From contig NC_061773.1 of the NCBI RefSeq assembly GCF_022458985.1, forward strand, positions 1,618,001 through 1,682,000: a stretch of DNA of 64,000 nucleotides, read 5' to 3'. Origin of the DNA: Mugil cephalus (lineage: Eukaryota; Chordata; Actinopteri; Mugiliformes; Mugilidae). This document shows positions 1-64,000 of the stretch, in pieces; position 1 is the first letter of the stretch; every line of letters starts with the position of its first letter. The translations under genes were made by a program, and so were the position numbers. A model generated the notes under the pieces. It searched no databases. It was given only the letters and a program-made list of their open reading frames with translations, and was not told the origin of the DNA.

Positions 1-11
1 AATTTCAGAAG

Positions 12-262
12 ACGATGAAGATGTTTGCAACTCTGAACCTCTTCAGTTAATCTTTCTTCAGTGTGTTCCATCTTTATTGTTTTCCGAAACAATCAATTCA
101 AAAATTGCAGAGCTAGAGAAGCACCTGTAAATACTGGGGAGGTGGAAATACCAAGCTAGCACCAAGCAGACAAATCACAGCTCTTGCGGTTTGCATCCCC
201 ATGATGCACAGTTATATTTCCGGGGAAATATAACTGTTGTTACAGAGCAAGCTAGACTGATG
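12..262. repeat. Interspersed repeat family B, copy 1
   Basis: This stretch resembles three other places in the window (8,885-9,062, 27,355-27,625 and 52,488-52,760). Shared landmarks, in order, are a segment like 'cctcagttaacctttcctc', 'ttccatctttattg', 'aactgcagagatggagaag', a stretch on 'agctcttg..gcctgc', and 'gttacatttctg'. No open reading frame is conserved between the copies, so I treat it as a non-coding transposable-element fragment. Its class is unknown to me. Confidence 0.6.
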
Positions 263-1400
263 AGTACACACGTATAAATAGCTCACACCAGTGTAGGCTA
301 TGTGCATAGTCTACATGCATAGGCCACGGTGATATTGTCATGTGTGATGGAAACCCTCTGTCAGTATTTGAGATCACTTTGACCTGAGGAGTTCATGAAG
401 CAAACCCTTTCTGAACACATACATATTCTTGATATTTGCCAGAAACCACCTGAAACTTTGGAAGGTCTTTGCGAATCATAAAGACTTCACCGTGGGAACT
501 GCTCGCATAATATTTTACCACCACAGCGAGCTCAAAGTTGATTCATCAGCAGGTACTCTGTGTGTATGTTGAGGCCCGGCAGATCATAATTTCCCACCGT
601 TAACCTGCAGTGCTTGTGGCGTGGTTGCCACGGCAACAATTTCCTCCCAGGAAAAGGGCGATGCAGCATATCCACCGGTTTATTAGATCTCCGATCACAC
701 AGCTCCCCCTCCACATGGCCGTCTGGGAAAACCAATCACAAACTAAATACGTTGCCCCCTGTTTTACCTTTCTCAAGTCTTCCAAGTTATTTTTGCCGCA
801 TTACTCTGTGCCGTCAGGACTTGTTTTCAGTCATAGATGGGTGGAATATTAAACGTGAGGAGTGATGAGATGCACATTGGCGGGGGGGGAAAGTGCCTGC
901 TGAGACGTAGATAAAGACAGACACATAAGTCTACGCTGCAAGTGAACTGATAACACTCCCGTTTTCACCAGAAGCATTTGTTGGAGTTCACCCACAGTTT
1001 ATCTGCGTATGCAAAACCCTGCAACACATAACAGAACACAAGAGGATTCAGAGTTTTATTTATACAGAGACATGTAGCAATTTTTTTTTCTTTTTTTAGT
1101 GTGATTTTCCTGATTAAATCTGATTCTAATTTGGAATTAATGTGAACAGCTTGATGTGGCCATCAGACATAGCTGGAGCAGATGTCTGCCTCTGAACATT
1201 TAGCACATTTGCAACCTGGCATTATGTCACAGTCACACCATTCTTGGTAGCATCGGCACATTCTGCCACACCAGAGCAAACACTGCTGACGGACTGCAGA
1301 TGCTGTTTGACCTACACTACAAGACACACTCCCCAGCTATGAGGCAGTTTCAGACCGTTTCACAGAAAGTCTTCAGCCAATATTAGCCTTCTGTACATGT

Positions 1401-1431
<31 letters not shown>

Positions 1432-2427
1432 GTCAATGCTGCATGAGCAAACGGCCATTCCACCATTGTAGCCACATTGGCTGTTTATGTTCAGTTGCCA
1501 CACTGAGACTCAAGGCGATTTTCTGTGTGAAATGTCTCATCGGACTCGGTGTTAATAGCCACAGAGGTGATGAGGTCCTGACTCCTGTTCCACGTGTCAC
1601 TTTGCATTAGTGTCTGCTACTCTGCGGCCAATCAGAGACACTTAATAACCAAAATCAACAGATCCCTTTCTAATTTCTCCTGAGCAACACAATTTGGCAG
1701 AGGCTCTTGGGGATTGACTTTCATTAGGGGTTTTTCAGACGAAGGTTTTTCTTGATTTGCTGCAGCCCACTCGAACATTAAAATAGTTTGTGTTTTGAGT
1801 ATGTTTATGCTAGTGCGTGGCGTATGAAGTGGCTGTTGGTCCTCATTTTTCTTTCTGCAAAAAATAAATGAAAAATGATAATTGCTCTTGGGTGTCCCGC
1901 CTTGTGATACAGTAGAATATGCTAACAATTGTATCTTGTTTATCCATTTTATTTTTCCATCCATTCTCATGTTCCCTCTCAGACAAACAAGAACATTAGT
2001 AGCTGAATTTCTTTGTTCCTTCAACTAATGTCTATTGAAAAACATGTGGCATCAGCAGCTTTTTACATCGCTGATGTTTTGCGAAGGAGGAGAAGAACAT
2101 GCTGCAACTCAACTAATGGGGTTTGTTTTTCTGAAAATTCACATTCCATACAGCCTGGGACATGAGACGAAATCACATCAAGTTAAATTATTCCTAAATT
2201 AATTAAGCTCTTTTCATTTGCAATCCATTCCAAAGTAAGACAGTGAGTCACAGTTAAAGATGTTTTTTCCATCTGGGTCTCATCATTAAGTAATTATGCC
2301 GAGATTATGGAACCATACACACTGCATATCGTCTCCAGAGGCAGAAGAAGAGACGGCCAAGAGAAGGCCATGTCACAAGTTACATTTTTCTCTTGCTCAG
2401 TACTCGTCATGAAAAATAGACTGTATA
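263..2427. other. Intergenic, no gene seen
   Basis: There are only short, unsupported reading frames and T-rich tracts (about 1,080-1,097 and 1,403-1,432). I see no splice-flanked coding exon and no recognisable repeat family. Confidence 0.6.
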
Positions 2428-2637
2428 CACTCATCAGACATAACATTATGACCACTGACAGGAAAAGTAAATAACATTGAACATCTTACAATTTGGCTGT
2501 TCAGTGTTCTACTGGAAAACTTGGATGGATGAATTAGTCATGTGCCACCCACCTAGAGCAGACCAGACACCCCCACCCCATAGCAATGACACTCTTTGAT
2601 GGCAGCAGCCATCCACAGCAGGATGCAGCCTGACACA

Positions 2638-2677
<40 letters not shown>

Positions 2678-2955
2678 TGGTTAAGGAAAAACTAAAAAAA
2701 TATGAAGAACAGGACAAGGTGTTGACCTGGCCTCCAAATTCACTAGATCCCAAACTGATCAAGTATCTGTGGGATGATCCACAGAGGCCCCTCCCCTCAA
2801 CCCACAGGACCCAAAGACCCCCACTAACAACATCCTGTAACCAGACACCACAGGACACCCTCAGAAGACCCATGTCCACTCTTTGATGAGTCACAACTGT
2901 TTTGGAGGCAACACAATATTAGGAAGGGGGTCATAATGTTATGCCTGACTGGTGT
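2428..2955. mobile_element. MITE family A, near full-length copy
   Basis: The element starts near 'catcagacataacattatg' and ends with the inverted counterpart 'cataatgttatgcctgac', giving terminal inverted repeats of about 30 bp. The roughly 530-bp interior has no conserved protein. It holds a (CA)n run and a block reading 'ttcactagatcccaaactga' that recurs in the other copies. Short TIR-bounded non-coding elements of this kind are non-autonomous DNA transposons; I cannot name the superfamily. This is the most complete copy in the window and served as my reference. Confidence 0.8.
2639..2675. repeat. (CA)n microsatellite inside MITE A
   Basis: A perfect dinucleotide run. It lies at the same internal place where other copies of the element carry shorter CA tracts (for example 33,157 and 54,113), so it grew from an element-borne seed. 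Confidence 0.9.
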
Positions 2956-5664
2956 ATGAAACATGGCCATAACCCGCAGGTCTGAGAAGTGAAGTGACAA
3001 TGATGGTCACCACAAATCTCTGGCTCCTACACATCCCAGTCAAAAGCTTTTCTCATGATTTCAAGTGAGTGAATGTTTTCAATAATTATTATCTGAAATT
3101 ATCTAAAGTCATGTGTTCAGATCACTCCCATTGACTGTATCTGTAGCACAATGCGCACTTTTTAAACTCAACATTTTAAGCTTTTTAGTGTTTAATTAAG
3201 ATGTTCCTCTCTCTCTTTCTTTTTTATATTTTGTTCTTTGTAGGTTTTACATTTCTTTTTTTTTTATTGTGTTGCTAGTAAGGGAGACTTGTAATGTAAG
3301 AATTTCCTTGTGTATTCTAAACTGCTGTTTTTCCTGTGCATACAACAAGAAAACATCTTGAATCTAACAGTCATGAGGTTTGATAAACTGCATGCTAGTC
3401 AACTTCTACCTGATAAAGTTCAGCACAAGATCAGTACAATCACTATGAGAATATTAGCATGCTAGTTCTTTGAAAAAAAGGAGAACCCCAGCTCAACGGA
3501 CTGCAAGCGTGGTTCTTAAAAGTCTGCATCATGCATCGCTTTAAGATAAGCTCAGGTCTCAGAATAAAAATATTCTTATACTTTAATGCACTAATATGTG
3601 TATTGCAACATATGTGTGTACTTTTGTACAAAGATTATAATATATTTGCTGGTCATTAGGCCCACCTGAGTAAGCAAAGTCTTGATGAAAAATGTGCAGC
3701 TCAGGATTCTGGGTCTTAACAGGGAGAATTGAGAGCGGGTGTGACAACAAGAGGAGGATATTTTGCTTTTCAGCTCTTTTTGTGTTGATACAGAAGAAAG
3801 AAAAATCTGTGTCTCTCCCCATCCTCCATCCTTATCCGTCCTTGCCCCCCCTCCTCCTTCCTCCCTCTCCTGCACCAGCTGAACAAAGACAACTGCTCTT
3901 TGTTAGCTACATGCTCTATCTGAGACTCGGAGTCATGTGTCTTTTTAACCGATGCCGGTAGCAGAGATAGCGGTGATGCTGCTAATGTGTGTGTCTATGG
4001 CCAGCAGATTTATAGGGAGGAGATAATCCTCAAGAAAATCTGAAGCTGTGTGCCCACTAGGTCTCTGTTAGAAGCATAGGTGTCTTTTTACATTTTCAGA
4101 CATTTTAATAGAGACAGAGTGGAGAGAGCTGATGTAGCTGTCTCTATAAAAGCGCTTTATCCGGCACCTTTTCTTGTTCAAAACACTCCACCGTTTTGTT
4201 CTGCTGCTCCAGGTGCTTCGGCTTGAGAATATCTCAGATTCTTCAAAGAAGCACTGTGCTTTTCATGTCAGGAGGGTGAGATGTTTTCAAAGCTAGCAAA
4301 AAAGAGTGCCCACAAGGATTTGGGTTAAATGAAAAGGTTGGCTAGCCTCACATGGGAAGAAGCAAGGTGAATAAAAAGGTAGTGATTAGGACCAGAGAAG
4401 AAGAGGATTTGCATTAGGAGGAAAAGAACGGGGAGTGATGGAATTTTCTGTCTCTCATTTTCCCCACCCAGTTCTGCCCTTATATGGAAGAATTAATATG
4501 CTTGGGGGCTGATGAAGTGGTTTACCAGTTTATTCTCTGGGGGTATCACAGTGTGGAGGGAGATGGGGGCTGGATGGCCTCTTTAACAGGTCGGTTCACT
4601 ATGAAACATTTCTTTGTTTGCTTTTTTCCTGCTCATAGTCTTTTCACGCTTGTTTCTGCTGGTTAATTTTTCCTCAGCTGGTTTTCTAAGAACCACAACA
4701 TGGTAACAGAGTTTAAGTCCGATGCGCATAAGCAGATGGGATAATGTCCGTCAGTTTGTATGCCATGTATAAACGTTACATTGTGCACAAGTTTCTGTTA
4801 GAGGGTAAATTCTATTGACTGTTAATGTTTCTCAGTGAATGAGATAATTTGGCTCCATTTGCTGGCTGGCTGATATCAATAGATGGGAAGTTAAAGAGCG
4901 TGAAGAGAATAGGCGGCTATTAGTCCCTATAAATCACACTAGTTCTAGAGTGAAAGTAGTTGGCAGAGGGTCAGTTCACCTGAAATAGTCTTTTAACTTT
5001 AACAGGATGGCCAACATTTGCTTGTACAGAATTCTCTGTTACTCTGCCTCAAACACAACACATAAATTACTTTGTCAATGTTAGACTACATGCACATGTA
5101 TTACACAGACTATTAAAAAACAGTGACAAAAGATTTAGAAAAATCCTTCGTGCAGACATCCACCCCTGCATTTGATCCTTGCACAGCCCAAAACACACAC
5201 ATTAGCTTTACAGCTAATTGCAGCTGCAGGATTCATTGCAGTCACTGAACTACATTTGGGATAAAAAAAAAAACAAACAAAAAAAAAAGAGCTTCATTAG
5301 GTTAAATCAATAAAGACTCTTCTTCAAAGGGACACCGATGAAGCCATGCTGCAACTCTGCCTGGCCTCATTACGGCTGAATAATTAGTAAATACCATTTT
5401 GAGTAAACAAGCAACATGGCCCTGCCTTCTCTAACCTCGACATTCCTTCGTGCAATGACTGACTCACGTAAGTGTCAAACATTAACTCAACCCCTAAGGG
5501 TAAAAACTAGAAAAACTGCAGATTTGTACTTGAGATTAGAAAGAGTCATTAAGAGTATGAGGTGGCTCTCAAGACCAAATACATTAGCATTCAGGGCTGC
5601 AAGAAGCACCAAAAAGTCTTTGGTCATTTGAAAAATTCACCTTTCTAATTCCTTCATAATCACT
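2956..5664. other. Intergenic, no gene seen
   Basis: A/T-rich non-coding DNA with poly-T and poly-A tracts (about 3,257-3,266 and 5,263-5,288). The segment around 3,215-3,320 resembles the AT-rich 3' tail of a LINE but is too short to assign. Confidence 0.55.
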
Positions 5665-5847
5665 CAATCCCAAACTGATCAAGTATCTGTGGGATGATCC
5701 ACAGAGGCCCCTCCCCTCAACCCATAGGACCCAAAGACCCCACTAATAACATTCTCTTCTGTCCAGTCTCTGATTAATCACAACTGCTTTGGAGGTACAA
5801 GGAGACCTAAACAATATTAGAAAGGTGGTCATAATGTTAAGCCTGAT
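5665..5847. mobile_element. MITE family A, 3' half
   Basis: It begins in the shared 'ccaaactgatcaagtatctg' block and runs to the right inverted terminus 'cataatgttaagcctgat'. The left half is missing. Confidence 0.75.
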
Positions 5848-7391
5848 GGCAGGAATTTAAGAAGAATGACATTTAATCTGAGGTTGCTTTCTCTTTTACA
5901 GTCTTTGTGTTTACAGAGTTTGTTCTTTCACTGCAACAAAGCTCAAGCCTTAGCAACTAAAATTGTGTGGTTCTTATTTCTGGTCTAGCTGTGTTGCCCC
6001 TCATTATCACTACAGCCGTTTCACAGGGATCCTACAGCCTGCATCAGCTCTGGGGGAAGTGATTTTCTGTCACTGCTGACACAACTTGTTGTCAGATATT
6101 GTCTCCAGCCAGCCAGAGGGTGATTCCAGACTATAATCATTAGCAGGATGTGATATTTCTTCACCTGGAGTCCCTGTGCTTGATCAGATGAATGGGCTTT
6201 CCAGGCATGATGCTGAACAGATGCAGACAGAAACAGAGAGATAAGGAGCCACAGGTTTATACCAGGGATGACCTTCTCTCTGTTTCTGCGCCATGCCTGC
6301 CACAGCCTTGTTACCCATCTCCCTCTTTTTTTTTTTTTGCCATTCATCACATCCGGACCAACACGAGATTTAAATATTAACTAGCTCCTCAGACAAGAAG
6401 TGACACTCGCTCTGGGACGGTCACACAGACAGTGGTAGTGGTGTAAGTGGCAGAAATCAGATAAATGAAACTACTGCTGCTCATGGTCAAACCCCAGCCA
6501 TCTTATTAACAGTTGACACTGTGGTGTGATTGGAGCCAAAAGAATGAAAAATTGTATCAGGACCAAGGGCTTTTAGAAATGCTGGTGGCTCTGGGTGAAG
6601 TAGAAGATTGTATCAGTTCAGAAAAAATGGCAAATGTAACACTGCACAATCAAAAATTAATGTTTTTTTTTTATTATTATTATGCTCCATTTGGCTTACG
6701 TTGACAAGTTAACTGAGGAGGCACTTCCATTAGCCAGCTAGGATGACTTTACTGCTGAGAAACTCTGTGACCAATTAAAGATGTAGAGGCACTATGAAAG
6801 TGAATCAGAACCAAAACAGGAAATTCCTTCCTTCCTTCCCTCCAGCTCAGAAAAGTTCTCGAGAGGGTTGCACTATCATCACATTATAGTATTATCACCC
6901 ACCTCGGGCTACAGTTTGGGACATATTTGTTCAATTGGCCCAGGTCCGACAGCACTACGGTCATGCCAGAAGTACTCTTAAGATCTCTGGATGACACCCC
7001 ACAGTGCCACCGTTAACCAGTAGCAACTCACTTCCATCCCATCATGGAAATGAGGCAGTGTGTTGGAGGATGCCACTAGCTCCCCAGTGGAGAGTATGGT
7101 TTCATTTGCTATTTAAATGGGTCAAACTGTGGTGATTTATTCATGCCCTGAGTCTTTAGTGCCACTCAGTCTGACAGGCAAAGCTTTAGGCTCACCCCCT
7201 CTGAACATATATGCTTGCCGCCTGTCTTGATATACAGTAACAGATATACAGTATATCTACAATATGTATTCTTTGATGCATATTCTTTGTCTCAATGATA
7301 AAGATAAAATCAAACTTATTACAGACTCGCTGCTCTCTGTATCTCATATACAGAAATCACTTTACAGTGGCTAATTATCATTTTATATACG
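5848..7391. other. Intergenic, no gene seen
   Basis: No supported coding exon or recognised repeat. There are short homopolymer tracts at about 6,328 and 6,664. Confidence 0.55.
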
Positions 7392-7637
7392 GCAATCAGA
7401 CATAACATATGACCCCATTCCTAATGTTGGGTAGGTCTCCTTTGTGCCTCCAAAACATTTCTGACTCATTAGAGAATGGACATAGGTCTTGTGGGGGCCC
7501 TTGGGTCATATGAGTTGACGATCATCCAACAGATACTTGATCAGTTTGGGATCTAGTGAATCTGGAGGTCAGGTCAACATCTTGTGCTGTTCATGTTATT
7601 TACTTGTCCTGTCAGTGGTTTTTATGCTGATTGCTGT
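7392..7637. mobile_element. MITE family A, internally deleted, reverse orientation
   Basis: Both termini are recognisable ('caatcagacataacat' on the left, 'cctgtcagtggttttta' on the right), and so is the internal 'ttgtgcctccaaaaca' block. Much of the middle is lost relative to the copy at 2,428. Confidence 0.7.
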
Positions 7638-8884
7638 ATAGCTACACATAAATAATATATATTTGTGTACTTGTATATATACTTTGCTTTGCAGAAAGAC
7701 AAATTTCCAAAAAGCTGATCTATGTCTTAATCAATACACAATATAATTATTAGGGAGTTAATTTACTGTATTTATTCATATAATAGTATAACATATATAA
7801 ACATATAAACACTTTTCTGAAATTTGGAAAACATGGTAAGTGCTATGTATACCACATATGACACAATGACAAATTCCAATAGTAATTTAAGTAACATACC
7901 ATAAATCTTTTTTTTATATATATATTACAAAGAGTAAAGATAAAAACAAATATACATAAAGTAACTACAACTGCGCTGACACCATGTTGGCTCTAGAGAA
8001 CCTCTGCTTGTTAGTCTTCCATCAACAAGCTTTCAGACAGTGTTGTCAGATGTGACAACCCTTTCAATCTCCCTTTGAAATCTTCAGGCTGCTGCCTCCG
8101 CTTTCAGTGGCTCCAGGTCGCCTGTATCGGTGAGCAAGACAGAATAGAAGCACTGTTTGCTGCACTCAAACATGTCAAAAAGAAGAAGAAAAAAAATACT
8201 CCTGAGACAAACAGCCAGGGACTTACAGAGCAGAGCAGCATTGTGCTTTTGTTTCACTCTTGAGGGGTGTAGATGAGGGAAAGGATGGGAGAAAAAGCGA
8301 AGCAGAGTCACAGAAAGAGGTTGACCCGTGATTGGCCTGTATTGAATGGCCTCACAAAGACCCACTCACAGTGGAACAAACAGAATGAGATTTTTATCAA
8401 GGTCACAAGACAGTGGGCTTCACTCCATTTTGTAAACATTCATAGCTACAGAAAGGTCATTGCTCTTTGTTCGTATCAAGGGTGTCATATAAAACTGTCA
8501 TGTCGCACGAAGTGTCAGAATGAGAGCCTGCTTTAACATATACAGAATTATATAGTGTGGAGATAATTAGGGCCTCTTAAATTATGGTTAAAGTATGGTA
8601 ATTTAAGTGCCTCTATTTGCTTGATTGCTACATGTTGCAAGAACTAAGTGCCTTAAATGGCTGAGAAACAAAAGAGATAAAATGCAGCCAAAGTCCAAGA
8701 TTTAAGCATGGTTTACGCCTCTGCATGAGGTAAAGACAGTGTAACGCACACACATTTATGCTTAAATGCTTATCAGTTTGTCTGTAACAATGCTACCCAG
8801 ATGCTAGACAGCGCTATTGCCAGTCGGGTTAATTATTGTTTCCACTTCCTGCAACGGAGACTGAAACTTTAAAGACAAGTCATA
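7638..8884. other. Intergenic, no gene seen
   Basis: AT-rich DNA with no coding exon or repeat that I can name. Confidence 0.55.
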
Positions 8885-9062
8885 GAAATGTTTGTATGTC
8901 AGAGCCTCCTCAGTTAACCTTTCCTCGATGTATTTGAAAAACTGCAGAGATGGAGAAGCAGCTGGAAATAGTAAAGCGGAAACAGGAGTTATGCGTCAGG
9001 CTACAGCGCTAGTGTTCTTGTAGGATATGGGCTTGCTGCAGAAGTATAAACTGTGCATTAAC
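8885..9062. repeat. Interspersed repeat family B, copy 2
   Basis: It shares the 'cctcagttaacctttcctcg' block, the 'aactgcagagatggagaagc' block and the 'gctgcagaagtataaactg' end with the copies at 12, 27,355 and 52,488. Confidence 0.6.
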
Positions 9063-11364
9063 CTGAGGCAGACCTAGGGTCAGGGTCCTAAGCTCAAGAT
9101 CAGAAGAACAAATATAACCCTTTGAAAAGACTTTAAAGTCCTGCAGAGTCAAAACCGACCACAAAACTCGACAAATACAAGCAAACGAAAACACAGTTTA
9201 AGCTCTTGACAGTGTAACGATTATTTCTTTTAGTGGAAATGATGTCTAGGATAAAAGATGCAATGTCACTGAATTATTAACACTGCACGGGATGTTGTAG
9301 GGTTTCTTCACTTACATAAAAAAAATAGATTTTTTACTGCAGTTTTAGTGTCAACTTGGTTCACACAGGTATAACCTCAATGACGTACTGCTTATTTAGT
9401 TCAGATCAAAACTAACCAAACTTTACTTTACATGCATGTATAAGTGAAATAAAAACTGGCAGTAGATTCCCTTGAACTACGGCTACTCTGATTTCGTTTC
9501 AGTTTGTGAAATTAGTTCTTTAATCCACCCACAGATATTAGGTGCAAACGGGGAGACTGATGCAGTCCTTTTCAGGCCTGGGAAGCCCACAGTAATTACA
9601 CTAATACGCCCCACCCACTCTCAGCAGACTCATTTGTTTAGTTTCCAACTGAGTCGACCAGATGGTCCCCTGAGCCCAGTGTTCCTCCATATTCATGAGA
9701 TGAAGTTTGACCCTGCCACATCTGAAGGGCTGACCTCTAACCTGGACTCTTTAAGACATCAATAGGGTATGGATGAGGGCGGACGGAGAAACATTGCACC
9801 AGGCTCGTCAACCCCCCACACCCACAGTAAGTCCCACGGGTGAGCACGAAACCCCTAAGTCTGATTTGGGTGTGTGTGAACGCCCAAAAGGAGCCCAAAC
9901 TAGGTGAGCTTTCACATGAGTTCCCAGGCTCTGGTGGGGGCGTCATCCTCTCGAAGTGAACATCTGTCCCAGCAACACGGGACAGGGGTGGACAGGGTTT
10001 GGAATCAGACTAATGATGTCAGCGCATGTCATCAGAGTTCGAGTGTGTGGCAGTGAACTGTGACCTCCCTGCAGGATGTTTTCTTGGGCTGGGGCAACCT
10101 CTGGGAGCATTTGTTGGGATTATGAGTCAAACAGTGTAAACATAGCAACTGTGAATCAATGATCTGAATGATGGATTAATGCAGCGTCTGGTGAAAATAT
10201 CTGAGATATGTCCAGCTGCATTCCTCCTTTCTTATATTTGCTAGTTTGAGAGAGAACATTTCAGATACTTTTGCACCAAGGGAGGGAAGCAGGTTGCTTA
10301 ATAAAGAAAACAAAAAGGCAAGACTGCTGAGTAAATCAAAATTCCGCTGATATATCTGAATCGCCGAATGACGTAACATGCTGCGCTTTGTAATGAAAGT
10401 CCAACATGGTTTAACTTTATGACTGCTACGCCTGGAAGAACTGAATTTAAAATGTTTCATTTCTATTACAGTGGGGTAATAAGGCCCTGGATACAAGGTG
10501 CAGGTCTTTAAGTGAAGTCTTTTATGAAATAAATCCTAATCCTTAAACACTAAACAAAAAAAAATTTAAAAAAAACAACTGAAACATCAATAAGGAGGCT
10601 AAACTATAAACTTAGCTTACACTGGCGTAATGTGCAGCCATGCTGTGGAGGCGGTGAACTGTTCACATAAATCTATAAGAAATAGATGCAGCTTTTTGTT
10701 CTGAAAGCGTAGCCAGAAGCCAAATTTAATGACTGTGTCGATTTACTCACAGTCATCCTGCTGTCCCTCATTTATTCCCCATCACCAGCATTTTCAGGGA
10801 GTAAGTCCAAGAGACTGCAGTTACTCAACTATACCAATCAGAGGAAATGTAGGGAAGGGAGTGAAGCACATAAGCAGTAAACACTAAAATACATGAACAT
10901 GAAATTAAATCTCTGTTTCTATTGCTTTATTAACTGATCATGCCACGCTTTTTACACAAGGATTAGTTTACTCAACCCTACGATGTACTGTGTTGGTTTA
11001 GGGGTGCTTTTTTAAGTGTACTAGTGATGTAATTAGGTCTGATCTCAAAATGAACTGAGACTTAAGATGTAACTAAGAGAAAGCCTGTGGCATAAACAGC
11101 GTGGAGTGTAGAGAATGACAACCATGGGTGGTGATCACATGTGTGTGTGTGATGTGATTGGCCAAGAGATGCATTGTGGCACGTAGAAACTAGGGTCTCT
11201 AAAGGTGTGTTTGAGGAGACCCTAAAGAGAATTTGTATGTATGTATCATTCACACAGATTTACAATAGAATAGAAAAAAGGATCTGAAGTATTAAACTTA
11301 GGAGTTTATTACACTTGGTGGGGATTTAATGAGTCCATATTTAGCGGTTCACAACAATCAATAT
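9063..11364. other. Intergenic, no gene seen
   Basis: Several reading frames of 70-106 codons occur, but none shows a recognisable domain or flanking splice sites. No repeat was assigned. Confidence 0.55.
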
Positions 11365-11483
11365 ACACCGATCAGCCACAACATTGAAACCACTGTCAGG
11401 TGAAGTAAATATCATTGACCATCTTGTGACAATCAGTGTTCTGCTCTGAAACTTTTTATCCTGGCATTCACTCGTGTGGATGT
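11365..11483. mobile_element. MITE family A, left end of an interrupted copy
   Basis: It starts at the left terminus 'caccgatcagccacaacatt' and stops abruptly after 'gtgtggatgt'. The matching right half of the same element resumes at 12,094. In intact copies these parts are about 100 bp apart. Confidence 0.75.
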
Positions 11484-11722
11484 GGGAAATATTTTCATTT
11501 GTGCCTCACTACAGGGGAATCACTTCAAAGCTGTATGACATAATCAGAGCTTTTATCAACCACTCAAATGCTACACTTAAGTGTACATGGGAAAGGGAAC
11601 CGGTAATACAAATATATGAGGAGTCCTGGGAACAGGCCATAAAGAAGATGCGATCTACCATGCTATATTTGGGATTCCTGACCCCTCACTTGCACTTAAC
11701 TCTACACAAAATTACATTATAG
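11484..11722 (+). mobile_element. L1/Tx1-like LINE ORF2 C-terminal remnant
   Basis: The plus-strand reading frame around 11,500-11,720 encodes residues such as SKLYDIIRAFINHSN, TWEREP and EESWEQAIKKM. This is the order seen in the region after the reverse transcriptase of L1-type ORF2 proteins (SKLY..L, EWE.DL, ...WEQ...I). No catalytic RT motif is present, so it is only a dead C-terminal fragment. It lies between the two halves of a MITE A copy. Family assignment rests on remembered motif patterns. Confidence 0.55.
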
Positions 11723-12093
11723 CTTTCACATCCTTACTAGCAGGACATTGCTTATTGTTACATTGCAAGTCTGTTAAATATCTCCCAGTGGCTCAAAGAC
11801 ATGATGTTGTTTTTAAACTTGAGTAAATGAAATACATGTTAAAAAGATCTACAGTCCATAAATGCCAACCGTTTATTTTCTATTTCACTCATTTAGAGAT
11901 ACTACCTATTTGAATGTGTGCCTGTTATTGTTGTACCTCTTTTGCATAAATAACCAATATGTGGGTTGGTCATGAGCTGAGTAGGTGCTGTTCATTGTTT
12001 ATGCACATAATTACCTTACGTTGTAATTTAATTTAAATGTTTTTCTTCTACACTCTTATCAGAGTGTTGTTTGTTTTTTTGGTTGTTTTTCCC

Positions 12094-12300
12094 CAGCAGG
12101 ATGCAGTCTGACATACACACACACACAAAACAGTTTAGGAACAACTCAAAAAACATCAAGAACAGCACAAGGTGATAACTTCAAAGACACCCTCAGAAGA
12201 CCCATGTCCATTCTCTGATGAGTCACAGCTGTTTTGGAAGCACAAGGGAGACCTACACAATATAAGCAAGGTGGTCATAATGTTATACCTGATCGGTGTG
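12094..12300. mobile_element. MITE family A, right end of the interrupted copy
   Basis: It runs from 'cagcaggatgcagtctgaca' through the (CA)n seed to the right terminus 'gttatacctgatcggtgtg'. Together with 11,365-11,483 it makes one element. Confidence 0.75.
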
Positions 12301-13224
12301 CAAAGTATACTATTGGCATTAGCAACTTGAGTCATTTCCCATGTTATTTTCTTTTAGTGTCTCTCATTTTTCTTCTCTTCTCTGTACATTTAAAAGCAGA
12401 TTCATGGGGTTCAGCTGCTTCCCTCAGTCTGTGCCTTCATTAAGTCCAGTCTCATGAGACTTTGTACACAGTTGCACTTCCTATAAATTTTGCGTCAACC
12501 TCTGTCTGAACACAACCTGGTAAGTACCTTACAGTGAGGCTACGGCTGCAACAAACAGCACTTTTTCAAATCCATACATCTATATTATACTTCAGAAGCT
12601 AAATTGCTGTCTCACTTCAAGGTGTGCTCACATCCATGTGAGGAAAAGACTGAAACAATAAGATATCTTGTGTGTCTACAACATACTTTATAAACCTAAA
12701 TCCTCTACTGGAGGGAACATTTTTGTAGCAAATGGGTATACCGATGGGCAAAGAGAGTGTAGAGTGAAGTTGCAGAAGGCTTTTATTGCCCATTCAATAA
12801 TGTTCCAGTTTTGAATGGTATGATTAGATGAGAGTTACCATGGGACGGTAACCTTTGCTTTTTCTCCTTTGATTGCTGTGATGGCAAAAAATATCAGCAC
12901 GATGGTTTCTTTATTACTGATCTTATCTGGACCTCTTCGGCCACAGTAGTTTACAATGGCCATGAGCCTGCGTAGTGGAGATGAGCCAGACTGAAGATAA
13001 CCCTGCACATCCATCTGACTAATTGGCTCTACGGTGCAGACAGAGGAGAAAACTCTGATTTATGGAGCCTGAGTGTGCAGTTTCTCTCTTTAAAAATATC
13101 TGTCCCTCTCTATCAGCTTACACTTACATCTGCCTTTAGAGCCCATTTGCCAATTAAAGAATATCTACTCCGCGATCTCATTAAGGACATTCTGTGTGCA
13201 GTTCCCACTTGAGAAACACTGGGC
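12301..13224. other. Intergenic, no gene seen
   Basis: No coding exon or named repeat. The stretch at about 13,040-13,210 has balanced composition with TAAT-type words and no repeat hallmarks, so it could be conserved non-coding sequence. That is only an impression. Confidence 0.45.
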
Positions 13225-13406
13225 AGGCATAACATTATGACCACCTTTCTAATAGGTCTCCCTTGTGCCTCCAAAACAGTTGTGACTCATCAGAGAATGG
13301 ATATGGGCCTTCTGATGGTGTCCTGCTGTGTCTGGTAACAGAATGTTGTTAGTGGGGGCCTTTGGGTCCTATGGGTTGAGGGGAGGGGTGTGGATCATCC
13401 CACAGA
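13225..13406. mobile_element. MITE family A, partial, reverse orientation
   Basis: It shows the terminus 'aggcataacattatgaccac', the 'cccttgtgcctccaaaacag' block and the 'tcctatgggttgaggggagg' block, then breaks off. Confidence 0.75.
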
Positions 13407-15873
13407 ACAGAAACACAAATGTCACCTTTCACAGACTAACAGCCTTCAAGGGGGAGGGGGCGGGGGTTGGACAAAAGAGATTCATCCACATAAGCTGATT
13501 TTATTCTTCTCCAGAGTTCATCATGTAACAGTTTGTTTTGAATACCTGCAAATTATCCAGCATTTATATGCACAATGTCTTCCAATTAGTGATTCATATA
13601 TAATTAGTGTACTCTGTGTCCTGGTGCTCAGTGGGCTAACTACTGGTTTTAGCTTGTCTTCTCAACCACTGTATTCCTGCGCCTAATGTCACACAGTGCT
13701 GACATATTGTCTCATGACACATGACAGTCAGTGTCGTCTGGCCTATCACACCGCACTGTCACCATGGATACATGTCATAATTTTCACCATTGCACTTGTC
13801 ACAGGGATTTCTGCCCCTGCTGATACGGTCCTTCACGCAGCAGAGCCAACACAGGCTGTGGGAAGTGAAAGTTTGATGGGGCAGTATATTTTTGACAGTG
13901 TAAGTGCAGGACTTAATCATTATCTGGGTTATAAGGTGCCCACATCAGATCGGATAAGCAAACAACTTCATACATGTCCTCTTCTTACAGAAGACATGAG
14001 CATTTCTGTATGACTTACCCTGATACTGATATATCACATTCAGCTATGGGCTGTTTCAAGAAGCTACTGCAGTGCTTTACCCCACACTAGACCACTAGCT
14101 ACAACAATTATTACAGCCTGAACACAGAGGAGGACTGGGGGTTTATTGCATTAGAGTGAGAGGGATGGGTTTTAGAGTGCTGTTTTACTCACCATCTGAC
14201 AATTCTTCCTCTCCTTCTCATCATAAAAGTATTTTCTTCAAGCTCATATCATCCTGCATCATAAAACCATTATCAATCTCCCTTGTAAGGCAAGCTGCAT
14301 AAAGAATATTTTGAAACATTGGGAAATACGCATCTTGTCACGTACACTAGCAAAGAAAGCAGGACCCAAATGCAAGATGCTAATTCAAACACAAATCCAA
14401 AGGAAACTGATGGGTGAAAAAGACACAAAACTCAAGGACAAAGTTCAAGGAATAACCCAAAGAGGTAATGGGAAAGGAGAAATATAACAGAAGACTTGAC
14501 AGAAAACAAAAGGAAAGAATATATACCTCACACGGCCACAGAGAATACTCAAAAGTCGACAACATGACACATCTTGATTTTGAGCAGAGGAGAAGATGAA
14601 AAATGTGAACCACTCTTATCTATGAAACCAGCATCAGGTCAGATTATTTTAGCAGACAGACCACATATGATGGGGGATGGGCTGGCCATGTTTTGGCCTA
14701 AAGTTAAACTAATCTATATGACAGCACGGGCTAAACAACAAACTGTCTTTTTTTTTACCGTACATTCAGTTTTTGTAAATAACGTAAATAAATAAGATGT
14801 AACTTGAGCTTTACATGTGGCGTTAGGTAGATGTATAATCTCAAACTAATGTCAAATATATTGCTTTATGAACCAATACTAATTTATGGTGTGATGTTGT
14901 AAAAATAATATAATAGACTAGAATATTATTTATTGTCACTGCAGAACACAGGTTGCAGAACACAGTCATCAAGATTTTGTTTGCAGCTCTGCAAAATGCT
15001 CAGTATAAACAGTAAAATAAACAGTGCATGTGTTCCAGGTCTTTAAAACTCTTCTTTCTACTACAAGTCGTGTTCTTCAGTCACGTCATGAATGTCCCTT
15101 GAACTGATGGCAACTCTGCACTAATGCAATAATGTGTAGGTGTCCATTCAGACATTTCAGCTCTGGCAAAGTCTTGTTCCTCTCTTCCTAGGGATCAAGG
15201 GCGATATCCTGTGGATGGCGCAGGAGCAATGTGATCCACTCAGCCATTGGAGGCTCTTGACACAGTGCCTGGAATGGGTGGCCTGGGGTAAATGGAGAGA
15301 AGCAAAAGGTAAGGAGGTAGCAAATGATCCCACAGCTGTAGGTACAGGAGACGCTGCATTAGTCTTGTAATGAAGCAGTGAGATGCCTCAGTCTGTGTGA
15401 CATTATTTTCTCTCTCAGAGTGAAGTTAAAGCGGGTGGACCTGAGTGCTGTGGGACACTAAAAAGATCAGGTGTCCACCATCACTGATGTTGCACTAGCA
15501 GTTTGATCATTAGGTCAATAAGAAATTTTGAACTTTGACCCCAACGCATAACTTCAGTCAATGCATCAGCCATTTGACTGGCATGTCTCATTAAGTTCTG
15601 CGGTTGGTGTAATCAGTTTAATGGCAATTGCACCATTAAGGAAAATGCATGTGCTAGTTTTGCATGCAATCTATCATCCCAGCAAACATTCTGCAGTGCT
15701 GCCATTAGTCTATCAGAGCAGACGCATTCATTATAATATATTTTATTTTCAAAAACAAGACACTCTGCTTGATAATTACCAGGACAGCAGACAATTCAGT
15801 TCAGAGTTACAGTAATACTTTGTGCAGCTTATAAAATATAATGAAAATATTCAGGGTGTGTATTGTAATTAAA

Positions 15874-15915
<42 letters not shown>

Positions 15916-16730
15916 CACATGCATGCCACAGCCTCTTAGTGTATTTACCGAAAACAGGAGCAGACCTGTGTGCCAATCATGGGGTTGCTCTGTGATGATT
16001 GATTGGTTCCACTCTGCGTTGCCACACCATCAGTCGCAGGGAGGAGAAACTGCATTCATCAATATTAATTTCTCCTTTCTCATCTATATTCATATCCTCA
16101 TTCATATTCATCACTGGTTACACAGGGCAGATTAGGGAGCTTTGTGTGCATTTCTGCGGATCATCGTTTGGGATGACAAGTAGAGGACTGCCATAGTCTC
16201 ACTTGCTCTGAAGCCTTATGCTGCAGTTATTTAAAAAAATAATAATAATAATAATGAAAAAAAAAATAGTGCAGAGAAACTGGGAAGCGTTTTCCTTTTT
16301 TTGAGGCAATCATTTACAATTATACTATACTGTTACTGCTGATTATATGTACTGCTATTGTGAGACAATAATTAAATGCGAAGTATGGGAGTTTTTGTGA
16401 AGAAGCGACAGAATATGAGAATAGGAGGAGCCAAAAATATTTTTGGGGCAAAAAGTTTAACGTGCAAACTTTGCCCTTTTCCCTGTCTTTGTAGAGATTC
16501 ATAGAAACAAGCCGTGAGAAAACAGGGCGACTAGTAAGAGCTCCTAAAGCTTTCAGAAAAGAAAAAGATTTAAATAAATAAATAAATTATGAAACTTCAG
16601 AGATGAAATAAATACATTCAGTGTGTAATTGCCAACAAATTATAATGCATTCATATGTCTACTTGAAATTGTCGTTTTTAACATGAATCCCTCTCCGCAG
16701 ATCTCCATTTTTAAATGCCCACTTTTACAG
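13407..16730. other. Intergenic with a (CA)n microsatellite, no gene seen
   Basis: An imperfect (CA)n run lies at about 15,875-15,918 and an (ATA)n-like tract at about 16,237. Reading frames of 60-105 codons occur without domains. The block at about 14,345-14,520 ('gcaggacccaaatgcaagat' and A-rich continuation) looks like a degraded retroelement end, but I could not place it. Confidence 0.5.
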
Positions 16731-16920
16731 CACAGGCATAACATTATGGCTTCGGTCTCTTCCTGCTCATGAATTTTCATACAACTCAGACAGCATACTG
16801 ACCAACTGACTACCATTTTGGTAGATTACATATGATTACAAGGTCCCAAAGTTTCCCAACAGAACACTGGCTTGTCAGCAGATGGTCAATGTTATTTACT
16901 TCAGTCTGCCTGATTGATAT
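16731..16920. mobile_element. MITE family A, degraded copy
   Basis: The left end 'caggcataacattatgg' and right portion 'gatggtcaatgttatttact' are clear. The interior is rearranged. Confidence 0.6.
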
Positions 16921-17762
16921 ATATGAGGAACACTGCGTGAGGAAGTTTCCCAGATATTTTTAATGTACGAAATATTATTTTTTATCATCACTGATATTAC
17001 TTCAGTATAGTACTTTGTGGCAGTAAACACCTGTCATAATTTTTCTTGTGCTTGTGGGTGTAGTAATAATGGCTCCCATAAGTGATGTGAAATTGGCTCT
17101 TGTAGGAGCACTGTTGTTGTATTCCCTTGTGCTCTGTCTCTATGAGCAGAGGATGTGTTACTCCATGCAGAGAGAGAGCACAGTCAGACAAGTCAGACAA
17201 GACCGGACCCCCTCTCCCTCATCATTCATTATCACTCTCAGAGAATAATTCACTAAGCTGTCTGACTTTGATTAATAACACCACAGCTGCATAGAGAGAA
17301 AGATATGGATTCTTTAGAGAGCGTCCAATTAATTCATAGCTTTTTGTCAGAAAAGGTGTGGGTCTCTTTTTCCTCTTGTTCTTTTGCTTAATTTATATAT
17401 CACCATGTTCCCCTCCTTTCCTCTCTGAAGAACTAATTTCCCACTATGTCTTCCTCCTGTACCGTTCATTCTACCCCAGTCAGCCTCCAACTGGCTGCTT
17501 CATTCTGAAAGGATGACAGAGATAGGACAGTGTGAGACAGCTGCATGGCTGGTAAACCTTGCTAAAATTGTTCTCACAATCACTTTTATTGATTTGTTTT
17601 CCGCTTTCTCTCTTTGCTTACTACAATTACTACAATAATTCTCTCTGTAATAGTTCATTACATCTCAAAGTTGACACATCTTGATCTAGTTAGAGAATTT
17701 TAAAGTACCATATATTGTGTTCTAATTGGGTTTATTTGTTGCTGAAACATTGTTTATTCCTG

Positions 17763-17765
<3 letters not shown>

Positions 17766-17833
<68 letters not shown>
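17766..17833. repeat. (TA)n microsatellite
   Basis: An almost perfect TA dinucleotide run of about 68 bp, self-complementary on both strands. Confidence 0.95.
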
Positions 17834-17838
<5 letters not shown>

Positions 17839-17929
17839 CAAATAACTCATGTAATTTATTTTACTCTGAGTTGCATCCTTTTCTGTAGATGTTCTGCAAC
17901 TGCTATTTAACAAACACTGAGACACTTTA

Positions 17930-18165
17930 AAATGTACACATATATATCTCATGTCTGTGATTGTAGATTGGACTGTATATTTTCAGAATATTTTCTTGTA
18001 ATTACTACCTCATATTTGCACTACACTATTTTATTTTTATTTTTATCTTATTCTATTTTTTCTATGTCTGGTCACATTTATGTTCTCTGTTTGCTTGAGA
18101 CTTGGACAAAACAATGTCCCTACGTGGATCAATAACGTTGATCTTGAATCTTGCTACTAGCAGCA
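17930..18165 (+). repeat. LINE 3'-tail-like sequence
   Basis: AT-rich sequence ending in 'gtccctacgtggatcaataa' resembles the 'tttccc..gggatcaataaag' 3' ends of many fish LINEs. No coding part is attached. Confidence 0.35.
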
Positions 18166-18595
18166 AAAATTATCTTTTATTATCACAGAGCCTTAGAGCC
18201 CCTCCAAGGCTCAGCTGAATGACACATGAAGAACAATCACCACCCAGGCAGAATGTGAGAGAAGAGCAGTCTCTCAGACATGTACAGGACACAGCGCTAT
18301 GAACAAGCTCTTCTTAAGAGAATTTAGTACACTTAACATTCAGCCTGCACTTTAACCCTTTGTAGGGCACTTGCTGAAATACTTGGTATTGTTATTGTAG
18401 AGTTTTTTCTGCACTTTTGTGAACTTTTTAAAAATGTTTCATTTTCATGTAAAAAATCAAGGTCAGTGAATTTATATACATACATACATATATGCGTAAA
18501 CATAACTGTCAACATACTCATTATCACATTAGACAACATTAGGCCAATGCGAGAAGAGAGTGACGTTATTCTTTTCTGGAGGATTGCTCTCGTTC

Positions 18596-18775
18596 TTGAC
18601 CATGGACATATATGGACGACACATCTCCACTTCCTCGCACTGGTCAAACTGGGGCTATTTTCTCTGGGATAGGGAGGTGCCATCTTGCAAATTTGGAGCT
18701 GGAGTCTGCACAGTATGGCCCGAGAGTGGAGCCACGTGGACCTGCACTTCCCTGAGTGCTCCTGCTACCATGAGG
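18596..18775 (+). repeat. Interspersed repeat family C, partial copy
   Basis: It shares 'ccacttcctcgcactggtca', 'tgccatcttgcaaatttgga' and 'agtctgcacagtatggccc' with the fuller copies at 30,040-30,446 and 60,304-60,796. It abuts the LINE fragment that follows on the other strand. Confidence 0.6.
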
Positions 18776-18779
18776 TTCA

Positions 18780-19690
18780 CACTTGTTGATGTTGGCGTCA
18801 GCTGGTATCGCCACATCTATCACCACCACCTTCTTCTGCTCTTTGTCCCCCATGACTATGTTTGGTTGGTTAGCCAGGACCACATTGTTAGTCTGGAAGC
18901 TGGAGTCCCACAGAACCTTGGGCCTGGTGTTCTCTGTGTTGTGGCCCATTGGGACTTGGCTACTTCTAGTCCAGTCTAGGTACAGATGTTTCTGTAAACA
19001 TCCCGACCACTTGGTTGTGTCTCTTCATGTATGCTAATCTCTCTAGCATCTTACACCCTGCTACTAGGTGTTGGACTGTCTCAGGGGCATCTTTGCACAG
19101 TGTCATAGCCACGTTCCTGATCCTGAGCCAGTCGCCGCACCTGCAGCCCACGCCTACGTTCCTTACGTCTTGTGAGCCTCTCTGCCATCCTCCAGAGTGA
19201 CCCACCACGTATTCCTGGCCTCCCAGCCATCCTCCGGAGCGGCCCGCCACATAGAACTTTTGAGACTAAATGGACTTTCCTGTTTTGTTGTTTTCTTGTC
19301 TGCACTTTGGGTCTGATCCACTCCACTCCTCTATGGCTTTTATGCTTAGGGCCTGTTCTTGTGCCACCATGATTAGTGCCTCTGTACTGTCAGTCCAGCA
19401 TTTTCTAGCCACTGGTAGGTTTTCCCAATATCAGGCACTTCTTCAATTTGATGGTGGTAGATGTCATGTAGGGGCTTGTCCATCAGGTGTCTGCTCCTCT
19501 TCCTCTGCACACTCATTGGGTTTCTACGTCTGAGACATTCTCTTAGTAGTTCATCATTTGGGGCCATTTTCTTGATGTATCCTTGGATTTGTGATGATTC
19601 ATCTTGGACCGTGGCCTTGATGCTCACTAGTCACTAGTCTTGTCTTGATATCTGTGGCTTCTATCACCTCCTCTTCCAGACTTGTAAGTG
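18780..19690 (-). mobile_element. Non-LTR retrotransposon C-terminal fragment (Rex6/R4-like, restriction-type endonuclease)
   Basis: Minus-strand frames, broken by stops and shifts, read in order: EVIEATDIKTRL, IGKTYQWLENAGL, EALIMVAQEQALSIKAIE, then APETVQHLVAGCKMLERLA, MKRHNQVVGMF, ANQPNIVMGDKEQKK and VVVIDVAIP. A Cys/His cluster followed by a PD..(hydrophobic)..D core is the arrangement of the restriction-enzyme-like endonuclease at the C-terminus of R2/R4-group LINEs; in fish Rex6 is the familiar member. The first acidic residue of the core is Asn here (QPN), so the copy is dead even apart from its frameshifts. The clade name is from memory and could be wrong within the endonuclease-bearing LINEs. 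Confidence 0.6.
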
Positions 19691-20375
19691 ATCAGATGAG
19701 GGGCCACTGAGAAATGAGGCTGATGTATTGAAATGTTCATGATATATTTATCTCTAAAGACCACAGTTTGTAATTAGCTTGATTTAACTGAGTGGTGAGA
19801 CGGGCCATACATTGTACATCATTTCACTGAAATAGCATTAACTGATTGTTAATGCAGAGAAAAACTTGTTGAGTATAATTGTATGGCTGTCTTTGATTAA
19901 TATATATGTCATTCTTGCTTTGTTAGATCTACTGTTCTGACCCTCCCCTTGTTATCTTGACTTTTTCCTTTTTCCTTTTTTCTTTCCACTTATGTTTTGG
20001 TATATGACATTGTCAAATGAATCAAATCAAATATTATGCTAGTTAAATGCATAGCTGTCATTGCAATTGGTGAGCTCTGTCATTGCAATGCTAAAGTCAA
20101 GTGTCTTCTGTCTTTGACTTTCAGATCACAGGACAACTGTCAAGTAAAATCAGAGGCAGTTGTTTAGATGGCTGCTGTGGTTTATTAAAGCTTAAAGACA
20201 CTATTGCCTGACAGAGGCTGTAGGTGGAGACTGTTGAGTTGAGCTGCAGGCCTCAGAAATCCAGCTGTGCTGCTACTACATCTAACTTACTTGACTGGTG
20301 GAAATGGGACAACATTGGTGCTGCCTGTGTCCCAAGATGTTGGGGGGCTGACGTTGCGGAAACTGTCAGCCAGGT
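19691..20375. other. Intergenic, no gene seen
   Basis: AT-rich non-coding sequence between two retroelement relics. No exon or named repeat. Confidence 0.5.
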
Positions 20376-20806
20376 GGCAAAGAAATGACCCTTGATGAAG
20401 AAAGCGAGCTGGAGGTGGTAAAGAGTGGGCTCACATATGTAGTTGCTGATGACCACAGTGAGAGGCCTCAGTGGCACATCAAGTACCCCTGGATGGAAGA
20501 TCCAGCCACATTACCAAGCAACAGGAGTGCAGTTGAGGCCACATTCTTGTGGACTGAGAGGCAGCTGGCCAGGGAACCATAGTGGAAGGATGCTTATGCT
20601 GCTAAAGTTCAATGAAGTTGACCAAAGACGTCCTTCGTGAATGGACTGGCCCAGTACGGTACATTAGCTCCCTCATCGCACCCAACCCCCACTCCATCAG
20701 AACTCTGGTGAAACTGGTCTGGAAGAGGAGTCAAAAGTGCAGAGGGGTGAGTCTCAATGATTTCCTACTGAAAGGCCCAGGTGTCCTCAACTCAATCCAT
20801 GCTGTG
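20376..20806 (+). mobile_element. BEL/Pao-type LTR retrotransposon pol fragment
   Basis: Plus-strand frames give MTLDEESELEVVKSGLTYV, QWHIKYPWMEDP, EATFLWTERQLAREP and then, after a frame change, WTGPVRYISSLIAPNPHS, KLVWKRSQKCRGVSLND and FLLKGPGVLNSIHAVLL. The order (P-W..DP, then 'YI..hhV.NP.S...(V)RhVW..S....G.SLND.LLKGPD.LN') is that of the protease-to-reverse-transcriptase region of BEL/Pao elements. The match stops exactly where a long inverted repeat begins. No LTR was found. This is a decayed fragment and not a gene. Confidence 0.6.
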
Positions 20807-22061
20807 CTATTATAGTTTTGTCTATTGGCGCTAATGTCACACTGTTTTTTTATGTTTTACTCTATATTGTATGGGGAGCATATTTTTATAGTTCAACAAT
20901 GCAAATTATGCTCCCACTACTCAATGCATTCATATTAAGTCAATATCCACCTCACCAGACCCATGTAATTAATCCCACCATGTATTTATATGAATGTGTT
21001 GACAGAAGTGTGAAGTAAGCCCAGGCTCTGCCGCACAAATATGGCCTGATCCATTGCAATCACAGCTGGGCACAATGGTAGGGCACGATGTTGGCCCTGA
21101 AGAATGAATCACAGCAGTATGGTATGGTGTCCATAGCTCGTTGCCGCAGAAACCCCCCACAGATATGATGCAAATGCTGGATAATGTTGCCCATAATAGG
21201 GCAACATGGACATCTAACCCCAAAATATGACCATTCATTAGCATTTCTGGGATCATATCACTCACTATATACAATGTGACTTCAGTTTTGAGAGACAGAA
21301 GTGGAATTGAAAAGTCCAACATGCTAAACCACATACATCGCAACATAACACCTTTCATGTTTCATGTTGGTTGAGTTGTTTCTAAACCATTTGTGTGTGT
21401 GTCAGGCTGTACCCTGCTGAATGTAAATCATCCAGTTTTGAGTTGATGGGTTTTCCTGTGGGAAAGAGGCAGAAATCCATAATACTGTATTTATTGGACT
21501 GCATGTGTACTGTATTTACCTGGACTCTCCCACCACAAACCAATAGCCCAGTTCCTGCCTCTCTGAAAACTACCAACAGGTCCATTGTGGTGGTTGGAAA
21601 GGTCATGCCCTCTTGTGCAACAAGAAAAAGGTCTCTTAAAGCATCTTGGCTCTCTGTTGCAGTGATGACCCCGGCTGATGTAACTGCCTCCCACTTTGGA
21701 TTCCCAAGATCCTACTCTGAGCCACCGTATCACACTGCTGTGATGGCCGATTCATTCTTCAGGGCCAACATCGTGCCCTACCATTGTGCCCAGCTGTGAT
21801 TGCATTGGATCAGGCCATATTTGTGCGGCAGAGCCTGGGCTTATTTCACACTTAGGTCAACACATTCACGTCAATACATGCTGGGATTAATTACATGGGT
21901 CTGGTGAGGTGGATATTGATTTGATATGAATGCATTGAGTAGTGCGACCATATTTTGATGGGGTTGTTGTTGAATTATAAAAATATGCTCCCCATACAAT
22001 ATAGAGCAAAACATAAAAAAAAATAGCATGACATTAGCGCAAATAGACAAAACTATGATAG
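20807..22061. repeat. Long inverted repeat (arms about 330 bp)
   Basis: The left arm (about 20,807-21,133) and right arm (about 21,719-22,061) are reverse complements over most of their length. For example, 'agttttgtctattggcgcta' at the left edge mirrors 'tagcgcaaatagacaaaact' at the right edge, and 'ggtagggcacgatgttggcc' mirrors 'ggccaacatcgtgccctacc'. The roughly 585-bp centre contains a short piece of MITE A (21,367-21,421). The structure fits a non-autonomous DNA transposon with long inverted termini, or a palindromic duplication. No transposase is present. Confidence 0.75.
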
Positions 22062-22141
22062 ATACAGCTACAGGAAAAAAACAGCTGTAGGAAAATTTGA
22101 CAGTTCTCCTGGAACTCCCCAGCTGCCAGTAAATCTGTTGT

Positions 22142-22347
22142 TCTCTTTTGCTGTTATTCATCTAGGACCCTGTGGCGAGAAATTTTATCTTATGCTTTAT
22201 AAGGACCGATTCAACACTACTAGGAAGCTACTTCGTTCAGCTAGCTTAGCTTAGCTAATGTTTGCGCTTGTATCAGCCTGTGTCGGTCTTTATAAAGCGT
22301 AAAAATTTAACGTTGCAAGGTCCTACATGAATAACAGCAAAAGAGAG
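22142..22347. repeat. Imperfect palindrome (arms about 70 bp)
   Basis: 'ctcttttgctgttattcatc' near the left edge mirrors 'atgaataacagcaaaagag' at the right edge, and 'ctttataaggaccgattcaa' mirrors 'gtgtcggtctttataaag' towards the centre. The loop contains 'agctagcttagcttagctaa'. It is probably a small hairpin MITE next to the longer inverted repeat. Confidence 0.7.
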
Positions 22348-25300
22348 CAACGTAATTACTGCCGATTGGGAAGCCCCAGATGAACTGTTTCAGTTCATGT
22401 CATTTTTTGGCAGCAGCAGCAGAGGCCACCACCTTTAGTCGGGGATCAGAAAAGGAAAACCAACCAGTAAGTTAGCAGTCAGCTACCAGCTAGCAACCAA
22501 TAAAAAGCTAACTAGCCTAGCAGTAGGCAGTAGGCGGCACATCATTGGGGTTTTCAAGTGGGCACCTCCCTTCACCGATGTTTCATTAGGTCCACGTTAG
22601 GCCCGCAACACTTCAGGAAGACTTAACAATGAGTTTCACTGTCCTGGAGTCACCCGCCATCCCATGTTGTCATGGGCTATCACCATGAGCTGGTGGTGAA
22701 ATTTGGTGCGTGGGCTAAAATACATAATACTGATTAAATAGTTAAAACGGCAACAAAAGAAACATCACCTACAATACACACAGTTGCATCAATTACAGGT
22801 ACACTATACTTTTTTAGTGCTTTACATCAGTGCTTCTCAACTGGTCTTTTTTTAAAAGACTCAACTGAGCTTTCATGCACAAAGGCCAAATAAAAAAATC
22901 CAACTACTGAGAATAGTTTTGAAGAGACTCAGAATATGTAGCTTTAGCTATGTTTTTGTTGTTCTATTAAAACTATTCATTTATTCAAGCATTAATCACA
23001 AGGCTGACGTGACAATCAGAGCGTTTCACTAACAGCTATTTTTAACACTCAGTTGGTGTTTTCATGTAAAATACGTGAAATTAAGTGCAACTACTGAGAA
23101 ATATTTGTAGCTTTAGCTGAGAATCCTCACTTACTGAATCTATGACAACCAACACTGCACTACAGGGGAAAAAAATCTTTTAAAGGATCCTCATAGTATG
23201 TACTTTTTCCCTAACTGGGATTTGAATCCTGGTCACCCGTGTGTCAGCAATTTCTGAACATGGACAGCTTAACACTGTTTCTAATGTGCTTTGTATTGCA
23301 TTCCTGTTTTCTTTTTTGTTAATTTTATCCACCAAATGTTTCAAATCCACAATGTCTTGTTGGGTTCTAACTAGTCTTCCTATAACGCACATAGTTATCT
23401 ATTGCAAATTATGCAACTTCAGATCTAAAAAAAAAATAAAAAAATAAAAATACTACAGTTAAAGTAAAATCACACATTTCTTTTAAGTGCAAGGGCATGG
23501 AAAGTCAATTAAATATTATGGGTAATCCTGAAATTACGGGTGGATGTGATGATAAATCACACAGTCTGAATAAGCAGGGAGCACAGAGACAGCTGCTGAC
23601 TCATCTTCATAATACTTTAAGAAGCTCTGTACCATATGTGTGCTAAAGCACTACTTATTTATTTATGGCTATCATATAAACTGCACTAACTCTTTGTAGG
23701 CGCTGGTAATCAATCAGTTCTGCAAAAGACAAACTAAACTAAAGGCAGACCTTCAGAACTGAAGATCTTAAATTCACTTGACACAGACACAAGTTTCATA
23801 AGTGCAGGTAAAAACAATCCTTCCATCTGCTTATGCATGCACAGAAGTTAGGTGACCTTACTTCCGTAAGGTTTCCCGTGATGTTGATCCCATAATGCAG
23901 GACACAAATGGGAGGAAGAAGTTGGAAAATTATTTTAATAAATATTATAGGTGACAAACAGCTAAGGACCAAAGACAAAACAAAGCGATAAATCAGGAAT
24001 ATATTGAAACTATGTCGCTGCAGCTCTTGGCCTGATCTCCTGTCTGAAATAGATAAATAAATAAAGGCTCAATAAAAATACAAAGAAAAAAAAATACTGT
24101 GTAAAAATACAAAAATATAGGAGTGGTGTTATGTTTGAAATGCAAAAGGTTCTGAGGAAGGACACGGTTTCCCTCTTTCTGGGTTTTTCGAGTGACTGTG
24201 TAACATATATATATCAGGAAAAAAACTGCATAATGTTATGACATTTTGTGCCAGGAAAAATATTCTTCAGCACTGGATCTCAGATAAGCCCCTCTCAAAA
24301 AACAAACAAACAAAAAAAAAGAATACAGATTTCATTGGTGCAAAAAAAAAAAAAAAAAGATTAGGCCCCCCTCAGTGCGGGGATGGATATGACAGTAATG
24401 GAATACCTCTGGACTTCCTCACCTGTCTTCTGGACTCCAAAACTACTAATGCCTCTGAACATGGAAATATGGAATATGGAAAGCATACTATATTAACATA
24501 AATATTTCTGATATACTAACAGGAGCATTTGTATACATATATATATATATATCTGTATTAGGTTTTTCATTTTTTTTCTATCTCTCTCTCTCTTTAGCGC
24601 AAAATTGTATTTCACTCTATACTGCATAATGTAGCTGTCACACTTAACTAGAACTGATCTTTCTGTTGGCTTTTTGGTTTTTGTGTTATTCCCAGCTTGT
24701 TGCTGTTTTGTTGTTTTGTCTGGTCCTGTCTTCTTTGTATTTGTTTATAAAAACATACCACAAATTAAACAAACAGTGAATGTTAATTCACGTATTGTGT
24801 ATGCCGACGATTGTGTCAAAGTGAGCAATTAGTTTGACACGGGAGCTGTATTAAAATGAATAATGTGCTGCCATTAAACAACAAAGCAGTGCATGGGAGT
24901 CCAAGCAAGTGCAAAACATAATAAATAACACAAATAAGTTAAATTAATCAAATGATTGAGTTTCTGAGAAATTATAAATTTTTACATTCATAGAAAAAAA
25001 AATCAAGTATCTAGTGCCAAAATCAGTATATGACAATAGGAAACTGTGACCCCCTGCTCAGTTTGTGTAGCGTTGTTCTTTCTTCTTTTTCCTCCTCTTA
25101 GCTGTTGTTTGCTCTGCAACAGGAAGGATCTGATTAAAAACACAATCAGCAGGATGGCAGGCCACGTGCCGTCTAATCAAATCATTATGGGAGTTTACCA
25201 TGTATTATCCCTGACTGGGATTTAATGAGACTTTAGCGAGCATTATCTCAAAGTGAAATTTAATAGCGGTATCCAGAGGACATTTGCGATCCCATCTGTA

Positions 25301-27354
25301 TCTCTTTGCCAAGTCTGAGTCAGAGGAAACAACAGCAGGGGATGTGAGGTGAGACTTGTCTTGAGCTCCAGAGTGTGCTTGGAAACATCTCTGCAACAGA
25401 TGTTGAACCTCTGTCCGCTGTCGGACCAGGGAGGACTTTCCATCTGGTTGATTTGCCCTTGATATGTTTTATTTGGAACATGAAAGCAGAGTAGTGAGCA
25501 GAGAGACTGTCCTTTGTCCAAAGACCTTTGGCAACAAATTTCACCCCGCTGTGGTGTCCTTGGACAAAACAGTGAATCCTGTGCAGCTCCAGTTGCACAG
25601 TAAAGTAGCTGACAGGTAAAGACTTTTCCAACGATAACTTATTTCGCTAAAACACAGTGAGAAGGCTGAAGAAGTTTCCTCTTTTTCAAGGCTGAAACAA
25701 AGCCACTTATATAAGTCTGAAAAAAAGACTTGTGAAAAAAATCTAAAGACTCATAAAGAACCTCAAGAGTTGTGGAAAACAGAGATATATTCTTATATAG
25801 TTTTTTCCTTCAACTCTCCCTTATTGTCATGCAAGTTTCCATGCAAGTGTTACCACACTAGATGTTACAGTAACAAAGCAGCACATGGCAGGCGGTGTGC
25901 TTTTCTGTGATCGAGCAATTGAGAAAAGCCACATGTTGAAAGCATGTGACAAAATGACCTCTGGAGTGAGAAGCCTGATGTGCGTTGGTGCCACGCCTCT
26001 GTGCTCCAAACAGTGGTGGAAAAATTGATGAATAATTGATTTTATTCTAATGGATGCATTTGTTTTGTTTACGTAACAGCATGCACTCTACGATGAGTAC
26101 TTGTTGATATATTGTACACTTGCTCAGGAAAACATGATCGCTTTGTTAAAAATGTGAGCCGACAAGCACCTCCTCCTCTCCTCCGTAGTGTTTTCCATTT
26201 CACAGTGCATCCCGTGAACTCTGTACAAATGGCAGGCAAGTCCTCACCTCGGCATGTCAACCTGTCCATAGGTTTGCTGCTGACATTGTTCCTGCAAACC
26301 CAATTAACAACATCATACCATCACCAGCAGTCCCTTGAACGTGTGACGAGCAGCCAGGAGGAAAGGACGGATCTATTAATATTTATGGTTCCATTCAGCA
26401 GTGAACAAATGGACTAAATTAGCAAGTCTAATGCTTTGCCCTGCAACGGGAGAAAATTGATACAGTATCCACTCTCCAAATCATTGCTGGAGTGCTGCCA
26501 CAGGGGCTGATTTTAGGGATGATGAGCTCTATTTTGTAGTATTTACCTTGTGCTCTGCTGCTCATTCAGAATAGGATGTGAGACTGTATAAACTAAGGAT
26601 GGCTGGGGCATCTGCATTATGGCGTTATGGCATCTCTTTCTCCCCTTCTTCTCCTGCATCGTTCTCCATCCGACAAACTTTTAATGAGTCTGAGTACGGC
26701 AGTGATTAGATTTAATGAGGTGCCAACAACCTTGGATTGACTCAACCAGGCTGCAACACACTCACTAATTTGTGACGGAGCACAGCCAAGGAGCCGTGGA
26801 CATTATGACAGGAGAAGCATGCGAGTGAATACAGAATTAAGATTTTAGTTTATTCATTCCTCCTACTTCCTAGGGTCAGCACAGGGGCCTTTCTGTTAGC
26901 CAGATTCTCCCTGTGTCTGCATGGGTTCTCTCCTGGTACTCTGGTTTCCTCCCACCATCCAAAGACTCGTTAGGTTCATTGGTGATTCTAAATCAGATGT
27001 AGTTGTGAGTCTGCTTCAGCTGGACAACTTCAACTTCCTGGTTTCTCCCTGATCTGCCTTCATCTATTTCACCCATGAGAATGCTGTGGTCATCTGAAGG
27101 ACTGGTAGAAAGCACTGTTTTTTCTGACAATTGGGGCATCAGTGTATATAGAAGAGATAGAAGAACAGCTCGTCTCTGCTTCAGTGAAGTTTTTCCTTTG
27201 TTCTTGGTGAGGCGGAGACATCTGTTACAGCTGTCAGGTACAGAAACACACAAACACTACTTGGTGTTGTGTCTTTTTTTTCCAATCAGTTTTTTTTTGT
27301 TTGTTTGTTTCTATTTACAACTGAAATCTTTGCTGAAATACTGCTCAAGATGGG
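22348..27354. other. Intergenic, possible conserved non-coding blocks, no gene seen
   Basis: No coding exon was supported. The stretches at about 25,130-25,630 and 26,400-26,870 have balanced base composition, many AATTA/TAAT words, no homopolymers and no resemblance to the window's repeats, which is how gene-desert enhancers often look. This is an impression, not evidence. A small tract at 26,885-26,990 matches the dispersed repeat at 29,253. A/T homopolymers lie at about 23,428 and 24,341. Confidence 0.4.
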
Positions 27355-27625
27355 TCATACAAGTGTTTGTATCTCTGAGCCACCTCAGATAACCTTTCCT
27401 CGATGGGTTCCATCTTTATTGATCCACAACAATCAATTTGGAAACTGCAGAGACGGAGAAGCAGACTAAAGCAGAAACATGCTACGATCAGACCCATCAC
27501 TGCTCTTGTGGCCTGCGTCGCTCTGACGCGTAGTTACATTTCTGTGGAGGTGCATGTCAGGTTAGGGCATCAGGGTCTGTGAAAGGTCTGCGCTGATTCT
27601 GTAGATTGATGCAGAAGCATAAAAA
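27355..27625. repeat. Interspersed repeat family B, copy 3
   Basis: Well-preserved landmarks: 'ataacctttcctcgatgggt', 'ttccatctttattgatcc', 'actgcagagacggagaagca', 'actgctcttgtggcctgcgt' and 'tgatgcagaagcataaaa'. Confidence 0.65.
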
Positions 27626-28591
27626 GTGCATCAGTCTTTGATATTAAAGTCATAACAAATTAAAATAAAAGGCTGCCAATTTTCTGCACTCACAAGAATC
27701 ATCTTGAAACAATGCAACGTCTCCGGTGGAAATACGGATCAAAACTTGCTAATCAATAAGAATACCAATTGATGTGGTGCAGCGTTGAGGTAGTGGCCTT
27801 GTATTCAAACAGGCTACTCCCTTCACTTTGCACTTGACAAACCAGTCCTTGTCAAGCCACAGGGCGATATGAGTGTGTCCTTTCCTCTAGTAATGAGCTA
27901 CTTTTGTAAATCGCCTCTAAGTGAGTTTTCAATGGGATGCCCCCTCACACACTGAGAGCGTTGCCATGATCCCTGTGTCCTTCATCTGGGTCATGGTCTC
28001 AGCAGTTGAAAAGAGCTCTTATTAGAGTTTGTGCATGTGTGTGTGGATTCACCCGCACACACAGTACTAGAATGAAAGCAGGAGAAATGATGCTCCCCCG
28101 TTGTGAAATTCATCTGGTGCAGTACAGTGACAAGCAGCGGGGATGGAAGCATCCTGAATAATGAATAATAACACAGAGAATGATGTTGCAGGGTGATGAA
28201 TCCTGTGGAAAAACGCACACTCTTCCACTCGCGTTGCTTACTGCAAGTACAGCATGAGGCTTATGACTCACAGGCTTCTACTGATACGTGTTATACAGAA
28301 TATACAGAAGTAAAGCCATAAAATCAATAAAAAGCGGTCGATAAATTTCTCATGTTTAAAATTTACCGTGCCCTCGTTAAAACCAACAAACCAAGAAAAT
28401 AAGGAGCAAAAAACCTAATAGTGAAAATTGGTGGATTTAATGACTGATATGATGTACTAGAGAGAGAGAGAGGATGTGTTTTTTTATTGCTAATGATCTT
28501 GGTAACATAAAAAGAAATATAAAAGGTTTATGTCATTCCAGGTGACATGCAGGTGATCTCATGTTTCTCAGTGAATCAGAAGATGTACATA
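27626..28591. other. Intergenic, no gene seen
   Basis: Non-coding. There is a short (GA)n tract at about 28,460. No named repeat. Confidence 0.5.
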
Positions 28592-28819
28592 GATCAGGCA
28601 TAACATTATGACCACCTTCCTAATATTGTGTAGGTTTCCCTTGTGCCTCCAAAACAGTTATGACTCATCAGAGAAAGTATATGGGCCTTCTGAGGGTGCC
28701 CAGGTACATGTCTAAATAACAGGTCCAAAGGTTTCCCAGCAGAACATTGTATTGCCACAGGATGGTCAATGTTATTCACTTCTCTTGTCAGTGGTTATCA
28801 TGTTGTAGCTGATCGGTGC
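28592..28819. mobile_element. MITE family A, internally deleted but with both ends
   Basis: It starts 'gatcaggcataacattatga' and ends 'gtagctgatcggtgca'. The middle jumps from the 'ccttctgagggtgcc' block to the 'acatgtctaaataac' block, leaving about 230 bp of the roughly 530-bp element. Confidence 0.8.
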
Positions 28820-29252
28820 ACATACTTACAGAATATGAAAACAGCAAGATGCTGAGGTGCAGTTTATATTATGCTATACTCAATAAAAGAAATGTCCTGT
28901 TTTAACTTTTAATTCTTTACAGGTTTATTCTAACTGGGTCAAGCCTACCATATCAAAATGCTTGCTTTGGGAATGCTGATTAACAAATTGTTCTCACATT
29001 CACATGTAGTAATTTAATTCTAGTGTCAGTCTGTGAGTACACCACTGTGGTCCAGGCTGAAGTGTTTCAACTATTTAATGGGTTGGTAGTAAATTAAACA
29101 CTGGGATAAACATTCATGAATTTAGTGATGCTCTCACTTTTAGTGGTGTTCTCACACCTACACCACTGAAGTGTCCCGACGCACAGACAATATGTCCATG
29201 GACTTTGGTGTTTCGATTTGCCTCAGTTCAAGTCCAGCTCAGGCCTTGCATG
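28820..29252. other. Intergenic, no gene seen
   Basis: Non-coding; no named repeat. Confidence 0.5.
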
Positions 29253-29493
29253 TTTTGCAGTTTCCCTGTGTCCGCGTGGGTTTTCTCTGGGTAGCTACTC
29301 TGGCTTCCACCCACCTCCAATGACATGCTCGTTAGGCTGATTGGTGACCCTAAATTGACCCTAGGTGTGAGTGTGAGTGTGAATGGTTGTTTGTCTCAGT
29401 GTTAACCCTGTGATAGGCTGGCGACCTGTCCAGGGTGATGCCAGCTGGGATAGGCTCCAGCAACCCCTGCGACCTTAGTGATTAAGTGGTATG
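29253..29493 (+). repeat. Dispersed fish repeat, LINE/RTE-type 3' tail
   Basis: The blocks 'tttccctgtgtccgcgtggg', 'aggctgattggtgaccctaa', 'ctggcgacctgtccagggtg' and 'agctgggataggctccagca' form a tail sequence very common in fish genomes and usually assigned to an RTE-type LINE (Expander). A partial copy lies at about 26,885-26,990. Family name from memory. Confidence 0.55.
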
Positions 29494-29595
29494 GAAGATG
29501 AGATGAGATGAGATGAGATGAGATGAGATTAGATGAGATGAGATGAGATGAGATGAGATGAGATGAGATGAGATGAGATGAGATGAGATGAGATT
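29494..29595. repeat. (GATGA)n pentanucleotide microsatellite
   Basis: About 20 nearly perfect units directly follow the LINE-type tail, with one 'gatta' variant near 29,527. The array appears to have grown from the simple-sequence 3' end of the element. Confidence 0.9.
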
Positions 29596-30039
29596 TGCCT
29601 CTCAAATGCTAGCATACATATAGTACATGCTAAAGTAAAACGTATAATATTAGCCTCTTAGTATTTTGGTCTCTTCCAAATGAGAATATGTATTCTAGCT
29701 CAAACTGTAGCCTCACAGAGCCACTACTGTAAGTGTAGATTGACTTGTTTAAACTGCATATGCATATACAGTTGTCAAGACCACAGACACCTGTCAAATA
29801 TTGTTACAAATGTACAGTTGATGAGATCTGTCACCTCCCTGAGGGTGAGGAAGGGTAGTACAGGTGCAGATAATAAAGACCAGGCAAATCCCAATGGAAG
29901 AACAGCATGAGCCATGCATTACCAAGAATTATTCCCCTCATTAATGCAACCACTTTAGGTGGAGTGAAAACGTGTACTCTGCATTCTGTGGTATAATGTT
30001 CATTTACCACCCATTTGTTGTAAAATGGGCCGAACTCAA
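29596..30039. other. Intergenic, no gene seen
   Basis: Non-coding; no named repeat. Confidence 0.5.
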
Positions 30040-30446
30040 AGACTGTATATAAATATGGCAAATGCTTCCCTCCTTATTTGCATTGGCTGAACTGGTGCTG
30101 TTTTTCGATTGGATATGCGATATGGGTGGCACTATCTTGCAACTTTGCAGCCAGAGTCCATCTAGTACAGTCCAAGGGCAGAACCATGCTGACGCGTTAT
30201 CGATGAGTCGCTCACACTTCCTCCAGACTCACTTGCATTTTTGCTTAATTAATTCTGCATTCTGTTCTAACTCCACCAGTTACAAATAAATGCTGAATTG
30301 TTTTTATGGTCCAAGTCCCATCCACTAACAAGGTGGAAATGGAGCTTATGACCTATAATGCAGTCAGTCAACAGGGGGAGCTCTACTTACTATAGCTTCA
30401 CTTTTGAGGAGCAGTTTCGCCAACCATCTTGATTTACAGTCTATGG
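30040..30446 (+). mobile_element. Interspersed repeat family C, near full-length copy
   Basis: It begins 'agactgtatataaatatgg' and ends 'gatttacagtctatgg', so the ends are inverted relative to each other (about 14 bp). It shares 'cacttcctccagactcact', 'caagtcccatccactaac' and 'ggggagctctacttact' with the copy in the esyt1 gene at 60,304-60,796. No coding capacity. It is probably a non-autonomous DNA transposon. Confidence 0.7.
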
Positions 30447-30985
30447 CCAAACCCCTACTCCACCACATCTTTTTAGCAGACCAGCCATCTATCTCTCCTT
30501 CTCCTTCCGTCTCCTTCTTTCAAATGGAAACCACTCCTCCCACCTCCTCACCCAGCAGAGCAATCGCAGGTCGGAACAGATGAGATGAAACCCTCAGTGG
30601 TGATGAGATATGAACCTATAGTCCATGGCGGAGAGAGGTGTGGAGGATAACAATGAGATGAGTCCAAAACAATTAGTACCAAGTTTTGAATTTAAGGTTT
30701 CATACAATCACATGGAAAATAAAACAATCTGTGAGAGGGAATTGCGAACAGATCTTTACAAAGCCACATTGGTTTCAATAGACAAACAAAAAGCCAACGC
30801 AGGGTGTCCTTCCTTGCTGCTGCCATGTCCTTGCAGGAGCAGTCAAACCAACTGATTAATGGTCCAGCAGTAAGAAACACACACAAAGGCAAGCAGGTGC
30901 TTTGGGAATCAATTCATCACACTTTATTTTATTTTTTGTGTGACCGCTGATGTAGAAGAGAGCAGCACAAACCACTCTCAGCACA
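30447..30985. other. Intergenic, no gene seen
   Basis: Non-coding; no named repeat. It precedes the duplicated CA block. Confidence 0.5.
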
Positions 30986-31059
30986 AATGTGGCAGTGAGG
31001 ACATATACAGTACATTCACACACACACACACAAATGTGGCAGTGAGGACATATACAGTA

Positions 31060-31131
<72 letters not shown>
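30986..31131. repeat. Duplicated block with (CA)n microsatellite
   Basis: A unit of about 47 bp ('aatgtggcagtgaggacata' plus 'tacagtacattcacac') occurs twice in a row. The first copy ends in a short CA run (31,017-31,032) and the second in a long one (31,063-31,131). Confidence 0.85.
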
Positions 31132-31133
<2 letters not shown>

Positions 31134-31221
31134 GAACAGGTGACAAAGCCCACTGCTAAGATTTTCAATCATCCCTTTTACCTGGGCGCTTATCAAGAAT
31201 GTCCCTTTATCCTTTACATTC

Positions 31222-31226
31222 CTTTT

Positions 31227-31285
<59 letters not shown>

Positions 31286-31286
31286 C
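31222..31286. repeat. (TTTC)n microsatellite
   Basis: A perfect tetranucleotide run of about 65 bp, just downstream (in the minus sense) of the sorting-nexin gene's likely poly(A) signal. Confidence 0.95.
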
Positions 31287-31292
31287 TCTCTA

Positions 31293-31298
31293 TTTATT
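31293..31298 (-). terminator. Probable poly(A) signal of the sorting-nexin gene
   Basis: AATAAA on the minus strand, about 135 bp past the stop codon at 31,431. It is the first canonical hexamer I see after the stop. Confidence 0.5.
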
Positions 31299-31430
31299 TA
31301 TTTTTTTACACAGATTGCAATTGAATCAAATAAAACTACAGCACCAGAGGGTGAAGGACATCTAGGGGTTAGCCCATGCTATGTTTAGACGTTCTGAAGA
31401 TGCTTCATTAAGGAGGTGCTATTGAGGTCA

Positions 31431-34195
31431 CTAGGCCATCCCTCTAAAGGCCTGCAGGTGCTGGTTCAACTGGTCAGCACTTTCTCTAGCTGTAAGAAGT
31501 TGTTTTTCACACCACTGAACAAGAGCCTGCTGCAACATTTGCAGACGGACGCCCTCGAACCGTGCGATCTGGGAGAAACACGGTACGTTAATGTTAAACA
31601 TGGAAGTGAATACACAAAAAAATGGATGCTGCACAATAATCTTTGGAGAGTCAGTTTTATATTGGGTGCTTTACCTCCTGTTTGGCCACTTCACAGATGT
31701 GTTTAAACTCTGTCTCTGTTGCTTTCTTCACTTCTTCCATCTGGATGGAGGGAGAGCATGTCATCAGCAGTCAATAAACAACTTTAGTCTTTGTATCATG
31801 TTTCCTGCTTCATGTTCTACACCAAACAGGCATAACATTATAACCACTTCCTTATATCGTGTAGGTTATTTACTTCTCCTGTCAGTGGTTTTAATGTTGT
31901 GACTGATCGGTGCAGAACTGAATTATAACAGCAGACCGTTGCTGACATCTGCTGGTCACAAGGCTTCTGCTTCAGTAATGTGTTTACCATACATGGCTAC
32001 AGACACTCACAGCAGCCTTCTTCACGGGTTTGGCCTTCTCTGCGTTCCTCCTGGCGTTCTCTAACTCCACCAGTTTACACGTTCTCCTAAAGAGCATTTC
32101 CTACATTGGATGTAATAATTATATCACACACAGGGACATTCCACATGGGTTTGACTTGTCGATGGAAAGACAACAACAGACAGACACAAATGTTAAAGTA
32201 ACTAGTAAACACACCTTTTCTGCCTCCTGGTAACGTGACTCCAAGTCCAAGCCAACTCCAAGGGTGCTAATGTCATTCTCAGCAACACTCATCATATTTT
32301 TCTGCCCACACACAAACAAATTATTTCTCAAAACAATGCCACACTATTGTGTCTATATTTTTTTTTTATATATTAAAAAGGACACGTTACCTTTATAGAA
32401 TCAAAGACTTCTGATAATTTCACACAAGTCCTGTAAGTAGAACATGGTTACAGTTTGTCGCCAATTTTACTATGCTAATTTCTTTTAACTTGAATGAAAT
32501 GTTCAAATCCATGCAGTATTTGTGTGTAATCAGCAGGGCTGATGTCTAGGTGTTGTGGGCTCACTTAGAGAAGGCCTGCTTGTCCGGGTCCTCGCCTGGT
32601 TCCACACAGAGATGCAGAGCAGCAGAGAAGTGGCCACAGGCCACGGCTACTTCTACAAACAAACACAGGATACAACACACCAGACCTGTGACCAGTAGAA
32701 CTGGAACAGTTAAGTGAGCAAATACTAATATGCTACACACACTGATCAGCCACAATATTAAAACTGATGGTCTTGCTTTTATACAGCGCTTTTTGACCTA
32801 CTCAAAGGTACTCAAAACGCTTTTACAGTCAGAGACATATCCACCCATTCACTCACACAAGCACACACACATTCACACACCAGTGGTAGTTGCACTGGGA
32901 GCAAGTGGGTGTTCAGTGTCTTCCTCAAGGACACTTTGACATGTGGCACATTCTGGGATTCGAACTGCTAACGTGGACAACCCGCTCTACCTACTGAGCC
33001 ACAACCAACCCCACCCAATCACAGGTGAAGTAAATAATATTGACCCTCTTGTGACAATTCAATGTTTTGCTGGGATACTTTTGCATTGATGGCACCCTCA
33101 CCCCATACCACTGATGGCAACAGCCATCTCCAGCAGGATGCAGCCTGACCCAGACACACACACACAAAAACTATGAAAAGCAGCACAAGATGTTGACCTG
33201 GCCTCCAAATTCACTAGATCCCAAAATGATCAAGTATCTGTGGGATGATCCACAGAGGCCCCTCCCCTCAACCCATAGGACCCAAAAGCCCCAATCAACA
33301 AGTATGGATGTGTAGATAGGGAAGTAGGGAAGGTGGTCATAGTGTTATGCCTGATTGGTGAATGCTGCTACACACATGAGCTGTTAAATCTCAGCTCCAA
33401 TCCTAAATCAGACCAGCTGGCGGATGCTTCTCATCTCTGCATCCAAACTTAAATTACATGCTGCTTTCTGAAAGCAGCAGTTTTCTCACTTTGCTCGGTC
33501 AGCACCACATCCAGGAATTTCTGCAAGTAAAAGCAAAAATTCAGTAAATCTCAGTAGGTGAGTGGGTGTGTGAGAAATAAACAGAACAAAGAACAAATAG
33601 GTGACTGACTCACCTCAGCTGCAGTCTTGCTACAGACAGTAAGGGTGAGATTATGATCACGTTGTGTTTGAAAGAACTCATCCACATCCTGCAGACACAA
33701 TCATTACTGCATTAAAAAGAAACTACGACAAAAAAACGCATCCTCATACATCCCCAGAATAAGTCTCTGCTGGGTACCTTATGGCTCTCTTTTCTCATCT
33801 CTTCCACGGCCTGACTCAGTCTGTTGAAAATGTTTTTCTTTACTTTCTGTCTTCCTGGAGGCTGGACACAAGGACATAAGATGTACCATGATTACATTTT
33901 GTCAAGTATGGTACGTTCACGTTTCATTCAATTCATACAATTCATGTATGATCACCAGCAGAATACACTCACTATCAATGATTCAATATTTCTGAATACA
34001 TAGTGTACGTATATGAATTTTTAGAACCTAACCCTGATCATAACATAATTGTAACGTTTACAGTAAAACTGAGTTTTAACCCTCAAACAACCAACAGTAA
34101 AGAGGCGAGAACCGGCCAAAATGTCCTCACTTTGTTCAAATGTCCTCAATTTGATGGTTTAAAAATTAAAGTGGTCCTCGGAAAGATAGCTGTAC

Positions 34196-34292
<97 letters not shown>

Positions 34293-36952
34293 TACACACA
34301 CACACAGTGTCTGTATATCAGTCTGTATATCAGTGTTTCTCAGTTCCGGTCCTCAGGACCCACTGCCCTGCATGTTTTCTTTTTTTTTTTTGCATGTTTT
34401 CAATGTTTCCCTCCTCCAACACACCTGATTCAAATGAATGGCTCCTTATCAGGTCACTGCAGAGCTTGATGACAAGCTGATCATTTGAATCAGGTGTAGG
34501 AAGGAGACAGGTAGTGAGAAACACTGGTGCATATAAATACTTCCCAGAATGTGCGACTTCTTTCAGCAGAGTGTGCACAGGTGTATTACATTCTGTGACC
34601 AGAGTGGGATTGACTGTTTTTAACCTGCCTGCTCATTGTACTGTGAATACTCTGGTGAAGGCCTTATGACCAGAAGCTTAAAATATTAAATTGATACTAT
34701 TGCACAAGTTGTGTGTGGAAAATGTTCCTCTTCCTTGGATTCCTTGGATTGGAATCTTGCCAAACACTCGGCCAGGTTGAGCGGTAGGCCTCTTACAGAT
34801 AGAAAAAAAATCATGGTGACCTGTTCTGTAGCATGGTGCCCAGAACATAAAAATATATACACAATTCAATTAAGTACACACTTAAAAAGTTAAATGAATT
34901 CAAATGATTAAAAATTTTACTTTAATTACTAATATACTTTTAATTTGTTTTATTTTCCATATTTATTTAATATTGTCTCTTATTATTTTCTCTTAATAGT
35001 TTATTACATTATTTTCTTGTTATTTAACAAGTGTATTTATTATTATTTATTTTTTGGCACACAACAAATGTGTTTATCGTACAGCAAAGGGGTTTGTTTG
35101 TGTGTCTATCTACAAATACACCATATGCACCATGGAGTACACTATAATAACCCTCAACTGTAGAGTGGATAGTGACATGATGACAACCTAGCATGCAACT
35201 CATTGTTTACAAATGAGCCTACAGACTAGAACTCCCAGTGCTATTTTACCTGTCATCTCAACATGTGACGAAGGTATGAAGTGAGGACGCGTGTTTGGAG
35301 GCTAATGTGTTAGTCACACGCAAATCTTTCTTCTGAAACAATGTTAGAGTTAAAGTTTAACCATTTACAATCTATCTCTATCATAAAAAGCTACCACATT
35401 AAACCCTGCTGTGACATAAAATGCTGTCCTTTTACTGGGCCTGAAAAAAATCTGTTTGTGTTCACTTACGTCTGAGCTGGTCAAGAAGACCTCGACTGCC
35501 TTGTTTTTGCTGAGTATGCTGTGTGCAGCAACCTGCCGGAGGAACGTTTCCAGTGCTTTACAGTACGGCTGCCACTCTCCCAAAGCAAGGAAACCTGCAG
35601 GGAAACCACTAACTGTTTGATCCTAACACTGGCAGTACGATACAAAATATACTTGACTGATTTTACATTTAACTTTTTATTTATTTAATGTGTTTTTATC
35701 AGAGGTGGACTTAAGGTGTACTCACCCAGCTGTTTCAGAACCTTTGAGGATGCATTCACTTGAGCCTTTGCTGGAAGTGGAGGAAACTTGAAAAGGAAAA
35801 AGGTTTTATTTTATTCTGCAACACTATTCTGTTGTTTTCTGTTTCTGTATAATGAATGTATTTCATTATTCAGTGCTTAGTTAGGTTAGAGCATGCTCAT
35901 TTTATTTATACTCTATATCAGATATTACACAATGTGTTCTTTTGTGCAATTTCACAATAGAGCAACAGCACACACACTGTCATGCTATGAACATGAAGTT
36001 CTCCTGTTATGTTCTTTTAAAAGAGAAAACATTCACATCTTCTGTATAATTTTCTGCAGTACTGCAGCATGTCTGTTTCCTGATTACAAAGAATAGGTGG
36101 ATGGAACAAACGGAAAGCCGGAAGGATTATAAAAGAAACAAAAAGCTCTTCATAACCTGGAGCATATTTAGCAGAAAAAGCATTGTGTGCTTTTAATGTT
36201 ATCACTTCTAATATGTAAAGAATGTAGCTCAACATTAGCCCTGAGTTGCAAATTCAACACCAGTTAAACTACAGGAACAGATACAGGTTCCACATTTAGC
36301 TTTGTCGCTTCATTGACTGGACAACTATAATTTTATATTATTAGTCTTCTTCACGTGTTATTGTCAGAAAAAAACATGCACGTGTTATGTTTAGAAATCA
36401 AACGGGGGATTAGTTGAATTACTGACTATGACTCCATGTATCCCAGGAACAGCTTCCTGGGAGAACAGGTGCTGCTGCAGCCATTCAAAGTCCTCATAGG
36501 TCCGGTCCACAGGGTACTCTCCCGTCCCAGACAGCTGAGGCACACATGAGACGAAACAGTTTGCAGTTTCAGGAGTTAAGGTAGTGCCCAATGCCTTATA
36601 TCACATCTAAGTAGCAAAATCAAAATCATTTTCTCACCTTCTCAGACACAATCAGAAAGGTAAGAGCATCCCCCTCTTTCAGCGCCTCTGTCACTGTGAT
36701 GCTATGACCATGTACACTAAGGACAGACACTTCATTCACTTCTTCCTGCAGTTCAAAATGCGGCAGTTAATGTTATCTGTGCAAGCCAAGATTATATTCA
36801 CGCTTGTATGCAAACTTTATGTAAAGGTAGGGAAAACAAAACTTAACTAAAGCTTAAGCTATTCTTAGATGTCGTCTTCCTGCAGTAACGGGTCGTCACA
36901 TGACACTCAAAGATTTTCAAAAAAACAACATGTTCAGGCGACTTACCATCAT
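31431..36952 (-). CDS. Divergent SNX5/SNX6/SNX32-type sorting nexin (PX-BAR), 14 exons
   Basis: My splice model: 36952-36947, 36745-36638, 36534-36427, 35786-35726, 35594-35470, 33861-33778, 33688-33614, 33520-33490, 32652-32565, 32430-32391, 32301-32215, 32100-32011, 31740-31675, 31568-31431. All introns are GT-AG, the frame is continuous, 368 aa. Residues 1 to about 136 form a PX domain (RTYEDFEWLQQHLF, then GVIFPPLP). A BAR-like helical region follows (QDVDEFFQTQ pattern, SEVFD, LFRRTCKLVELENARRNAEKA, KQEIARFEGVR). Order and motifs follow SNX5/6/32, the membrane-bending retromer-associated SNX-BAR proteins of endosomes. It lacks the long N-terminal arm, and the helical insertion after PPxP is much shorter than in SNX5/6. 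The first exon holds only two codons, so the start is the least certain part. A decayed partial copy sits in esyt1 intron 2. Confidence 0.8.
31825..31913. mobile_element. MITE family A, minimal copy (ends only)
   Basis: About 90 bp made of the two inverted termini ('caggcataacattataacca' and 'gttgtgactgatcggtgc') with almost no interior. It lies in the intron between sorting-nexin exons 12 and 13. Confidence 0.75.
32738..33360. mobile_element. MITE family A split by a SINE
   Basis: The left terminus 'cactgatcagccacaatatt' (32,738-32,765) is separated from the rest of the element (about 33,015-33,360, ending 'gttatgcctgattggtg') by a 245-bp SINE. It lies in the intron between sorting-nexin exons 8 and 9. 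Confidence 0.8.
32768..33013 (-). mobile_element. tRNA-derived SINE
   Basis: Read on the minus strand, the head carries a Pol III A box TGGCTCAGTAGG (32,990-33,001) followed by a B box AGTTCGAATCC (32,956-32,966), the spacing of a tRNA promoter. The tail ends 'aaaagcgctgtataaaagc', a LINE-type 3' end. It is not a functional tRNA gene, as the acceptor and anticodon stems do not pair. It is nested in a MITE, so it inserted later. Confidence 0.75.
34201..34308. repeat. (CA)n microsatellite, interrupted
   Basis: About 108 bp of CA dinucleotides with 'aaacag' and 'aata' interruptions, in the intron between sorting-nexin exons 5 and 6. Confidence 0.95.
34331..34526. mobile_element. hAT-type MITE
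   Basis: It starts 'cagtgtttctcagttccggt' and ends 'gtgagaaacactg', with inverted termini. The interior 'aacacacctgattcaaatga' is mirrored by 'tcatttgaatcaggtgt'. The 8-bp flanks (ctgtatat and gtgcatat) agree at six of eight positions, as expected for a decayed 8-bp hAT target-site duplication. The 196-bp length excludes a transposase. Confidence 0.8.
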
Positions 36953-37407
36953 TGTCACGGCTTCAGTTCTGCAATCCCAGTGTGTATGTGTTGAGTGTTT
37001 AAATCTACTTCTGTCTCAGTACGAATGTGTAAGGCAAGTTAGAAGTCTTTTTGACTGCTGGCTTTCGTTGTGCTCAAGCTTCCAACTGCTGAGGAGGCAC
37101 AGGATATCCTCTGGGTCAAAGTGCACAATGGTCCTGAGAGGACTGGAGTAAAACGGAGCCAAATGCAAAGTGCTGGCACAGGGAAACAGATGAGTTAATA
37201 GTGTGTTAGTCAGTAACTCTGGACCTTTCGACACACCCACACAGGAAAAAGTGGCATAACGGTCCACTCGCTTATCTAGCTACCAGCGTTACAGCCTGAG
37301 TTTACAAGTTATTCCATAAAAGATGCTCATCAAAAACACATTCCCAAGGGTCTGTTTAAGTGAACTTCGACACACTGAATAAAAAATGCAATTAAAACCA
37401 TTAAGCC

Positions 37408-37413
37408 TTTATT
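37408..37413 (-). terminator. dnajb9: Poly(A) signal of the DNAJB9-like gene
   Basis: AATAAA on the minus strand, about 62 bp after the stop codon of the J-protein gene. Confidence 0.65.
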
Positions 37414-37474
37414 ATGAACAAAAGAAAATACATTAAAGCACAGTCACACTGGTTACAGTAGAGTAAAAAGATAT

Positions 37475-38204
37475 CTAGTAATGGTACTCTTCCTCAATTT
37501 CATCTGCATCCCCAAAATGAAAGCTGAAGGCCGGCCCCTCAAAACTGTAATGGCTGTACTGGACGTCCTCATACTCCACTTCCTGATCAGAGCTCCAGTA
37601 GAAGTGTGGCTCCTCCATAAAGGGACTGTCATCGTGGAAGTCATGGAGGAAGTCTGAGTAACTGAAGTGGAAGTTTGCCTCGTGCACATCGTCGGGCTCT
37701 TCGACAGAGGCCTCATTGTTTAGGAAAGCTTCGTGGCCCACGCTGTCATACAGCCTCCTCCTCTCCTTGTTGGAGAGCACGGTGTAGGCTGAGGAGGACA
37801 GGAGAAAAACACGGGGAAAAGGAGACAAGGTTAACTGTGGTAAACACATCTAAAACTAATGCAGTAGGGTGTTCCTAGAATAAGTCTAAAGAACTAGACT
37901 AGACTAAAGCCGTTTATTGACTGTTGTGGAGGCACAACATAATAATAATAATAATTATTATTATTTTTTTACCTTCAGTAATGTCCCTAAAAGTCTCCTC
38001 TGCATCGACGCTCTTGTTCTTATCAGGGTGGTACTTCATGGCCAGCTTGCGGAAAGCCTTTTTTATCTGGTTGTCCGTTGCTGTTGTCTCAACACCGAGA
38101 GTGTCGTAGTAGTTTGTGTGGGAGGCTGCAGGCAGTGCTCCACACAGGCACAGCAGGAGCACCACGCTGGCCCACAACCAGCTGGAAGCACCTTGCGCTG
38201 ACAT
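37475..38204 (-). CDS. dnajb9: DNAJB9/ERdj4-like ER-lumen J-domain protein, 2 exons
   Basis: Exons 38204-37973 and 37788-37475 join in frame to 181 aa. Residues 1 to about 28 are a hydrophobic signal peptide. Residues about 31-97 are a complete J domain with the HPD motif (KYHPDKN) that stimulates Hsp70 ATPase, here presumably the ER Hsp70 BiP. After the J domain comes GHEAF, then an aromatic/acidic tail ([13 protein letters not shown]) like the region after the J domain of DNAJB9, ending EEEYHY. At 181 aa it is about 40 residues shorter than mammalian DNAJB9; the conserved C-terminal part of the family is missing and there is no KDEL-type signal. DNAJB9 assists ER-associated degradation and represses IRE1 through BiP. 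It could be a short paralogue and not the direct orthologue. It is transcribed away from zc3h10. Confidence 0.8.
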
Positions 38205-38800
38205 GTTGAGCGCCTGAGCACGGACGAAGGACGGACTGCAAACTAACCTCTCACGCAGCGCTGTTCATTTTTGGAAATGCAGGCGGCTACCGTATCTTGC
38301 GGTTTGGTAGCTCATCTTTATGCAGAGAGCTTATCTGGTCTACACGTCAGCAATGGCAGACTTCTCCTTCTGAGTAGTTTCAGCCAAACTATGTGCAGAT
38401 ACGACAACGTGTCAACAAAATAAAGCTTTAACCGAAGCTGTTAGTTGTTATAACCCCACATTTATGCCCCGAATTAATCATTTCCCGGTTTAAAAAAAGC
38501 AACTTCAAACAAACTTCCACCTACTTGTGTGCAGTTCACTATTTTCGCCGCCAGGGGGCAGAAAACTACAATTCTGAAAAACGGAGAGGAAGACTGTATT
38601 CTTCTTCTTCGTTGGTGAATGGTGCATCAAGAAAATGTGGTAAACAGCACCCGGGCCTCGAGGGACTGCAAAAAATAACAAAAGCCCGACTTCTGTTGTT
38701 CGCTGAAATATCTGTGGACATTTCAGTGAATCGGAGGCAGAACATTTGTTCTGTTTTGCTCTAGTATTCTCTGATTTCCGCACTGTTGTTTGATCGGGTA
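38205..38800. promoter_or_regulatory. Shared head-to-head promoter region (DNAJB9-like / zc3h10)
   Basis: The two genes diverge from here, with start codons about 1.1 kb apart. A plausible non-coding first exon of zc3h10 ends near 38,797, where 'gatcg|ggtaagat' offers a donor; acceptors near 39,185 and 39,272 could join to the coding exon. The region carries no repeats. No TATA box is evident on the zc3h10 side. Confidence 0.5.
38343..38349 (-). promoter_or_regulatory. UPRE-like site (TGACGTG)
   Basis: TGACGTG on the minus strand, about 139 bp upstream of the ER J-protein start codon. It is the core of the unfolded-protein-response element bound by XBP1/ATF6. A reversed CCAAT-like word (CCATTG) is adjacent. 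A 7-mer alone occurs by chance, but ERdj4 is a known XBP1 target, so the context fits. Confidence 0.4.
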
Positions 38801-39335
38801 AGATAACGTTAGCATATAGCCAGTTAGCCACATATTGTTGGCTAGCTCTTCGCTACTTTTGCGAGCTTGTTGCGCCTTATTACGCATATTTGTCCTGTCA
38901 TGTGATATGATAGTTTTTGCTTTATTGATCAGCGGACAGTCCATGTGTTCGGTGCAGTCTGTTTTGTTTTGGTACACCGCTGGCTTTTGCTAATCCTCAA
39001 ATGTCAACAACATCACTAACAACATCACTGCTGCTTATTATTTCCGAACTCTTGACACGTGCCCCTGCATTTTCTGGTTTAATTATACCTCCTACCTGTC
39101 TACCTATCTCCTTATTATCAACATTAATGTGCTCCTTCACTTATAAAGCTGATGTCTCAACTTGGGTTTATGTTTTTGTTCTGCAGGTAGTTGAACAGCA
39201 GATTGCATCACTTGAAGGGAAAAAAAAAAACAGTTAATGACTTGTTGACCTGTGTATGTGAATGTTTGCCAGGTCACGACTGCCAACCCCTCACACACAT
39301 GAGTGCTATTTTCTCCTTGAGCTGGGCCAAGCGCC

Positions 39336-42252
39336 ATGCCTGACCGGGACAATTCCTACCTGTCAGGTGGTGGGAGTGGCGGTAGCCTGGGTGAAGAAGG
39401 AGGACCGGGGTCTGGTTTGGCAGTGGGCTCGGCGGAGGGCAGAGGAGGATCGGGAGGAAGCGTTGGAGGGAACGTCTCTGGCTCTGGGGGAATGGGTGGA
39501 GGAGGAGCGCTCGGTAACGGCAATGGTTGCGGTAACAGTGGAGGTGGAGGGCAAGGAGCCGGACTGGCACTGGACGGCGTCTGCAGGGACTTCATACGCA
39601 ATGTCTGCAAGAGAGGAAAGCGCTGCCGTTTCAGACATCCAGACTTCAATGAGGTGCCAGACTTGGGAGTGCAAAAGAACGAGTTCATCTTCTGCCACGA
39701 CCATCAGAATAAGGAGTGTATGCGTTCCAGCTGCCGCTTTGTCCATGGTTCTAAAGAGGATGAAGACTATTACAAGAAAACAGGAGAGCTACCTCTCAGA
39801 CTAAGAGGGAAAGTTGCAGCACGACTTGGCCTGTCCCCCATGGATCTCCCGCATAGCCGTGGGGAGGTTCCCATCTGCAGAGATTTCCTGAAGGGAGAGT
39901 GCCAGAGGGGCAATAAGTGTAAATTTAGACATGTGAAAAAAGACTACGAGTATGAACCTTCCAGGGTTGGGGTGGGTGGTGTTATGGGTCCAGGTACTAG
40001 TGGAGTGGTAAATGCTGGGGTAGGGATAGGTGGTGGAGTAGGAGTTCCCTGTGGAGGAATGCAAGGACTTGTAGGAGGTGGGGGTGGCAGTAACATGATG
40101 GGGACAGGCTGCCCCAGCTTGGGGGGTTGCAGAGATCCAGGTATCTCAGGAGTTGGGGGAGTAGGTGGAGGCGGAATAAGCGGGTGTCTGTCCTTAACCT
40201 CCTCAGGTCAGCGACGTTATGACAGGAGCACATGCTCTGTGTATGACCCTCTGCTTGAGAGTGGGCTGTTTGATCCTGGTTCCCTAGAGGCCTCTATGGA
40301 CCACACCACGCTGCAACTCAAGAGGCGCCGGTTGGAGGGCCTGCGCCTTGCAGATGGGGGTGGGCACTATGAGTTGGGAGTTCAAGCCACTTTGCCAGCT
40401 CGTCCTCTGGAGTACAGATTCCTGGAGGAAGAAAATTCCTTGCTCAGGAAGAGGGTGGAAGAATTGAAGAAGCAGGTTAGAATAAGATGTCAAACTACTT
40501 AATTATTTTCAATTGATTACAAAAAATAATTTAACAAATTTTTTAGGACTTTAGCACATAATATAAGATGATCATTTGTCCCACCGTGAGGAAATTAGCA
40601 ATGTTGCAGCAACATTGTTGAAAAGTCAACATTAAATAAATACAATAGAAAGTCAAACAACTGTAGTTCTACATATGTGGTCTCCTGAGAGCAGGATGGT
40701 TGTTGGCTCAGCAGCAGGACTGAGTGTTAATGCTCCTTCACGCGGTGAGGGTGAAGCAGTCAGCTGCTGATGGGCGCAGTGCTGTGCTGTTACAGCACCA
40801 CGGAGTGGGTGGGTTGATGGCTTTGCTTCCATCCGCCAATCACCCCACCACCTCCAAAGGCTCAACAGGGCAGCCCAGAACAGAGCCGGCCTTCTTCACC
40901 AGTCTGTTCAGTCTCTTCTTGTGTGCTGCTGAGATGTTGACACTACACCAGACCACTCCATAATACATAGCTGATGCCACCACAGTCGTAAAAAGGATGG
41001 CATGTTAAGTATTTAAAATACGCTTGATTTGTTTTTAATCAATACCCAATTAGTTGTGGTCATCATATAAGTCATATTTGACAGTATAAATCAACCAACG
41101 ACAATTATAATCTCAATTTTCAGTCATTCTACTTCAGTAAATACATTCTTTACAAACATTGAATATGATAACGACACCCTCTTAAATTAATGGCCTGTGT
41201 CATTTATGACTTTTAAAAATAAATATGTATTCAATATTTGGTTCAGTTTTTTGTGTTTTTTGAAAACCCTGAAAAAATAACTTGGGCCTTTATTTTAAGA
41301 GGGTGTTGTGTACATTAACATTTTAAAATCAACAATCAAATAATATATATTTCCAAGTGTTAGGTTTTGCTGCAGTTTTGGCCACATCTGTACAAAGCCA
41401 TGTTCTTGTTCTTATGCAGTAATGACCCTAAACAGCCAGAGATATGTCTGATCTGTTTATCTTTAAAGCAGCTTGTGATTTGGGAGGGCTGGTCTTCAGT
41501 CACCTGACAAACACACAAGTATTTAATAAAGACAAATGTACTGTGTATCATCGTAAGACACAAACAGATTCTGAGAAGTGAAAGAGTGCTGGATCATTTT
41601 GTGAATATATCTAGGTTTGATTGTTTCCATATAAAATATTTAATGGGGGCTCCCTGTATATATTTTTCCTACATCTTGAAATGTTGGTCATGTTTTTTTA
41701 CACATTCCTTTCTAAGTCATGTCTTTTTGTTTTTTCCAGGTTTCTAATCTCATTGCAACAAATGAGGTTCTCCTGGAGCAGAACGCCCAGTTCCGCAGCC
41801 AGGCCAAGGTGATGACGTTGTCTTCCACCCCCGCACCCACTGAGCAGAGTCTGGCGCCTCCCGTAGGGGCAGTCAGTTCCTACAATCATGGCATTGCCCA
41901 GACCCACACCACCCTGAGCAGCGCTGGACTGCAGCCTCGGCCTGTCACTCAGCAGGACCTGGTAGCTCCCACCGGTGCCCCAGCAGCCCCCCCAGCCAAC
42001 ACAGCCCCTCCCACAGCTCCCCCGCCTCATCTCAACCCAGAGATTACCCCCCTCTCAGCTGCCCTTGCACAGACAATTGCCCAGGGAATGGCGCCTCCTG
42101 TTTCTATGGCACCGGTGGCTGTATCTGTGGCACCGGTTGCAGTGTCCATGACGCAGCCTCTGCCAGGCATCACCATGAGTCACGCCACCACCCCGATGGT
42201 GTCGTACCCCATTGCGAGTCAAAGTATGAGGATCACGACTCTGCCTCACTGA
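39336..42252 (+). CDS. zc3h10: Zinc finger CCCH-type containing 10, 2 coding exons
   Basis: Exons 39336-40475 and 41740-42252 (GT-AG intron) give 550 aa. The start has a good context (gcgccATGcc) and begins MPDRD as in mammalian ZC3H10. A Gly/Ser-rich N-terminus (about 8-78) precedes three CCCH fingers: C83-C91-C97-H101, C120-C128-C133-H137 and C181-C189-C195-H199. Then comes a long Gly-rich linker (about 214-296), a leucine-rich coiled coil (EENSLLRKRVEELKKQ, continuing VSNLIATNEVLLEQNAQFR across the splice), and a Pro/Ala/Met-rich tail ending SQSMRITTLPH. The fingers, coiled coil and tail match the mammalian family closely. The roughly 115 extra residues lie mostly in the two Gly-rich segments. 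ZC3H10 is an RNA-binding protein linked to mitochondrial gene regulation in mammals. The intron cuts the coiled coil. Confidence 0.95.
40653..40990 (-). mobile_element. LINE reverse-transcriptase C-terminal fragment in zc3h10 intron
   Basis: The minus strand encodes TVVASAMYYGVVWCSVNIS, then KKRLNRLVKKAGSVLGCP and VEPLEVVG before a stop. This is the usual end of the RT-thumb region in Rex1/CR1/L2-type LINEs ('RLNKLI+KAGSVLG.PLD'). Flanking sequence continues in broken frames. It is a 5'-truncated dead copy. Confidence 0.65.
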
Positions 42253-43012
42253 ACTGCAGAACTGTAATACTCATGAGTCAGACTAGCGTCCTTAATGGGG
42301 ATTTTTTTTTTTTTTAGCATAGATGATCTAGACTGGAAGGATGACAGAGCAGAGACAGCAGTGAGAGGCAGACACTTGTAAATGTCCTCCAGAGGGCAGA
42401 AGAAATACTCATGTTGTCCCTGAAGCAACTCTGTGTTCTGTGGAAACATTACAGAAAAACAAAATGTAATTTCCTGCAGATTAAAAGACTCTATAACTCT
42501 TGCAAAACATTTCTGCACAAAAAAAATTAAAAAAAAAAAAATCAAAACGTGTCTGTCATCCACAGTGCTTGAACCATTTCTGTTGTGTCCTCCACATGTG
42601 AGGACATGGCACTGGAAGCAGTTTGTGTTTATATTTTTGTGAATCGCTCCTGTGTAAATTAACTTTGGTACTTTGCACACTTAAAATAATAACAAGTCAG
42701 CTATGAGTCTCGTGTGTGTGTCTTTGTGTACAGCAGCAGCTTGTAATTACTTTTATATTCCCAGCTGGCAGAGATGGAGGTGGGTAAGTTTTGCCCAGGG
42801 ACACGCGGTTTCCCTGTTAACATGGCACTGCTTGAATTGTCTGGGAGGAGTCGAGGCTGTGTAAACTTGGATTATAGCCTCTGTTGTCCTCGGTGGCTCC
42901 ACATCCGTGTGTACTGGAACGTTTGGCCTACTATAAGCAGTGGGTGTCGGCATTACCACTGCCTGTGCGCTCGTTACGGTTTTAGGGAGGAATGCCAAGT
43001 GTGCTGTTTTAA
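42253..43012 (+). other. zc3h10: zc3h10 3' UTR
   Basis: Non-coding sequence from the stop codon to a canonical AATAAA at 43,013-43,018. A-rich tracts lie at about 42,521-42,544. No repeat. Confidence 0.55.
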
Positions 43013-43018
43013 AATAAA
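43013..43018 (+). terminator. zc3h10: Probable zc3h10 poly(A) signal
   Basis: AATAAA about 760 bp after the stop codon and about 500 bp before the esyt1 start codon. Confidence 0.5.
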
Positions 43019-43525
43019 CAGGAGCAGCTGAAAGTCTATTGTAGTGGGTCAACAATTTCGCTGAGCTCATAAAACAGATGAAATTGTTCATTAGTTTATT
43101 TATCCGGATTTATTAGAGTTTGCGTAATGCTGCAGTAATAACGGTAATGGATTGACGCAGCGCTTAAAGAGTCAAGGATGCGTTTTTTTTTTTTTGTAAC
43201 AGTGGGCGTGTTTTCTGCTCTCTAACGGGACGTGCGGAGCAGAATTTGCAATCGGTCGGTTCGTCAGGACCGGATCTTTTTCAGGTCCACATCTAAAAAA
43301 AATAAACAAATAGAAACAAAAACCCGTTTAATACTATTAAATCAGAAGAGAAGTAGTGGATTAGCTGCGCTACGGGCGGAGTTACCGTTCATCTCTGAGT
43401 TTGTCAAACTCCCGCACTAGGCATGAAACGCGCCGTTAAATAATTCTGAACGTGATTTTAATCGGACTAGTTTCCATCCAACGACAGGCCTTTGAGTCTT
43501 TTAGCTGGATTCAGGACGTTCCGCC

Positions 43526-46500
43526 ATGCAGAGTGAGAAATCCGAGCCGACAGAAATCAAGGGCGCCGAGCGTCTGAGCAGCGGTGAGGCCGAGAAGAAA
43601 GCGCTGGTCGTGCAGCCACAAGCTTCCAAAACCAAGGGGATAAGCGCGGTCGCGGTGCTCTGGACGTTTGGGAAATGCCTGGGCGCCCTGCTCCCCGTCT
43701 ACCTGGCCGGCTACTACCGGGTCAGCACCAGCCTCCTGGTATGTGGCATGATGGTCTACACGGGATGGAAACATGCCCGAGAAGCCAAGGAGGCGCGTCT
43801 CAAGTCAGCCATACAGCTGATGGACAACGAGGAGGAGTTCATGTCAAGGAAAGTGTCCAAAATCAAGAGGGACCTTCCCGCATGGGTGAGAGGAGACTGC
43901 ACAGCTATCACAGCAGTTATTCTATCATTAAAAATATCTTCATATACTAATACACTAGTATTCTTCTTGAAAACACTTTGACCTAGAGTAACCTCACGAT
44001 ATATACAGTAGTGTATCATGATATCATTCAGAGGATTTGAACAAACAAAAACTATAAAACCGGTAAATGTAGATCCTCATTAATACATGCAACCAGGTGT
44101 GCATCTATGTATTTTCCATCCTACACTCTGTCCCTCCACAGTTTTCATTTGCAAAGTTTGCTGTGCATGCATTTGGATTTCAAGATCAAACTTGTCCAAA
44201 AGCACATGAGTCGATTCTTAGTGCACAAACAATGAAAACATTTAAGCCTTCCAGACTTTGTGCAGCTGTAACCTAAGGTGACTGGAAAATGTAGTCCTGT
44301 AGGCTATTCATGCTTTCGTGTCTGTATGCAAAATGGTGGTCCTGTAAACCCACATGTGCAAATGTGTTTTGACATATACAGACAATGTTTTCAACTCAGA
44401 ACATTTGGCCCCACCCAAATGAGGTTCCCGAGGCTTTCTATTTCAGTCAGTGATTGCGTGTCTAAACAGAAGACACACGTCTCCTCACTGAGATATGTAA
44501 GGACTGTCTCTGAACCTGTTAAAATATGAATGGAGTCAACATTTCAAACACTTTTAATACAAAAGTACAAAAGAATCTACATATACCTTGACTTTAATCC
44601 AGAGTGAAATCATGTGATATTTGACTAGAAACCTGTTTTATCCACACTTTCCAAGTTTCCTTTTGAAAAACCTAATGAAAGAACATCAACAATGTTACTG
44701 CTAACTTTTCCAGAACTGCATCCTTTATGACTGAGTCACTTCCTTATCCTGTTGTGTGTTTACCAGGATCTTTATTCAATTTAAGTACGTGCTTGCATTG
44801 TGTATCTTTCCCTCAGGTGAACTTTCCAGATGTTGAGAAGGTTGAGTGGCTGAATAAGGTAAACTATCATATGTGCTTTAATGTTTTGCTTCATCTTTTC
44901 ATCTGCATGACTGTCCATTCTTCCTGAAGCTCAGCAAACACATGTCTGCCCATTCAATAGCCCAGCTGTTGTGCCGAGTGACACTTGTTGGTGTATGTTA
45001 GTAGCTGGTGCTGGTTGATAGACAGTAGTGTTGGTGTTGCAATATTCCAGTAAAGGCCACACCCTCATAAGTGTATCTGCAGATAGCAAGCCCAGTGCCA
45101 AAGCACTCAAACCTCTCAAGGTAGAAGATATACATAAACATAAAAGAGTAACTTCAGAACTAAAAGACACGTGCTCCTGGTGATGTAACTCTAAGACCAG
45201 ACCTAGTCCAAGAGAAAACAAGGCTAATTCTATTTGCCCACATGTGGGAAAATAGAATTGTCATTGTTATGTGGGTGAGCACTAATACTCTACACATGCC
45301 CCTTGAATGTCCATTTAAAGGGTTCTTTGTGAAAGCAGCTCTTTTCTTACATGTGCTCATTTAGCACCACATCTAGGAATGTCTCAACTTTTCCATTTCG
45401 TCGCAGGCGACCCGGCTGAAAAGGAAGGGGTGGGGGGTGGGGGAGGAGTTGCTCAGTCCCCGAAACTAAATAAAACTGCAGCTATCACCCCGCCCCTACC
45501 TTCTCCAATCTTCTTGCCTGGAGAAAAGCCACTAACAACAGAAATAAAAATGTTCATGCAAACCACGAGATCTGAGACCAGAGAGCAAACAAAGTGGAGA
45601 TTTGAGATCGGCTACTGGAGGGGAGGGGGGGGAGTAGGTCAGCAGATTCCCTGATTACTCGAGCTTCGTCCTCCACAAGAGCAGGCATCTGATGACTCAC
45701 TCCCCACTTACGCCAGACTGTGACCACTATAACCAACTTTGGGGTTTTTCACGAGCACACAAACAGAAGTGGCCTCTGCTTTCACATTCTTTCCTAGGGA
45801 GAATGGACAGAAGGCCGAATAAGTTTGCAGTCTTAGCATTAATAGTCTGTAAAAAGTGTAAGAAAGAACACTGCTACTGTACACGTAGAGCACAGAATTC
45901 CCTATGTAATACAGCAAATAAGATCCCAGACAGCTGAAGAAGCTCGGCTCTCTCCAGCTGTCTCTGTCATTCTCCTCGTACTGCTTATGGAATCCACGGC
46001 ATCTGATGTAGTTTTGCTGCTAAATAGCCAATATGCCAAAGTTTTCTGTAAGTTCTGTTCCTTACAAATAAAAGAATGTTGTCCACGATGGTCCAACAGG
46101 TATTACAGCAGGTGTGGCCCTTTGTTGGCCAGTACCTCGAGAAGCTGCTGGTAGAGACCATCGCCCCATCTATCCGGGCATCGAGCACCCACCTACAGAC
46201 TCTCAGCTTCACCAAGGTGGACATGGGTGACAAGGTGATGGTCACTGAGAGCTTAACTATGCTATAACACTGCCAAAGCCCTGCTGAAGCACATCAATGC
46301 AAACCAATGTACTTTCTGTTCATTTCAGGCCATGAAGGTTGTAGGGATCAAGGCCCACACAGAGAATGACAAGGGGCAAGTCCTGCTAGATCTGTATATC
46401 AGGTGACCATTTATTCTTTGCTTTTTTGAGACACATCTTAAACATCTGCCAAGTGTTTTATTTTTGTAGATGACATTTATATTCGTGTATCCTCAGCTAC

Positions 46501-49500
46501 GTTGGAAACGTGGAAATCAACGTTGAAGTGAAAAGGTACTTCTGCAAAGCTGGAGTCAAAGGAATACAGGTGTGTCCTGATGTTAGCTTATAACGTCTTA
46601 AACATGGTTAAATCTTGAGGATTAAATGAAATGCTCTGCCTCATTTCACAGACATACTTTGTGTGTGTCTCTGTCTTTAGCTACATGGGATGATGCGGGT
46701 GATTCTGGAGCCTCTGATTGGAGATGTACCCATAGTGGGTGCAGTCACAATGTTTTTCATCCGTCGGCCTGTAGGTCCATCCACACTCACCTCTATTTGT
46801 CCTTTTCTTGTTAACCCTCTCAACCCCCACTCCCGCTACTATCAAGTGTCCCAGTATTGCCTCGTATGCTTTTTATTCTATTGATTTCTCAACCGTCCTT
46901 ATTGATTTGCTGTACATTCTTCTGTCTTATCTCCTCCCAGAAACTAGACATCAACTGGACTGGCCTGACTAATTTGTTGGACGTTCCTGGACTGAAGTGA
47001 GTCATGCTCAAATAGCACTTAGCTAACACAGAAAAGTAACCATTTTAATGCTTTATACAGTAAATATTAAAGTAGATCCACTATTTCCTCTGAAAATGTT
47101 ACCTTTGTTACAGTGTCATGTCCGACAGTATGATTATGGATGCCATTGCCTCTTTCTTGGTGCTGCCCAACCGCCTGGTCATCCCTCTGGTTCCTGGCTT
47201 GCATGTGGCCCACCTGCGCTCTCCTTTGCCCAGGGTGAAGATTCAGTGTTCTCTTTGCAGATTGAGAATATCACATTAGTTCCCAAGCTCAGAAAGCAAC
47301 TCCCTTTTTTGCATCAGGGTGTGGTTCGAATCCACCTCCTCGAGGCGCAGCAGCTAGCTGCCAAGGACAACTATGTGAAAGGGGTCATGGCTGGCTTGTC
47401 CGACCCGTATGCCATTCTGAGGGTGGGCCCTCAGACCTTCACCTCCCAACACATCGACAACACAGACTCTCCCAAGTGGGGGGAGATGTACGAGGTGAGG
47501 AGGAAGGAGAATTTCAAATTCGAGGCATCATCCCACTGCTGTGTTTTGTCACTAACGTGTATAATATCATTTAGATTTGACTGTTATCGTGCTGATAGGA
47601 AATCATTTGTCATTCATGAGGCCAAAAACATATTCCCTACATACTCCTCAGTCAGTCTTCATGCCCGTATGTGTGTCCTGTACATCAGGTTATAGTCCAT
47701 GAAGTGCCTGGTCAAGAGCTGGAGGTGGAGGTATATGACAAAGACCCAGACCAGGATGATTTCCTGGGCAGGTACATGCACATAATTCACGTCTATTGTG
47801 TCTTACATTTTTCACTTTTCACCTGTCACTCGTCACCTTTCACAAAAAAGATTGTAATGTTAATAATATTTTTTGTTACAGAGTTGCTTCAGAATCTGAT
47901 TTCTGTGCTGATGACCGTCTTTATCTTCATCGCTACATTTGCTCTTTTATTTTCTAACAATTCTCCTCCATACAGGACCAAACTGGATTTGGGCATTGTG
48001 AAGAAATCCATCGTTGTGGATGATGTAAGTGAAAAGCCGTTATCATCTTAGCCACAGATTAGAACATATTTTTAACCTTAAATTTGTGTCTGTGGTGTTT
48101 TCCCAGTGGTTCACTTTGAAGGATACTCCATCTGGACGTATTCATTTCAAACTGGAGTGGTTGGCTTTGCTGCCGAACACTGATCGACTTGAGCAGGTTA
48201 GAGTCTCACAATTTAAGAGTAAAATTATATGATAATTATATGGTATTATGGTTGTTGTTGTTGTTATGTGTTGATCTGCAGTCTTTTTAACAGTAAGCTT
48301 AAAAACTAAATGTCTATCTGCAATTCTGGTCCTAGATCCTAAAGAGGAATGAAAGTGTCACCACGAAGACTGCCGATCCCCCTTCTTCAGCCATCTTGGT
48401 TGTATATCTGGACAAGGCTGAGGCGCTTCCTGTGAGTCAAATATCTACCCTCACTGTGCCCACATTCGTGCTTCACTCAGAGCTGCATCCTGTCTGTGGT
48501 TAAACTGCCATCCGTTTCTCTTTTTTGTTGCCTTGGGCTCCAACCCCATTCACTCTAAAGCCCTGTAGATACATCTATCTAACTTTAAGTAAGCTAGTCA
48601 AACACAAATTTCCTACTGTTCTCATTTCCCCTGGTCATATCAAACAAAAAAGGGAATGGCAGTTACAGAAGCGCTGGTGTGAAACCCAATGCTTGTGGTT
48701 TTTAACTGTATAGATTTATACTTCCTGATTGTGCCAAGCAGTGTGGCGCTTCCTTTTAGCTATTTGTGCCGTTGCTATGGTAACCTTGTATACACCATTA
48801 TTCACATCAGCCTCGTGTTGTCAGAATGGCAGATAAGTCTGTTTATCGCTCAGCTCTTGGTTACGGAACGTCATAGCTCGCATGCCTCATCGCGTGTTCA
48901 TGTTTGTCTCTTAGATGAAGAAGGGAAATAAAGAACCCAATCCTATGGTGCAGTTGTCTGTGCAGGACATCACTAGAGAGAGCAAGGTATTTGCAAGCCA
49001 ATTAAAATACTGTAGATGTTTTCAGTTATGTCTTTTTGTAAATGCATGATTCTTGTCTTTAGACTTGTTATACAACAGTGAACCCAGAATGGGAGGACGC
49101 TTTCACCTTCTTCATCCAAGATCCTCACAAGCAGGACATAGACATTCAGGTAACAGCCCACTCGGTGAAGTACTACTTGCTAAAATGAGTGTGTGTTCCA
49201 CAATCTTGATCACTGCTGTTGTTTTGGCTTTACTTGGGTTAGGTGAAAGATGCTGACCGTGTGCAGACGTTGGGCAGTCTGACCATCCCTTTGTCCCGTC
49301 TGCTGTCGAATGCCAATCTCTCTCTGGACCAGTGGTTCCAGCTGGACAACTCGGGACCAGCCAGTCGCATCTATATAAACACAGTTCTCAGGGTAAACAG
49401 CAAATTTAGAGAAATAGATAGATGGTGCTCCATTGTCTGTCTATTAAGAGAATAATTATATGAACAAAAGGGTATAATGATAGGCTTAAACTGGAGTTTT

Positions 49501-52500
49501 GGTCTTTACTCCTCATCTGCCACTTCAACATAGGTCCTGTGGTTAGACGAGGAGCGAATTTCATCTGATGAGTCGTCTAATGTGGCAGCTGGATTGTCCA
49601 AGCAGCTGTCCCAGCACTCCTCTCCTCATCCTAGCTTCGCCACAGAGGTAAAACGGAGGACATATTTCGAAACATCTAAGCTTCTCATACATGCTTTGTT
49701 TGTTATAAGCACAGCTGTTATAAGCAAGTGTGTAATGTGACTTTATTTTTAATGAATGGTTTCAGGGGCTACTCCGCATTCACCTGTTGGCAGGACAGAA
49801 TCTGGTTCCAAAAGATAACCTGATGGGAGGGATGGTGAAAGGCAAGAGCGACCCATACGTCAAGATCAATATTGGGGGCGAAACATTCACAAGTCACGTT
49901 ATCAAGAGCAATCTCAACCCCACCTGGAATGAGATGTATGAGGTAAAAAAATGCTGTGAAATGTAAAAGCAGGATTTGACAGTTTAGTGGTCTGGGGTGC
50001 TTTTTTTTTTCTTTATTGGTTTTATTTATTTGTCCAACTGTTTATGTTTTTTTTCCATTTTTCTTTGAAGGGGTTACGCTTTGAATATTGATCCGTGTGC
50101 TGCGTTGTATTGGACATCTATCTTTTTTGAGAATGATAAAAATATGTGAAACAAATAATGTCAGGTCTTCTGAAATGTTTTGCCGTGTTTGCCACACAGG
50201 TGATTTTAACCCAGCTGCCAGGACAGGAGCTGCATGTTGAGGTGTTTGATAAAGACATGGACATGAAGGATGACTTCATGGGCAGGTAACTGTGTGTCAT
50301 TTAATTATCACATATGCTGTATGTACTCTAGATGATGTATCCTAATCTAATTTTCGTGACAAACAGGCTGAAGATTAGTCTGAAGGACATCATTGACTCC
50401 CAGTACACTGATCAGGTGGGCAGGAGATACATTTCTGACACTCATATCTATGAATGCATCTTAGTCAGCCAGAACACTCTCAGACATTTAAAAAAAATGT
50501 TTTCTACTACTTTCTCAGTGGTACACTCTCAGTGATGTGAAGTCTGGTCGACTTCACATGGTACTGGAGTGGGTTCCTACATCATCAGAGCCAGACAGAC
50601 TGGATCAGGTCAGTGGTTTTAAAATCAAGTCATGCATAAAAGGATACTTTGAGGAGATTTGATTCATATACTTTCCGGTTCTTTCCTCCATCTATAGGTT
50701 CTTCACTTCCACTCTAGACAGTCCTACCAGAATAAGGCAGTTCCCTCAGCAGGCTTACTTTTTGTGTATGTGGAGCAGGCAGATGGCTTACCAGTGAGTC
50801 TTTTAACACTGCTGTGAAGTAAAAATGAGCAGGAATAACTGTCACATTTTCAGCTCATAATGAATACCAATTTATGCCTCTGTGCAGGTGAAGAAAAGTG
50901 GAAAAGATCCAAAAGTGGGCGCGGAGATTACTCTTGGAGAAACATCTCGTAAAACTACAGTAAGCCCAGATCATTCTGCGTTTTACGAATTTTGGTGTTA
51001 AGTTGGTATTAATTCAAAGAGTGCCAAAGTACTGTATGGGTCAGTGAAGCTGGCTGATACTTGAGTCTTTCCTAAAGGTGTGTGAACGCACAACGTCTCC
51101 CCGGTGGAATGAGGCGTTCTGCTTTCTGGTTCAAGACCCCAGAGAGGATATTTTGGTTATTAAGGTGAGTGAGTGTTCGTCCATCATATGGACAGAAATA
51201 GTGGCGTTGTTCTATTGTAATTACTCGTCTGGTAACATTCATCATTGTTTTTCCAGTTCTCCCACAGCTGGACTCTGCCCATTGGCTCCCTGGTTGTTCC
51301 CATTAGAGAGCTTCTTTCTGAACCAGAGTTGGTTCTGGATCAGTGGTTCCATCTAGATGGAGCTTCACCTGAGAGTCAGGTTCTTCTGAGGACTGAACTC
51401 AAGGTAGGATTACCCCTGTCTGTTGAATGATAAACTTAAATGATAATACTTGTCTTTTAAGTTAGTGAATGAGTGTCCTTTTGGTGTATTTCAGCAATAC
51501 TGTTTCATGCGGCGGTTTACATCTGTATTGTTATATGCACATCAGCCACAACATTATGGAGAAGGCAGGAGAAGAGAATAACATTGACCGTCTTGTGACA
51601 ATACAATGTTCCGGGAAACTTTTGGACCTGGTATTCATGTGGATGTTATGCAGATGTGTACCAATAATATCAACTAATTTACAGATGCTGATTCCCAGCA
51701 AATGTCCCGGTGCAGCAGATAGGCCTAATGTCACTTCAAAACCAGACCCTCCCCCTGCTCATCGAAAGCCAGAAACAGACACAGTGCTCAGGTGAGACCG
51801 TTCAATATAGTCCATTTTTTTGTCATTATTTCTTAAAAATGTCTTTATTCTCTTTGGAACTTTTTCAAACATTTATAGCACTATTTTCACACATATTCTG
51901 GATTTTGAACATCATGCTGCTTACATGTGCCTTAAATTTACCCCTGGGTAAATAAATCTGAATTTTTGTTTTAGGTCAAGTTCAGTCGATGTTCCTCCTG
52001 TTGAGACCATTGTCCCCTCAGAGATTTTGCATGAAGATAACGTTAACGTAAAGGAAAAGACAGCTGACGTGGCTGAAGAAAAGGTGGAGGAACCACCGGC
52101 TCCCGCCATAACACAGCCTCGTCATACCTCTCCAGACATCAGCTTTGCCAGTGAGGTAACATAGTGCAAAATAGTGATCTGTAGCAGCAGTCACATCCAC
52201 CTCCCATTGAATAAAAAGCAATATAAAGCTAAATATCCACCCTCCTTACTTGCAGGGGCTGCTGAGAATCATCCTGCTGGAGGCCCAGAGTCTGGTTGCC
52301 AAAGATAACATGATGGGTGGTATGGTGAAGGGCAAGAGTGACCCCTACGCCAAGATCACTGTCGGAGAGGTTGTGTTTAAGAGTCATGTGGTCAAGGAGA
52401 ATCTCAACCCAATCTGGAATGAGATGTATGAGGTGTGTTTGAAGAGACAGATCATTTGAGACTGAAGGCTCGTCTAGGATATTATTGTTACATAGTTGCA

Positions 52501-55500
52501 CAAAGCCTTTCCTTGATGCGTTCCATCTTTATTGATACAATAGAAATCAATTTCAAATATTGCATTGATGGAGAATCAGCTGGAAATATTAAAGCGGAAA
52601 CATTTACTACCAAGTGGACCCCCACAGTTCTTGCACTCTGAGTTGTCATGGCAGTAGTTAAATTTCTGCAGAGGTGCAGGTGGTCACGGTCAGCGAATGC
52701 TTTGCACTGTTGCCGTAGCTACAGGGTTAAATTAATGTAGAAGCCTAAACTGCCTATGAGTGTTAAATTTCTCATTATCATGTTATGATGACTGTTGATG
52801 TTCCCTCAGGTGGTGCTGAGGCCTCAGTCTGGACAGGAGGTGCAGGTGGAGCTGTATGACAAAGACATGGACAAAGATGATTTCCTGGGCAGGTGAGGCC
52901 TAATTCACTTCACTTCATCTTCTGTAAATGCATGTGTTTACTAGTATGTTTAGTAGTAGTGTTTACTGTATGTGATGATATTCTTTAATTTACTGTTTCT
53001 AAACTGATAATCAGTGTTGCTGCAGTTTAACAACTTAAAAACTATTTCCTGACAAAAAAAAATACAGTGGGCTGCATCAGAATTTGTTCCCTTTTTTTTG
53101 AAAGACTTTTATTCATTTAAAACATTTTATATTGTGTGCTTGACTGATGTCCTTGTCCATGTGTGCATTTTCTTCCTCAATGTTAACAGAGTCAAGATCA
53201 GCGTGGCAGATGTAATCAGTTCTCAGCTCAAAGATGAGGTTGGTATCCTGTCTATTCTGTGTCTACATGTATTCCCCTGGTGTAATTTTATGCTGTGATT
53301 CAGTGAATGAACACCTCTGTTCCAGTGGTACACGTTGAATGATGTGAAGTCCGGTCGTGTCCGTCTGATACTGGAGTGGGTTCCGGCTGTGTCCCATAAT
53401 GACACCTTGGACCAAGTCAGTGCAATTTATATCGTTTGCTAAGGTTTCTTCTCTTATTCATTTAGAATAGTCATTCCTTCCCCCACAACTGCATCATTCT
53501 CCTTTTGTGCTGATTCACGGCCCTCATATCACTGCTGAGTCACTCTAATGTCCTTTTCATTGGACTCTTTGCTGCAGGTGATGCAGCTGCGGCGTCTCCA
53601 GTCCTACCAGAACAAAGCTGTTCCCTCTGCAGCACTGCTTTTTGTTTATGTAGACAGAGCACACTCATTGCCTGTGAGTACCTTGTCATTTTGCGCGCTG
53701 GAGAACACTGTAATAAGCTTGTTATCGTAAAAGATAATTCTAGCATTGTAAACCTGGGCTCTATTTTCCCATCTTATTGTGTCTACATATTTAATAGGCA
53801 CCAAAATGAGTCCTTGGCTATCACCAGACGTCTGAGATGGGGCATGTGTCCACAGTCACCTTAAAGGGCTTGCTCAGATTATTTTAAGTGTCGCAGTATT
53901 ATGGAAGGGGTTGATAGAGAGCTCGCTGAGCGCTGGTAGACCACAACATTATGACTACTGACAGGAGAAGAAATAACATTGGCCATCTTCATTCATTCAT
54001 GTGGATGTTACTTAGACATGTATCACCCACCTAGACCAGACCAGACACCCCCACCCCATAGTGATGACACTCCTTGATGGCAGTAGCCATCCCCAACAGG
54101 ATGCAGCCTGACACACACACACAAAAATGGTTTAGGAACAACTCAGAAAACATGAATATCAAGCACATTTGGCCTCCAAATTCACTAGATCCCAAACTGA
54201 TCAAATATCTGTGGGATGATCCACAACCCATAGGACCCAAAGGCCCCCCACTAACAGCATCTGTTACCAGACACCACAGGACTCCTGTAGGGAGTCCTAA
54301 TATTGTGCAGGAAACAACCAGGTAACTCAACCAGGAAACTTGTGCCTTGATCAGAGTAAGAGGGAGCCTTCTGAGGAAGAGTGCAGGTTACAGAGTTGAG
54401 AAACAGAAATGTGCTGTTGTGTAAAAGGTTTAAAAGGGAAAATGGTTTTGGTTTTAAAATTGACAAAATGACACCCCACACTTTAAACTGCTTTTTGGGG
54501 CCAAAGGCAAACTTAAATTGCAGCCAGTTCTGCTACAAATGGATGACAACAATCCTGTCCATATTCTAAGACTCGCAGACGATTGTGTTTCTAAAGCCTT
54601 TTTGACTGGAATGACTATTGCCACTGAAATAGGAAGAAACACGTCACCAAAGAGCTATTCCCTGAAGAAAAGACGTTCTTAAAGAAACCTGCTGCTGACA
54701 GAGGGGAGGAAATGAGTTTGAAGCAAAACAACAGACTACCTGTGTTGTAAGCAATTCCATAATGTTGTTAGACGCTCACAATCTCAGCCTGTGAGAGAAA
54801 TAAATTGCACTCTAAGGGGAATGTGGACAAATAGCTCATTTGATTAGATAGCGGTTTACTGGTTCCTCTTTATAGCATCATTCTTGTTCATTATTAAACC
54901 AGTTCCAAACATTGTTGTCCCTAAAATAGATGTAAAAGTAACGGCTAGGTTTATGGGTAGAAGGAAATAGAAAAACTGATTGTTACTTGCTGTTAGCTGA
55001 GCAACAATCATTGTTTTTGAATGTCATGACGCAAAATGTGAATCACTTTTTTTTTTTTTAGTATGAATACAAAACCATACACATAATGATGTGTGTCTTC
55101 CTGTGTCCAGTTTAAGAAAAGTGGAAAGGAGCCTAAGGCTGGAGCAGAGCTTGTGTTTGGTGGTACATCCTACAAAACCAAGGTATGGAGAAAAAAAAAA
55201 CTATTCACTATGGCAATTTTGGGCTGCAATTAGTATTTATTATTATCATCATAATCTGTTATTTTTTGGATTATTAGTCTCTGTCACAACTAGGAGGTAA
55301 TCTGTTGCTTGTGTGGGAGTAATTGAATAATATATGCTGCTGTGAATATTTCAAAATTCACACTTTGGCTCCCCCCAGTGGTAGTATCTCAAAAACACGG
55401 GTTTGGCAAGAATGCATAATACTGTAACCCTTTATAGTGTTCAAGAAGTACAAAAAATAAAGTATATCCTTGTTATTTAATGACAACATCCATTCAATAA

Positions 55501-58500
55501 CCTCCTCTACCCCTCTGCCCTGTGAAGGTATGTGATCGCTCCAGGTCACCCCAGTGGAACGAGGCGTTTCATTTCTTGGTCCATGACCCTAGAGAGGAGA
55601 TGCTCATACTGAAGGTGACCATCGAATGTCTCACAATATTTAATAAATAGCATTCAACGACAGGATCACCCCAGCTGACATTATATACCTGTGCCTTTGT
55701 GTCTGTAGCTGTCCAGTGCATGGGATCAGCCAATGGGATCACTGGTAGTTCCCGTGCGAGAGCTACTCTCTGAACCGCAGCTGGTCCTGGACCAGTGGAT
55801 GCATCTGGATGGAGCCTTGCCTGAAAGTGAGATTCTCCTGAGGGCTGAACTCAAGGTATGACAGTATATGCACACACACACACGCAAAGAGGCTTTGAGC
55901 CATTGTAAGTGAAAATACAGAAACCCAACTGGTAATTTATTGTTGGTAGATTCTTGACTCAAGGATGACTGAAGCGCCACAGCCAACTGCAACGGAACCA
56001 AAGAAAGAGGAGATGATCACCACCACTACAAAGACACTCAAAGCAGCGAGTGAAGAGCCAAAAATCTCCGAGTTGCCAGAGCATGAGTGAGTTGTTTGTG
56101 TAGATTTCAGTAGTCTAATACAAAAACTGTGAAAATTGTTCCCTCACATTTTAAACAGAAACAAATACTTAAGTTTCTGTGCATGAGTGAAGGATTTATA
56201 GTCAAGTGAAGCTGGAGAAATTGTCTAGTTAGTTCATGTCCTGTCTGGCTGTCATGTTTCGTAAGAGCAGTTTGTGTTTTCAGGTCTGTTGCAGTGTCAA
56301 AACAACCTGAAGCACCAGAAGCAGATCCTGCACCAGCCACAGAAAAGACAACCGCTGCTGAACCAGCTGCCACTCAAACTACACTTGATATGATCCCTGC
56401 TGCTGCTGCAGTGAGTCACGTCATATAAAATTCAAGTTGTCATTATATCCAGGCTATTTTCACCTTCTTAACTTGTATGTTTCTGGGTTTTGTTTCAGCT
56501 GGTGGAAGAATCAACAGGTGCAGACGGGGATTTCACCCAGCAACACACAGCTGGTAGAGAAGACTTTGATCTGCTGCAAAAAAAGAGGTGAGCTCAGCAT
56601 CACAATGAATACAGTCACATTCGTTTTGGCTTAAACTAAATAGTGAATTGGAAAGTCATTCGTGCAATAACTCTGTGTCTTTGTGTGTGTGAATGTAGCG
56701 CTGGTTTAGATGATCTGGCTCACGCCACAGTGACTGGTCTACCTGCTGACACTGTGAAGCCAGCAGAAATCACAGAAGTACCCAAAGCGAGCCAAGTTCT
56801 TCCACCACATACAACCCCGAGCCAGGACTTTGGTAAAGAGGTGAGTTTGGTTATAAGCAGAAACTGAAAATTTAAACAACTGAGCAGTGAGGATTGTTGT
56901 GGCTATTTATTTTCAAATCTTGCATATCTGCAACCCCTGCCAACTCTCTGGCAAAGTAAATATTAAATGGGTGTTTTACATCACTAATACTTAGAAATAC
57001 CTTGAAAGAGTAATGTTTCAAAATGCCTAGGGTCCATCGGAGCTGTGTGTGTGATAATGTGTCATTTTATTTCCCAGTCATTCCATGATGATTAGTACTG
57101 ATGCACTGATGCTGCTGACCTATCATGTGGCTCATGTGGCCCACAGGGATGTTTTTTTTCCAATCACCATGAATGTTCCACTTCCTCTTGTTTAAAAATA
57201 TCAAGTTGTGCCGGGGTGATTCCAGCTTCCAGCTTTTTGTGGATCACGGTGAACCTCTGAATATGCTTAGCCTGTGAAAAAGAAGGATTTCCAGAAGTGC
57301 AAAATAAAACAGGATTTAGAATTGACTCTCAAGACGTCTAACAAACGGTATAGTCCAGGCTCATAATGTGTTTCCAAAGGCAGTCAGTACCACAAGGACA
57401 AGAGGCCTCATTATATTAGCTGGTTTGAAATTTGCTCAGTAGCTTCACAATACCAAGTAACATACACTGATCAAGCATAACATTATGATCAACTTCCTAA
57501 GATGTGCAGGGAGGCCAGGTCAACACCTTGTGTTGTTCTTCATGTTTTTTGAGTTGTTCCTAAACCGTTTTTGTGCATCTGTGCCTGGACTAGGAGAGTG
57601 CTACATGTCTAAATAACATCCACATGAATATCAGGCCCAAAGTTTTCCCAGCAGAACACTCAGCCGTCACAAAATTGTTAGACAGTGTTATTTTCTTCTC
57701 CTCTCAGTGGTCTTAATGTTGTGACCTATCGGTGTCATACTCTAGCAGTTCCTGTATATTTTTAAACACTCCTGTCTTCCTCCTGATAGGGGCTGCTCAG
57801 GATTCACCTGCTGGAAGCCCAGAATCTGGTTGCGAAGGACAACCTGATGGGCGGCATGGTGAAGGGAAAGAGCGACCCCTATGTGAAGATCAACGTAGGC
57901 GGGGTGAACTTTAAGAGTCATGTTATCAAAGAGAATCTGAACCCAACATGGAACGAAATGTATGAGGTATGAAGTTTTTACCTGAACCTGTTGTTTATTG
58001 TCTGGATATCACTGCATTCACATCATTGTAATATTTGTATATGTTTTTCTAACAGGTAGTCCTGAGGGGGCACAGCGTTCAGGAGATCAAGCTTGAAGCG
58101 TTTGATAAGGATTTAGATTCTGATGACTTCCTAGGAAGGTGTGTGTCATGTGCATATACATTACTGTACATCAGTCGTCCTCTCTGATCTAGAAAAGACA
58201 GGCTGCAAAGGTCAAATGCACCTTAGGCAATTTTGAAGCACAAAGAATTAATGCAAAATGTTTTCATGATGCTAAAGAATATTTTATTTCAGGAGGCAGC
58301 AATTATCTCAGGACCAGCAAAAAGAAAATATTTGCGCTTTGGCTCATGGAGGAAAATGAATCTGGGTAGCTTCTTTAAAACAATAAGTTCACATCCGTTT
58401 AAAATATAAGTCCAGTTGTGAAAAAGTTCTGCAGCTGCCAAACTTGAATACAATATGTACATTTTCCTTTCTATGTGGATTTGATGCGTTTTTATTTTAG

Positions 58501-61500
58501 TAGTTGTTTTATCGTTTTTATTTAAGTTAGCCTTTCCTTATTCAGTTTGTAATATTGTTAGAGAAAGTGTTTTATAAATAAATGTTATTGCAGTGGAAGT
58601 ATGGATAATAAGTACTAATAAACAGGAGACAGTTGCAAAAAAGGCCTGTAAAAGGTGCTTCAAAAATAAATAAATAAATAAAAATAAATAGCTCCTCTAA
58701 TATGTATATTGTCAAAAGTAAACTTCCCTCATAAGAAGTTAAAGCCTTGTTGTTGCTGTTGTTGTTTACTGCCTGTTATTATGTCCCCAGATTCAGCGTT
58801 AAGTTAAATGAGGTCATCAGATCACAGTACACAGATCAGGTTAGTCAACAACTCATAATCTCAAGTTGCACCATGTGATTTCTGAACTCTGTGCTGTGCT
58901 ATTTCCTCATATGAAGGGTGTGTCGCTGCTGCTCTAACCACCACTGTCTCTGTTGCAGTGGTACACTCTGAATGACGTGAAGTCTGGAAGAGTTCACTTG
59001 ATACTGGAATGGGTTCCTACAGTGTCCAGTTCAGGCAGACTCGACCAGGTTGGCCTAGTTTATTTTACCAGGCTGATTGTTTGAGATCAAAATATCTCTT
59101 TTAGAATCAAGGCCTGGCCATAACACTTAAGCCCTGATAATGCTGTTGGGTAAAATCCAATGTCTGAGTGACACTACTATTCACATTGCAACATAATTAT
59201 GAGGCCTATGTGCTCATGCTTCAACTCACAGGTGCTGCAGCTTCAGTCTCTCCAGTCCTTTCAGAACAAAGCGATTCCTTCTGCAGCTTTGCTCTTTGTT
59301 CATATCGAGGCTGCACATTCATTACCTGTAAGTGACCCACTGGATATTTACATACTGTGTCTAGTTACCAAAAAAATGATTCCCCACCACAATACATCTT
59401 GAATGCCTCTTTTTTTTACTGCACAGTTGAAGAAGAGTGGAAAAGAACCCAAAGCAGGAGCTGAGCTGGTTCTGGGGGAAACAACTTATAAAACCAAAGT
59501 GAGTCTCTCGATGCATGATGCTCTGCGTCAGCATCAGCACTGGTTTGTTGAATACGTTGTTGTACTGTAATAACTTGATTTTGACTGTACCTCTTCAGCT
59601 GTGTGAGCGCACTTCCAGTCCTCAGTGGAATGAGTCCTTCTACTTCCTGGTCCATGACCCAAAACGGCAGATGCTTGTGGTGAAGGCAAGGGACTTATTT
59701 ACATCCATTTGGTTGCAGAATCTGCAGCCGTGTTGTTCCTTATAGACCTTTGGACAGCATGCATTGATGCTTATCTGTATTTTACATGTTTTATATGACA
59801 TGTTGAATGTGAAGCACTTTGCTGCAAATGCTCTTTGCTTTTAAGGTGCTATATAAATGAAATGAACTTAAACCTTTTTCACAACAGACGTTTAGACTTC
59901 TCACACTACGAAGTCATTCAGTTTCCCAGGAACATGAAATGATAGGAAAAATCTGAAACTCTCTTACTACTGTAACTACTGTCTCCCTACTGTAACATTT
60001 TCAGACTTCTGTGGGAAAAAAGTACTTTGCATGCATGTAGGTACAGCTAACGGTAAGTAATGTTGGAGTGACACTTCCATGCTCTGTTCCTGCGTTGCAG
60101 TTATCCAGTGGTTGGGACCAGCCAATGGGATCTCTGGTGATTACCGTCAGGGAGCTGCTTGCAGAGCCACAGCTGGTCCTGGATCAGCAGTTCCATCTGG
60201 ACGGAGCGTTGCCCGACAGTCAGATCCTGCTGAGGGCTGAACTCAAGGTGAATGTTTCCGACAGAAAGACAAAAGCCATGTGTGTGTTTGTGTGTTTTAC
60301 ACCCATAGACTGTATATAAATATGCACAATGCGTCTACACTTCCTCCCGCTGGTCAAACTGACGCTAGATTCCCTGGAATAACAGTGCATCTTGTGAGTT
60401 TGGAGCTATAGTCTACACAGTATCGCCCAATAGTGGAGCCATGCGGAGCCACATTATGGACAACCCATCCACACTTCCTCCAGACTCACTCACATTTTTG
60501 TTAAATTAATGCTGTGCTCTGATCTACGTCCACCAGTTTCAAAGAAATATAGGATTCAACACTGTACTTATTTTTTCAACTCAGGATTATATTAACTGCA
60601 TAAACTGACAGAAACTGTCCCTGAAAATAATTATTTGACGTGTACTGTAGTGTTTTTGTTTAACCCAAGTCCCATCCACTAACATGGGGGGGGTGGAGCT
60701 TATGACCTATGCTGCAGCCAGACAGGGGGAGCTCTACTTGCTTTGGCTTCACTTTTGTGGAGGTGTTCTGTCGGCCATCTTTATTTACAGTCTATGTTTT
60801 CAGCTAATTAATACTTAGTTCCTTTTCTGAATTTGAATAGGTTCTGGATTCCAAAATGGTGGATATGATCAGCGCAGGGACTGTCCCCTGTGGATCTGGA
60901 AACGGGCAGGTGAAGTTATCCCTTTCGTATGCTTCGCAAGAGAGAAAGCTCACCGTCATCATCCATGCCTGCAGGTGTGTGTGCTCAGTTTTCATAAATT
61001 TCATAAATTTCCATGTGCTCACATTAGAGAGCATTTCCAGTTAAAAAAAAAACTACAGAATAAAGAAAATGTTGATGTCTCAATAGTCTCAAAAACCCCT
61101 GTGAGCAATACATGTGATGTCCTAAATTTCTTTTTTTAAACCTGTGCTTTCTTCTCTCTTCACACAGAGGACTTCTTTCACAAAGTAAGGATGGCATAGA
61201 CAGCTACGTCTCCCTCATGCTCCTTCCAGACAAAAGCAAGGCCACCAAGAGAAAGACGGCGGTTAAGAAAAAAGACCTTAACCCCGAATACAATGAAAGG
61301 TAAATGTACTATCTCTGTACTTCTGTTAAGGTTTTATTATCCTTTTATTGTCCCTCTCGTTTAGTGCTCTCCTTGTAATTGTCTTCTAAGGTTTGAGTAT
61401 GATCTGCCTGCGGAGGAGACAAGGTTCAGGTGCCTCAGTGTATCAGTGAAGAATAACTCGGCATCATTCAGGAGCAGAGACGTGATTGGACAGGTCAGTC

Positions 61501-62586
61501 TGAGGCTGTACTCCACTTGAACCTCTTTTATGGCTCACACTTATATTTGTCTGGGCGCAGTTTGCTAAGCATGCACACTGGTATTCCCAACATGAAACTA
61601 AAAGATACAAAACACACAACCTGACTGAACGTATTGAAGGTCTATATTAGGCGAACTTTGGGTTACCTAATTTCCCTTCGGGGATGAATAAAGTAATCTA
61701 TCTATCTATCTATCTATCTTACATTATGTAATCCTGGTGGTATTTTTATCAACTGAGATCTCTGAAGACATTAAAAAAATATACACCGATCAGCCGGAAC
61801 ATAAAAACCACTGACAGGAGAAGTAAAAAGCATTAACCCTCTTGTGACAACTCATTGTTCTCCTGATTAACCTTTGGACCTGGTATTCATTCATGTAGAT
61901 GTTACTTAGACATGTTCCACCCACCTAGACCAGACCAGACACCCCCACCCCATAGCAATAACACTCCTTGATGGCAGCAGTCATCCCCAGAAGGATGCAT
62001 TTTTTTTTGTCCACACAGTATTCGAGTTAATTCAGGATGTGTTCAGTGCACACTAAAGTTCAAGCTAAAGGGTTCACACTTTTCAGGCGAGCTGCAGATT
62101 TCATTTTAGTTTGACCAAACTTGAAAAGTGTGAATGCACCCCGAAGTTCTTCAACACATACACCAGCAAGTACACCAGACTAGGTGTGGTCAGCCAGGTT
62201 GCTGGAATGGTGTATTTTTGTGCATTTATTTTGTGAAGTGTATTGTTGTATGTTTTTTACTTTGAATTCATCTGACATTTCTGTTTTTTAGGCTCAGATT
62301 GAGTTGGCCCAGATTGACCTGAAGTCTGGTGTCACAGAATGGTGAGCATCACAGAGCAGACTGGACTCACTCCAGACTTTGTGGGAAAGTGCAGCACCGC
62401 ATGAAATATTTAGGATCAAAACACTTAAGCATGTGCTCAGTGACTGCAAAAACACAGCAGTTTGCTAAATGATCAATTATTGAACTGTACGTTTTTTGTT
62501 TTTTTGGCATGATTAGTTGATTAGTGATTTACACTGAACACCTGTCTGCTTATTCCAGGTTCACTCTGAGAGATGAAGCTGAATAG
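43526..62586 (+). CDS. esyt1: Extended synaptotagmin 1 with nine C2 domains, 52 coding exons
   Basis: Tethers ER to plasma membrane and moves lipids through its SMP domain, controlled by Ca2+-binding C2 domains. My model is 52 coding exons, continuous frame, 1,834 aa, stop at 62,584-62,586. Exon 1 (43526-43885, start context ccgccATG) encodes a cytosolic N-terminus and a hydrophobic hairpin (about 38-82). Exons 2-8 (44817-44858, 46100-46234, 46329-46402, 46497-46569, 46681-46770, 46941-46996, 47114-47234) encode the SMP domain (about 121-317; FPDVEKVEWLNK, FCKAGVKG, DINWTGLTNLLD). Then four paired-C2 cassettes at residues 318-585, 624-891, 988-1254 and 1420-1686, and a terminal C2 (about 1687-1834; exons 60841-60974, 61168-61299, 61391-61493, 62292-62341, 62559-62586). 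Linker exons: 49534-49647; 51685-51791 and 51975-52155; 55950-56086, 56284-56410, 56499-56587 and 56699-56840. Mammalian E-Syt1 is about 1,100 aa with five C2 domains. Confidence 0.93.
44990..45395 (-). pseudogene. Decayed partial copy of the sorting-nexin gene inside esyt1 intron 2
   Basis: Minus-strand pieces resemble three exons of the gene at 31,431-36,952, in the same order. About 45,333-45,385 reads FLDVVLNEHM then a stop (live gene: FLDVVLTEQ). About 45,165-45,220 reads SLGLGLVLELHHQEH (live gene: TLGVGLDLESRYQEA). About 45,039-45,083 reads SADTLMRVWPLLEYC, a weaker match to VRLQMLQQALVQWCE. Intron-like DNA separates the pieces, so this is a DNA-level duplicate and not a retrocopy. Stops and lost exons show it is dead. 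Confidence 0.65.
47318..49392 (+). repeat. esyt1: esyt1 paired-C2 cassette 1 (C2A-C2B)
   Basis: Eight exons: 47318-47494, 47689-47771, 47976-48024, 48107-48196, 48336-48431, 48915-48986, 49063-49149, 49243-49392 (177, 83, 49, 90, 96, 72, 87, 150 nt). C2A keeps the acidic Ca2+ pattern (AAKDNY, LSDPYA, YDKDPDQDDF). C2B lacks it (NKEPNPMVQ where SDPY would be). This is the most divergent of the four cassettes and corresponds to C2A-C2B of mammalian E-Syt1. Confidence 0.9.
49766..51403 (+). repeat. esyt1: esyt1 paired-C2 cassette 2 (C2C-C2D)
   Basis: Exons: 49766-49942, 50200-50285, 50367-50415, 50519-50608, 50698-50793, 50888-50959, 51078-51164, 51257-51403 (177, 86, 49, 90, 96, 72, 87, 147 nt). 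The first C2 reads GMVKGKSDPYVK and FDKDMDMKDDFMGR, one residue longer in Ca2+ loop 3 than the other cassettes. The second C2 has KKSGKDPKVGAE instead of SDPY. Confidence 0.9.
51538..51660. mobile_element. MITE family A fragment in esyt1 intron
   Basis: The left end 'catcagccacaacattatg' and 'gaccgtcttgtgacaataca' are recognisable, ending in 'catgtggatgtta'. It stops about 25 bp before linker exon 51,685. Confidence 0.7.
52488..52760. repeat. Interspersed repeat family B, copy 4, in esyt1 intron
   Basis: Landmarks: 'agcctttccttgatgcgttc', 'catctttattgatacaatag', 'gagaatcagctggaaatatt' and 'aatgtagaagcctaaactgc'. It lies between the first two exons of cassette 3. Confidence 0.65.
53939..54295. 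mobile_element. MITE family A in esyt1 intron
   Basis: It runs from 'gaccacaacattatgactac' through 'ccagacacccccacccca' and the CA seed to 'accagacaccacaggac', with the right terminus degraded. Confidence 0.8.
57463..57735. mobile_element. MITE family A, reverse orientation, in esyt1 intron
   Basis: It begins 'tacactgatcaagcataaca' and ends 'gttgtgacctatcggtgt'. It is internally deleted. It lies just upstream of the first exon of cassette 4. Confidence 0.8.
59686..59687 (+). other. esyt1: Non-canonical GC splice donor in esyt1
   Basis: The seventh exon of cassette 4 ends GTGGTGAAG and the intron starts gcaagg. The equivalent exons in cassettes 2 and 3 end AAG|gtgagt and AAG|gtgacc. GC-AG introns are a minor but valid class, usually with a strong donor context as here (AAG|GCAAGG). 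Confidence 0.75.
59755..59880 (+). repeat. LINE/SINE 3'-tail-like fragment
   Basis: 'tgtgaagcactttgctgcaa' followed by 'aaggtgctatataaatgaaa' is the common 3' tail shared by several fish LINEs and their SINE partners. No upstream coding part. It is inside the GC-AG intron. Confidence 0.45.
60304..60796 (+). mobile_element. Interspersed repeat family C, full-length copy in esyt1 intron
   Basis: It starts 'catagactgtatataaatat' and ends 'tttatttacagtctatg', inverted ends of about 14 bp. It shares several blocks with the copies at 30,040 and 18,596. It lies between cassette 4 and the terminal C2. Confidence 0.75.
61650..61721 (+). repeat. LINE 3' tail with (TATC)n
   Basis: 'aatttcccttcggggatgaa' and 'taaagtaatctatctatcta' form a typical fish LINE 3' end followed by a tetranucleotide run. 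Confidence 0.55.
61782..61999. mobile_element. MITE family A, 5' half, in the penultimate-side esyt1 intron
   Basis: It begins 'tacaccgatcagccggaaca' and runs through 'ccagacacccccacccca' to 'aaggatgca', then is truncated by a T run. Confidence 0.75.
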
Positions 62587-63254
62587 CCACTATGCTCGCA
62601 GACGTCGTAGTCATTGCTCAACCCGACACTGCTGCTACTCACACTGATGCCTTCTACTTCCCACTTCTGCATTCAGGGCCACTGTAGCAGCCCAATCTAC
62701 ATCCACTCAGCTCCATGTGTATCATCATATAAAATAGAAGTGGACTGCACTGTTTATTCACACACACACCAGTACACACCCACCTAAGACGAGAAGGCCT
62801 AAGTAGTTGAGGTGAGGATAAAGTGCATGTAAGTTATGATTGAAGGTTACATTTCTATATGAAGGAATTTAAAGACTGAGTAGAGGAAGTGAAAATGAAC
62901 TCACCCGGGAAGAAGTCATGTTCTTTTGCTTTCTTTGCTGCTTCTTGTTGCTTTTAATGTGCAACTTGTTTGAAGTGCAGTAACATGTTTTTAGATCATA
63001 GTTTTTTTTATGTGTCAATGCTAATGCAGTTTCAGTATTTAGGATTTGGTTTGACGCTAGGCTGATATTCATTTTTTTTTTTTTTTACAGCACTTTGCCA
63101 TGTATCTCTTGACAGTGCCTTTGAAAAAACTTTGGTATGTTTATTGTTTACACATACATTTTATTACGTACTTCACCGTTATGGAATGATTTTGTGTATA
63201 TTTGCAAAGATTGCAGGTCAGATCGGATACTGATTGTCAAAGGATCGCAACAAA
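62587..63254 (+). other. esyt1: esyt1 3' UTR
   Basis: Non-coding sequence from the stop codon to the AATAAA at 63,255. There is a T run at about 63,072-63,085. Confidence 0.65.
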
Positions 63255-63260
63255 AATAAA
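63255..63260 (+). terminator. esyt1: Probable esyt1 poly(A) signal
   Basis: AATAAA about 670 bp after the stop codon, followed by a T/GT-rich stretch ('cactttttgtgtttgtgg') typical of the downstream element. Confidence 0.65.
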
Positions 63261-63279
63261 CAGATTTGCACTTCTCACT

Positions 63280-64000
63280 TTTTGTGTTTGTGGATTAATT
63301 TATGGAACTATAAAACATGTTGTGTTTTCATCATTTCCTTTCATTGTTGCTGTCACCCACTGTGATACGCAGATTCAATACATTTACTGTGGCTATTCTG
63401 CATTATGAAAGAATCTCTGACAAATTTAATCTAAAAAAAAAAGTAATGTGTGGTACTTTACCATATGACAAGACAAGACGAGATTGGAAATGTGTTTTTC
63501 TTATTAAAAGAATCAGTGTCCATCAGTGTACAAATACTCAAGTATTTGTATTCGTATTTGCACCCGGAGTGTGCCACATGCCGAAGTGTCCTTGAGCAAG
63601 ACTGTACTACAATTTATTATATGCTTATACTTGGGTAAAGTTTAACTTACTTTACCTAACTATCTCCATGCTATGGTACTTTCCACTCCACTACATTTTT
63701 ACGATTGTCTTAGTTACTTTATGATAAATACTACAATGAAAAACACAACAAACTTTTTAAAATACTCATCCACAAAAATCCAACCTTTTTTCCTCTGGAT
63801 GTCTCACAATAATCAATGTGTGACACAATATCCTATAAGAAAATACCCCAAATTAAAACACACTTGTCTGTCATAAACTTTTTCTTTTCTGTGCTATTAA
63901 TTATTGCTCAACACCTTCAGATTCATCTGCTACAATTGAAACCTACAGAGTACAGACTAATGTTTCACTATTAATAATCTAAGAACATACAGTTATCAGT
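63280..64000. other. Downstream intergenic, no gene seen
   Basis: AT-rich sequence without supported exons to the window edge. Confidence 0.55.

Follow-up and report, generated by a model that had tools for sequence, protein, structure and literature searches.

The closest described systems to the gene studied here are the duplicated E-Syt1 genes of teleost fish. Passages of Craxton 2007 (PMC1976326) report nine C2 domains for Danio FAM62A2 and five for FAM62A1, and sections of Craxton 2010 (PMC2823689) state that fish Esyt1 was duplicated and that an internal duplication in esyt1b added four C2 domains. In the parts of Nonet 2012 (PMC3484663) that concern this gene, esyt1b has nine C2 domains in all teleosts examined, compared to five in mouse and in esyt1a, and is the sole four-domain increase in the zebrafish survey. 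Elsewhere, esyt1b is named among the top liver hub genes in excerpts of a largemouth bass stress-expression study, and the name also occurs in a coho salmon selection scan. Our search of the open-licence literature did not turn up any work on the function of the nine-C2 protein or of its extra modules.

The nine-C2 architecture is already known, having been published for teleosts years ago. We analyzed a 64-kb window of the Mugil cephalus genome (the window being the whole stretch of DNA under analysis; coordinates are window positions unless a contig is named) and conclude that its gene is almost certainly teleost esyt1b, the duplicated extended synaptotagmin 1 gene with nine C2 domains, where the putative orthology to zebrafish esyt1b rests on the architecture and on the presence of a paralogue pair. 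We assign this overall explanation a probability of about 0.93. Our correction concerning the ninth C2 domain and our evidence on how the cassettes duplicated are small additions to published knowledge.

Gene structure and domain architecture

We placed exons manually and checked each junction, which yielded a gene of 52 exons at 43,526-62,586 on the forward strand, with 5,505 nt of coding sequence and a predicted protein of 1,834 amino acids. The frame remains open across all 52 exons and the stop codon ends at 62,586. Acceptors are AG in all 51 introns, and donors are GT in 50 of the 51 and GC after exon 46; this sole GC-AG intron spans 59,686-60,100. A Pfam search of the predicted protein, a check proposed alongside the original prediction, returned one SMP domain (PF17047, residues 125-303, 264.3 bits, E = 5.4e-79) and nine C2 stretches (548.7 bits in all). 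Two further models, C2_GRDP and SMP_MUG190-like, scored above their Pfam cut-offs, but the first falls within C2 number 2 and the second within the SMP domain. An MLVIN_C match in C2 number 5 scored 26.8 bits, below its cut-off of 29.2 bits, and was treated as chance.

Exon 1 (43,526-43,885) carries the start codon and, beginning near residue 38, a putative hydrophobic segment at the N-terminus, a segment that in E-Syts forms the ER-anchor hairpin according to sections of a review (PMC7889955). Hydropathy in the 19-residue windows starting at residues 38 to 42 is 1.54-1.65, no higher than in windows within the SMP domain, which reach up to 1.72. The SMP lipid-transfer domain, supported by Pfam and by alignment with human E-Syt2 (4P42), is encoded by exons 2-8 (44,817-47,234). 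It adjoins a C2A-C2B tandem, as in E-Syts and as the 4P42 alignment covers; this tandem is cassette 1, which holds C2 numbers 1 and 2 in exons 9-16 (47,318-49,392) by the gene model and cassette comparison. Exon 17 (49,534-49,647) encodes a 38-residue linker, and exons 18-25 (49,766-51,403) form cassette 2 with C2 numbers 3 and 4, in the position of E-Syt1 C2C-C2D.

In the gene model, the remaining cassettes are separated by longer linkers. Exons 26-27 (51,685-52,155) encode 96 residues rich in P, E and V, and lead to cassette 3 with C2 numbers 5 and 6 in exons 28-35 (52,256-55,855), which by the topology tests below is an extra copy of the cassette-2 type. Exons 36-39 (55,950-56,840) encode 165 residues rich in A, T, E and P, followed by a second extra copy of the same type, cassette 4, with C2 numbers 7 and 8 in exons 40-47 (57,790-60,247), where the GC-AG intron lies. 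The gene model and Pfam agree that exons 48-52 (60,841-62,586) encode the terminal C2 number 9, in the position of E-Syt1 C2E, and the stop codon. All of these features are on the forward strand.

The four cassettes share one exon pattern. The exon lengths are 177, 83, 49, 90, 96, 72, 87 and 150 nt in cassette 1; 177, 86, 49, 90, 96, 72, 87 and 147 nt in cassette 2; and 177, 83, 49, 90, 96, 72, 87 and 147 nt in both cassettes 3 and 4. Each cassette starts and ends in phase 0. The original prediction had described an extended synaptotagmin 1 enlarged by cassette amplification, with nine C2 domains and 1,834 residues in 43,526-62,586, four tandem eight-exon cassettes of recurring exon lengths, and a frame open throughout. 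The gene model reproduces the cassettes and the single frame, Pfam agrees with it on the domains, and the two together with the cassette comparison support the enlargement, for which coincidence is no serious explanation.

Other features were observed in the window. Directly upstream of esyt1b and in the same orientation, an ORF at 39,336-40,502 (+), perhaps extending to 42,252, matches the Pfam zf-CCCH models for CCCH zinc fingers. It resembles ZC3H10, which we take to be a neighbour of human ESYT1. An ORF at 41,719-42,252 has no Pfam match and by eye may be a later exon of this zinc-finger gene, and an ORF at 37,475-37,849 (-), also without a Pfam match, resembles by eye the end of a DnaJ domain protein. 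An interspersed repeat occurs in esyt1b introns and elsewhere in the window (53,945-54,345; 61,885-61,999; 57,529-57,720, inverted; 2,442-2,859; and others). It has at least 45 matches in the genome, counted from the 40 scored of 5,138 first-look candidates, and resembles a widespread non-coding mobile element that has no connection with the cassettes. Neither Rfam nor tRNA scanning of the 64-kb window gave a match.

Origin of the additional cassettes

Protein identity between the esyt1b cassettes is 67% (2-3), 69% (2-4) and 75% (3-4), and cassette 1 is 40-42% identical to cassettes 2-4. Assemblies are known to go wrong at tandem repeats, and an assembly or haplotype duplication could in this way have made the extra cassettes. 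We give this explanation next to no weight. An artefact at esyt1b is very unlikely because cassettes 2-4 are just 67-75% identical, a difference of 25-33% in protein, and because blastn found no homology between corresponding introns of the four cassettes (28 introns, E = 1e-3); the lone match covers 20 bases and pairs two introns that do not correspond and run in opposite orientations. A protein search against the fish's own genome (635 Mb, 24 contigs; all 37 of 37 candidates scored) matched the cassette's first exon on the esyt1b contig only at this gene's four sites, and other fish have published nine-C2 genes, both of which also count against an assembly duplication.

Identity among cassettes 2-4 is 76.8-80.1% at the first codon position, 83.5-87.3% at the second and 50.2-53.2% at the third. 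This pattern argues for coding constraint since the copies arose, and by this measure cassettes 2-4 are old duplicates under purifying selection. Having most variation at third positions is at odds with cassettes 3 and 4 being decaying remnants or a separate gene fused to the first, as are the open frame over 52 exons and the single SMP domain in the Pfam search. Nothing was found in favour of the remnant or fused-gene explanation, and we consider it to have a very small chance of being correct.

The genome contains further members of the family. A protein search found E-Syt-like matches on the contig of esyt1b (C4) and on contigs C1, C18, C7 and C12. Judging from similarity and from the fish gene set in sections of Craxton 2010 (PMC2823689), the matches on C18 and C7 look like copies of esyt2 and that on C12 like esyt3. 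The matches on C1 belong to a two-cassette esyt1 paralogue at about 16,278,900-16,290,600 on the reverse strand, found by tblastn exon matches. Their order along 18 kb of the gene strand (E up to 0.01) is exons 1-17, one further cassette and then exons 48-51 of the terminal C2; exon 52 is too short for a tblastn match. Linker exons 26 and 27 gave one off-frame match with a stop and one match at the place of exon 17. The exon lengths of the two cassettes are 177, 83, 49, 90, 96, 72, 87 and 150 nt, and 177, 83, 49, 90, 96, 72, 87 and 147 nt, with AG/GT edges throughout. By this exon-match architecture, the paralogue looks like the five-C2 type, similar to published esyt1a. A gene of apparent five-C2 esyt1a type and the nine-C2 gene are found in the same genome, as expected for a teleost esyt1b.

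Comparison with this paralogue bears on how the cassettes multiplied. Cassette 1 of esyt1b groups with the paralogue's cassette 1 (68% amino acid identity), and the other three esyt1b cassettes, 2, 3 and 4, fall with cassette 2 of the paralogue, each at 66% identity. The simplest one-step route from five to nine C2 domains is a block copy of cassettes 1 and 2. We compared seven fixed topologies using AU and SH tests on three data sets (protein, codon positions 1 and 2, and all codon positions). The origin of cassettes 3 and 4 by block duplication of 1 and 2 was rejected in all three (AU P-values of at most 2.3e-5), and likeness also speaks against it, as cassettes 3 and 4 resemble cassette 2 and not cassette 1. 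Because the block copy is rejected, it seems that a cassette of type 2 must have been duplicated at least twice, barring gene conversion that rewrote cassette 3; a later conversion with cassette 2 as donor might in principle produce the same result.

The order of these duplications is less sharply defined. Cassettes 3 and 4 are probably sisters, the arrangement favoured by FastTree (one support value per data set: 0.94, 0.98 and 0.88). Writing b for an esyt1b cassette and a for a C1 paralogue cassette, the AU test rejected b2+b3 and a2+b4 with every data set but b2+b4 with a single one (P = 0.039, against 0.053-0.054 for the remaining two), while the more conservative SH test rejected none of these pairings (P-values of 0.30-0.40). 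Topologies with the paralogue's cassette 2 outside (H1) or with the b-copy cassette 2 outside (H3) were rejected in none of the three data sets, and a pairing of these two cassettes (H2) was marginally rejected by the protein data only (AU P = 0.049). The tests are compatible with the paralogue's cassette 2 having branched either before or after the first extra copy.

Since the identities are so alike (66-69%), the extra cassettes and the split between the a and b genes are probably of about the same age, an age that agrees with the phrase 'early in the teleost lineage' in sections of Nonet 2012 (PMC3484663). Exon by exon, the identity between the paralogue's cassette 2 and esyt1b cassette 2 is 80% for exon 2 and 81% for exon 4, against 61-68% for the remaining six; because of this unevenness, past gene conversion may blur the cassette tree.

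Such an age also bears on which product the gene makes. Nine C2 domains could be encodable while most transcripts are spliced to a shorter form from which cassette 3, cassette 4 or both are missing, and skipping would preserve the frame, since all four cassettes are bounded by phase 0. Yet every exon in cassettes 3 and 4 retains GT/GC-AG splice sites and both cassettes have the purifying codon-position pattern, and a rarely used stretch is not expected to keep both since early teleosts, the date given in sections of Nonet 2012 (PMC3484663). We regard a mainly shorter product as improbable.

Calcium sites and proposed function

We assigned Ca2+ ligand positions from known C2 chemistry and alignment. 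The first C2 domain of all four cassettes has both loop-1 aspartates (in K-D-x and S-D-P-Y) and, in loop 3, D-x-D and a further D, like C2A of E-Syt2. In the second C2 domain of every cassette the full aspartate set is incomplete, with remnants such as D-A-D in loop 3 of number 2 and one D in loop 1 of number 4. C2 number 9 has two aspartates in loop 1, and its loop 3 reads NNSASFRSRDVIG, without D-x-D. The original prediction of Ca2+ ligands in each odd-numbered C2 domain consequently holds for numbers 1, 3, 5 and 7, by their loop-1 and loop-3 aspartates, but not for number 9. Four of the five odd-numbered C2 domains thus look Ca2+-competent, C2 number 9 being the exception.

Studies of the mammalian protein provide the basis for a functional reading. 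According to sections of a review (PMC7889955), E-Syt1 has its anchor in the ER, a rise in cytosolic Ca2+ brings it to ER-plasma membrane contacts through C2C, its C2A has been proposed to restrain lipid transfer until Ca2+ binds, and the contact distance could fall by about 30% on Ca2+. The legend of a model figure (PMC10023780) shows C2C and C2E binding the plasma membrane.

By analogy, a putative N-terminal hairpin would hold esyt1b in the ER, the SMP dimer would move lipids, and the first Ca2+-binding C2 domain would restrain the SMP until Ca2+ rises. The C2C-type domains, numbers 3, 5 and 7, each with ligand aspartates, would then bind plasma-membrane lipid, and the last C2 domain would assist docking. 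With the extra cassettes and the 96- and 165-residue linkers, the protein would gain further points of Ca2+-triggered membrane attachment and a longer reach, resulting in more multivalent tethering. We put roughly even odds on esyt1b acting in this way, as a lipid-transfer tether between ER and plasma membrane that is gated by Ca2+ and has three modules of the C2C type. The change in gap width or Ca2+ response suggested in the original prediction is plausible.

A more speculative scenario joins this function to the gene's history. At about the time of the fish genome duplication, one copy of E-Syt1 might have tripled C2C-C2D, its Ca2+-dependent module for plasma-membrane binding, through at least two successive cassette-2 copies, rather than one block. 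The result would be a Ca2+ tether with greater cooperativity and reach, whereas the second copy stayed in the five-C2 form. We hold this scenario tentatively, at somewhat less than even odds. If true, esyt1a and esyt1b form a naturally occurring dose series in which a single lipid-transfer machine carries different numbers of C2 modules.

Comparison with known extended synaptotagmins

The human E-Syt2 structure 4P42 (SMP-C2A-C2B) aligns over chain residues 3-471 of 474 with query residues 4-470 of 472 (E = 1.8e-174), and the ligand aspartates lie at matching places in the solved structures 4P42 and 4NPJ. Compared to E-Syt2 C2AB, cassette 3 is only 38% identical (E = 2.5e-57), and E-Syt2 differs in having three C2 domains (FAM62B, in passages of PMC1976326).

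With mammalian E-Syt1 (ESYT1, FAM62A; the human gene is described in passages of PMC1976326), the M. cephalus gene shares a putative N-terminal hydrophobic region, the SMP domain, two-C2 modules and a final C2 domain; the second two-C2 module and the final C2, as in E-Syt1, are both present. Unlike the M. cephalus gene with its nine, mammalian E-Syt1 has five C2 domains and no cassettes 3 and 4, by the same passages.

The likeness is closest to teleost esyt1b, with nine C2 domains through extra two-C2 repeats and a five-C2 paralogue alongside. Fish have coexisting five-C2 and nine-C2 forms of one lipid-transfer tether, a pair that lets the number and spacing of Ca2+-binding modules be tested against contact distance and Ca2+ response. 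Within teleosts, one difference was found. Sections of Craxton 2010 (PMC2823689) state that tetraodontiforms lost one intron in the duplicated section of esyt1b, and from the order of occurrences given there we infer that the loss lies in cassette 3. In contrast, cassette 3 of M. cephalus esyt1b retains all seven of its internal introns.
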